This document shows, piece after piece, positions 1 through 40,282 of a stretch of 40,282 nucleotides of DNA. Below the pieces are notes generated by a model, which searched no databases, was not told the DNA's origin, and saw nothing but the letters and a program-made list of their open reading frames with translations. The stretch covers positions 1 through 40,282 of the IMG/VR virus record IMGVR_UViG_3300021371_000041; one strand, given 5' to 3'. The position numbers were made by a program, and so were the translations under genes. Origin of the DNA: a virus. Each line of letters opens with the position of its first letter. Positions within the stretch are counted from its first letter, which is position 1.

Positions 1-22
1 TTGAGAAAACCTCTAAATCCAT
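1..22 (-). CDS. possible 5' end of a gene cut by the window edge
   Basis: An ATG at 22-20 opens a frame reading MDLEVFS up to the window edge. A TATAAT hexamer lies at 34-29 on the same strand, only six bases before the ATG, which would imply an almost leaderless message. No ribosome binding site is visible. Too little is captured to name or confirm it. Confidence 0.2.
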
Positions 23-308
23 GAATCTATTATAACGTGCTTTCGAGTGTTTCTGAGATATCTCTGTGCCACTTTGAGGTCTGTCACAGGGTTTCTTGAC
101 TTTTGAGTGGCAGCGTGCTAAGCCAACGTCTCAGAGTGCCCTTACAGTATCTTTACAGTAACTACCGAGCTACTAGGGGGTATTTAATTAACCATTTATA
201 AAGATTCATTCTCATTAAGGTAGTCTAATTGAGAACGGTTGGTATGACTGACGCGCAAAGGTATGAAAAGTAATATTATTATTGCAATTGAGAATCATTA
301 GCAGTAGG
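23..308. other. gene-poor left segment
   Basis: No convincing gene is seen here on either strand. The longest minus-strand frame is about 27 codons with no recognisable content. An octamer ATTGAGAA occurs twice (about 228 and 287). I see no tRNA, terminator or clear promoter apart from the TATAAT at 34-29. Confidence 0.5.
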
Positions 309-524
309 TCACTTAAAACCTTTCTTTTGTTGTATCTTATCTAATACTTCTACACTTTGAAGACCATAGATCTGAGTAGTTTGCATCCAGTATGCTCTCA
401 TATGTTCATAGTCTTGAAAGAGTTTGTATCTACCATCAGATAGTATAATTTTGTATGTGTGTCTATCGTAAGGTTTATCTGATGTTGATGTAAACCATGT
501 AGTGTTGTTAGTGGTTGGTGTCAT
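309..524 (-). CDS. small hypothetical protein
   Basis: A 71-residue product from the ATG at 524, containing the segment HTYKIILSDGRYKLFQD and a tail QSVEVLDKIQQKKGFK. The frame extends 18 codons further upstream to 578, but the 524 start limits the overlap with the preceding gene to 17 bases, in keeping with the packing seen elsewhere in this region. No family is recognised. The composition looks coding: no rare stretches and a mix of hydrophobic and aromatic residues typical of early phage proteins. Confidence 0.5.
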   Translation of the reverse strand: MTPTTNNTTWFTSTSDKPYDRHTYKIILSDGRYKLFQDYEHMRAYWMQTTQIYGLQSVEVLDKIQQKKGFK

Positions 525-741
525 ACTCTTTCTTTGTTTTAAAGTATAGTTTGTAGTATGGACGTTTGATTTGTTCAAGTGTGTTCATGTCATCTTCAAA
601 CCCCATATATTTGAGGAGTTGGTATGATCCTTCGAGTTCAGAGATTAGACGTAGTATGTTAGCAGGGTGTCTTGGTAGACCATTAAACTGGTAATTTGCC
701 AGTGTATTGGTAACATTTGTATTTGGGTTTGTATCTGTCAA
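508..741 (-). CDS. small hypothetical protein with TTG start
   Basis: A 77-residue product. The only upstream start candidate is TTG at 741; the first in-frame ATG (609) would leave about 33 residues. The segment LPRHPANILRLISELEGSYQLLKYMGF looks like a real helical protein. With the TTG start it overlaps the next gene upstream by 59 bases, which is long for this genome, so the true start is uncertain. No known family is recognised. Confidence 0.45.
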   Translation of the reverse strand: MTDTNPNTNVTNTLANYQFNGLPRHPANILRLISELEGSYQLLKYMGFEDDMNTLEQIKRPYYKLYFKTKKEYDTNH

Positions 742-943
742 TGTACTTTTGTGCGTGATGTGTACAAGTGAACCAACAACGTTTATTATCAGTTAGATCA
801 TGTAAGAAGATAGGGAATGAGTTTAGGTAAGGGAATAGATCAAGTTTACGAGAGTTAGAGATTATCAGTGTATTGTTTAATTTCTTCTTCTTTTGTTTCG
901 TACCAGTTGTTAGTGTTTTTGTATTTTGAGATAAGGATTGCAT
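683..943 (-). CDS. hypothetical protein, start uncertain
   Basis: The C-terminal half (about 683-855) reads like protein: FPIFLHDLTDNKRCWF followed by TCTHHAQKYIDRYKPKY. Upstream of that the same frame runs through the AbrB/MazE-like gene, where the translation is low-complexity (Lys, Ser, Thr, Gln) and looks like a shadow. The ATG at 943 is the last available in frame, so either it is used with an 89-base overlap or an unusual start near 855 is used. Function unknown. Confidence 0.4.
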   Translation of the reverse strand: MQSLSQNTKTLTTGTKQKKKKLNNTLIISNSRKLDLFPYLNSFPIFLHDLTDNKRCWFTCTHHAQKYIDRYKPKYKCYQYTGKLPV

Positions 944-1073
944 CGTCTTGGATTTGCCAAGTGATTGTTGTTCCTTCTTTCCAGTTAAGTTGTTTAAGGA
1001 TTTGTTCTGGGATTTCGATGAAGAAGTCATCTGAGTCATTGCATTCTTGTATAGTAGTAGTAAATTTATTCAT
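855..1073 (-). CDS. AbrB/MazE/SpoVT-like DNA-binding protein
   Basis: A 72-residue product whose core (residues about 14-52: DDFFIEIPEQILKQLNWKEG, then TITWQIQDDAILISK) matches the swapped-hairpin AbrB/MazE/SpoVT pattern of a short beta strand, an I/L-P-x-x-I/L turn, a GW/NWKEGD-like loop and a second beta pair. Family members are dimeric DNA-binding transcription factors or antitoxins. No toxin is evident next to it; the neighbour at 1066-1221 overlaps its start by 8 bases and is of unknown function. It may regulate phage or host genes. The family assignment is by pattern only. Confidence 0.65.
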   Translation of the reverse strand: MNKFTTTIQECNDSDDFFIEIPEQILKQLNWKEGTTITWQIQDDAILISKYKNTNNWYETKEEEIKQYTDNL

Positions 1074-1221
1074 TTTGATCTATGATAGTATACCAACGAA
1101 GTGTACGATTATGTTGTTTTAATGATTGAATAATAAACCATTCACTTGCGGTTGAATTAATGGTGTAAGTAGTATAATTACCATCAATATATTCAATCGT
1201 AACAACATATCGGTGTCTCAT
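1066..1221 (-). CDS. small hypothetical protein (51 aa)
   Basis: ATG at 1221 gives a 51-residue product starting MRHRYVVTIEYIDGNYTTYT and ending TIIDQNE. It overlaps the preceding gene's stop by 4 bases (ATGA) and the following gene's start by 8 bases, a spacing that supports it as a translated member of the operon. The alternating pattern in the first half predicts beta strands. No known family; its position beside an AbrB/MazE-like gene makes a partner role conceivable but nothing in the sequence shows it. Confidence 0.55.
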   Translation of the reverse strand: MRHRYVVTIEYIDGNYTTYTINSTASEWFIIQSLKQHNRTLRWYTIIDQNE

Positions 1222-1889
1222 TCAATATAACCATTTTGCTGTAAGTATTTACGTGTCAAGGGAGTGGGAGGGTATACTTCCCACATTTTACCACCAGCAC
1301 AAGCAGCAAGAGCATTCATTGTCATATTTTCAGTACGACCTGCCCAACCTGCTTCTGCTTCCCAAGGTAATGCTGACTTAGGATATGTACGCTCTGCTAG
1401 TACACGCCAGATCATAGGGACTTCATCCTCTGGCATAATAATAGCAATGAGTGAGTTGTTGATAGTGCCTGCCATACAATCTTGTGCAGCGTGCCAACCT
1501 TCATGTCTCATGACCATCATCAGTGTGCCAGGTTTACCCATATAATCTTTGTTTAAGAAGAAGTTATTGGATACTGTATGATAGACACCACGATGTTGTG
1601 ATGGGAAATACTTTGAATCAGCAAGGAATACATTTACACCAATTTGATTGAGTGAGTGTAACATATTATGAAACTCACCAGTGACAGCAGTGAATTCTTC
1701 AGTATTAGGATATTGTGATGAGATATCAAGCATAGAGTATACTTTCTCAACACCATCAGTGCATTCACCTAATAACATACAACCCATACTATCCATGGTG
1801 TTGTATCCTTTGGTGATCTTATTATCATCAGCAAATACTGGTGTAGCAAGAGTTAATGCTGCTGCGAGTAATACATTACGTAGTTTCAT
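1218..1889 (-). CDS. secreted HExxH zinc-metallopeptidase-like protein
   Basis: The start at 1889 is chosen because it begins a clear signal peptide: MKLRN, hydrophobic VLLAAALTLATPV, cleavage after FA at residue 20. An AAGG lies about 11 bases upstream; the frame extends further, but the extra residues would bury the signal. The mature part holds MRHEGWHAAQDC, with the HExxH zinc motif at H129, E130 and H133; E177 or E179 (WEAEAGW) could be the third ligand. Cysteines at about 37, 43, 138 and 197 could form periplasmic disulfides. The product would be exported by Sec during early infection. Catalytic activity and target are inferred; no named peptidase family is recognised. Confidence 0.6.
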   Translation of the reverse strand: MKLRNVLLAAALTLATPVFADDNKITKGYNTMDSMGCMLLGECTDGVEKVYSMLDISSQYPNTEEFTAVTGEFHNMLHSLNQIGVNVFLADSKYFPSQHRGVYHTVSNNFFLNKDYMGKPGTLMMVMRHEGWHAAQDCMAGTINNSLIAIIMPEDEVPMIWRVLAERTYPKSALPWEAEAGWAGRTENMTMNALAACAGGKMWEVYPPTPLTRKYLQQNGYIE

Positions 1890-2013
1890 TTTGTTGACCT
1901 TGTGCTTTGATTTGTTCAAGTATTTGTTCAGAGTCAGCATAACGTTGTTCATTACATGCTGTCATGTATTGTACAATTAGATCACGCATCTCATCTGTAA
2001 TAGGATCATCCAT
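1876..2013 (-). CDS. small acidic hypothetical protein (45 aa)
   Basis: ATG at 2013 gives MDDPITDEMRDLIVQYMTAC and continues through a Gln/Glu-rich helix to QNETT. It overlaps the secreted HExxH gene's start by 14 bases and the stop of the gene before it by 8 bases. The sequence is consistent with one long amphipathic helix. Overlap on both sides and coding-like composition support it; function unknown. Confidence 0.55.
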   Translation of the reverse strand: MDDPITDEMRDLIVQYMTACNEQRYADSEQILEQIKAQGQQNETT

Positions 2014-2260
2014 GAATTTCAGGTAGTGAGAGATACAAGTTCAAGAGATCATCCTCATTATAAAATGCAGTCTCTTCCTTCTCCATGTTATCAGGGTCCA
2101 TCCACTCGTAGAACTCATCAGCAAGTGCTAATGCCTCATCGATGTTATCGTTTGCCATGTGATAACGGAAACGTTCTACACACCAGTCATAAATGTCATC
2201 ACGTTGTTGTGATAGACGATCAACAGTTGCGGAGTCATCAGTAATTTTGTAGTTGCTCAT
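2006..2260 (-). CDS. acidic hypothetical protein (84 aa)
   Basis: An 84-residue, strongly acidic product with helical segments (RDDIYDWCVERFRYHMANDN, then IDEALALADEFYEWMDPDN). The ATG at 2260 overlaps the stop of the preceding gene (ATGA). It resembles the many small conserved early proteins of cyanomyoviruses in size and charge. No domain is recognised. Confidence 0.65.
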   Translation of the reverse strand: MSNYKITDDSATVDRLSQQRDDIYDWCVERFRYHMANDNIDEALALADEFYEWMDPDNMEKEETAFYNEDDLLNLYLSLPEIHG

Positions 2261-2505
2261 GATTTGGTAGCGAAAAGAATGTTGGAAAGGTGATCGTATT
2301 GAACAAATTCTACATCCTTAGGGAGTAGAGATGCGGCAGCAGAGGCAAAATCGTTAGGAAACTTCTTGAATAAGCGCCAATACTTTTGGACACCATCATA
2401 ATCTAGATCTTCACGCGGAAGAACACGGATTTCATAATCACCACGAGTGTAACGATTAGGATATGGTTGGATAAATTCTTTGATGTGATCTGCTAGCATG
2501 TTCAT
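2257..2505 (-). CDS. hypothetical protein (82 aa)
   Basis: An 82-residue product beginning MNMLADHIKEFIQPYPNRYT and ending ILFATKS. Two in-frame ATGs (2505 and 2499) are possible; the first overlaps the preceding stop as ATGA and is preferred. It contains a mixed helix/strand pattern with a Trp/Phe-rich middle (KYWRLFKKFPNDFASAAASL). Function unknown. Confidence 0.65.
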   Translation of the reverse strand: MNMLADHIKEFIQPYPNRYTRGDYEIRVLPREDLDYDGVQKYWRLFKKFPNDFASAAASLLPKDVEFVQYDHLSNILFATKS

Positions 2506-2738
2506 TTGACAAAGACCTCGTTGAGTTTGGTGTGTTCTTCAGTGAGTTTAGCAATTTGTTGCATGTGATATGCTACGTGAGCAAGATACTCCTGCTCTTC
2601 TTCATCTACTTCATCATAAGCAATGTCGTAGCAGTCATCAATGTCAACAGTGTTATCATCATAACATGTCATGCCATACATGGTATCCGTAGAAGAATCC
2701 ATCGCATAGGCATTACCAGCAGCAACGAGATAGAACAT
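2502..2738 (-). CDS. acidic hypothetical protein (78 aa), first gene of an early unit
   Basis: A 78-residue product with a short hydrophobic start (MFYLVAAGNAYA) followed by a very acidic Asp/Tyr/Glu-rich stretch and a helical tail. The start is too short and weak to call a secretion signal. The gene is the first after the promoter at 2763-2791 and heads a run of overlapping genes down to 309. Function unknown. Confidence 0.6.
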   Translation of the reverse strand: MFYLVAAGNAYAMDSSTDTMYGMTCYDDNTVDIDDCYDIAYDEVDEEEQEYLAHVAYHMQQIAKLTEEHTKLNEVFVK

Positions 2739-2762
2739 GGGAGTGAAAGCAGTGTGAATTAC

Positions 2763-2791
2763 AGTATACTATGTATTGGGTGGAGTGTCAA
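2763..2791 (-). promoter_or_regulatory. sigma70-type early promoter
   Basis: On the minus strand TTGACA (2791-2786) and TATACT (2768-2763) are separated by exactly 17 bases. The ATG of the next gene is 25 bases beyond the -10 box. The -35 box overlaps the stop codon of the preceding gene at 2788. Confidence 0.8.
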
Positions 2792-3240
2792 CCCGCGTAA
2801 TATGCATTCTTGTAGAGATAACCGCCGCTCCAATCACACTTCTCAAGCACAAACTCACGCTCAGTGATGATACGAAGATCAAAACGTGGTTCTTTCACTG
2901 GTGCTTTGAATGATGCTGCCTTATGCAACTCACCAGTCTTCATGTTCACGAAGCAATGCACACTACGATTACCACTATCAGTCTCCATGATGATCTTGTG
3001 ATACTTACGACCACTCTCAATATAGAACTTGTAGAGACACTCACCACTCTCAATAGAAGCAAGACGCTGTGCTTTGTATTCAGGATCAGTATGATTGAAG
3101 AAGTTAGCGCGACGAATGCTATCCTGCTTGAAGTCTTGCTCCAGTGCTTCACATAGCATCAGGCAATACTCTCTCACTTTGAGTTGGATGTCGTTACGAG
3201 CATCTTGTGTGGCAACGAAGTCAGCGAAGGTGGCAGTCAT
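2788..3240 (-). CDS. hypothetical protein (150 aa)
   Basis: The start is taken at 3240 (MTATFADFVATQDARNDIQL) because a TATACT box at 3267-3262 sits 22 bases upstream; the longer frame to 3297 would begin upstream of that promoter. The 150-residue product is mixed alpha/beta with a C-terminal half rich in aromatic and charged residues (RFDLRIITEREFVLEKCDWS). Base composition here is more GC-rich than in the structural genes. No family recognised. Confidence 0.65.
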   Translation of the reverse strand: MTATFADFVATQDARNDIQLKVREYCLMLCEALEQDFKQDSIRRANFFNHTDPEYKAQRLASIESGECLYKFYIESGRKYHKIIMETDSGNRSVHCFVNMKTGELHKAASFKAPVKEPRFDLRIITEREFVLEKCDWSGGYLYKNAYYAG

Positions 3241-3261
3241 GGTGTTTGTGTTGATGTGAAT

Positions 3262-3267
3262 AGTATA
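3262..3267 (-). promoter_or_regulatory. putative -10 box (TATACT)
   Basis: TATACT lies 22 bases upstream of the ATG at 3240, the same arrangement as in other early units here. The hexamer 17 bases further upstream (GATCCG) is a poor -35 match, so activity may depend on an activator or an extended contact. Confidence 0.4.
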
Positions 3268-3274
3268 GCGTAGA

Positions 3275-3526
3275 TTAGGCGTTGCGGATCTCACCACCGA
3301 CCACTACGTCAGCTGGCACACGAGAGATGGTGTAACGACGGATCTGCTGAGAGAATTCACGCCATGCCTCTACAGTCTCGTTCACGATGCGGTTGTGCTG
3401 ACGATCCATGCCCTTAGCAGTGGTACACTTGCCTTCCTTGCGGAAATAGATGATGGGTTGCTGGGGAGCATCAATGGTGTCGATCTCGATCTTGTAGAAG
3501 GAGTGCTTGACGACTGTGGTGGTCAT
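3275..3526 (-). CDS. hypothetical protein (83 aa), GC-rich
   Basis: An 83-residue product starting MTTTVVKHSFYKIEIDTIDA, with a basic middle and the ending ISRVPADVVVGGEIRNA. The coding region is noticeably richer in G and C than its neighbours. It stands alone behind its own TATACT box at 3558-3553 (27 bases from the ATG). Predicted beta-rich; no family recognised. Confidence 0.65.
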   Translation of the reverse strand: MTTTVVKHSFYKIEIDTIDAPQQPIIYFRKEGKCTTAKGMDRQHNRIVNETVEAWREFSQQIRRYTISRVPADVVVGGEIRNA

Positions 3527-3552
3527 GTGGTGTGTCCCGTGCTGATGAATAT

Positions 3553-3574
3553 AGTATAGGGCATTTGGATGCCC
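3553..3574 (-). promoter_or_regulatory. -10 box abutted by a GGGCAT/ATGCCC palindrome
   Basis: TATACT (3558-3553) is directly preceded by an inverted repeat GGGCAT-CCAA-ATGCCC (3574-3559) that fills the spacer between the -10 and the -35 position. The -35 position reads CACACA, a weak match. The repeat has no T-run after it, so it is more like an operator than a terminator. Confidence 0.45.
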
Positions 3575-3614
3575 TGTGTGCGTTCAGTGGACAGTTTGAC
3601 AAAGTGGCACAGTC

Positions 3615-3815
3615 TCAACCGTAATGATCCATATAGTCATCTAACGTATAATGATCATCGGTTGATGTTTCTTCAATCAATTCTTCCAATGACATTTCAA
3701 TCAAGTCTTCACGATATTCTTCAGGAGTTTGATCATCAGGATCATAATCATCATGGCAGAGATAATCCCACTCTGCCACAAGTGCATCGATTAGTTGTGC
3801 TTTCGTGTAGTTCAT
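3615..3815 (-). CDS. acidic hypothetical protein (66 aa)
   Basis: A 66-residue highly acidic product starting MNYTKAQLIDALVAEWDYLC, with the tail STDDHYTLDDYMDHYG. The N-terminal helix (TKAQLIDALVAEW) is typical of small helical regulators, but no known domain is evident. It follows the gene at 3824-3985 by 8 bases and is probably cotranscribed with it. Confidence 0.65.
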   Translation of the reverse strand: MNYTKAQLIDALVAEWDYLCHDDYDPDDQTPEEYREDLIEMSLEELIEETSTDDHYTLDDYMDHYG

Positions 3816-3823
3816 AATAGGCT

Positions 3824-3985
3824 CTAGGAGAGCAGTTCCAACGCCTCCTGTGACAGTTCGTCATTCGCACACTGTCGCCAGTTCTTGTTTACCTTGTCAA
3901 AGTCTTCTACAATATCCCATGCTGGTACAGCATCATCGATGTTCTCCAGAATCCAACGGTCGAGCATTACTTCAGAAATAGACAT
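3824..3985 (-). CDS. small hypothetical protein (53 aa)
   Basis: ATG at 3985 gives MSISEVMLDRWILENIDDAV and ends ELSQEALELLS. It is acidic and helical. It sits two bases after the preceding gene's stop and eight before the next start, so the operon spacing supports it. Function unknown. Confidence 0.6.
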   Translation of the reverse strand: MSISEVMLDRWILENIDDAVPAWDIVEDFDKVNKNWRQCANDELSQEALELLS

Positions 3986-3987
3986 AG

Positions 3988-4263
3988 TTAGTTGGTTGAT
4001 ACAGATGATTTGAGTAGTGGCATAGCAGAGTATGCCGTAGTGTTGCTTACGTCTACAGTTTTACCTGGACGTTTGTGGTTAATTGGGGCAATGTAACATT
4101 GCTTTTTTGTGTTGTAGAATCCCCAGATCGATCGGATAGGCTCATTAGTGTAACTAAACCGAGCATGATTCCGAATCCAAATGCCAACGACGTTGGATTT
4201 ATGTTCACGAATCTCATAGGTGAAACCTTCAGGAGCAGAGTGTGGGAAATCAGTTGGTAACAT
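3988..4263 (-). CDS. hypothetical protein (91 aa)
   Basis: A 91-residue basic product starting MLPTDFPHSAPEGFTYEIRE, with beta-type segments (NVVGIWIRNHARFSYTN, IRSIWGFYNTKKQCYIAPIN). It overlaps the preceding 49-codon gene by 14 bases. No family recognised. Confidence 0.6.
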   Translation of the reverse strand: MLPTDFPHSAPEGFTYEIREHKSNVVGIWIRNHARFSYTNEPIRSIWGFYNTKKQCYIAPINHKRPGKTVDVSNTTAYSAMPLLKSSVSTN

Positions 4264-4399
4264 CGAGTGTCAATTGTTCAAATTCAAGGTGATCACAGCA
4301 TGAATCATCATCATGCAGATCGATCATGTCAGTGTCTGTGTGCTTAAAGAGTTTATCAAAGAGATCATTGACGAACTCTTTATCTTCTTGGGAGAACAT
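4250..4399 (-). CDS. small acidic hypothetical protein (49 aa)
   Basis: ATG at 4399 gives MFSQEDKEFVNDLFDKLFKH, then an Asp/His-rich stretch DLHDDDSCCDHLEFEQ. It overlaps the following gene by 14 bases and lies in a different frame from the 4324-4491 gene, sharing 76 bases with it. The clustered His/Asp/Cys residues could bind metal, but this is only suggestive. Confidence 0.45.
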   Translation of the reverse strand: MFSQEDKEFVNDLFDKLFKHTDTDMIDLHDDDSCCDHLEFEQLTLDVTN

Positions 4400-4491
4400 T
4401 GACGACGGAATTTACGACTTGTGGTTTTGTCTTGATTGCCAGATCGTTTAGTACGAACACCAGCAGGAATTGAACGGTGAGAAAGTTTCAT
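4324..4491 (-). CDS. small basic hypothetical protein (55 aa)
   Basis: ATG at 4491 gives MKLSHRSIPAGVRTKRSGNQ followed by a strongly basic stretch (DKTTSRKFRRQCSPKK) and a Ser-rich tail. Its start overlaps the previous stop as ATGA, which supports translation. The last 25 codons overlap the 4250-4399 frame, where the tail looks less protein-like. Its charge suggests nucleic-acid binding, unproven. Confidence 0.45.
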   Translation of the reverse strand: MKLSHRSIPAGVRTKRSGNQDKTTSRKFRRQCSPKKIKSSSMISLINSLSTQTLT

Positions 4492-4622
4492 CGTACTTGT
4501 TGAATTGTCGAATCGTAGTAGTTCATCATTTTGGTGTCACGCTCTGCTAGGAAGTTAAGATAACTCCCAATAGCAAAGACAACAATAATACCTGAGAGTC
4601 CGTATTGTGTGATTCTACTCAT
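4488..4622 (-). CDS. small single-pass membrane protein (44 aa)
   Basis: ATG at 4622 gives MSRITQYGLSGIIVVFAIGS and continues YLNFLAERDTKMMNYYD. Residues about 9-25 form one hydrophobic helix long enough to span the membrane, with a charged C-terminal tail. It lies three bases after the preceding gene and couples to the next gene by ATGA. Likely a small inner-membrane phage protein; target unknown. Confidence 0.55.
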   Translation of the reverse strand: MSRITQYGLSGIIVVFAIGSYLNFLAERDTKMMNYYDSTIQQVR

Positions 4623-4625
4623 TGA

Positions 4626-4862
4626 TCAGCAGGCAAGGGGAGAGTAATCAGAACCAGAGTATGCTTCGAGATTGAAGTCAACAACCTTAGCACCATTGGC
4701 AATCAGGTTGTTGATGGAATACAGAGCATCGGTCTTGACAACAGTGGAGAAAGAGATCATCTCACTCTCAGCACCAGGATGCCAGATGACACGCTTAACG
4801 AAACGCTTGCCGCTAGCGTCAGGGAAGAAGTCAACTTGAGTGGCAGAGTTCTGGAGTTGCAT
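4626..4862 (-). CDS. hypothetical protein (78 aa)
   Basis: The start at 4862 (MQLQNSATQVDFFPDASGKR) is preferred over the longer frame because AAGGA lies about ten bases upstream and a TATATT box at 4892-4887 lies 25 bases upstream. The product looks beta-rich (FVKRVIWHPGAESEMISFST, then VVKTDALYSINNLIANGAKV). No family recognised. The region is GC-richer than the average of the window. Confidence 0.6.
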   Translation of the reverse strand: MQLQNSATQVDFFPDASGKRFVKRVIWHPGAESEMISFSTVVKTDALYSINNLIANGAKVVDFNLEAYSGSDYSPLAC

Positions 4863-4886
4863 GGGGTGTGTTCCTTTGACTCTCTT

Positions 4887-4892
4887 AATATA
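4887..4892 (-). promoter_or_regulatory. putative -10 box (TATATT)
   Basis: TATATT lies 25 bases upstream of the ATG at 4862, the distance seen for the better promoters in this half of the window. The -35 position (GCGCAC) does not match, so the call is weak. Confidence 0.3.
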
Positions 4893-4897
4893 CACGG

Positions 4898-5077
4898 TTA
4901 TGGGGTGCTGTGCGCGTTTTGTAGACAGTTCGCCAACTGGTCGTACGTGGCAGCATCATCGACGTTGTTCTGCATAGCATGGATTTTGGTGTTGCCTATA
5001 TTGCATCCCATCATCATATCCAGCAAGAATAGGATCTGAGAGGTCGTTAGAGGCACATCTATAGTCCGGTCAGTCAT
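4898..5077 (-). CDS. small hypothetical protein (59 aa)
   Basis: ATG at 5077 gives MTDRTIDVPLTTSQILFLLD, then MMMGCNIGNTKIHAMQNNVD. The frame is open a further 14 codons upstream to a stop but has no ATG there, and the ATG has no visible ribosome binding site. A strong promoter lies 66 bases upstream (5143-5171), giving a longer leader than usual. Function unknown. Confidence 0.6.
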   Translation of the reverse strand: MTDRTIDVPLTTSQILFLLDMMMGCNIGNTKIHAMQNNVDDAATYDQLANCLQNAHSTP

Positions 5078-5142
5078 AAGTGGTTCAAGACGCTTGTGGG
5101 CGATTGTGGAGGGGTCTCAGCAGTTGTGGTGAGTTCTCTACC

Positions 5143-5171
5143 AGTATACATGAAAAAGCAGGCAGCGTCAA
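5143..5171 (-). promoter_or_regulatory. sigma70-type early promoter
   Basis: Minus strand TTGACG (5171-5166), 17-base spacer, TATACT (5148-5143), with TG just before the -10 box. It drives the gene at 4898-5077 after a leader of about 60 bases; I see no gene in the leader. Confidence 0.75.
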
Positions 5172-5189
5172 CCACCTGCAACCAGTTCA

Positions 5190-5384
5190 TCAAGTGTCAC
5201 TAAAGATAGGGATGATGTCAGTTTTTACGTGTAATGTCTTGTTTATGTGCTGCTCCCATTGCGATGCGTCGTCCAAATTGTAAAAGATCGCTTCTTGGCG
5301 GGAAGTGCTCTTCTTTTTTTTGTTCTTCATCCACACAACTGCGTATTTCATGCCAATAATTAGGGTAAACAACAACGTTAACAT
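5190..5384 (-). CDS. small membrane-anchored hypothetical protein (64 aa)
   Basis: From the ATG at 5384 the product begins with one hydrophobic helix (MLTLLFTLIIGMKYAVVW), then a basic patch MKNKKKKSTSR and a soluble tail ending NLDDASQWEQHINKT and DIIPIFSDT. This tail looks well ordered and protein-like. The frame overlaps the next gene upstream by 167 bases in another frame, and the basic patch is encoded by a run of eight A. Function unknown; probably anchored in the inner membrane with the tail in the cytoplasm. Confidence 0.5.
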   Translation of the reverse strand: MLTLLFTLIIGMKYAVVWMKNKKKKSTSRQEAIFYNLDDASQWEQHINKTLHVKTDIIPIFSDT

Positions 5385-5523
5385 AATGACGACCCCACCG
5401 TGAGTTTGCACTTTCAGGTAGTGGGATGTCTTTAAAACAAATGGTAACATACCATTCACTTATGAAAGAGATATAACCACATATGTTACGATAACACACT
5501 GGTTGAAGCAATTCAAATTGCAT
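5218..5523 (-). CDS. hypothetical protein (101 aa), overlaps next gene
   Basis: The start at 5523 is coupled to the preceding gene as TAATG. The first 60 residues look like a folded protein (ICGYISFISEWYVTICFKDI, HYVNVVVYPNYWHEIRS). The last 40 share DNA with the 5190-5384 gene and look less ordered (EEQKKEEHFPPRSD). Either two genes overlap by 167 bases or the boundary has been altered by an indel, for example in the eight-A run at about 5313-5320. No family recognised. Confidence 0.5.
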   Translation of the reverse strand: MQFELLQPVCYRNICGYISFISEWYVTICFKDIPLPESANSRWGRHYVNVVVYPNYWHEIRSCVDEEQKKEEHFPPRSDLLQFGRRIAMGAAHKQDITRKN

Positions 5524-5819
5524 TAGTATCGTGGTGGGATGTTCATTTCTCGTGAAACTTCAACTTGATCAATGTCATCAAGACCAACAGTAGGTCTGTG
5601 ACCTAATACTAATTCAAGAGCACCTACTGCTCTTTCTTTACTTGTTGTGTGATAAGAGATAATATCTTGGAGACAATCTTTTAGATCATGGTAGAACTCT
5701 AAGATAGTTACTTTATCATCTTGTATGTAATCGTCCACAGCATCTTGGAGACGACACTTACGCTGTTCTTCGTAAGTCTTATCAAGTCCAAGGTTTGGTC
5801 TAGTTTTGAAAGAATTCAT
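5523..5819 (-). CDS. hypothetical protein (98 aa)
   Basis: Starts are possible at 5834 (ATG) and 5819 (ATG, MNSFKTRPNLGLDKTYEEQR); neither has a clear ribosome binding site, and the shorter one keeps the overlap with the preceding gene to 20 bases. The protein is acidic and mostly helical (ILEFYHDLKDCLQDIISYHT). Function unknown. Confidence 0.6.
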   Translation of the reverse strand: MNSFKTRPNLGLDKTYEEQRKCRLQDAVDDYIQDDKVTILEFYHDLKDCLQDIISYHTTSKERAVGALELVLGHRPTVGLDDIDQVEVSREMNIPPRY

Positions 5820-6051
5820 AGTTACGACGTTCATCAAGATAGTTTAATACATCATTGCGCCACTCCATTAATTCATGGTAGCATTCTTGATTATGAGCAC
5901 ATTTACGCAGCTCATGATCAGGTTTTAGAACACTCTCATAGAATAAACCGAGAGCATCACGACGTTTTTCGTGTTTCGTGGTGCTGTTTTCATCCATACG
6001 ATTTAGGTATTGACTTGGATATTCTAATGCATCTGATTTGAAATGCTGCAT
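5800..6051 (-). CDS. hypothetical protein (83 aa)
   Basis: An 83-residue charged helical product starting MQHFKSDALEYPSQYLNRMD and ending NYLDERRNYEFFQN. It begins 22 bases after the previous gene's stop. No domain recognised; composition is clearly coding. Confidence 0.6.
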   Translation of the reverse strand: MQHFKSDALEYPSQYLNRMDENSTTKHEKRRDALGLFYESVLKPDHELRKCAHNQECYHELMEWRNDVLNYLDERRNYEFFQN

Positions 6052-6073
6052 TTTTTTACAATTTCTTTACAAT

Positions 6074-6334
6074 TCAATGCCATCCATCGTTTTCAGGCAC
6101 ACAGTCGTCTTCATCTACCCGATTAACCGATTCAATGTCACATACTGGCACTTCATGTTCACCTCCAATAATGTACCAGTGCATAAACTGTCCATGATAC
6201 TCTGGATGTGCTTGATACTCAATGGTATACTCACGCTCGCCACAATACATAATCTCACTTTTTGGAATATTGTGATCACGCATCATTGCTTGCAGTTGCA
6301 AGTGTGTTAATTCTGGTTTTGTAGGAACTTTCAT
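6074..6334 (-). CDS. hypothetical protein (86 aa)
   Basis: The start at 6334 (MKVPTKPELTHLQLQAMMRD) is chosen because the longer frame's ATG at 6364 lies inside the -10 box of the promoter at 6360-6388. The product is acidic and beta-rich in the middle (REYTIEYQAHPEYHGQFMHW). First gene of the early block downstream of the late operon. Function unknown. Confidence 0.6.
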   Translation of the reverse strand: MKVPTKPELTHLQLQAMMRDHNIPKSEIMYCGEREYTIEYQAHPEYHGQFMHWYIIGGEHEVPVCDIESVNRVDEDDCVPENDGWH

Positions 6335-6359
6335 TAGATTTCTATACCATTGATTGAGT

Positions 6360-6388
6360 AGCATAACACAGAGTCAATAGGTTGTCAA
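6360..6388 (-). promoter_or_regulatory. sigma70-type early promoter
   Basis: Minus strand TTGACA (6388-6383), 17-base spacer, TATGCT (6365-6360). It starts immediately after the last gene of the late block (stop at 6389) and marks the boundary between late and early regions. No terminator is visible before it. Confidence 0.75.
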
Positions 6389-7006
6389 TTATCTCCACAA
6401 TGGTCCACAATACCACCCCACTAAAGAATGACGAACACCTCTTGTAACAGGTTTAACACAATGATCCAATCTAGAATCAAATACAATTAAAGATCCTTGT
6501 TTTTTAGTTTGCAAAATTTCTGCAGAATTTTCATTTTGTCTAAAACACAATTCTCCACCATCGTAATCATTTTCATCTGATAACTGCAAAGAAAATGAAA
6601 GTTTTCTAATTTTTTCTTCTGGTCTTTTTTTAGTCAAATAGAATAAATCTCTATCTTCATCTGCGTGCCACTTATAATGTGAGCCTTCTTTATAAACAGA
6701 ATATTGATAGTGATTATCACTAATTCCAGATATATCATACTTAAAATGATCTTTGTTTATATGGTCAATATAATATGTTATCATTCCAGCAATCCATTGA
6801 TCTTCAGCAATCCATTTTATATCAGTTTTTCTATCGTTATGATTTAATATGTGATCAAATTTTCCTGTATCTTCATTCCATTTTCTGGTATGAGCATCAA
6901 TCAATTTATTGTCTGGGGAATATTGATTTTTAATTATATTACATAATTCAGATGGAATGTTAGTAAGAACGGTAATTATAGCACTGTTTATAGCAATATT
7001 AGTCAT
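6389..7006 (-). CDS. 2-oxoglutarate/Fe(II)-dependent oxygenase 1
   Basis: A 205-residue single-domain enzyme of the prolyl-4-hydroxylase/PKHD type. The iron triad is visible: H114-A-D116 in HYKWHADED, H182 in RLDHCVKP, with R192 (or R189) as the likely 2-oxoglutarate anchor in TRGVRHSLVGWY. The jelly-roll hallmark DYDGGELCF lies between (residues about 147-155). Such enzymes use O2 and 2-oxoglutarate to hydroxylate protein side chains or small molecules. It is the last gene of the late fibre operon, seven bases after 7013-7867, so a virion protein is a plausible substrate, which is inference. Confidence 0.85.
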   Translation of the reverse strand: MTNIAINSAIITVLTNIPSELCNIIKNQYSPDNKLIDAHTRKWNEDTGKFDHILNHNDRKTDIKWIAEDQWIAGMITYYIDHINKDHFKYDISGISDNHYQYSVYKEGSHYKWHADEDRDLFYLTKKRPEEKIRKLSFSLQLSDENDYDGGELCFRQNENSAEILQTKKQGSLIVFDSRLDHCVKPVTRGVRHSLVGWYCGPLWR

Positions 7007-7012
7007 TAATTA

Positions 7013-7867
7013 TTAAAGCTCTTCAAATAAACTACGTGTAATTATCTCAACAACTTTATTGGTTATACGTTCATCCTGATCAATATCAAATTCTATTGAA
7101 AACAATCTATTTCCACTTAAATGAGATTTAATAAAATCTACTTCTTCTTGATTGAGAAGATCTCCAGCAATCATTTCATCCAAAACGGATAAATTATAGT
7201 TTTCAACATTGCACTTCTTCATCTCTATTAAATTTTTATCTTCTAAAGTTTTTGCATACGATCCTTGCATTATAGGAACATCATATGTAAATATAGACTT
7301 ATAAGTGCCATCCACATTAAAGATAAGAAAATTTTTATATGTAGATTTGCTATTACTAAAATCATTAATGACGTTAATATCACTATTCTCTACAGTCTTT
7401 TTGTATTCTACATCGTAAATTCCAATTCCTGTTATTTGACCATTAGAATCAAAAATCATATCACTTAACTTATTTGTCATAGAATCAGTCTTTGATATCT
7501 TTTCCTCAATTAAAGGTTTTAAATGAGATATCTCTGCGATTTCTGCCGTTGACACAAAATCATCCCATAAATGTTGAGGTCTTATCAAGTTATAGTTAGA
7601 ACTGACTTGAATTTCATATTGCAATACATTGTCACCAGAATAGTATATTCCAAAAAACGTACTCTCTTCGTTAAATTTTGTAGTATTATTATTAAATTTG
7701 TAATTTAATATTTTTTTAAATTTTTCTGTTAAACCTTGATCTAAATCTGGTTTGTATATTTCATCATAAAAAGAAGTAAATTCAAGAAACATATGCTCAT
7801 AAGTTCCAATATGTTCTTTAGAACTTAAATTATACTTTTCAGATACATAAAATTTTTCGGAAAACAT
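7013..7867 (-). CDS. hypothetical protein in oxygenase/fibre cluster (284 aa)
   Basis: A 284-residue AT-rich product starting MFSEKFYVSEKYNLSSKEHI. It is alpha/beta with no recognisable catalytic motif; a C-terminal helix-rich segment (DEMIAGDLLNQEEVDFIKSH) resembles assembly or scaffolding proteins only loosely. It is one base from the gene before it and six from the oxygenase after it, so all three are cotranscribed. A role in fibre maturation or assembly is possible from context alone. Confidence 0.65.
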   Translation of the reverse strand: MFSEKFYVSEKYNLSSKEHIGTYEHMFLEFTSFYDEIYKPDLDQGLTEKFKKILNYKFNNNTTKFNEESTFFGIYYSGDNVLQYEIQVSSNYNLIRPQHLWDDFVSTAEIAEISHLKPLIEEKISKTDSMTNKLSDMIFDSNGQITGIGIYDVEYKKTVENSDINVINDFSNSKSTYKNFLIFNVDGTYKSIFTYDVPIMQGSYAKTLEDKNLIEMKKCNVENYNLSVLDEMIAGDLLNQEEVDFIKSHLSGNRLFSIEFDIDQDERITNKVVEIITRSLFEEL

Positions 7868-7868
7868 T

Positions 7869-8213
7869 TTAGTTACTTGCTATTTTTTGACCTAAAGAGT
7901 TAAAGATTGTAAAATGAATATAATCTTCCTTATCGCATGATGCTTGACTTTCAGGAAGAACATCATCAAAGAAACTCATAGCCTCTTGCTCATTATCAAC
8001 AGTAACAAAAACAAATTCTGATTGTGTTAATGCAGTAAAGATATCAAGAGGAAGAATATTTTTATAAATCTCCATTGATTGATTAATTCTTTCTACATTG
8101 TCACTATTATTCCACCCATAAGAACGAAGATAAACAACACACTTTTCATTTGATTTAGCATGTTCTTCTATGAGATCTTCAAAATACATACAATCATAAG
8201 TAGCATTTAACAT
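7869..8213 (-). CDS. hypothetical protein in oxygenase/fibre cluster (114 aa)
   Basis: A 114-residue acidic product (MLNATYDCMYFEDLIEEHAK, later FVFVTVDNEQEAMSFFDDVL). The pattern of alternating strands and helices suggests a small alpha/beta fold, thioredoxin- or ferredoxin-like in outline, but there is no CxxC. It directly follows an oxygenase gene by one base. No family recognised. Confidence 0.6.
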   Translation of the reverse strand: MLNATYDCMYFEDLIEEHAKSNEKCVVYLRSYGWNNSDNVERINQSMEIYKNILPLDIFTALTQSEFVFVTVDNEQEAMSFFDDVLPESQASCDKEDYIHFTIFNSLGQKIASN

Positions 8214-8214
8214 T

Positions 8215-8733
8215 TCAATCCTCCAGTGTTAATTTCCAAGCAATTGTAACCCTTAAACTAGTAAAAAGTCTAGAAGTTTCTTCAGCATAATGCCAGATTC
8301 TTCCAGGAAACAAAACAGCGCAATTTGGTTTTGGTAACTTGTAAAAATATTTATCTCTATCTAAAATAAAAATAGTTTTACCTCCCCATTCTAAATCCCA
8401 AGATGAATTTGGATAGTATAAAAATGTATATCCAGTATCATCATACCAATCTTGATGGGGTCTTCCCTTTGTGCCATATGTATGACCATTTGCATACACA
8501 GAATCTAAAGAAAATTTTTTACCTACTAATGTGTTTATTTTTTCTAAAAGAATTTTGGTAAAAAATTCATTATTATTTAATTCCATTATCCAAAAAGAAA
8601 TATCATCTTTTGGATAAGATTCATGACCATATTTCCATTTTGCATCAGAGATACAATTAATTATTTTAGAATAACTATCATTATCAAAGACTTTATCGTA
8701 AGAAATAATGTCATTTTCACTAAATTTCTCCAT
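8215..8733 (-). CDS. 2-oxoglutarate/Fe(II)-dependent oxygenase 2
   Basis: A 172-residue enzyme with the metal triad H93-Q-D95 (GRPHQDWYDD), H148 (GRIWHYAEE) and R161 (SLRVTIAWKL) as the likely co-substrate anchor. The WGGKTIFI stretch (about 116-123) and the LFPGRIWH loop are typical of the prolyl-hydroxylase-like branch. It overlaps the preceding oxygenase gene by 14 bases, so the two are translated together. Substrate unknown; location next to tail-fibre genes suggests a structural protein. Confidence 0.8.
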   Translation of the reverse strand: MEKFSENDIISYDKVFDNDSYSKIINCISDAKWKYGHESYPKDDISFWIMELNNNEFFTKILLEKINTLVGKKFSLDSVYANGHTYGTKGRPHQDWYDDTGYTFLYYPNSSWDLEWGGKTIFILDRDKYFYKLPKPNCAVLFPGRIWHYAEETSRLFTSLRVTIAWKLTLED

Positions 8734-9373
8734 ATTTCCTCAATAAATTAATTCTAGATTGCTCAAGTTTAGCACAATTTTTTCTTAAATTTTGGTCTGC
8801 AGAAAAATCGCTAGAAATAGTTGCAAGTTCTACACAATGTTCTCTTATAAATTTATCTTTTATTAGACTTTGTGCCCAAAAAAGAATTACATCCCTATTT
8901 CCTGACTTAACAGTATTAACTTTATGAACTATTCCAGTATCATAAAGTATTGCTTTACCTGCACTTAACTTTACAGGAATTTTAAAATCTCCTTGATTCA
9001 ATATCAATTCTCCACCTTCGTATTCTTCAGGATCGGAAAGAAATAAAGTCATACTATAATCTGTACGAAGATTTCCAATTTCTAACTCATCTATATGATA
9101 GTCATAAAACATTCCTTCAGAGTAACGAACTGGATATGGTATTGTTATGTCTTTAAATGAAAATTTAGTGTTAAATATAGTCTTTTGTGCAAAAATAGAA
9201 TGGAGATAATTATAAAAATTTATGTAAGACTGATGATTTAAATCTACAGTCTTACAATACTTTACGGATTTATTTAATCCTTGATTAGTTTCTCCTGGAA
9301 CGTAATTTAAATTACCAAATAAGTTTTTTACTTTTTGTAATTCGTCTTCACATAAAACATCAATAATATACAT
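8720..9373 (-). CDS. PKHD-type 2-oxoglutarate/Fe(II) oxygenase 3
   Basis: A 217-residue protein with a textbook PKHD pattern: H93-I-D95 in YDYHIDELE, the EEYEGGELIL signature (about 117-125), H150 in GIVHKVNTV and R160 in SGNRDVILFWAQSL. It most resembles the PiuC/YbiX group of hydroxylases. It lies five bases after the fibre-assembly-like gene at 9379-10275. The family is confident; the substrate is not known. Codon use is AT-rich like the neighbouring structural genes, so it appears long resident. Confidence 0.88.
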   Translation of the reverse strand: MYIIDVLCEDELQKVKNLFGNLNYVPGETNQGLNKSVKYCKTVDLNHQSYINFYNYLHSIFAQKTIFNTKFSFKDITIPYPVRYSEGMFYDYHIDELEIGNLRTDYSMTLFLSDPEEYEGGELILNQGDFKIPVKLSAGKAILYDTGIVHKVNTVKSGNRDVILFWAQSLIKDKFIREHCVELATISSDFSADQNLRKNCAKLEQSRINLLRKYGEI

Positions 9374-9378
9374 CTCTA

Positions 9379-10275
9379 TTATTCTTTAATAACAAATTTA
9401 GTAATATCAAAATCTGGATTACATTCATGAACATCCATAGATTTTATTATATCATAAACACTTTGCTTGACTTCTTTATACTGATTAACATATTCTTTAT
9501 TATGTTCAAGTATTTGTTCAATTCTATTATTAAGAAAGTCAACCGAAGCTTCTGAGTCATGTTTTACCCATTGATCTTCTGTTGACAGATATTCAACTTC
9601 AGAATTTGGATAATTTCTTTTGTATACAACTGGATCAATCGGAAATTTTATTTGATAAACGTATTTTGCAAATTCAAGACCGCTATCAAATTCTTCTGGA
9701 GATTGAATAAGATTATCTCTTAATTCTTTCCTCCAACGTATCCACATGGATTTTTCACCGTCATATTTTTCTTCAATATCTGGAAGAACTCTCCAGTCAG
9801 ACTCAGATAAAAGAATATTTCTTTGACGTTTTTTCTTCATATATCTTTTATAGAAGAAAAGATTCTGTTGTTCTATTTTTTCTACTGCTCTTAAAACTTC
9901 ATAAGATTTAAAATCAGCATTTACAATTTTTAATGCTTCAATTGCATCAATTAAAAATTGACACTGTTCATGATTTGCACCTTTAAAATTATAAGTTTCC
10001 CAATAATTTACTTTTGTTGTAAAGTTATACTTTAACTTTTTTCTTTGGCACAAATACTCACCAGTATTAAAATAAACAAAAACTTCTAGCATATCTTTTT
10101 CGTTATGCCAAAAAATTCCAACAGAATTTAAAAATTTATCTAAAACCTCTTGATTAACGCTTATTCGCATTGGATCATTTGGATTTACTTCTCCATTATC
10201 CTCAAGATTAAAAAATATTACGTACTTGTTAAGTAAGTCAAATTCTATTAGTTGGTGCTTGGTAGTTACTTCCAT
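9379..10275 (-). CDS. tail-fibre-assembly-like chaperone protein
   Basis: A 298-residue protein. Residues about 153-187 carry the pattern NILLSESDWRVLPD followed by MWIRWRKELRDNL, which matches the (R)xxLLxxSDWxxLPD...WxxYRxxLRD motif of tail fibre assembly/tail assembly chaperone proteins of many Caudoviricetes. The N-terminal half (about 1-110) is beta-rich and unassigned; the C-terminal quarter is a long charged helix. The start is coupled to the preceding oxygenase gene as TAATG. Its place between fibre genes and oxygenases fits a chaperone for fibre trimerisation. Motif-based assignment, not a full-length match. Confidence 0.6.
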   Translation of the reverse strand: MEVTTKHQLIEFDLLNKYVIFFNLEDNGEVNPNDPMRISVNQEVLDKFLNSVGIFWHNEKDMLEVFVYFNTGEYLCQRKKLKYNFTTKVNYWETYNFKGANHEQCQFLIDAIEALKIVNADFKSYEVLRAVEKIEQQNLFFYKRYMKKKRQRNILLSESDWRVLPDIEEKYDGEKSMWIRWRKELRDNLIQSPEEFDSGLEFAKYVYQIKFPIDPVVYKRNYPNSEVEYLSTEDQWVKHDSEASVDFLNNRIEQILEHNKEYVNQYKEVKQSVYDIIKSMDVHECNPDFDITKFVIKE

Positions 10276-10937
10276 TATTTGTCTACTTTAATGTACCATC
10301 CTGTTAGTATATATTTATCTGTAGTCAACACTGTATTTCCTTTATGAACATGAGTCATTCCTGCAGGAAAAATAACTACGGTTCCTTTTTTAGGTTTATA
10401 TCTTTTTCTTTGATACAAAAATTCAGTTTCTCCTTCTCCGTCAGGAAGATCATTTAAATAAATCATCCATGTCAATTCTCTTTGAGCATGTGTTGCAGCT
10501 GCATTTTCATAGTGCCATACATGATATCCACCTCCTGGAGGTGTTTTTTGCATCTTAATATCACTAGAAAACATAGAAACATTTTTTAACTGATCAAAGT
10601 TAAAAATATAATGAGAAACACATGAATACAAAAACTGATTAATTTGATAAGTAAAAGTTGGATTTACATAATTCATCAAAATAGATAGATCTTTTCTAAT
10701 TAAAGAACCATTATATTGAACTTCACCCATGATACTATTTTGTTGTTCATATTCTGAAAATTCATTTTCTGTAAAAGAAATTCTATTATTAACTAAATCC
10801 TCAAAATAATTTATTAGTGTATCACAAAAAGAAGATGGGACAAAAGAATCCCAAACTCCAATAAAATCATTGCATTCAAACTTAGTCAAATTTGAATCAA
10901 TCATCAATTCAAGTGGTCTATATGGTTGCATTTTCAT
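10275..10937 (-). CDS. 2-oxoglutarate/Fe(II)-dependent oxygenase 4 (HxE variant)
   Basis: A 220-residue prolyl-hydroxylase-like protein. The PPGGGYHVWHYENAAATHAQ segment carries H142-Y-E144, an HxE version of the usual HxD; the distal histidine is H196 or H198 (GMTHVHKGN) and K208 may hold 2-oxoglutarate. The loop KKGTVVIFPAGMTHVHKG is typical of the family. It directly follows the 961-residue collar protein by five bases and is the first oxygenase in the series. HxE is known in some family members, so activity is likely but less certain than for the other three. Confidence 0.8.
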   Translation of the reverse strand: MKMQPYRPLELMIDSNLTKFECNDFIGVWDSFVPSSFCDTLINYFEDLVNNRISFTENEFSEYEQQNSIMGEVQYNGSLIRKDLSILMNYVNPTFTYQINQFLYSCVSHYIFNFDQLKNVSMFSSDIKMQKTPPGGGYHVWHYENAAATHAQRELTWMIYLNDLPDGEGETEFLYQRKRYKPKKGTVVIFPAGMTHVHKGNTVLTTDKYILTGWYIKVDK

Positions 10938-10942
10938 GATAT

Positions 10943-13828
10943 TTAATATGCCTTTATTATATATTTGATTTTATGAAATTGATTTACAACTGGAACAGTT
11001 CTTTGTGGTTCTAAGTAAAATGTTGGTGTTGGTCTTTTTGTATTACTAAATGTAAATTGTGCTTCATTTAATCCAACTAAAACTTCAGATTGATTAAATG
11101 TTATTTGAATACTATCTGAGTATCCACCTAAACCACTAAATGTACCAACTCCAGAAACGTTTCCATAAGTATAATCTGTGTCAACACTTGTATATTGCAC
11201 TAATCCCAAAGCGTGACTATGAGATTTTAAAGTTCCTGGAGAAATATAAGTATTTACTGAAGCAGTTGTAGAAATTGTATCAATTACTCCAGCATCATTA
11301 AAAGTAGGAGTAATTTCTTGATGAAATGCAAGATTCAAGGAACCGCCATCAGAATACCAATAATTTCCAAACGATTGAGTTGTAGTAGCTTCAGTAGTTG
11401 GATAACTAAGAGTATTAACATTTAATCCTGTTCTTTGAACTTCAGATGACCAATCTCCTGCCCCAGAACTAGTAAGAAGAGATATAAATTGACCTCTCAA
11501 CCAGGTATCAACACCTGGTGATTCATCAACGTCAGGACCATTTACATTATTATTACTATCACTGGCATCAGTACTATAATATGCTCTTGTACCCCATGGT
11601 ATTATTGCTTCTCCACCCTCTGATTCTGTAGCAGAAGTCAACAATAAATGTTCGTGAGGTGGAACATTAACAAAAACTTCAGTTATTCCAGAAATAAGAC
11701 CATCAACTCTAGAAGTTGGTGATATTGTAAATGTAGTCTCACCTTGAATAAACTCAGTTCCAAAAGTTCTTACTGTACCTAATGTAAAAAATGGACTTTC
11801 TAATCCAATATTTGCACCTAATGATGGTGAAGTTACTTGTTCAAACGGATTGTCTCCAGAAACATCAACTTTATCAACGTACCACCATCCACCAGTTTCA
11901 CCAACTTGAGCGTTTGATCCTCCAGATACTATTGGTAAAAATTTAGAAGATCCACTATTTCCATCAACAGAACCAGTTCCGCATATTCTTTTATTTCTAT
12001 AATCAGGAACGTTAAAAGTAGTAGTAGCACCAAACTGATCACTAACTCCTGGAGAATAATCAGATCCGCCATAGGTATTATCTATAACTGCATGTAAAAA
12101 TCTATATTCAAATGTGTTTAGTGCTCTACCATCACACTCAATAAATCCAGGAAATCTTGTTTCAATATTTCCATAATCAGTAGAACTTTCTTTAAGAACT
12201 TGAACAACTGTTCCTATAGCATAACCTTCATATTTTTCATTTTTTCTACTGTACCATGTACCAATAATGTTAGTTTCATCTGGAACAGAAACTGCCGTTG
12301 TTACAGACCATGTAAAAGTAGGAGCAGTTCCAAAAGTTACACCTGTACTTACTGCAGTATTTAAAGAATTACTAGTAAGTATTGATAGATAAACAAAGTT
12401 ATTTACAGAAGGGTCAAAAGTTCTAGGACCTTCTACTGGAGTATCTGAATCAATTGATATTAAAGCACCATTAGTTGCATTAATTTGAATAGGAGTATTG
12501 ATTGCGGTTAATTCTATTAAAGAACTAGATACAAAAGTATTTAAACGTTGTCCTGTTAAATTAGGTGGTTGAATAAAAACAGGTGTTGTAATAGGTGGTC
12601 CAGCAGTTTGAATTTGCCAATTGCCAATAGTTATTGTTCCAACTTGTATTTGAGTTTCTACTATACCATTTTCATCAGCAGAAGATGTATTATACAGATA
12701 AATTATATCACCATTATCTACAAATATATTAGAAAAAGTTCCAATAGAACCATTATTAATTTTTATTCTAGGATTAGATCCAGGAGTTGAAGATAATAAA
12801 GTTACAGGAACTGGTTCTCCAAGTCCACTAATAGAAGTTAAAGATCCAGAGTTGTCAACCATTGGAGCTTCAACTAAAATTGAAGGATCTATATTATTAA
12901 CAGAAATAAATGTAAATGCATTTGGTTCTTTACTTGGTCCACTATTAGTCCTAACTTCCCAAGAAGTTATACCACTACCATCTCCAATAGAAACATTAAT
13001 ATTAATTGAAGTACTTGGGTTACTAGAAGAAAGAGTTCTTAATTGTAAATATTGACCATTTGTTACAGTTCCTGTAGTTCCAAAAGTAACACCATTTAAT
13101 ACATTGTATCCGTTTACATCTTCTGTAGTAGCATTTGATGAAGAAATTGCAAATTGTGGAGTTGCTCCTGGAGAGGATGTAGAAAGAGAAACTTGAGCTG
13201 GCGATGTTAAACCTAAAATTTGAACAACATTACTATAAACAAAAACGTTTAATTCTTCATTTAGTTCATTTTGAAAATCTGGAACTGGTGAAGGACTATT
13301 TGCTACTTGCTGTTCTGTTGTTATTATCCAAGAAGAAGTAGTGCTACCGACACTTACGACAACTCTAGTTTCAGAAGCGAAAAGATTTTGTGATTTGGCA
13401 AAAATGGTAAATGTGTCTCCATTTTGTACCGTTTGAGATCCATCAGTTAAAATATATTCAGTAGAATCGTTTATTTTAATTCCATAATTACTTGGATTAG
13501 CAACTAAATTTGCAGTTATTGTTATAGGAACTGAAAGACCTTCAGAAAGACCAGATACAGTAACTATTTGTTCATTTGGTCTGCTACCATCAGCATAGAA
13601 AAAAGAACTATCTAATGCAGCGTTTGATATATCATTAAAAATAAATGGATCAGCACCAAAATCAGGTGGAGGAACAGATATAGACCAAGTATAAGTTGAC
13701 TCTCCAATATAGATAAGTACTTCTTCTGTAAAACCTCTTACAGATGGAGCTACATATTGAAACCGAAGAGTATCTCCAGAACTAACATAAACAGGACCAT
13801 CTACATTTGGTCTAAAAATATAAGCCAT
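10943..13828 (-). CDS. tail fibre/collar protein with repeated Ig-like modules (961 aa)
   Basis: A large virion protein. Residues 1 to about 510 hold roughly five divergent copies of a 100-residue beta module (recurring pieces such as GLTSPAQVSLSTSSPGATPQ, GLGEPVPVTLLSSTPGSNPR, and a W-x-I/V-x-T strand end such as TSSWIITT, TSWEVRT, GNWQIQT). From about 530 a tail-collar-type segment follows (GTVVQVLKES ... FPGFIECDGRALNTFEYRFL). HxH motifs are at about 725 (PPHEHLLL) and H870/H872 (LKSHSHALG). The C-terminus ends IKYIIKAY, shared in form with two neighbours. A late-type AATAAATA motif precedes it. Probably a receptor-binding or baseplate-attached fibre. Confidence 0.8.
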   Translation of the reverse strand: MAYIFRPNVDGPVYVSSGDTLRFQYVAPSVRGFTEEVLIYIGESTYTWSISVPPPDFGADPFIFNDISNAALDSSFFYADGSRPNEQIVTVSGLSEGLSVPITITANLVANPSNYGIKINDSTEYILTDGSQTVQNGDTFTIFAKSQNLFASETRVVVSVGSTTSSWIITTEQQVANSPSPVPDFQNELNEELNVFVYSNVVQILGLTSPAQVSLSTSSPGATPQFAISSSNATTEDVNGYNVLNGVTFGTTGTVTNGQYLQLRTLSSSNPSTSININVSIGDGSGITSWEVRTNSGPSKEPNAFTFISVNNIDPSILVEAPMVDNSGSLTSISGLGEPVPVTLLSSTPGSNPRIKINNGSIGTFSNIFVDNGDIIYLYNTSSADENGIVETQIQVGTITIGNWQIQTAGPPITTPVFIQPPNLTGQRLNTFVSSSLIELTAINTPIQINATNGALISIDSDTPVEGPRTFDPSVNNFVYLSILTSNSLNTAVSTGVTFGTAPTFTWSVTTAVSVPDETNIIGTWYSRKNEKYEGYAIGTVVQVLKESSTDYGNIETRFPGFIECDGRALNTFEYRFLHAVIDNTYGGSDYSPGVSDQFGATTTFNVPDYRNKRICGTGSVDGNSGSSKFLPIVSGGSNAQVGETGGWWYVDKVDVSGDNPFEQVTSPSLGANIGLESPFFTLGTVRTFGTEFIQGETTFTISPTSRVDGLISGITEVFVNVPPHEHLLLTSATESEGGEAIIPWGTRAYYSTDASDSNNNVNGPDVDESPGVDTWLRGQFISLLTSSGAGDWSSEVQRTGLNVNTLSYPTTEATTTQSFGNYWYSDGGSLNLAFHQEITPTFNDAGVIDTISTTASVNTYISPGTLKSHSHALGLVQYTSVDTDYTYGNVSGVGTFSGLGGYSDSIQITFNQSEVLVGLNEAQFTFSNTKRPTPTFYLEPQRTVPVVNQFHKIKYIIKAY

Positions 13829-13852
13829 TCAGAATAGTTAAATATCCAAAAG

Positions 13853-13860
13853 TATTTATT
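13853..13860 (-). promoter_or_regulatory. late-promoter-like motif (AATAAATA)
   Basis: AATAAATA lies 25 bases upstream of the ATG at 13828, at the end of the preceding gene. It differs by one base from the T4-type late box TATAAATA. The only other spaces in this block are a few bases long, so this may be an internal late start. Confidence 0.45.
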
Positions 13861-15562
13861 ATGCATTTTCTCTAATATTTAACCACGTATTTCCGCTGTC
13901 CAAGCTCATTTGAATCGGTTTATTTGATTTAACTTCTACAGGAATATCTACATCTCCCACTTGTAACGTTAAATTTGGAAAAGCGTCTGGATCAGGAGCA
14001 AAAACAGGATCTTCATCTACTAAAGCTGCCGTCTCTGGAATAATTATATTTGTTGGAACTAAATCAATATTAACTAAAACAGATACACTAATAGTTTCTT
14101 GTCCACCATCTCCAGTTGCAGTAACAAAATATGTAACTTCAAAAGGTCCATTATCATCGTAAGGAACTGCTAAATCTATACTGCCAGAAACTAATGTTCC
14201 ATTCACACCAAATTCAGCTGATGTTGATATAGGACTTATTGTTACACTATCTCCAGTTACAGTATCAAAACCGTCATTATTTGCATTTCTATATCTATAT
14301 TGAGGAGTTAAAACAACACTTACATTAGCATACTCAAATTGATATTCTAAAGTAACATTTTCGCCATAATTAACAGAAACTGGAACAAATACTTCAAGAG
14401 TTGGTTTCTGATAAACTCTAACAAAAACAGTGTCAATATCTGATCCTCCCAGACCAGTTGTTTGTGCAGTGTATGTTGTTGATATAGCAGGTGTAAATGC
14501 TACTGGTCCTCCATTATTAGGAACTTCTTCATTTTCCAAGTATGTATTACTAACATCACCAGTAGTGTTCCATGTTAGGTTTACACTTTCCCCATATATT
14601 ATAGCCTTTTCTGTAGCATTTCCATCAGCATATAAAGTTATTTTTGCTTGAATAGTATAATAAAGTGTTATTTTGCCATTTGACCCATTGAAAGCTCTAG
14701 TTCCAGAAGACCCTCCAGTTCCTACAATTGCACTATAATCTCCACCTGGATTGTAACCAGCAGATATTAAAGTTTCTCTGGATATTGTAGATGTGGTTAA
14801 TTTACCGCCAGATCCTCCGCCCGCTCCTCGAAATGCACTCCTTTGACCAGTGACATTCAAATTGAAGCATCTAATATAACCATTACTAACTCCTCTACAA
14901 AAATATACTTTAAATCCATTAACAGTTTTATCTGATGAACCAGCGTATTGAAATGGTCCTGTCGTACTTCCACCAGCTGCTTGTTGACAAAAACTATTCA
15001 TAGTAATAGTATAGTTTGCATTGTCATAAGGAACATTAAAGTTAACCCCATATCCCTTTAAATTACTTTGTGTTCCACAAGGAAGTCCATCAGATGCACC
15101 TGGATTATAAATTGTAGCAGTAATTCCTTGGCTAGTGCTACTAAAAGTAGTTACATTAGTATCATTATTAAAAATATGCGTCATTGATACATTAAATGAT
15201 GCTTCTTGAGGTGAACCATTCCCACCTCCGCCAATACTATTCAATCCAGCACCACCAGAAGTTACTTGCCCAGAATTTCCAGTTGAACCACCAACAGTCA
15301 CCCCATAAGTAGTTAACCAACTACCACTATCAAAAAAAGATCCTGCAGATCCACCAATTTTACTTTGACCGCCATTGCCACCAGATGCAATCAAATTCAA
15401 AAAACTAGTATTGCCTCCAGTACCTCCAGCAACTGATCCTGCATTAATTGTATTTACACTTTCCCCACCACCACCAGCTCCCCACATAGTAATTTGTAAA
15501 GAATATACATCACTAGGTATGGTTGTATTTTGTGTTGAAAGTATGTTTATTGTTTGTGGCAT
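13859..15562 (-). CDS. glycine-rich candidate adhesin with Ig-like tail (567 aa)
   Basis: Residues about 20-110 and 240-295 are glycine-rich (LQITMWGAGGGGESVNT, GGTGGNTSFLNLIASGGNGG, FRGAGGGSGGKLTTST), of the kind found in phage glycine-rich adhesin domains. The insert at about 115-235 carries a Cys-containing beta domain. From about 305 two or three Ig/PKD-like domains follow (AIIYGESVNLTWNTTGDVSN; SVNYGENVTLEYQFEY). It sits between two collar proteins in the late operon. By analogy with gp38-type adhesins it may cap a fibre, but there is no full-length match and the role is inferred. Confidence 0.65.
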   Translation of the reverse strand: MPQTINILSTQNTTIPSDVYSLQITMWGAGGGGESVNTINAGSVAGGTGGNTSFLNLIASGGNGGQSKIGGSAGSFFDSGSWLTTYGVTVGGSTGNSGQVTSGGAGLNSIGGGGNGSPQEASFNVSMTHIFNNDTNVTTFSSTSQGITATIYNPGASDGLPCGTQSNLKGYGVNFNVPYDNANYTITMNSFCQQAAGGSTTGPFQYAGSSDKTVNGFKVYFCRGVSNGYIRCFNLNVTGQRSAFRGAGGGSGGKLTTSTISRETLISAGYNPGGDYSAIVGTGGSSGTRAFNGSNGKITLYYTIQAKITLYADGNATEKAIIYGESVNLTWNTTGDVSNTYLENEEVPNNGGPVAFTPAISTTYTAQTTGLGGSDIDTVFVRVYQKPTLEVFVPVSVNYGENVTLEYQFEYANVSVVLTPQYRYRNANNDGFDTVTGDSVTISPISTSAEFGVNGTLVSGSIDLAVPYDDNGPFEVTYFVTATGDGGQETISVSVLVNIDLVPTNIIIPETAALVDEDPVFAPDPDAFPNLTLQVGDVDIPVEVKSNKPIQMSLDSGNTWLNIRENA

Positions 15563-15577
15563 TTTTATTATTTTAAC

Positions 15578-16453
15578 TTAAAATTTTATTATGTATTCTA
15601 CTAAAATAAAAGGTGTTACAACTTGATCTAAACTTTCAATATTGTCTTGAACATCTATATCTAATTCACTATATAACCCATCAATTCCAATATCAAACTG
15701 ATCATAATTATATTCAAATGTAGATGTATAAGTAAATGGTTTTTCAATTCTATGTGTATGACCAGAAAAATTTCCCGAATTTAATCCAGAAAATTCAAAT
15801 ATTGTACCAGCTCCACTATTTCCTCTAGTACGCCCATTGTCTTTTCCATCTCCCCCAACAGCGTGATTATAGGTAATGTTTATCTGAGAAGTATTTGCAT
15901 TATGCGCATGACCTTGAAAATTAACAATATCCAAAACAGTTTCTTCAACATTTCTTGGCATATTTATTTTTGGATTTGATCTCATAGGAATTGTTGATCC
16001 TTGAGCAGCATTAAAAGTTCCACCAAAATCTACTCTAACTGTATTTCCAACATTTGATAATACTTCTATTTGAGGTCCAACTTTAGTAATATTACTACTT
16101 TCAATTTTTTCTCCATTATAAAATCCAGTTGCCAAACCAGGATTTATAACTTTAGATCCTAAGTCTGGAAGTTGAAATTGACCAAGTGCTCCAATTTCAG
16201 AATCAGCATCTTGCAAATTTACTCCATCTTTTCTAAACCTAGAAGTAGATCCCACACCTAAAATTCTAGACAATGCTAAAAATTCACTTGCATTTTTAAT
16301 GCTACCATCACACCTTAAAAACCCAGCAGGCAAAGCACTCCTAAAAAGAGTAGAATTTGGATCGCTATTGTTTGCTAACAGATTAGTAGCATTAATTTGA
16401 ATAGATCCTATATACCCACCATATCTAGATCTTTCTTTTGTATAATTAGACAT
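15578..16453 (-). CDS. tail-collar-domain fibre protein (291 aa)
   Basis: The N-terminal 65 residues show a collar-type pattern (GSIQINATNLL, then ALPAGFLRCDGSIKNASEFL). Two HxH motifs, H182/H184 (NFQGHAHNAN) and H232/H234 (NFSGHTHRIE), are spaced by 50 residues; such motifs coordinate metal ions along the needle of T4-type fibre tips. The C-terminus VEYIIKF matches the ends of the two other collar proteins here. It follows 16455-17693 by one base. Likely part of the receptor-binding tip or short fibre. Confidence 0.75.
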   Translation of the reverse strand: MSNYTKERSRYGGYIGSIQINATNLLANNSDPNSTLFRSALPAGFLRCDGSIKNASEFLALSRILGVGSTSRFRKDGVNLQDADSEIGALGQFQLPDLGSKVINPGLATGFYNGEKIESSNITKVGPQIEVLSNVGNTVRVDFGGTFNAAQGSTIPMRSNPKINMPRNVEETVLDIVNFQGHAHNANTSQINITYNHAVGGDGKDNGRTRGNSGAGTIFEFSGLNSGNFSGHTHRIEKPFTYTSTFEYNYDQFDIGIDGLYSELDIDVQDNIESLDQVVTPFILVEYIIKF

Positions 16454-16454
16454 A

Positions 16455-17693
16455 TTAGTAAGCTCTGATTATATACACACAAGTTAAAGAAGGTTGAGTA
16501 GTATTAAAATTAATTTGTAATATTCCTGTATTAGAAGCATTGTCCAAATTAACATTTGTTACTGGAGCAGTAACAGGAACATTTAAAGATGTTTCAGGTC
16601 TCATACTAGAAGTATCAAACTCAACATCAAAAATATCATGAAAATGCGATTCTATTCTATCAGTAATTCCTGGAGTCGGTGTATTTAAAGTAAAATTTGT
16701 TGCTGGATTGCTAAGAAAAGTTCCAAAATTAACATTATCAGCTAGATCTGGATAGTAATTTTTTTGTCCAGTAGGTATTGTAATTGCTGCTCCAAAAATT
16801 CCAGTATTTAAAGTATCTCCACCATCAAATCTATTATCATTAATAAAACTTGTTGTAATTGGTGTGCTACTAACTCTTACTGGTATAGCATTAACTGGAG
16901 GATTTTCACCTACTATTCCAGCAACTACTCTTCCAGGAATTCCAGCTCCAAAACCACTCCTACCTCTAGTGTGATCACTCATAGTAAAACTTAAATCCCA
17001 AATGTCTTCAGTTGGACTTCCACCTGGAGGTTGTGGACTTGGTTGCGAAGCATTAGCTACAAATGTATAAGTTATATTAGACCATGGAATAACTCCAAGT
17101 CCTGGAGTTTGACTAGAAGCCCCACCCAATGTTTCAAAAGTAGCAGAATGTGAATGTGCTTTTAAATGATCTCTACCAAGTTTTCTAGGAGCAACATAAA
17201 CAGATTTATTACCGAATCCAGGTTCTATAGTATTTCCAGTAATTTTACCAGAATAACCAGTAGTATCATTTAATTCAAAAACAACATCAGTTAAAGCATC
17301 ATTAATAATGACTTCAACACCATTATCAGAGTGAGTTCCAATTAATGGTTGAATCAAAGATACAGCAATACTATCTTGATCAGCAGAATTTCCAGTAGAT
17401 CCAACAGCATTACCAAAATATTGAGGTTCAATATCAATTAAATTTTTATTATTTAAATTAGGGATAGTTATAATGCCAATATAATTGGGGAAAGAACCAG
17501 AAAAATCACTATTACCACTTACGTTATATGAATCTCCAATGGTTTTAGAAAGCAAAGGATATAATGCTGCTTCAATAGTTCCTCCACTACAAAGAATCCA
17601 ACCATCTGGTATTTCAGAAAGTCCGCCAGTCCATGGCATAATTGTACCTATTGCAGCAGCTTTTGCAGTTCTTAATGACTGATAAAAAGCCAT
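16455..17693 (-). CDS. tail-collar-domain fibre protein (412 aa)
   Basis: The start is a classic tail-collar domain: AIGTIMPWTGGLSEIPDGWI, then LCSGGTIEAALYPLLSKTIG (residues 15-53). HxH motifs are H180/H182 (LKAHSHSATF) and H350/H352 (ESHFHDIFDV). The end is CVYIIRAY. The middle is beta-rich and Asn/Thr/Gly-rich as in fibre shafts. It lies three bases after the 3162-residue protein and is the second gene of the late operon. Collar proteins fold as trimers at the baseplate or fibre tip. Confidence 0.8.
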   Translation of the reverse strand: MAFYQSLRTAKAAAIGTIMPWTGGLSEIPDGWILCSGGTIEAALYPLLSKTIGDSYNVSGNSDFSGSFPNYIGIITIPNLNNKNLIDIEPQYFGNAVGSTGNSADQDSIAVSLIQPLIGTHSDNGVEVIINDALTDVVFELNDTTGYSGKITGNTIEPGFGNKSVYVAPRKLGRDHLKAHSHSATFETLGGASSQTPGLGVIPWSNITYTFVANASQPSPQPPGGSPTEDIWDLSFTMSDHTRGRSGFGAGIPGRVVAGIVGENPPVNAIPVRVSSTPITTSFINDNRFDGGDTLNTGIFGAAITIPTGQKNYYPDLADNVNFGTFLSNPATNFTLNTPTPGITDRIESHFHDIFDVEFDTSSMRPETSLNVPVTAPVTNVNLDNASNTGILQINFNTTQPSLTCVYIIRAY

Positions 17694-17696
17694 TTA

Positions 17697-20600
17697 TTAA
17701 ACCTCCATTAAATACCATCCAACTTTGGATGAAGGCGTTGCCGTGTTGTTATTTAGGTCTGATGCTGCCGCATAGACTAAAGTAAATCCAGCTCTTGGAG
17801 TTTGTACTACTAGTTCACCAGCATTAGTTGTGTATCCAGCATAACTTGTAGCAATACCAGTTAACAACTCTGTGCCAGTATTTGTATTATCTCCTTGAAC
17901 TCCTGTATTATCAGGAGCACGCACAACCATAGTTACAGTATTAGAAAGATTACCACCAATATCAATAATATGAATAGAATCTCCCATTTGTGCATTTGCA
18001 GGAAGTTTTACTAAAGTATTTGCAGATGTATCAACAAAATATCCTACATTAGGTTCAGCATCAACTACAGAATTATTAGTATACTGCCATTTTCTGCCGC
18101 CGCTGCTACTAAAGAAGTTTTCAACTCCAGCAATTTTAACAGATCCATTATCAGAAACTTTAAATGTTTCGTTACCACTAGTATTATTGATGGAGAACTC
18201 AGCATCAGATTGTGTTTTACCAGCTCCTTCTTGGAAATTAAGTTTTAATCCACCATCAGATTCAATAGATCCACCGAAAGAACTTAATCCATCTCCAAGA
18301 GCAGATAGAGATCCATAAGTGGTAAAATCTCCAGAAGAATTTACAAGTTCTAATGCCTTACTTCCATCAGTTTTGAAAACATTAATATTTCCACCATTAA
18401 GAATCAAATTGCCAGTAGCACTATCCAATTCAAGTTTAACGTTAGTACCATCAGTTACGACTAGTTTTTGATTACCTACTATAGGTGAACCGTTAAATGT
18501 AATAGAATCTTCAACTGTTAAAGTTCCTTGAATATTAGTATTTCCATTGGCAGAATCAATATTAAATTGATTAAATCCAGTACCAATTGATACATCTCCA
18601 AGTATTTTAGTGTTTCCAGTGGTTGATTCTACAACAAAAGATCTTACTTCATTATCAGAATCTCCAGTTGTTACAATTAAAGATTGAATATCTGTAGTAA
18701 CAAGTTGTTCAATAGAAAGAAGTTCATTACCATCAATTAATAGATAATCAGCAGTAGTTAACACTCCACCAAATTCAGAAACTCCAATTCTAATATCAGA
18801 GTTATTATTTGGCATTCCAGAAGTTTCTAATTCACCATCACTATTTGAATCAATTCCAGTTAAATAACTAGCATTTGGTTGTCTGTCTAGTTTTGCAATT
18901 ACAGTTCCTTCTGGATGATTTGTTTGTAAACTTGTTCCTAATTGTGCTCTAGAAACTTCAAGTGCATAACCACCAGAAGCATTTGGATTAGTTAAGTTTA
19001 CAACACTTATAACTCTAACTATTTCACTGAACTGTTGATCACGAAGATTGTCTACATATCCAGGTTGTCCAACTACACCAACACTATCTGGAGAATTTGG
19101 ATTTTCTCTATCAAGCAATAACAAATCATCTACAGCAAAATCAGAAGGAGAAGATGTACTTATTGGTAAAATATAATTTGCTCCTGGAATAGTTACATCA
19201 ACAATAGTGATTTGAATATCTGGAGCTCCTCCATTACCAATAGAAGAATCACTAATTGTTAATACATCATTTATCGCATATCCAGTACCACGATTAGCAA
19301 TATTTGAAATAGTAACATTTCCATCCCCATCAACAATTATATCTAATAACAATCCTACACCAGTTCCAGGAGTTCCAAAATAAGAAGGAGAGACATTAAG
19401 ATAATTACCACTAGATCTGTTTGGATCTGCAGCAATTTGATTTGATATAACAACGACTCCACCACCAGCAATTGCAAATGACTGATCTCCCCAAATTTCT
19501 TGACCAGCAGTGTTAATAGTTCTGCCTGTAGAAATATATTTAAGAACATCAATATTTTGATTTGATAGACTTCCAATATCATGAGAAGAAGTAGGACTGG
19601 AGAATCTTGCTCTCTTTACTTCAATAATACCAGCATTTAATCCACCGATTAACTTAATATCAGAATCTACATTTAGAGAAGAATTAACGTTAAGAGAATT
19701 TCTTACTGTAGTAAATCCACCAAATCCACCAAGATTTAAATCTGGACAAGAAGTAGCAAAAAATACTTTAGTGTTTAAATCACTAGTAAATAATTCTACT
19801 TCAGAAACTCTTGTTCTAATTCTAGCTGGATTGCCAGTGCTTCCTTCAGAATAATAATTGCCAATTGTCAATTCTCCAGCTAGAATAACATTCTTTGTTC
19901 CAATATTAAAATTACTTACATTTCCAGTTCCTCCAGCAGAGAAAGCACCACCAATAAGAATGTCACAACTATTATTTACAGCGTCAGGAACTGTAGCCAA
20001 TGCAACTATAGATCTATTAGAAGAAGTATGAAGAAATAATGCTGATCTATCTACAGCACTTGTTCCAATAAACAAATCTTGAGATTGTGCACTAGTACCA
20101 ATTTCTATTAATTGACTTCCAGTGTTATCAGTAAATGCTTTAACAAGTTGCGCATCTTTAGCAAAATTTAAATTTGATACATTTGATTGAATCAAATTAA
20201 ACGTTTCTGCCGTACTATTAATATCACCACCATTAACACTTAAATCATCTTCTGCTAAAATATTTCCAGTAAATCTTGAATCACCAATTACAACAAAGTT
20301 TTTGTCTAATCCAAAATTAGGACTTCCAACTCTTGTATTAACACCAACTCTACCACCAGTTTGATAAGTAGATCCACGATCTGCGACATTAAGATCAGTA
20401 GTAGAAACTCTTAGCGTAGCATTTGAATTTGGACTATCACTGTTTCCACCAACAATTAAAGCATTATCTTGAGGCGTTTCAGTTTTTATTAATCCAGATT
20501 CAGAAGTATAAGAAAGAATTTTTTTGCCACTTATAAACGCATCACCAACAACATCTAAGTTTGCCCTTGGTGTAGTTTCTGTAGTTACAAAAGAAGTAGT

Positions 20601-23600
20601 ATAGTCAGTGCTGATGCTTCTAGCAACAGTATTGATACCAACCATATAATTACCAATAGTATCGGTAAATGTTCTGATTGATTCAGATCCAATAACACCA
20701 ATTTCTTTCCACTCATTAGATGAAATATCGAATCCCTTACCAGCAAAATCATCCCATTCTATAATTTCGCCAACATTAAAGTTTTCATTTATATCAATAT
20801 AAACATATCCTCTAGATAGAAAGTTACTTCCGTAAGAAACATCTGTAGGATGTGATCCATTAATTTTAAATATACCGTTTAGTTTAGCATATTCACCTGT
20901 AAAATTAGAAAGTCTAACAGTATCGCCAACTGATAATTGTAAAGAAGCATTACTTGATCCACTAACCCATCCAATTTTTACAATATTAGATGCGGCATAT
21001 ACAGTTACATTAAATACAGAACTTGATCTTCCCACATATCCGTTTGAATAAATCCACCCAAGAGATCCAGAAGTTCCTGTTTGCAATCCTTTGAATAAAA
21101 TATCTCCGGAAGTTGGAGGTTGACCACCGTAGGTTACTATTCTTTCATTATTAAATTCACCAGATTGATTTGGGAAAACATTTGATGGTTGACCAGAAGA
21201 TACATGTGTTCTAAATGAATAAGCTTGTCCAGGAAGTGCAGTATTTCCTCTTGGATTAAATTCAAATATTGCAGAGTTAACTTTATTTTTTGTAAGAACA
21301 ATATCTCCAAAATCTGGTAGAGGGAAAGATTCACGGTCAAGTGTCAGATCTTCATTATCAGGAATATTACTAAAGATTCTTAAAGACTCACCTAACTCAG
21401 GTTGAACATTAATTTCAACTTCATTGTTAAAGAAAGATTTTCCTTCTACAGTAATTTTATCTTCAAATCTTACAGCAGTTTCAAATGTAGTAACTAATGT
21501 TCCAAGATCATCTCCATCATCTTCACTATCTACCAATTCAGCAGACTCAAGGAACGTCTCTTCACCTGTAATAGCGTTGATCTTACGATTACCAATATAG
21601 AGGTCACCATTAGAGTTTAGACCCGTGTAGAAGACGATACCGCCATCCTCACGCTTTGCCTGTGCATAGAAGTCTTGAACATCTTGTAAGACAACTTCTT
21701 GACGAAGTGGGAAACCAGTTGAGTAGTTACCAGGACCAAATCCAAGATACTCAAAAGTATGGTTACCAGACCTTGCAATAGAAGGACGGCGTAGTTCAAC
21801 ATATAATTTTTGAGCATCTTCAGATACTTCATTACCAGAAATACGAATTTTTCTATCTTCAGAACCAGAAGCAGCATTACCAGTGGTTGCTTTAACTAAA
21901 CCAAATTCAACACCAGATTCAGTATAATTAGCATCTTGATTTAAGTTTGCAAGTAAATCAAGAGTAGATTCTCTTGTCTCACTTCCTTTAGAATCATTAA
22001 CTGTAACTAATCCATGTATATAATTATCAGCAGCAGAAACTGTTGCAGGTGGATCAATTAGATTGGGATCAATTTTTTGAAACCACAGAGGATCATTCTT
22101 ATAATTTAATGGATATAGTTGAGAAATAGGTTGAGGGAACTTAAAGTTCTTAAAATTATTTCCAATACCAGGACCTTGTGGGAATGGAGAAATATTACCA
22201 CGAACACAAGTTAAGTAGTATATACCATCTTGTTGATTGTAAATACGATCTTGAATTGTGTCAATATCAAAAATATAGAACGTATCTTCAATTTCTGGAA
22301 CATCAGTGACAGAGAAAATACGATACTGCCCTGTGCCAATTTCAATAATATCTCCAGGAACTGCAGTATATAAAGCTGCTCTTTTTGTTGAATAAAGATA
22401 ATCATCTCTAGAAGACTTACTATCTCCATCAGCATCACCAACACTATCAGGTTTTTGTAGAAGATCCGCAAATACACTTCCTTGCTGGAATCTTGTATTG
22501 GTAAATTGACTATAATCTAACTTTCCAGTAATATTTCTCAGAACTAAGTAATAATCTGTTGTATTTGCATCTATTACATTGCTTACAACATTATGAAGAT
22601 ATGCAGTACCAGAGCAATATCCAGTCCAAGAAATTTCAGATGATGGAGTATCAGCAGTGCTATCTAAAGTAAAATTGCCACTTTGTGGTGCAGTAACTTT
22701 AACAACGGTAAAAGTTTTACCTCTTAGTGCTTCATTATTGGTATCATGATCAAATACTGTAAGTTCTAAATCATTATCAATAACTTTACCTGATTGAATT
22801 GTAAACGAGAATTTATTATCTTGATTACTTTCAAAAGTTGATAGAGCAGTTGTATTTAAAACAATGGGGTTTTCATATGGGTCATAATTAGACGAGGAAG
22901 TACCAATATTACTTAGTAAGTCAGTTGGAGTAGTAGGAGCTCCACCAATTGCTTTTAATAATAATTTCTGTGCAACGAGATTACGTTTCTCGTCAGTTCT
23001 CATCTTAATAACAAAACCATTAAGAGGATCACGTACAGATTGCAAATACTTTGGTATTACATACCTAAGTCTATAAACACGATCTTCTTTTCCTCTAGCA
23101 TCAGTAATACGATTGTACCATGAATCAGAAGTAATTTGCTGACCAGATGCATCATTAAAATCTGATTGATGTAATCTATACAGAATAGAATTTGTATTAG
23201 GAGTAGTTCCACTACTCTCATCTATTACGTTAAGATACCAATTACCAGTTGTTCCTATAGAAGGATTAAATTTTACGGGAGACTCATTTTTGTTAGAATA
23301 AACAAAGAAATTAGATCCAGTATCATTTTGGAATGAAATAGCACCAACACCATTTCTTGCATCTGCAGCAGAATTATGAATCGTAAATTTATTTTGTTTT
23401 TCCCCAACCGTTGTTGTTTTTACATATCTTGCATAAAATTCGGTACTGCCATTAATAGGAGACCCACCAGATATTGTTGGTAAAGTATCACCTCTAAAAA
23501 ATACTTTCTGGACTACATCATCTGTAGCAGGATCATGGAAGTGGTGCGATACATTTGTTTGTAAAATTTCAGGTCCACCATCTCCAGTAGCTTCACACTG

Positions 23601-26600
23601 ATACTTGTGGAGATCATACTTGTCATCTAAAACAAATTGATAGATATCAATTTCTACATCAGAATCAATAGTTTCTGTTTCAGGAGAATATATGTAGTTA
23701 CCAGCATATGCATTTTCTCTACTAGTTGCAAGTAAAAGTTTAGTAGTTGCAGTTTTTGCAAAAGAAGAGATTGACGAATAATCATATGGTTGAGTAAACC
23801 TACCAGGAGCAATTACGTAATATTTTCGGTTTGAACTAAATCCAGATGGCAATCTAATAAGTCTCTTGTCAGGGTTTGTTCCTGCTTTTGCTCTTGGAAC
23901 AAGTCTGACTGCAGTGCCAGTTTCAAATTTATGAGGATTTGATGTGCCACCACCAGTATTTACAGTAAATGCTGTTGCTCTTTGCGAAAGTGCAGCAATA
24001 TTTACTTTAGTTTCTCTTCTAGTAATACCGGCAGATCCATTATTGAAAATAGTGACGATATTATCAAAATAACTTCTGAGCAAGTTTGCAATATTGGCAC
24101 ATTCAGGAGTTGAATTGCTTGGATCGTTTGTAATTGTATCATCAGAGACAGGAGCAACTGTAGTATCATAATTACCTTCAACTAAATCAAATGTTAGATT
24201 TACAGTGCCACCAGCAGTTGGATCTGCAGATATAGTAATTTGAGTTGCATTTGGAATATCAGTAATTTCAGTATTAGTTGGTATACCAGTTCCGGTAATA
24301 ACCATACCGTTAACTAAACCAGTTGTGTCGCCAACTGTAATAGTACGATTACCACTTACAACAATACAACCATTAATAGTATAATCCCAGTTACGCATTG
24401 CTGCAATAACAAGTTCTTCTACATAGCGATATGTCTCAATAGTTTCAGTTAATTCATTATCAATATAATCTAATGAAGCACCAACATAATACGATTCTGC
24501 TGCTTGAATAACATTAATATTTGATGTATCAGAATAATCACCTTGAGGATATGTTGCTGAAATAGTACTCGCATTAAGAGTTAATCTTAAATCAGAAACT
24601 ACAGCATCAAGAATGTAACCAATATCTCTCTTACATTTCTCAATAGTAATACCTTCTTTTGACAATAAAGCAGGATACTTATCAGTAATATATCCATACG
24701 CTTCATTCATGATAAACTGCTTGTTATCAATTATTCTATTAGCAGCATCTTGTGCTCTACTATCCAATACGTTAGATAGACTAGCAGGACTAAAGAAACT
24801 TAACGCTGCAGAATATTTTTTAAATCCGGATGGAGATAATTCAGATCTATATTGATTATTACCACCAAGTTTTACATAAATTTTTTCATTACTTCTAGAA
24901 CCAATTCTAAATCCTGAAACAGTAGTTGATGGAATATTGTTTGGATCTAATGCTGCTTCACTACCAAGATATACTTTAGTATGATTTGATGCATCATTAG
25001 AATTTAAAATATCTAAACTATAATATTGTACTTTTTCTGTTACACTAGTATCAATTACTTTTGGTGGGATAATATCAGTAATATATCCACCTTTATCTTG
25101 GTTAAATGCATAACCTTTATGACCAATCGCATGAAGACTCGTGTTGCCAAAGTTAGAGTTTGAGTTCGTGATACTCATGTCTCCACCACTTTCCATTAGG
25201 AAGTGGTCAAAGAAACCAACAGCAAAGACCGAGACACACTGAATGAAGGAGTCATCCGAAGCACGAATATGGAAGTTTTTCCAATCATCCTTCCAATATG
25301 CATCACCCTTAGTGTGATAAGGAACTGTTGCAAATGCATCAGTTAGTGATGCTTGATTCCAAGTGTTAGTAAATCTATCGTAACGAATGAATGCTCTGTC
25401 ATCTTTTTGAAGACTAACTCCAGTATATTGAGCTACGACCATGCTACGGAATCCAGTCGCCTTAGATCCATTAGCCCACATACCACACTGACCCCAGGTG
25501 GATCTGATGGAGCAGTTAAAGACATAAGGAGATGCAGATTCAACAGAGTCAATCTCTGCCAGTGCAATTGCACCAGAACCTAATGTAGGTTGTGTATACA
25601 ATTGATCAGATACTAATCCAATAGAAGCAGCATTATTACTAAATGTATAAGTAAATACTCTGCTATCAGTGGTAGAAATATAGATCTTCTGAGATCCATT
25701 TAATTCCTCATCCAATCCTGTATTTAAAACTGCAACATACTGACCATCAAAGTAACCATGATCAATTTTTGTTGTTACAGTTACTACGCTTGTACTAGAT
25801 CCCGCATTATCAGTAACTTTAATACTCTGAATACTTCTACTATCAGATAGAGGACCAACAATTCTGTTTTCCTGAACAAGATTATCAAGTTCTCCTTCAT
25901 CGTCAATTGATGGTTGATATTCTTGAAATGCAGAACCAATTTTTTGATAATATAAATCTAATTCATTATTATCTGCATACTCCATGATGCAGATTTTATG
26001 GTGAGAAAATTCTGGAGTTTTTTTGCTATTTGCAGTATCAATTGGTTGAGTATATACCTTACCAACATTAGTTGTACTATCAAATAATGGAGAGTTAGAT
26101 GATAAATCGCCATCCTTAATAGTAAATTGCCATAGATAACAACCACCAGTTAGATTAAAGATTGATGTTCTTCCTACTTCACCATCAACTGGATCAGGAA
26201 CATACAAAGGTCTAATGATAGTACGACGAAGATCGTAACCAATTAGTGAGCAACCTCTAGGAACAATAACACCACCAGTTGTTGCATTAAATTTGTAAAG
26301 TGCGTTATTAGGATCTGATAGATCTAAGATAGATTTATCATTCCACTCATTATCACTTTGATTGAATCCAAATACAGGTAACTCATCAGTATTTGGTGCT
26401 GCAGTTCTCGTAATGCCAGTAAGATTGCCATTAGGAGATGCATCAGTTCCTACTGCTTGAATTAATGTAGAGAATAAAACTGTAATTGCAGATGCAACAT
26501 TACTACAATAGGGAGTATTACCATCGGTAGGAATAGTAGAATCCGTAATTTGAGATAATCCATGAGAACCTGAAACAGTAACAGTCTCATTCTTCATTAC

Positions 26601-27185
26601 CTGAATGGCAATATCTCTAGCTGCTTCAAATACCTCTACAGTCTCATCTTCCTCACCTTGAACATGAGCACCAGTTACATACAAATTTGCAGCATCATAT
26701 ACCCTGTCATTTCCGCCATACTTAAGGTTATATACTACTGCATCAATAATATCTTCAACATCATCTACGCAGTTCTGAGTGCCGCCAGGAATATTAAATC
26801 CAGAATTATTATTAAGCATTCTGTCTACTGCTTCCTTAGCAATAAACGTTTTGTTTTGCGTAATTAATTCTGATGCATCAAAAAATCTATCGGATTGACC
26901 AGTAGAAGAACCCGCACCAACAGTAACCAATCCAGGACGATTATCAATATAATGGTTACCAGGCATCAGCATAATGCTGAACTGGTCAAATCTATCGTTT
27001 CCAGATCCAGGAACATATGAGAATCGTGAAACCTCAATAAATGCTCTCTGAATAGTTTTGAAAGGTCTTAATGGACTGTTTCCTCTGTTATCAAGTTCGT
27101 CTGTCGCATTAAAATCATCAGGAGAAACATAAAGATACTTACCTGTTTTACTTGAATACAGATTATCAAGTCTTGTAAGAGCCAT
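17697..27185 (-). CDS. giant virion structural protein (3162 aa), tail-fibre-like
   Basis: The N-terminal part (residues 1-90: LYVSPDDFNATDELDNRGNS, PLRPFKTIQRAFIEVSRFSY) resembles the pectate-lyase-like start of large phage fibre or baseplate proteins. A module of about 160-230 residues occurs twice, near 107-270 and 815-1055, with shared pieces (N-K-x-F-I-x-x-E-A, I-x-D-A-V-V-x-x-L, C-x-N-I/V-A). The second half is a long beta-rich shaft with recurring GNTxxxGxLTV-type repeats; the last 150 residues look like a distinct domain ending SKVGWYLMEV. GC content is higher near 21540-21780 and 25130-25530. It heads the late operon behind a TATAAATA box. By size and place a long tail fibre or baseplate fibre; exact role unproven. 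Confidence 0.8.
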   Translation of the reverse strand: MALTRLDNLYSSKTGKYLYVSPDDFNATDELDNRGNSPLRPFKTIQRAFIEVSRFSYVPGSGNDRFDQFSIMLMPGNHYIDNRPGLVTVGAGSSTGQSDRFFDASELITQNKTFIAKEAVDRMLNNNSGFNIPGGTQNCVDDVEDIIDAVVYNLKYGGNDRVYDAANLYVTGAHVQGEEDETVEVFEAARDIAIQVMKNETVTVSGSHGLSQITDSTIPTDGNTPYCSNVASAITVLFSTLIQAVGTDASPNGNLTGITRTAAPNTDELPVFGFNQSDNEWNDKSILDLSDPNNALYKFNATTGGVIVPRGCSLIGYDLRRTIIRPLYVPDPVDGEVGRTSIFNLTGGCYLWQFTIKDGDLSSNSPLFDSTTNVGKVYTQPIDTANSKKTPEFSHHKICIMEYADNNELDLYYQKIGSAFQEYQPSIDDEGELDNLVQENRIVGPLSDSRSIQSIKVTDNAGSSTSVVTVTTKIDHGYFDGQYVAVLNTGLDEELNGSQKIYISTTDSRVFTYTFSNNAASIGLVSDQLYTQPTLGSGAIALAEIDSVESASPYVFNCSIRSTWGQCGMWANGSKATGFRSMVVAQYTGVSLQKDDRAFIRYDRFTNTWNQASLTDAFATVPYHTKGDAYWKDDWKNFHIRASDDSFIQCVSVFAVGFFDHFLMESGGDMSITNSNSNFGNTSLHAIGHKGYAFNQDKGGYITDIIPPKVIDTSVTEKVQYYSLDILNSNDASNHTKVYLGSEAALDPNNIPSTTVSGFRIGSRSNEKIYVKLGGNNQYRSELSPSGFKKYSAALSFFSPASLSNVLDSRAQDAANRIIDNKQFIMNEAYGYITDKYPALLSKEGITIEKCKRDIGYILDAVVSDLRLTLNASTISATYPQGDYSDTSNINVIQAAESYYVGASLDYIDNELTETIETYRYVEELVIAAMRNWDYTINGCIVVSGNRTITVGDTTGLVNGMVITGTGIPTNTEITDIPNATQITISADPTAGGTVNLTFDLVEGNYDTTVAPVSDDTITNDPSNSTPECANIANLLRSYFDNIVTIFNNGSAGITRRETKVNIAALSQRATAFTVNTGGGTSNPHKFETGTAVRLVPRAKAGTNPDKRLIRLPSGFSSNRKYYVIAPGRFTQPYDYSSISSFAKTATTKLLLATSRENAYAGNYIYSPETETIDSDVEIDIYQFVLDDKYDLHKYQCEATGDGGPEILQTNVSHHFHDPATDDVVQKVFFRGDTLPTISGGSPINGSTEFYARYVKTTTVGEKQNKFTIHNSAADARNGVGAISFQNDTGSNFFVYSNKNESPVKFNPSIGTTGNWYLNVIDESSGTTPNTNSILYRLHQSDFNDASGQQITSDSWYNRITDARGKEDRVYRLRYVIPKYLQSVRDPLNGFVIKMRTDEKRNLVAQKLLLKAIGGAPTTPTDLLSNIGTSSSNYDPYENPIVLNTTALSTFESNQDNKFSFTIQSGKVIDNDLELTVFDHDTNNEALRGKTFTVVKVTAPQSGNFTLDSTADTPSSEISWTGYCSGTAYLHNVVSNVIDANTTDYYLVLRNITGKLDYSQFTNTRFQQGSVFADLLQKPDSVGDADGDSKSSRDDYLYSTKRAALYTAVPGDIIEIGTGQYRIFSVTDVPEIEDTFYIFDIDTIQDRIYNQQDGIYYLTCVRGNISPFPQGPGIGNNFKNFKFPQPISQLYPLNYKNDPLWFQKIDPNLIDPPATVSAADNYIHGLVTVNDSKGSETRESTLDLLANLNQDANYTESGVEFGLVKATTGNAASGSEDRKIRISGNEVSEDAQKLYVELRRPSIARSGNHTFEYLGFGPGNYSTGFPLRQEVVLQDVQDFYAQAKREDGGIVFYTGLNSNGDLYIGNRKINAITGEETFLESAELVDSEDDGDDLGTLVTTFETAVRFEDKITVEGKSFFNNEVEINVQPELGESLRIFSNIPDNEDLTLDRESFPLPDFGDIVLTKNKVNSAIFEFNPRGNTALPGQAYSFRTHVSSGQPSNVFPNQSGEFNNERIVTYGGQPPTSGDILFKGLQTGTSGSLGWIYSNGYVGRSSSVFNVTVYAASNIVKIGWVSGSSNASLQLSVGDTVRLSNFTGEYAKLNGIFKINGSHPTDVSYGSNFLSRGYVYIDINENFNVGEIIEWDDFAGKGFDISSNEWKEIGVIGSESIRTFTDTIGNYMVGINTVARSISTDYTTSFVTTETTPRANLDVVGDAFISGKKILSYTSESGLIKTETPQDNALIVGGNSDSPNSNATLRVSTTDLNVADRGSTYQTGGRVGVNTRVGSPNFGLDKNFVVIGDSRFTGNILAEDDLSVNGGDINSTAETFNLIQSNVSNLNFAKDAQLVKAFTDNTGSQLIEIGTSAQSQDLFIGTSAVDRSALFLHTSSNRSIVALATVPDAVNNSCDILIGGAFSAGGTGNVSNFNIGTKNVILAGELTIGNYYSEGSTGNPARIRTRVSEVELFTSDLNTKVFFATSCPDLNLGGFGGFTTVRNSLNVNSSLNVDSDIKLIGGLNAGIIEVKRARFSSPTSSHDIGSLSNQNIDVLKYISTGRTINTAGQEIWGDQSFAIAGGGVVVISNQIAADPNRSSGNYLNVSPSYFGTPGTGVGLLLDIIVDGDGNVTISNIANRGTGYAINDVLTISDSSIGNGGAPDIQITIVDVTIPGANYILPISTSSPSDFAVDDLLLLDRENPNSPDSVGVVGQPGYVDNLRDQQFSEIVRVISVVNLTNPNASGGYALEVSRAQLGTSLQTNHPEGTVIAKLDRQPNASYLTGIDSNSDGELETSGMPNNNSDIRIGVSEFGGVLTTADYLLIDGNELLSIEQLVTTDIQSLIVTTGDSDNEVRSFVVESTTGNTKILGDVSIGTGFNQFNIDSANGNTNIQGTLTVEDSITFNGSPIVGNQKLVVTDGTNVKLELDSATGNLILNGGNINVFKTDGSKALELVNSSGDFTTYGSLSALGDGLSSFGGSIESDGGLKLNFQEGAGKTQSDAEFSINNTSGNETFKVSDNGSVKIAGVENFFSSSGGRKWQYTNNSVVDAEPNVGYFVDTSANTLVKLPANAQMGDSIHIIDIGGNLSNTVTMVVRAPDNTGVQGDNTNTGTELLTGIATSYAGYTTNAGELVVQTPRAGFTLVYAAASDLNNNTATPSSKVGWYLMEV

Positions 27186-27220
27186 AACTACCAGAACCCT
27201 AAAATTATCTTATCTCAGAG

Positions 27221-27228
27221 TATTTATA
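27221..27228 (-). promoter_or_regulatory. T4-type late promoter (TATAAATA)
   Basis: A perfect TATAAATA lies 36 bases upstream of the giant structural gene. Late T4-like genes use this box with the phage sigma gp55. It fits a late transcript running through the whole fibre/oxygenase block to about 6389. Confidence 0.8.
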
Positions 27229-27262
27229 CACCACATATTGCTCAAATAAAAACTCCTCAGGA

Positions 27263-27336
27263 TGGCCATCGATGGCATCGAACTAGCAACCATTCGATTA
27301 ACAGTTTCGAGCTCTGCCTGATTGAGCTAGTTTGGC
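27263..27336 (-). pseudogene. decayed tRNA-Asn(GUU)-like sequence
   Basis: Read 27336 to 27263, the spacing of a 74-base tRNA is exact: TA at 8-9, an intact D-arm (GCTC-AATCAGGCA-GAGC), an anticodon loop CTGTTAA giving GUU, a five-base variable region, and a T-loop TTCGATG. The anticodon stem (one of five pairs), T-stem (three of five) and acceptor stem (four of seven) do not pair well. The first ten bases overlap the cpeT stop codon region. A perfect 12-base palindrome GCCATCGATGGC (27265-27276) fills the T/acceptor part. It looks like a tRNA that has lost its stems, but a non-canonical function is not excluded. Confidence 0.5.
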
Positions 27337-27854
27337 GTTAATTGTTTGACAAATTTAAAATGACCGAATCTAGATCCCCATATTTGTTTATGGGTATCAG
27401 GACACATTCCTCTGTCAAGAACATTATAATAGTTATTACCTAAAATAATGTCATTTTCCATATAAGTTTGTTTACCGTTCCAGTTAACATAACATTTACA
27501 TCCAACTAACTTTCCGTAGTAAACTGAGTCTTTCTCACTAAAGATAGTAGCACACTCAGTTTTTTCTGTCAAGTCATCTAATATCAATTGATCCAAATTT
27601 TTTCCTTTAACAAATTTTAAAGGATTTTTAATACCATAATTGAGAATTTTAATGCTATCTCCAATTGTAATAGGTTTTAACACAAATTGTCTATATGGAT
27701 TTACATCTTTGAATGCGTATGCTTGCTCACCATAAATTAACTCATCATTAATTTTTTTATGCAGTATCCTAATGTAAGAATATCTAGTAGGATGTGCAAA
27801 TGTTTGCTGTCGGTTATTAAAATTACCTAAAAAATATTTAAGAAATGTGTTCAT
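27327..27854 (-). CDS. cpeT: CpeT-like phycobilin lyase
   Basis: A 175-residue protein with the CpeT/CpcT hallmarks: start FLKYFLGNFNNRQQTFAHPT, then EQAYAFKDVNPYRQFVLKP (residues about 43-62), a Cys-rich strand GCKCYVNWNGKQTYMEND and the ending RGMCPDTHKQIWGSRFGHFK. The family attaches bilin chromophores to cysteines of phycobiliproteins in cyanobacteria. Phage copies are known in cyanomyoviruses and are thought to tune light-harvesting pigment during infection. It overlaps the preceding gene by 17 bases. Somewhat shorter than host CpeT. Family assignment is confident; bilin and target are not determined. Confidence 0.88.
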   Translation of the reverse strand: MNTFLKYFLGNFNNRQQTFAHPTRYSYIRILHKKINDELIYGEQAYAFKDVNPYRQFVLKPITIGDSIKILNYGIKNPLKFVKGKNLDQLILDDLTEKTECATIFSEKDSVYYGKLVGCKCYVNWNGKQTYMENDIILGNNYYNVLDRGMCPDTHKQIWGSRFGHFKFVKQLTPN

Positions 27855-28119
27855 CAGGTAAAATTTCAGGATTAACGATATCTAGATCAAATAATACAGG
27901 GTGGCATTCTTCAGCAATTAAATAATCAGAATACTTGAAGATATCCTCCATAGTATACTCTTCGTTAAGTGCTGCTTCTGCCAGTATCCACTTATCATTC
28001 TTATCCTCGTCTTCAAGAACATCAAAAGCAAAAGGCATACTTTCAACATAATACATTAAAACAGGTACATCATCTACAAATACATGTTTACGTGAGATTG
28101 TGTACCGGAACTGTGCCAT
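27838..28119 (-). CDS. hypothetical protein upstream of cpeT (93 aa)
   Basis: The start is placed at 28119 (MAQFRYTISRKHVFVDDVPV) because an AGGA lies about 12 bases upstream and because the longer frame to 28218 would run through tRNA-Leu. The product is acidic and alpha/beta (KWILAEAALNEEYTMEDIFK). It overlaps cpeT by 17 bases and is probably translated with it. No known domain; a partner role in pigment modification is only a guess from context. Confidence 0.65.
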   Translation of the reverse strand: MAQFRYTISRKHVFVDDVPVLMYYVESMPFAFDVLEDEDKNDKWILAEAALNEEYTMEDIFKYSDYLIAEECHPVLFDLDIVNPEILPDEHIS

Positions 28120-28158
28120 AATGTTATGATTTCCTGTTAATGTTATATTTAACAGAAA

Positions 28159-28233
28159 TACCCGTGATCGGACTCGAACCGATACTGTCGAAATTTTAAG
28201 TTTCGTGTCTACTGCCAATTGGACTACACGGGC
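28159..28233 (-). tRNA. tRNA-Leu(UAA), short variable arm
   Basis: Reading 28233 to 28159: acceptor GCCCGTG with CACGGGT (G1-U72 wobble), D-arm closed by GTC/GAC with GG in the loop, anticodon stem CGAAA/TTTCG with loop CTTAAAA (anticodon UAA), variable region ACAGT, T-arm ATCGG-TTCGAGT-CCGAT, discriminator A. All stems pair. The variable region is only five bases, although bacterial tRNA-Leu normally has a long variable arm. No CCA is encoded. Confidence 0.85.
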
Positions 28234-28411
28234 AAGACATTACACTTATCCGTATGCTATGTGGGCGCTACACCCAACATACTGACAGTTTGTAATGGAG
28301 TAAGTCGCAGGTCCTCCGCGAATATCCAAAGGGGGCTGATTCCAAACTTGCAGGACAGTGATGGTCCTGTTGCTGAGTGGCACCTATGGTTGGAACGTCT
28401 CAAGTTCCTAA
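28234..28411. other. inter-tRNA segment with hairpins, no gene seen
   Basis: No convincing reading frame. Several perfect hairpins with seven-base loops occur: TGGG/CCCA near 28262-28276, CAGGAC/GTCCTG near 28352-28370 and GGAAC/GTTCC near 28391-28408. None fits a tRNA (wrong loop bases). The segment may hold a small structured RNA or tRNA-processing elements; I cannot tell. Confidence 0.35.
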
Positions 28412-28485
28412 TGCCCGTTAGTGGAATTGAACCACTCTGCTTTCGATTATGAGTCGAATCCTTTCAACCAGATAGGTAAACGGGC
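28412..28485 (-). tRNA. tRNA with CAU anticodon (Met or Ile2)
   Basis: Reading 28485 to 28412: acceptor GCCCGTT/AACGGGC, D-arm CC-TATCTGGTTGAAA-GG, anticodon stem TTCGA/TCGAA with loop CTCATAA (CAU), variable AGCAG, T-arm AGTGG-TTCAATT-CCACT, discriminator A; 74 bases with all stems paired. The strong 1-72 pair and D-arm argue against an initiator. A CAU tRNA may read Met, or Ile(AUA) if the C is modified to lysidine; the sequence does not decide between them. Confidence 0.9.
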
Positions 28486-28492
28486 AAGGAAA

Positions 28493-28507
28493 AGGTTTAT
28501 AAAACCT
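28493..28507 (-). terminator. possible weak terminator before tRNA-Met
   Basis: On the minus strand AGGTTT-TAT-AAACCT is followed by TTTTCCTT. The stem is short and AT-rich, so it could be a weak terminator or just a spacer between the 47-residue gene and the tRNA. Confidence 0.3.
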
Positions 28508-28513
28508 CTCTGA

Positions 28514-28657
28514 CTACCAAGTCTCACTCGCTTTAGGCGACAGAAGCTTAATCTTTAGTGCTTGTCGTCTTGCTTTTGCTTGACGTATTGCCTGAGGTTT
28601 CAGACTACGCTTCTGCTCTTTTTTGCTGTGATGCTGCCAGTTAGGAAGCGTAGTCAT
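28514..28657 (-). CDS. small basic hypothetical protein (47 aa)
   Basis: ATG at 28657 gives MTTLPNWQHHSKKEQKRSLK followed by PQAIRQAKARRQALKIKLLS. It is strongly basic and helical, as in small nucleic-acid-binding proteins. A TGC-TATAAT extended -10 lies 23 bases upstream. No known family. Confidence 0.6.
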   Translation of the reverse strand: MTTLPNWQHHSKKEQKRSLKPQAIRQAKARRQALKIKLLSPKASETW

Positions 28658-28679
28658 TGGTCTGTCTCAGTACTTACTA

Positions 28680-28685
28680 ATTATA
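28680..28685 (-). promoter_or_regulatory. extended -10 promoter (TGCTATAAT)
   Basis: A perfect TATAAT preceded by TGC, 23 bases upstream of the ATG at 28657. The -35 position (CCCACT) does not match, as expected for an extended -10 promoter. Confidence 0.6.
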
Positions 28686-28690
28686 GCACA

Positions 28691-28828
28691 CTATGTAGGT
28701 CTAGTGGGGGGTGCGGACAGATGTGTAATTGACTGTCGTTTAATGAATGCCTTGAGTTCAGGGGTCTCATCCCACTCCCAGATCTCTTCGTGTCCTTTCT
28801 TGTCGATCTTCTTAAATGTCTTTTTCAT
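28691..28828 (-). CDS. small hypothetical protein (45 aa)
   Basis: ATG at 28828 gives MKKTFKKIDKKGHEEIWEWD and continues ETPELKAFIKRQSITHLSAP to a stop at 28691. A basic N-terminus is followed by an acidic/Trp patch. It overlaps the preceding gene by 17 bases. Function unknown. Confidence 0.6.
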   Translation of the reverse strand: MKKTFKKIDKKGHEEIWEWDETPELKAFIKRQSITHLSAPPTRPT

Positions 28829-29012
28829 TGGAAAACTCCTCTAATTTATCCATAATACCATCAAATGAACCGATACTGTCAATCTCTGAGATAAGATTAG
28901 CAATTTGTTTACATACAATCGGTCGTTCTGCCCTAGCAGCATACGATAATGCATTGCGAAGACTGCCTGTAGCCTCCGCAAGACTCTCTTCTACTTGTTT
29001 ACCTAAAGCCAT
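28812..29012 (-). CDS. helical hypothetical protein (66 aa)
   Basis: A 66-residue product starting MALGKQVEESLAEATGSLRN with a regular helical pattern throughout. AGAGGAG lies just upstream of the ATG and a near-perfect sigma70 promoter precedes it, so it should be strongly expressed early. No family recognised; coiled-coil or small helical bundle likely. Confidence 0.7.
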   Translation of the reverse strand: MALGKQVEESLAEATGSLRNALSYAARAERPIVCKQIANLISEIDSIGSFDGIMDKLEEFSNEKDI

Positions 29013-29038
29013 TGCTCCTCTTTATCCTCGACATAGTT

Positions 29039-29067
29039 ATTATACTGGGTTTCTTGAATGCTGTCAA
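29039..29067 (-). promoter_or_regulatory. consensus sigma70 promoter
   Basis: Minus strand TTGACA (29067-29062), exactly 17 bases, TATAAT (29044-29039): a perfect match to the host consensus. The -35 box overlaps the stop of the glutaredoxin-like gene. It drives 28812-29012. Confidence 0.9.
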
Positions 29068-29303
29068 GCCACAAGCATCCCAGCATCCTTCATATAGTGT
29101 AGTGTGTCACGCATGTTACCAAGATGTTTAGCACCAATGGCAACCTGAGGATATGTAGCCTCAGGTCCAAACTCTGCTTCAAATGCTCTTTGAGTAAAGT
29201 GTTCGTTGAGGTTATACTCTAAGAACTCTCCTCCAATTGCTTTGAGAAGTGCTGCAATACGCTCACACTCTTGACTACCGTTACTGTAAATTACTGCTTG
29301 CAT
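29064..29303 (-). CDS. glutaredoxin-like protein with SxxC motif
   Basis: A 79-residue thioredoxin-fold protein of glutaredoxin length. The start MQAVIYSNGSQECERIAALL has the redox site as S10-Q-E-C13, so the usual first cysteine of CPxC is serine and only the second is kept. T50-Y-P52 corresponds to the TVP loop that binds glutathione, followed by GAKHLGNMRDTLHYMKDAG, as in glutaredoxins. Phage glutaredoxins often serve ribonucleotide reductase; with one non-canonical cysteine this one may act differently or not at all. It lies three bases after the methyltransferase gene. Confidence 0.7.
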   Translation of the reverse strand: MQAVIYSNGSQECERIAALLKAIGGEFLEYNLNEHFTQRAFEAEFGPEATYPQVAIGAKHLGNMRDTLHYMKDAGMLVA

Positions 29304-29306
29304 GGT

Positions 29307-30221
29307 TTATTTTTTAAAATTTGATTTAAGTGTAACTTTAGTAAAATCAATTTCTTTCATATTAATAGGAATGTTAAAATGATCTTTAAGGTCTTCCCAA
29401 TCTTTATTTCTGATTGTTCTTACCTCACCCAAATGATAGCTTACCCAAGAATTACCTACTTTAGAATCATCTTTTACTTGACTCAGATTATTTTCACCAA
29501 TTTTTATATAGTGATCACTGAGATCAAATCCAATGTAGTTCCTACCAAGTTTCTTAGATGCTACTGCTGTTGTACCAGACCCTATGAAAGGATCTAAAAC
29601 AATGTCACCCTCATCTGTAGTCATGAGAACTAAACGCTCTATAAGAGGCACTGGTAACTGACAGGGGTGGTCATCTCTATATTTACCATGTTTAACCCTA
29701 TGAATGTCATTCCATACATCAGGAACAAGAGGTCCGAAAGGATGAATCTGATCCTTCTTGCCACCATAATCTTTCTTTAAGTAAGTTGATTTCCTCTCCC
29801 TCTCATGTGGCATACGAATGGGATATATCTTTGCCTTCTTTATATCCTTCACATAGAATAGAGTGCCATAATGTGCTGGTTGCAGACTTTTACCCATAGG
29901 AGCAGTGGGAGCATACCAAGAAATCCAGTGCTTAAAATGTGCCTTCTGATTAAGAATTTGACAATAATATGTAAGCCACTTTGGAATGTTGTGAATAAAA
30001 ATAGACCCAGTTGGTTTGGTGATACGAACCATCTCCGTGATCCATTCATCACACCACTGCAGATACTCTTCAACCTCAAGAGAGTCATGATAGTTTTTGT
30101 AGTTCTTCTTCAGATTGAACGGAGGGTCTGCAAAGGTCATATCAACAGACTCATCTGGAATCTTCCTGAGAAGATCCAGACAGTCGCCAACAGTAATTTT
30201 GTTCAGGTAGTTATCAAGCAT
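29307..30221 (-). CDS. DNA methyltransferase, beta class (N6-A or N4-C)
   Basis: A 304-residue enzyme from the ATG at 30221. Motif IV (A31-DPPF-N36) precedes motif I (D210-PFIGSGTT-218, followed by GRNYIGFDL), the beta-class order. Motif X-like HPCQLPVPLIERLVL lies at about 185-199, just before motif I, as expected. DPPF/Y is typical of amino methyltransferases acting on adenine N6 or cytosine N4. It overlaps the putative restriction endonuclease by 8 bases and is likely its partner, but many phages carry such enzymes alone for protection. The target sequence cannot be read from the protein. Confidence 0.85.
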   Translation of the reverse strand: MLDNYLNKITVGDCLDLLRKIPDESVDMTFADPPFNLKKNYKNYHDSLEVEEYLQWCDEWITEMVRITKPTGSIFIHNIPKWLTYYCQILNQKAHFKHWISWYAPTAPMGKSLQPAHYGTLFYVKDIKKAKIYPIRMPHERERKSTYLKKDYGGKKDQIHPFGPLVPDVWNDIHRVKHGKYRDDHPCQLPVPLIERLVLMTTDEGDIVLDPFIGSGTTAVASKKLGRNYIGFDLSDHYIKIGENNLSQVKDDSKVGNSWVSYHLGEVRTIRNKDWEDLKDHFNIPINMKEIDFTKVTLKSNFKK

Positions 30222-31206
30222 CTGCAAATTTTTCGGGGAAATATTCTTTCAGTAATTCTACAAAGCGATCAAGTTCATCGGTATGGAATGTAAAGACATC
30301 ATCAAAACCTTCACACATACGCTCAGCATCGTTAGTCCTAGCATACCAACCAACACCATCAATAAAACCAACAAAGATAGTATTAGGATAGTATTTTTTG
30401 ATGAGAGGATCCACTCCATTCTCTGTCTTCGCTTTGTCTCCATTAGCCGAACTAGTAGTGGTGTTGTAAGAAGACTCAATAACCACAAGAGGATTTACCT
30501 TGTTGGGGATCATAAAATCCATAGTACGCTTGAGAGTTTTTTCATTCTCAGCAAGCAAAGGAAGATCGCACCCACTATCATAGGTAATATTAGCATTGTT
30601 TAGGATAGTTTGCAAGACTGTCTCTGCATTATTACCCTTCCTAGCAGCATAGCTACCCCTCTCTTTGTAACGCATTATAGTATCAAGAGTCTGCTCAGTA
30701 AGAGAAGTAACATTATTAATAACAGAAAAGGTCATCTTGGACGAATTATACTGGGGAATCATCTTACCAAGAATAGTTTCGCTACCTTCAAAAAATATAT
30801 TCACTATCGCTTTCCTGAAGTATTCATTCTCCAGGGTCATCTTCTCAATTTTCTTAGCACCCCATTCAGTCTTGTTACCACTACTATTCCACTTGTCTTT
30901 ATAAAAAACAGTGGTAAAGTCGTCAAAGTCTTCATTCCTTATAATAGTTACAATCCTTTGTAGCATCTCAAAAGACACTGCAGTAGCACCAAGGACTGCC
31001 TTCAAAGCATCTTCTTTACACAGGAAACGATCAAGAACATCTTTAGTGCAACCATGCTCGATCATATCTTCTTTCAAATCTAAGACAAGAAAGACCAACT
31101 TGTCAATATGAGACTGCATCTCTTTCTCAAAAAGTTCATTGTTAAAGTAGTAAGTATTCTTTTCACGAACTGTTTTGAGTTTGTCAGCAGTGGAACGAAG
31201 AAGCAT
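30214..31206 (-). CDS. putative type II restriction endonuclease
   Basis: The start at 31206 is chosen because the longer frame begins inside the terminator and upstream of the TATAAT box at 31233-31228; the product is 330 residues. The C-terminal half holds a PD-(D/E)XK-like core: E195 (KGNNAETVLQTIL), D230 (LKRTMDFMIPN), then LVVIESSYNTTTSSANGDKA with E244 where the E-x-K normally sits; the lysine is replaced, as in some DpnII/BamHI-like enzymes. The N-terminal half is helical. It overlaps the methyltransferase by 8 bases, the layout of a restriction-modification pair. Family by pattern; specificity unknown. Confidence 0.6.
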   Translation of the reverse strand: MLLRSTADKLKTVREKNTYYFNNELFEKEMQSHIDKLVFLVLDLKEDMIEHGCTKDVLDRFLCKEDALKAVLGATAVSFEMLQRIVTIIRNEDFDDFTTVFYKDKWNSSGNKTEWGAKKIEKMTLENEYFRKAIVNIFFEGSETILGKMIPQYNSSKMTFSVINNVTSLTEQTLDTIMRYKERGSYAARKGNNAETVLQTILNNANITYDSGCDLPLLAENEKTLKRTMDFMIPNKVNPLVVIESSYNTTTSSANGDKAKTENGVDPLIKKYYPNTIFVGFIDGVGWYARTNDAERMCEGFDDVFTFHTDELDRFVELLKEYFPEKFADA

Positions 31207-31227
31207 AGCGATCAATTCAATACAAGT

Positions 31228-31233
31228 ATTATA
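31228..31233 (-). promoter_or_regulatory. -10 box (TATAAT) of the restriction-modification unit
   Basis: A perfect TATAAT 21 bases upstream of the ATG at 31206. The -35 position falls in the loop of the preceding terminator and reads CACACA, a weak match. The promoter would start the endonuclease-methyltransferase-glutaredoxin transcript. Confidence 0.55.
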
Positions 31234-31237
31234 CAAT

Positions 31238-31261
31238 AAAAAACCACCCCTGTGTGGGTGG
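31238..31261 (-). terminator. intrinsic terminator after the purine unit
   Basis: Minus strand CCACCC-ACACAG-GGGTGG followed by TTTTTT. It ends transcription coming from purM and precedes the next promoter by a few bases. Confidence 0.8.
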
Positions 31262-31274
31262 TAGGACAGTTTGG

Positions 31275-31310
31275 TCACTGGATTGCAAGGGGTTGCAGTC
31301 GGTCAAGAAT
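31275..31310 (-). pseudogene. relic of a second purC 3' end
   Basis: Twelve codons reading ILDRLQPLAIQ-stop, identical in protein to the last twelve codons of the intact purC (33231-33266). The DNA differs at five of 36 positions, all third codon positions (ATT/ATC, CTG/CTA, CCC/CCA, CTT/CTG, CAG/CAA). Upstream of this the frame continues without a match. It lies between purM and the terminator, about 2 kb from purC, and is the leftover of a diverged purC copy. Confidence 0.75.
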
Positions 31311-31352
31311 CTGACCGTTACCAGCATACACCGCATTTTGTCTCTCACATCT

Positions 31353-32282
31353 TCATTTAACTTCTCCAATAATCCAAGACCTCATACCAAATGGAGTATC
31401 AGCAATCAAAGATTGAGTTAGTGTTGCTACCTCTTGTGGCACAACTAAACAAAATCCAATACCACAGTTGAATACATTACGCATCTCATCCTCAGCAATG
31501 TCTCCTGCCTCCTGGATCTTGGTAAAGAGTTCTGGTCTCTCCCAAGCAGAGTAATCAACATCAACCGTAAGACCTGCTGGAAGGCATCGTGGGAGGTTCT
31601 CAGGCAGTCCTCCACCTGTAATGTGTGCCATGCCTAAGATAGGAACTTCATCCAACAGATATTGAATGAGACGGGCATAGATGGTGGTTGGCACTAACAA
31701 CTCTGGCATCTCCTTGTAGTAAATATAATTTCTCCACAGCATATCATTGATGAGTGTGTATCCATTACTATGAAGACCACTACTCTCAATACCAATGACT
31801 ACATCACCCACTTGAATGTTTCTGCCATCAATGATTTCGTTCTTCTCTACAATACCAGTGCAGAAACCAGCAAGGTCATAGTCAGTTGCTCTAAAGTGTT
31901 CAGCGGTCTCACCACCTAACAATTCCATCCCTGCCATAGCACAACCAACATTAATTCCATACACAATGTCACTGACGTTAGCATCAAGTGATTTAGTAGA
32001 GATATAATCCAGAAAATATAATGGTTTAGCACCAGAACATATAACGTCATTGACGCACATAGCAACGAGATCCTGACCAATAGTTGTATAATCACGGGCA
32101 ATCCTACAGATATTAATTTTAGTTCCGACACCATCAGCACCAGATACCAACACGGGTTTCTCATATCCTGATGGGATCTCCATCATTCCACTAAACCCAC
32201 CAACACTAGGTGCTAGTGCTTTGATATACTCTACAAAGGAACGTCCCTTGATAATATCAACTCCAGAAGTTTTGTAGTCCAT
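31353..32282 (-). CDS. purM: phosphoribosylaminoimidazole synthetase (AIR synthetase)
   Basis: A 309-residue enzyme closing the imidazole ring in purine synthesis (FGAM to AIR, ATP-dependent). Motifs: S47-GADGVGTK-55, DLVAMCVND (71-79), GGETAE (123-128), GLHSNG and HITGGGLPENLPR, ending with FNCGIGF. Slightly shorter than bacterial PurM (about 340) but complete. The start is coupled to the preceding gene as TAATG. Cyanophage copies are thought to keep up purine supply for DNA synthesis. Downstream it runs into the purC relic and terminator. Confidence 0.93.
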   Translation of the reverse strand: MDYKTSGVDIIKGRSFVEYIKALAPSVGGFSGMMEIPSGYEKPVLVSGADGVGTKINICRIARDYTTIGQDLVAMCVNDVICSGAKPLYFLDYISTKSLDANVSDIVYGINVGCAMAGMELLGGETAEHFRATDYDLAGFCTGIVEKNEIIDGRNIQVGDVVIGIESSGLHSNGYTLINDMLWRNYIYYKEMPELLVPTTIYARLIQYLLDEVPILGMAHITGGGLPENLPRCLPAGLTVDVDYSAWERPELFTKIQEAGDIAEDEMRNVFNCGIGFCLVVPQEVATLTQSLIADTPFGMRSWIIGEVK

Positions 32283-32602
32283 TAGTAAATTTCTCCTTTA
32301 GCGATTTGTTCCTGATATCGAGACATGACATCACGCAAGTATTTTTCTGCTTTTCTTTTACTAAAACCTGCTAGTTTCCATACGATGTAGTCCACCGTTG
32401 GAATACAAATAGGATTCCAACCTACAAATCCATGTGTCTCTCCAGAATTCATAACCCAACAGGGAGCATCATCATTCTCAAGGTCTAATGATTTACGATA
32501 CTCTTCCTCACCAAACATAACAACTGCTCTCTCAGCAGCATTCAAACTCTTGAAGCAATCAAAAGCATTCTTTCTAATCTCATCAGGGATGTGGTGTTTC
32601 AT
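32282..32602 (-). CDS. hypothetical protein between nuclease and purM (106 aa)
   Basis: A 106-residue product starting MKHHIPDEIRKNAFDCFKSL, with a W/N-rich centre (CWVMNSGETHGFVGWNPICI) and a helical basic tail (KRKAEKYLRDVMSRYQEQIA). It is five bases after the nuclease gene and coupled to purM. No known family. The helix-turn-helix-like C-terminus (LAGFSKRKAEKYLRDVM) could bind DNA, weakly supported. Confidence 0.65.
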   Translation of the reverse strand: MKHHIPDEIRKNAFDCFKSLNAAERAVVMFGEEEYRKSLDLENDDAPCWVMNSGETHGFVGWNPICIPTVDYIVWKLAGFSKRKAEKYLRDVMSRYQEQIAKGEIY

Positions 32603-32607
32603 TTAAT

Positions 32608-33234
32608 TTAAATTCTATAAGTAACCTTGAATTTTTCATAATCTTTTTTTAATTCTGATAATGACATTCCAGTTTTATCAGGTAAGTCTTTTACTGGAAC
32701 TAACCATATTACATCATCCATAATGCTAATGAATGCCATATAATCAACCAAGTGTTTGTAAAGTTGTTTATCAGTATGATTTGTCATAAGATGAAAAGAC
32801 ATCTTTCCAGTTTGTGCAGTTGATTTTACCTGAACTCTTTCAAAATTTTTCCCATCTTTTGAGATGATAAAATCAGATCCCCAAATATCTTCAACTGGTG
32901 TGTAAACTTGATAACCTTTTACCATCATCAAGTTTTTAAATTTATCCTCACAAATTCTTCCAAGACCCTTTTTTAGTGTAGCAATCTTAACATCTTCAGC
33001 ATTGAACAAACTATTTTTAAGAGTTTGATTTATACCAATCACATCTTGGTATTTTTTCTTTGCTTCAATAATTGCTTCATCTTTATTTTTAGTTTTAAGA
33101 GACCAATGAGTTCCCCTCTTCCATCCAGGTTTTTTTAAGATGTGAAGATACCAAATTGGTTTTCCATATCTTAAAAAAATAGTAGCATCTGGATCATCGT
33201 TAAATCGTGTCGCATTTTGGAAGACCTCACTCAT
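32608..33234 (-). CDS. PD-(D/E)XK nuclease, homing-endonuclease-like
   Basis: A 208-residue protein. The nuclease core: E96 (GRICEDKFKNLM), then W118-GSDFII with D121, and F131-ERVQVKSTA with Q135-V-K137, a D...Q-x-K version of the PD-(D/E)XK motif, as in I-Ssp6803I-like phage and cyanobacterial endonucleases. The N-terminal 65 residues (WYLHILKKPGWKRGTHWSLK, AIIEAKKKYQDVIG) look like a separate DNA-binding arm. The start overlaps the purC stop (ATGA) and it sits between purC and purM, a place where a free-standing homing endonuclease could have landed. Family by motif; homing activity is inference. Confidence 0.65.
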   Translation of the reverse strand: MSEVFQNATRFNDDPDATIFLRYGKPIWYLHILKKPGWKRGTHWSLKTKNKDEAIIEAKKKYQDVIGINQTLKNSLFNAEDVKIATLKKGLGRICEDKFKNLMMVKGYQVYTPVEDIWGSDFIISKDGKNFERVQVKSTAQTGKMSFHLMTNHTDKQLYKHLVDYMAFISIMDDVIWLVPVKDLPDKTGMSLSELKKDYEKFKVTYRI

Positions 33235-33929
33235 TGGATTGCCAGTGGTTGTAGTCGGTCAAGGATATAACGATAGGCAGGGACAATATCACCTTCATCG
33301 TTTCTGAATAGATCTTTATCAAATCTCTCATCACCACCAATCTTCCACAATCTCATACTATCAGGACTGATCTCATCGGCAAGGAGCAACTCACCATGAG
33401 CAGTGTATCCATACTCAATCTTAAAGTCAACCAGATCAATGCCCATGATGTAGAACATCTGACGAAGGTAGTCATTGATCCGTAATGTCATCTCAATGAA
33501 AGGTTCAGGATCATATCCCATTAGTTTCACACGATCTCTCGTAAGTAATGGGTCATGCTTACTATCATCCTTCAGGAAAAACTCAACAATAGGATGTGGT
33601 AGTGAGTAACCTTCTTGGAGAGTTGTCTCACGAACAATAGATCCAGCAGCACGATTACGACAGATAACTTCCAGTGGAACAATATCTACCTTCTTACAAA
33701 TCATCTTGTTAGCACCAACCATATTAATATAATGTGTTGGGATATGTTCTTTGGCAAGTGTCTCAAAGATAAGAGCAGAGATACTACAACAAAGAGAACC
33801 TTTACCCAGTGGATGATCAACCATCTCACCATTACCAGCAGTTACCTTATCGTGATACTCAATGATGACTTGTTGGGCATCATCACCTTGATAAACTGTT
33901 TTAACTTTACCTTCAATAATTACTTTCAT
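33231..33929 (-). CDS. purC: SAICAR synthetase
   Basis: A 232-residue enzyme that joins CAIR and aspartate (ATP-dependent). Motifs: start IIEGKVKTVYQG, then DHPLGKGSLCCSIS, EVICRNRAAGSIVRE (residues about 88-102), LMGYDPEPFIEMTLRINDYL, GIDLVDFKIEYG and ADEISPDSMRLW. Full length for the family. Start couples to the previous stop as ATGA and its stop couples to the nuclease gene the same way. Its last twelve codons recur as a relic at 31275-31310. Confidence 0.94.
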   Translation of the reverse strand: MKVIIEGKVKTVYQGDDAQQVIIEYHDKVTAGNGEMVDHPLGKGSLCCSISALIFETLAKEHIPTHYINMVGANKMICKKVDIVPLEVICRNRAAGSIVRETTLQEGYSLPHPIVEFFLKDDSKHDPLLTRDRVKLMGYDPEPFIEMTLRINDYLRQMFYIMGIDLVDFKIEYGYTAHGELLLADEISPDSMRLWKIGGDERFDKDLFRNDEGDIVPAYRYILDRLQPLAIQ

Positions 33930-34315
33930 CCGTCACACCATCCCATAACTTCACAACCTTCATCTAATAACATTTCTTCTTTGATACCATTTACCTTACA
34001 TACTTCCCAGTCTTCATATGTACAATCACGAAGATACTTTCCATCCTTATCATGCACTGAAGCATATTGTTGAATGTAAAGATCCCACTTCAATCCTCTC
34101 TCTTTATATTCATCATAGTAATCATCATCTTTATAAAGACCCTCCCAGTCAATAGGTTCAACATCCATGCCCCTCTCTAATCCATACTTATCCACACATT
34201 CATCAGTCAACCACAAATAACCACTGTGATTCTGATCCCAGTTGTAATACTCACCATCAACCTCATCTAACATGTCAAGGTCAGATTGTTCTGTTAAATC
34301 GTATTCGTGTGTCAT
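33926..34315 (-). CDS. acidic hypothetical protein (129 aa)
   Basis: A 129-residue very acidic product rich in Asp, Glu, Tyr and Trp (starting MTHEYDLTEQSDLDMLDEVD, later DWEGLYKDDDYYDEYKERGL). It overlaps both neighbours by ATGA. Acidic small proteins of this kind can be DNA mimics, but no such family is recognised here. Confidence 0.65.
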   Translation of the reverse strand: MTHEYDLTEQSDLDMLDEVDGEYYNWDQNHSGYLWLTDECVDKYGLERGMDVEPIDWEGLYKDDDYYDEYKERGLKWDLYIQQYASVHDKDGKYLRDCTYEDWEVCKVNGIKEEMLLDEGCEVMGWCDG

Positions 34316-34512
34316 GAATCATCCTCAGCTTTGTAGGTAATTGTGATTTGATGATATACTTCATCCTTATTGTCACTGTTATATACATGACAGCGTTCTA
34401 CCTTAGCATCTAATAGTTTCTCAATATTATTGAGTTGCCATTCAAAAGCATACTTTTTAAATCCATCATCCATCCAAGATTTATTTGATCCTGGTGTGTT
34501 AAAATCATCCAT
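34312..34512 (-). CDS. small hypothetical protein (66 aa)
   Basis: A 66-residue product starting MDDFNTPGSNKSWMDDGFKK and ending in a beta-rich stretch (EVYHQITITYKAEDDS). It starts on the purS stop (TAATG). Function unknown. Confidence 0.6.
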   Translation of the reverse strand: MDDFNTPGSNKSWMDDGFKKYAFEWQLNNIEKLLDAKVERCHVYNSDNKDEVYHQITITYKAEDDS

Positions 34513-34787
34513 TATTCAATACCTGGTGGGAAAGTTTCAATCTCAGTCAGTTCGTAGTCCCAGTCTTCCATGACTGTATTGGCAAGGAATCTATCTGAAA
34601 GCATTTCAATTTCTTTCTCGGCATACTCTCTGCTAGGTGCCTCCAACCAAATATCAATGACCTTACCCAATCTAAGTTTCTTAATATTGAGTTCAGACAA
34701 TCGCTTACAAGCGTCTCTCACGGCGTTACCCGGAGAGTCATCAACCTGAGATCGTAGTCGGATGAATACTAATGCTTGAAATTTCAT
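34512..34787 (-). CDS. purS: FGAM synthase subunit PurS
   Basis: A 91-residue protein with the PurS pattern: MKFQALVFIRLRSQVDDSPG, then GNAVRDACKRLSELNI and KKLRLGKVIDIWLEA, ending MLSDRFLANTVMEDWDYEL (compare the LLANPVIEDY motif of bacterial PurS). PurS works with PurQ and PurL to make FGAM, the step before PurM. PurL is not in the window. The start overlaps the preceding small gene's stop as ATGA. Confidence 0.88.
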   Translation of the reverse strand: MKFQALVFIRLRSQVDDSPGNAVRDACKRLSELNIKKLRLGKVIDIWLEAPSREYAEKEIEMLSDRFLANTVMEDWDYELTEIETFPPGIE

Positions 34788-34960
34788 GGTCGGTTGATCT
34801 CAGCAAGGATTTCGGCAAGTGCTTCATTGATAATTTGCTTCAACTCCATACGTTCTTCTGGTGTGAAGATAGTACGTGTCTTTACTGGCATAGGAGCATA
34901 ACTACTTGGTTTCTTTGATTTACCAGGAAAACTCATTCCCTGCGTGTCAATTTTGTCCAT
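34784..34960 (-). CDS. small basic hypothetical protein (58 aa)
   Basis: ATG at 34960 gives MDKIDTQGMSFPGKSKKPSS, then YAPMPVKTRTIFTPEERMEL and a C-terminal helix ending AEILAEINRP. It overlaps purS by 4 bases (ATGA) and the Zn-finger-like gene by 14. A helical C-terminus and a disordered basic N-terminus are apparent. Function unknown. Confidence 0.6.
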   Translation of the reverse strand: MDKIDTQGMSFPGKSKKPSSYAPMPVKTRTIFTPEERMELKQIINEALAEILAEINRP

Positions 34961-35099
34961 TGTTCTTTTTCACCCAGCAAGGTTTACATAACGAATTCTT
35001 GTATCTTTTCTCGGATGGGACATAGCATCCGACCTGAGGTGTTTTATTCGCTGGAAACATTTTACCACACCCAGAGCATTTTGTCTCCCACATTTTCAT
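34947..35099 (-). CDS. small zinc-ribbon-like protein (50 aa)
   Basis: ATG at 35099 gives MKMWETKCSGCGKMFPANKT, then VPSEKRYKNSLCKPCWVKKN. Two CxxC pairs (C8/C11 and C38/C41) about 27 residues apart form a zinc-ribbon pattern, as in phage nuclease-associated or RNA-polymerase-binding zinc fingers. The start overlaps the previous stop as ATGA. The fold is likely; the target is unknown. Confidence 0.65.
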   Translation of the reverse strand: MKMWETKCSGCGKMFPANKTPQVGCYVPSEKRYKNSLCKPCWVKKNNGQN

Positions 35100-35395
35100 A
35101 ATGTTCTCTCTAATCTGTTTGTTGCTTGATCTGGGAAGTCTCTAGGACGACTATCACCAGCATTATCAGTTTTAGGAGAACCTTCATTCGCCTTCATTGT
35201 ATGCTGGTAGTTTGGTCTTGGGTATCTAATACAGAATGGATCTGGCATCCAGTATGTTACCTGCCATTCTTGTTCAGGATTTAACTCTAGATGCTTCTCT
35301 ACACTATGAGAGAAAATACCAATTTGGATGTATCCATCGTGACTGAGACATCTACCATCACCAATGTCAACTAGGAATAGCATCTTACTACTCAT
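35096..35395 (-). CDS. hypothetical protein (99 aa)
   Basis: A 99-residue product starting MSSKMLFLVDIGDGRCLSHD, beta-rich to about residue 60 (EWQVTYWMPDPFCIRYPRPN), then a disordered tail (MKANEGSPKTDNAGDSRPRD). Coupled at both ends by ATGA overlaps. No family recognised. Confidence 0.6.
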   Translation of the reverse strand: MSSKMLFLVDIGDGRCLSHDGYIQIGIFSHSVEKHLELNPEQEWQVTYWMPDPFCIRYPRPNYQHTMKANEGSPKTDNAGDSRPRDFPDQATNRLERTL

Positions 35396-35523
35396 AGCAC
35401 TTCTTGCTCTGGATTAAGATTTTTTACGAATTGCACAGGATCCTTTTCAGACTTGTGAACCCAATGATAACGCATCATCTCAAAAATGAGATCCCATGTT
35501 TGGATACTGACATAATCCTTCAT
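35392..35523 (-). CDS. small hypothetical protein (43 aa)
   Basis: ATG at 35523 gives MKDYVSIQTWDLIFEMMRYH and ends QFVKNLNPEQEVL. Start and stop both overlap neighbours by 4 bases, which supports it. Helical, function unknown. Confidence 0.55.
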   Translation of the reverse strand: MKDYVSIQTWDLIFEMMRYHWVHKSEKDPVQFVKNLNPEQEVL

Positions 35524-35624
35524 GTGTGTCTCGCAGCAAGTTCCTTCAGTTCCTTCGCTGTGAGTTTATCTAATTGCTCTGTAAAGTGATCCAGTAGCAG
35601 TTGTTTGTATTGTTTCTTAGTCAT
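35520..35624 (-). CDS. small helical hypothetical protein (34 aa)
   Basis: ATG at 35624 gives MTKKQYKQLLLDHFTEQLDK then LTAKELKELAARHT, an evident amphipathic helix. It overlaps the preceding gene by 8 bases and the next by 4. Short, but the packing is consistent with a real gene. Confidence 0.5.
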   Translation of the reverse strand: MTKKQYKQLLLDHFTEQLDKLTAKELKELAARHT

Positions 35625-35793
35625 TGTATTGTTTAATCAATCGTTCAACTTGCTTTTTGTCACATCCACAAGGAGCATTTCGCAAACATCGCAAAATACA
35701 CTCAGTATCTGTGATAGTGGGTTTTATCGTAAATCCCCATTTGTCAACTTCACCTTCAATAGGTGCTTCGCATGGATCAAATTCATGTGGCAT
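35617..35793 (-). CDS. small Cys-rich hypothetical protein (58 aa)
   Basis: The start at 35793 (MPHEFDPCEAPIEGEVDKWG) is coupled to the preceding gene as TAATG; the longer frame starts at a TTG. The C-terminal part TECILRCLRNAPCGCDKKQV carries four closely spaced cysteines that could bind zinc or an Fe-S cluster. No family recognised. Confidence 0.6.
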   Translation of the reverse strand: MPHEFDPCEAPIEGEVDKWGFTIKPTITDTECILRCLRNAPCGCDKKQVERLIKQYND

Positions 35794-36107
35794 TAGTCTC
35801 TTTGCCTCCAATCTTTTGGTTTGTCTTGTTTAAACCAATCCTTAATATCATCAGCATCAGTGAATCCCTTCTTATGATTGGATGGATCGGGATCACCTAA
35901 CCCCATCCGATTAAGAAAATCGTCGGTACTACCTTCCTCAATCTTATATGTGATTTGACGACGTGCCATCTTTAACATCTCATTAGCAGATGTATTTGCC
36001 TTTGCTAACTTATTCGCCCAAATCATATCAGACAATTTTACTTCTTCTCCATTCGCAATACATTTACAAATAAATTCTAGTCGTAGTCTATATTGTGTAG
36101 ATAACAT
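35793..36107 (-). CDS. hypothetical protein (104 aa), first gene after a terminator
   Basis: A 104-residue product starting MLSTQYRLRLEFICKCIANG, helical, with the tail DADDIKDWFKQDKPKDWRQR. It is the first gene downstream of the strong terminator at 36144-36165 and probably heads the purine-containing transcript, but no clear promoter is visible in between. Function unknown. Confidence 0.65.
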   Translation of the reverse strand: MLSTQYRLRLEFICKCIANGEEVKLSDMIWANKLAKANTSANEMLKMARRQITYKIEEGSTDDFLNRMGLGDPDPSNHKKGFTDADDIKDWFKQDKPKDWRQRD

Positions 36108-36143
36108 ACGCTACTCATTCCCACGTAATTATTTAGAACCATG

Positions 36144-36165
36144 AAAAAAGGGACACGAATGTCCC
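36144..36165 (-). terminator. strong intrinsic terminator with UUCG loop
   Basis: Minus strand GGGACA-TTCG-TGTCCC followed by TTTTTT, a perfect six-pair stem with the extra-stable UUCG tetraloop. It ends the beta-barrel gene's transcript. A second inverted repeat (GAGAC/GTCTC) lies just upstream near 36184-36212. Confidence 0.9.
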
Positions 36166-36220
36166 CTTGGGTGTTCCGACTTTTGTAGAGACCGCACGAA
36201 AGGAGTCTCCACATTATTTA

Positions 36221-36592
36221 TCAGAAGCTGTACTTCAGACCCAACTTAGTACCGTAACCACGGTCAACGTTGCTATCACCACTACCAACGAAGGAGACTT
36301 CGCCGTATGCGCCAAGTGCCTCGGTCAAACCGATGCCAAGACCTGCCTTACCAGAAGGAACGGTGTCGCTCTCAGCACCGTCAGGAGAGACTACAGTAGC
36401 ACCACCTTGGACATAGTATGATGCGTTCTCACCAAAAGCACCTTCGTAACCTACGTGAAGGTCAGTTGCAGTGCCATTGTAGTTTGATCCCGTGAAACCG
36501 GAGTTGGCTTCTACGTTAACGTATGGTCCTGCGAAAGCAGCACCAGCAGATACGGACAGGGCAGCGGTTGCTGCGAATACAGATTTGATCAT
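36221..36592 (-). CDS. secreted small beta-barrel outer-membrane-like protein
   Basis: A 123-residue product with a signal peptide (MIKSVFAATAALSVSAGAAF, cleavage AFA/GPY at residue 21) and a mature part of alternating strands (NVEANSGFTGSNYN, YVQGGATVV, AYGEVSFVGSG) ending in GYGTKLGLKYSF, the terminal Phe typical of outer-membrane barrels. It is a complete single-gene unit with a sigma70 promoter, a late box and its own terminator. It may alter the host envelope during infection (superinfection exclusion or release); the function is inferred. GC content is higher than in the fibre genes. Confidence 0.65.
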   Translation of the reverse strand: MIKSVFAATAALSVSAGAAFAGPYVNVEANSGFTGSNYNGTATDLHVGYEGAFGENASYYVQGGATVVSPDGAESDTVPSGKAGLGIGLTEALGAYGEVSFVGSGDSNVDRGYGTKLGLKYSF

Positions 36593-36622
36593 TGTTGTTT
36601 AATTACCTTTGTTTACTTGCGG

Positions 36623-36630
36623 AATTTATA
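36623..36630 (-). promoter_or_regulatory. late-promoter-like box (TATAAATT)
   Basis: TATAAATT lies 31 bases upstream of the ATG at 36592, flanked by a GCGG/CCGC inverted repeat. It differs by one base from the T4-type late box and would give late expression in addition to the upstream sigma70 promoter. Confidence 0.5.
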
Positions 36631-36643
36631 CCCGCAGATGATG

Positions 36644-36663
36644 GATCGGTTCGACTCCCGATC
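36644..36663 (-). promoter_or_regulatory. inverted repeat at the transcript start
   Basis: GATCGG-(8)-CCGATC lies just downstream of the -10 box at 36674-36679, so it would form a hairpin at the very 5' end of the early message or act as an operator. The loop bases mimic a tRNA T-loop on the plus strand by chance. Confidence 0.4.
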
Positions 36664-36673
36664 GCATGAATAT

Positions 36674-36702
36674 ATTATAGCAGAAGACGCTCGATGCGTC
36701 AA
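36674..36702 (-). promoter_or_regulatory. strong sigma70 promoter (TTGACG-17-TGCTATAAT)
   Basis: Minus strand TTGACG (36702-36697), 17 bases, TATAAT (36679-36674) preceded by TGC. It drives the beta-barrel gene early in infection. The remaining 36703-36836 shows no gene and no clear terminator for the upstream structural gene. Confidence 0.85.
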
Positions 36703-36836
36703 CCAGGTTATGCAAGTAATTGCGGCACTCGCCTGATTTGCTACAAGAGTAATTTATCACACCAAAACCCCAAAAACAACAGGGCTTGTGCCAGTTTACC
36801 ATACGGATATCAGATGGTTATGATAATATAAACTTA

Positions 36837-37901
36837 TTAATTTAAAAGTATTAGAGCACCAGTAATAGCAACATTTCCAGTAGCAGCAATGGATATGGTA
36901 GTGCCTGCTGTTTGAGTTATAGCAGAACCTGCTGTTTGAGATATATTAGTGCTTGCTGTTTGAGTTATAGCAGCACCAGCATTTTGAGTTATAGAAGCAC
37001 CTGCTGTTTGATCTATAGCACCGCCTGCAGTAATACTTGCGAGACTACCCGCAGAGAATAAAATAGCATCTGTTGCTTTTACAGAAGCACCGCCAATAAG
37101 AGTGTTGACACTATAAGAATTATCTCTCGCTTTGATTAGTGGAGGTGTTCCTGGTTTTCCCGCAATGACAGTTTGCGATACACCACCAACCCATTGCTTA
37201 TAATCACCAAGAATAGACCAATTAACATGTCCAGGAGAAACAATGTTTTGTGATGCTCTAGGATCAAATTGTACAGATGTTTCTTCACCAGCACCAAATG
37301 TCATCTTCTGACCAAAGACAATATCTTTTTTGTTGTCTACAATTTGCTCAATAGTGCCAGCACTCATTTGAATAGTGCCACCACCATTAGATCCTGCCTG
37401 AATGAATACTTGTGATTTTCCAATCAAAAATAATTCTTCTTCAGCAGTAATGATAATTTTCTGTGCTTTAATATGCCTTTCACTACCAGTAGCTTCTTCT
37501 ACAATATCACCATACGCAATAATGTTTAATGCTTCATCACCATCATCGCCACAATTATATTCAATGTGAGTTACTTGCTCATGTTTTTGTTGCTGTCCAT
37601 GAGTGTGTATACACAATTTTCCACTGGAAGCACCCTTTTCTACATTTTTTTCTCCAGTAACAATAACAATAGACCCATTGTTTTGGAGTGATAAAAACCC
37701 AGCAGTACCCTCAGGACCATCAATTCTTAGTGTTGATGTCTGACCATCAGGATACATGCGTTCATAGATCTGTGAACGAGTCAGCACACCTTTCCAACAT
37801 GTTGCGAAAACAGGTCCATTTGCTAGGCTCTGTGTTTCATCTGCCGTGGTTTGTTTGAAGATACCTGTGGGGTATTGATTAGCGGGTACAGCGTGTGACA
37901 T
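36837..37901 (-). CDS. gp5-like baseplate central spike protein (354 aa)
   Basis: The start at 37901 is coupled to the preceding stop as TAATG; it gives MSHAVPANQYPTGIFKQTTA. The N-terminal 110 residues form a gp27/VgrG-type OB-like region without the lysozyme domain of T4 gp5. The central part is beta-rich with QIVDNKKDIVFGQKMTFGAG. The last 60 residues have a clear octapeptide repeat (AAITQTAS-TNISQTAG-SAITQTAG-TTISIAAT), the triple-stranded needle seen in T4 gp5. It is encoded by five 24-base repeats at 36904-37023. A spike or needle of the tail tip, with confidence by repeat and context. Confidence 0.75.
   Translation of the reverse strand: MSHAVPANQYPTGIFKQTTADETQSLANGPVFATCWKGVLTRSQIYERMYPDGQTSTLRIDGPEGTAGFLSLQNNGSIVIVTGEKNVEKGASSGKLCIHTHGQQQKHEQVTHIEYNCGDDGDEALNIIAYGDIVEEATGSERHIKAQKIIITAEEELFLIGKSQVFIQAGSNGGGTIQMSAGTIEQIVDNKKDIVFGQKMTFGAGEETSVQFDPRASQNIVSPGHVNWSILGDYKQWVGGVSQTVIAGKPGTPPLIKARDNSYSVNTLIGGASVKATDAILFSAGSLASITAGGAIDQTAGASITQNAGAAITQTASTNISQTAGSAITQTAGTTISIAATGNVAITGALILLN
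36904..37023 (-). repeat. five tandem 24-base repeats in the spike gene
   Basis: Plus-strand unit CCTGCTGTTTGAGTTATAGCA plus three bases, five times with some variation, each giving one octapeptide of the beta-helical needle. Confidence 0.8.
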
Positions 37902-40282
37902 TATGGGCAATCAATATAACGACCAGTTCCAATCTTAGTAGATCCAACTGTGGTAAGTGCTTCAGTATCTAGGCATCTAAAAGATGGTAATAGTTTAGCA
38001 CCATATCCACCACCACCAACGATTACAATCTCAGGGAATTTTTCAAATGTTAATTGTCTATCTAAAATTCTAGCGCCAACGACAAATCCATTTTCGTTGA
38101 TAATTGCTTCCGCAACACCAAGTTCACCATTTATATACATATCAGGTTCTGATGTGTATCCAATTCCAGGTCGGATTATAGTAAATGCATCAATGATACA
38201 GCGAACACCAGATTCATTAGCAAGATTTAATTTATAACCATATCCAGGTGCTTTAACACGAATTTCTGTAATAAATCCATCTTGGTCTAGTAAAGGAGTA
38301 GCTACAGCACCAATTCCTTCACCACCAATGAAGACATATGGTGGTTCTGCCCAAGGATCTCCAGGTTGACTGATAGGTATTTCAATAATTCCTCCATTAT
38401 CATCCGTAATAATATTTTCAGAAATAACTTCAGGAATAATAAATTCGTCTGTAGTTGTTTCTATAGTATCACCTAATCCATCATCCTCTGGTGGATCATT
38501 ATTAATTTTTTCTTCAAGTGGTAACACTATCACATTTGTAGTAGCACCAGTTCCATTTACAGTGAATATAATTAACTCTTCTTCTTCATCATCCAAAGAG
38601 TCTTCTGAAATTCCAATCACTACTTTTGCAGTATTATTAATGACAACAAAAGAATCAGATGTTTTTCCACTAATAATATCATTAGAGTCAATATCCCCTG
38701 TTAACGTATAGTATGCATATGTGCCATTTTCTACGTTTTTGGTAGTGATTGTATACTCTACAAAATCACCCTCATTAACAGATACTTTGTCAGCAACTAC
38801 TTCATACGAAGGTAATGTGTCATCAGAAGGTGGTGTAGTATCATCAGAAGGTGGTGTAGTATCATCAGAAGGAGGAGTAGGGATATCTGCCACTACGTCA
38901 GGTGGGAAAACATCCGGTAACTCTGTAATTGGATTTATTGGTTTTGGATAATATGGAGTTCCCGGTTCTTTTACATTACGTTCCGTAATTACACACCTAC
39001 CAACATTTTTTATAAACGTAGATATAACACGACTACCTTCACCAGGAGAATTTTGCTTTAAAATGACATAGAAATCTTCGTCACCTTCTTTTTCTGGCGA
39101 ACTAAACGTTTTAATTGTAATATTTTTTACAGTTTCTCCTGGAGCAAATCCAAGAATGCTACTATCAGGTAAATAATCTTGATCTGGAGTAGCAGTTCCT
39201 TTCTTAGATGTTCTATAAGTCACAGATGAAGCAGATTCAATAAATCCAGTCCTAGTTACTTGGAATACAGCATCAAATCCTTCCTCAACAGTAATATCAG
39301 ATATCGTATAAACAATTTTTGGTGATACCCCGCCTTTAGATGATACAGTTGATTTATTACTATAACGAGGAACTCCACCAGTAAATCCAACTGTTGTAAT
39401 TGATAATGGTTTCCCAGTATAAGCATCCGCACATGTATACTGACTAGAGTCAGATCCGGTAGCAGGGAACAAATTATCAATATTGGAGAGAAGATCATCT
39501 AAGAAATCATCTCCATCTTTGTTTTCTTTATTCTTTTTCTCTCCATCTGTACAAATTTGCTTATATCCAGCACATTCGTTACTAGGTCCAGAACAAGAAA
39601 TGCCAAGTAAATTCAATACAAAATTAATTGCTCCACCTAAAATATTAAGTGGTCCAGCAATAGCACCAAGAATATCCTGAATAGGTCCAAGGATACTGCT
39701 GAGTACAGTCTCCATTAAGGAATTGATTTTTGATAGAATGCCATTTACTAATGTGTCTATTTGACATGCTGCGGCACGATAAACCTGATTAATTTGACCC
39801 ATTAAAACGTTTGTCAACCATTCTGCCAAACGATCTCCAAGATCTGCCATTTTACATCCAAGATCTTTAAGGAGATTATTGAACCATTCTGTAACTGGAG
39901 TAAGAGCGTTTCCAGTTTCATTTGGATATAATACTGCTTTAATTAGATCCTTAACTGCATTAGTGAGTTTCTCAAGCACAAAACCCTTTACTTTTGCGAC
40001 AAAGTGTCGGATAACGCTCATAATTTTGTTAACATATTTTCTTGCTATGCCAACACCACTATTGATTGTCCCACTAATAGGACTAATTAAATACGTGCCA
40101 ATATTACCGCCATTTTTCTGAATTTCATTTAAAAATTCACCAAGTAAAATTTTGGTTTTGTCTGTTAAATTTTGTTTGTCACATTTTTCTGCTACAGATT
40201 GACACCATTTTTCATCATCCCGACCTTTCAGCATTCTTGGAGGTATTGGGACTGTATCATCACCATTTGGCAAAGCACCAGT
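37901..40282 (-). CDS. large virion protein with Calx-beta-like domain, cut at the window edge
   Basis: The frame is open to the window edge; the first residues before the in-frame TTG (A-L-P-N-G-D-D) suggest it continues further, so the start is not captured. Residues about 30-230 (from the TTG) are helical with small hydrophobic stretches (IQDILGAIAGPLNILGGAIN), then a Cys pair region and, at about 320-410, a Calx-beta-like domain (ISDITVEEGFDAVFQVTRTG, GEGSRVIS). A second similar segment follows near 490-590, and the C-terminus is beta-rich with a Gly/Ile pattern (GAVATPLLDQDGFITEIRVK). It lies directly before the spike gene. Probably a baseplate or tail protein. Confidence 0.65.
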   Translation of the reverse strand, partial: TGALPNGDDTVPIPPRMLKGRDDEKWCQSVAEKCDKQNLTDKTKILLGEFLNEIQKNGGNIGTYLISPISGTINSGVGIARKYVNKIMSVIRHFVAKVKGFVLEKLTNAVKDLIKAVLYPNETGNALTPVTEWFNNLLKDLGCKMADLGDRLAEWLTNVLMGQINQVYRAAACQIDTLVNGILSKINSLMETVLSSILGPIQDILGAIAGPLNILGGAINFVLNLLGISCSGPSNECAGYKQICTDGEKKNKENKDGDDFLDDLLSNIDNLFPATGSDSSQYTCADAYTGKPLSITTVGFTGGVPRYSNKSTVSSKGGVSPKIVYTISDITVEEGFDAVFQVTRTGFIESASSVTYRTSKKGTATPDQDYLPDSSILGFAPGETVKNITIKTFSSPEKEGDEDFYVILKQNSPGEGSRVISTFIKNVGRCVITERNVKEPGTPYYPKPINPITELPDVFPPDVVADIPTPPSDDTTPPSDDTTPPSDDTLPSYEVVADKVSVNEGDFVEYTITTKNVENGTYAYYTLTGDIDSNDIISGKTSDSFVVINNTAKVVIGISEDSLDDEEEELIIFTVNGTGATTNVIVLPLEEKINNDPPEDDGLGDTIETTTDEFIIPEVISENIITDDNGGIIEIPISQPGDPWAEPPYVFIGGEGIGAVATPLLDQDGFITEIRVKAPGYGYKLNLANESGVRCIIDAFTIIRPGIGYTSEPDMYINGELGVAEAIINENGFVVGARILDRQLTFEKFPEIVIVGGGGYGAKLLPSFRCLDTEALTTVGSTKIGTGRYIDCP
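38820..38882 (-). repeat. three tandem 21-base repeats (TPPSDDT)
   Basis: Plus-strand unit TCATCAGAAGGTGGTGTAGTA, two exact copies and a third with changes, encoding a proline/aspartate linker (TPPSDDT three times) between two domains of the large virion protein. Confidence 0.85.

Follow-up and report, generated by a model that had tools for sequence, protein, structure and literature searches.

Phage genomes are mosaics, the joints of which have usually been erased. For the homing endonucleases of T4, illegitimate one-sided repair of double-strand breaks at microhomology has been described (Parker et al., 1999; reviewed in PMC2988022). Phage nuclease genes are also found at the boundaries of genetic exchange, in what have been called 'HEG islands' (PMC10448857). 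In cyanomyoviruses, mobile cassettes flanked by endonuclease genes and variable regions are known, and the nucleases are suspected of making these regions recombinogenic (PMC3037559). Our literature searches on cyanophage purC and homing, on cyanophage restriction–modification (R-M) and illegitimate recombination, and on gene fragments at joins returned nothing specific to scars of the kind described here.

The window analysed is the whole 40,282-nucleotide IMG/VR virus record IMGVR_UViG_3300021371_000041, and all features of the locus described below lie on its minus strand. The resident, intact purC gene (33231–33929) is followed by a PD-(D/E)XK nuclease gene (PF11645; 32608–33234) that starts within the purC stop codon, by the conserved small gene h106 (phrog_1132; 32282–32602), which normally follows purC, and by purM (31353–32282), the left neighbour of the scar. 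The order purC–nuclease–h106 is also present in contig L018. Beyond the scar, a terminator hairpin combined with a TATAAT promoter-like module (31228–31271) precedes a restriction-endonuclease-like gene (RE; 30214–31206), an N6/N4 DNA methyltransferase gene (29307–30227) and the glutaredoxin-like gene grx (29064–29303), which is the right neighbour of the R-M unit. Neither the nuclease nor the RE profile found a relative when searched against solved structures. An origin of the scar from a tRNA or attachment site was rejected, as there is no tRNA nearby. The best self-match of the window is located elsewhere, in diverged direct repeats within a baseplate lysozyme-like gene (36904–37031).

The minus strand from 31310 to 31275 carries a displaced purC 3′ end that encodes ILDRLQPLAIQ and a stop codon in an intact frame. 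It thus consists of 11 codons plus the stop rather than the 12 that had been counted from the sequence alone, and it directly precedes the terminator (hairpin 31262–31243 followed by a T run), as had been stated. Compared with the terminus of the resident gene, the relic has ATT instead of ATC for the first isoleucine, CTG instead of CTA for the second leucine, CCC instead of CCA for the proline, CTT instead of CTG for the third leucine and CAG instead of CAA for the last glutamine; the codons CTT GAC CGA, CAA, GCA ATC and TGA are shared. The two tails are therefore identical in 31 of 36 bases, and all five differences are synonymous third positions. When the window was shuffled 300 times under a first-order Markov model, the closest 36-nucleotide match to the resident tail had 25 identical bases (mean 21.4), which excludes a chance match. 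BLAST returns the pair with E = 2e-4 when the whole window is compared with itself and with E = 5.5e-7 for a local query. The probability that five random single changes in this tail would all be synonymous is about 0.002, and the relic sequence therefore diverged while it was coding. The second, diverged purC 3′ end proposed by the sequence-only reading is thus real. The homology extends at least 4–5 nucleotides further in the 5′ direction, to about 31315 (TCAG), where it matches purC of L093 and L102, which has the form RQILDRL.

Between the purC tail and purM lies a second gene piece that the sequence-only reading had missed. Positions 31318–31356 are the decayed head of a second copy of a small cysteine-motif gene, here named zf, and this head overlaps the purM stop through ATGA. 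It reads ATG AAG ATG TGA and then GAG ACA AAA TGC (M K M stop E T K C), after which the frame shifts. Over 39 nucleotides it is 82% identical to the start of the ORF 35099–34947, the intact zf gene of the window (34947–35099; 50 amino acids; phrog_4923); zf is found in 173 phage records. The layout is consequently purM, zf head, purC tail, terminator, RE and methyltransferase. The fusion point of the zf head and the purC tail falls at 31311–31318, as judged by comparison with zf of L055 and L039 and with purC of L093 and L102. The two sides have no extended similarity, only short words, which are clearest in the scars of L093 and L102 discussed below; at the join of the window itself a few bases at most are shared, and these are blurred by decay. 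The earlier proposal of a simple crossover inside purC does not hold as worded, since what lies on the left of the join is the start of a different gene, fused without extended homology.

Both truncated genes are out of context, and each can be traced to an arrangement that occurs in nature. A scan of IMG/VR for the purM–zf junction identified five cyanophage contigs (L037–L041) in which an intact zf gene shares ATGA with the end of purM as in the window, with the order purC–h106–purM–zf–h58–purS–h66–grx in L039. A search with RE led to L016, in which purC is followed directly by the terminator, RE and the methyltransferase and only then by h106 and purM. The sequence-only reading had predicted that some genome would have purC immediately ahead of the terminator and R-M unit, and L016 has precisely this order. 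The window and L016 align without a break over 2,013 columns at 85.5% identity, from the purC tail through the methyltransferase, and a pattern scan for the junction of purC stop and terminator matched in L016 only. We consider it probable that 31275–31356 is a two-part scar in which an arm ending in purM–zf was joined illegitimately, by short homology, to an arm carrying the purC tail and R-M unit of another phage, possibly by one-sided repair of a double-strand break.

The origin of the relic tail bears on this reading. Over 40 nucleotides, it has 7 differences to the resident purC, three to L093 and four each to L057, L102 and L125, and 23 of the 47 distinct purC tails in the panel are closer to it than the resident tail is. 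Immediately ahead of ILDRL the relic has a codon consistent with CAG, the RQ form of L093 and L102, and not with the RY of the resident gene. This comparison of 40 nucleotides, made without a phylogeny, supports the assignment of the relic to the purC of another phage lineage. The notion that the relic diverged as a working purC thus stands on the synonymous changes, but the lineage in which it did so appears to be that of another phage. A local tandem duplication of the block from zf to purC, followed by loss of most of the second copy, would account for the presence of zf and purC elsewhere in the window in matching order. We regard it as very unlikely, because the relic is closer to the purC of other phages than to the resident copy, which it should resemble most; moreover, the terminator and R-M unit behind the relic match the purC–R-M block of L016. 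The alternative that ILDRLQ after purM belongs to another conserved gene is contradicted by the isolates, where each of 173 phage records with purC contains a single copy of the tail.

The exact scar pattern was searched for in IMG/VR without a match, and the junction is seen in one assembly, the near-identical contig L017/L043 starting inside RE and thus short of it. As the window is a metagenomic contig and no second contig crosses the join, an assembly chimera of two co-occurring phages has to be weighed. The nonsense codon and the frameshift in the zf head and the blurred join would be unexpected for a fresh chimera of intact genomes, and both outer flanks of the locus match a single relative, ACG-2014j, at about 90%; we hold a chimera to be highly improbable.

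The RE and methyltransferase genes are adjacent, match the Pfam families RE_BanI/DpnII and N6_N4_Mtase above cut-off and are conserved as a pair in L014–L016, and they are likely to form a putative Type II R-M system. Among the annotated phages of the collection, RE has only one match, a distant one in Streptococcus phage Javan191 (24% identity). The pair occupies four genomic positions: behind purM in the window (29307–31206), behind purC in L016 (641–2534), behind a GIY-YIG-like gene and a small ORF in L014 (1074–2997) and behind psbD in L015 (8001–9924). A similar terminator–promoter sequence precedes the unit in L014 and L015, as in the window and L016. We also note that a composite module, roughly AAACTGTCCACCACYCC-TTGACA-GGGGTGGTTTTTTATTG-TATAAT, recurs in about 15 cyanophage intergenic spots, among them the window (31228–31271, minus strand), L001:6337, L002:5327, L003:7001, L004:6581, L014:1035, L015:7960, L016:573, L062:1519, L077:811, L087:2954, L102:4358 and L123:1689. 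The −35-like word is often located inside the terminator loop and the T run lies within a 17-nucleotide spacer in front of TATAAT, which suggests that the terminator overlaps the promoter.

When all retrieved loci were scanned in six frames, two further purC tails were found outside purC, in L093 and L102. In each of these independent scars, the last 30–50 nucleotides of purC are fused to the head of h106 (L093:4086–4133 and L102:4639–4704). The order in L093 is purC, a gene for 82 amino acids, the fused h106 head and purC tail, an HNH-like gene and h106, and in L102 it is purC, small genes, the fused piece and a gene that we call MKLIKF. The cassettes that flank these two scars occur scar-free behind purC in other contigs: the gene for 79–82 amino acids in L071, L094 and L099, the HNH-like gene in S-ShM2/L008 and L065, a gene for 73 amino acids in L001 and MKLIKF in L053 and L106. 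The gene behind purC of S-ShM2 is annotated as an endonuclease in its RefSeq record; it has no Pfam match, and in our reading of its sequence it appears HNH-like. Both joins fall within short similar words (ATCCYTGAC and CCTGNC, respectively), and all three purC breakpoints are situated about 30–50 nucleotides before the stop. This clustering does not merely arise from having searched with short tails, because no locus of the panel contains a longer second piece of purC, and it is suggestive of a cleavage site. Such scars are rare, those of L093 and L102 being known from contig sequence alone. That the stubs have been retained as functional elements, for example as a short peptide or an RNA element, would be in line with the intact frame of the purC tail and with the similar stubs in these two contigs. 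We consider this extremely unlikely: the tail is not read through from any in-frame start codon, the head of zf is disrupted, the head portion is not the same in all scars, and a second tail was found at none of the 173 places in the 173 isolate records with purC.

The additional scars also help to weigh another route to the same layout, in which a whole segment of zf, purC, terminator and R-M unit was inserted behind purM at the ATGA and later suffered an internal deletion from about codon 13 of zf to about codon 221 of purC. An order in which zf immediately precedes purC is natural in S-ShM2, Syn1, S-RIM44 and L064, and purC before the R-M unit occurs in L016. This route is nevertheless unlikely in our estimate, as it needs two illegitimate events and not one, while purM–zf is already a natural junction. 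Furthermore, a deletion fails to explain the scars of L093 and L102, because their heads derive from h106, which precedes purC in no locus seen.

Under the preferred reading, the illegitimate joining of two phage arms, the junction in an arm ending in purC–nuclease–h106–purM–zf would lie a few codons into zf. The other arm would begin with the last approximately 40 nucleotides of the purC of another phage, followed by the terminator, RE and the methyltransferase, and the two would have been joined at a few matching bases at most. The product would stack two cassettes that are elsewhere found singly behind purC and leave over the fused stub, which is now decaying. In a cell infected by both phages, the trigger may have been a double-strand break close to the conserved 3′ end of purC. 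Repair from the DNA of the second phage would have been homologous at one flank of the break and illegitimate, by microhomology, at the other flank; the nucleases encoded behind purC are natural suspects for such a break. As to direction, h66 and grx are adjacent in ACG-2014j, the relative of the outer flanks, and L055 has purC–h106–purM between h66 and grx without the R-M unit. This leans towards a later arrival of the R-M arm. A donor role of the purM–zf arm would, on the other hand, account more readily for the intact zf upstream of purC. The purC–purM stretch itself is a fine mosaic without a single donor, as judged from sliding best hits. Around purC and purM, the small accessory genes g99, zf, h58, purS, h66 and h106 occur in many different orders (L088, L096, L085, L066, L082 and others) and are often joined by ATGA stop–start overlaps, which suggests exchange at gene ends.

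The place behind purC holds varied occupants. PD-(D/E)XK genes are found there in the window and L018 (and, below cut-off, in L113), HNH genes in L087 (and, below cut-off, in L062), a T5orf172-domain gene in L002, an MjaI-type R-M pair in L058, a methyltransferase in L099, and in other cases the R-M pair considered here (L016) or uncharacterized small genes. This place is therefore a cassette slot rich in nuclease and methylase genes, and a nuclease gene lies beside the exchange site in the window and in relatives; not all cassettes beside the L093 and L102 scars encode nucleases. A broader and tentative proposal, possible rather than probable, is that in cyanomyoviruses the 3′ end of purC serves as an assembly point prone to breakage: rival alleles would be cut 30–50 nucleotides before the stop by nucleases from the genes that follow purC, one-sided illegitimate repair would stack cassettes head to tail, and each event would leave a countable stub.

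In contrast to most mosaic joints, this one can be read: both parental arrangements exist in nature, and three scars of like build cluster in a stretch of about 20 bases of one gene. Readable scars make general mosaicism testable, through the question of whether a nuclease encoded behind purC cuts there. Like the repair described for T4 homing endonucleases, the event behind the scar would combine homology on one side with short matching words on the other, and such repair would leave truncated gene pieces. Unlike in T4, the cyanophage scar is a fossil only, and cutting of purC by a nuclease is putative. The locus resembles 'HEG islands' in having nuclease genes beside conserved genes at exchange points; it differs in that a flanking pair of homing nucleases is not shown, the cargo includes an R-M pair and the scar is preserved. 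As with the mobile cassettes of PMC3037559, accessory-gene cassettes are found at variable positions in T4-like cyanophages; the text of that paper does not mention purC, whereas here the exchange point is the place behind it. The adjacent endonuclease and N6/N4 methyltransferase genes are arranged as in Type II R-M pairs with a BanI/DpnII-like endonuclease; the putative pair of the window differs in being borne by a cyanophage and in occupying four genomic positions. A splice of two phage genomes probably stacked a nuclease and purine block beside this R-M unit in a marine cyanophage, and the scar points to one way in which a phage-borne R-M unit can change its address.
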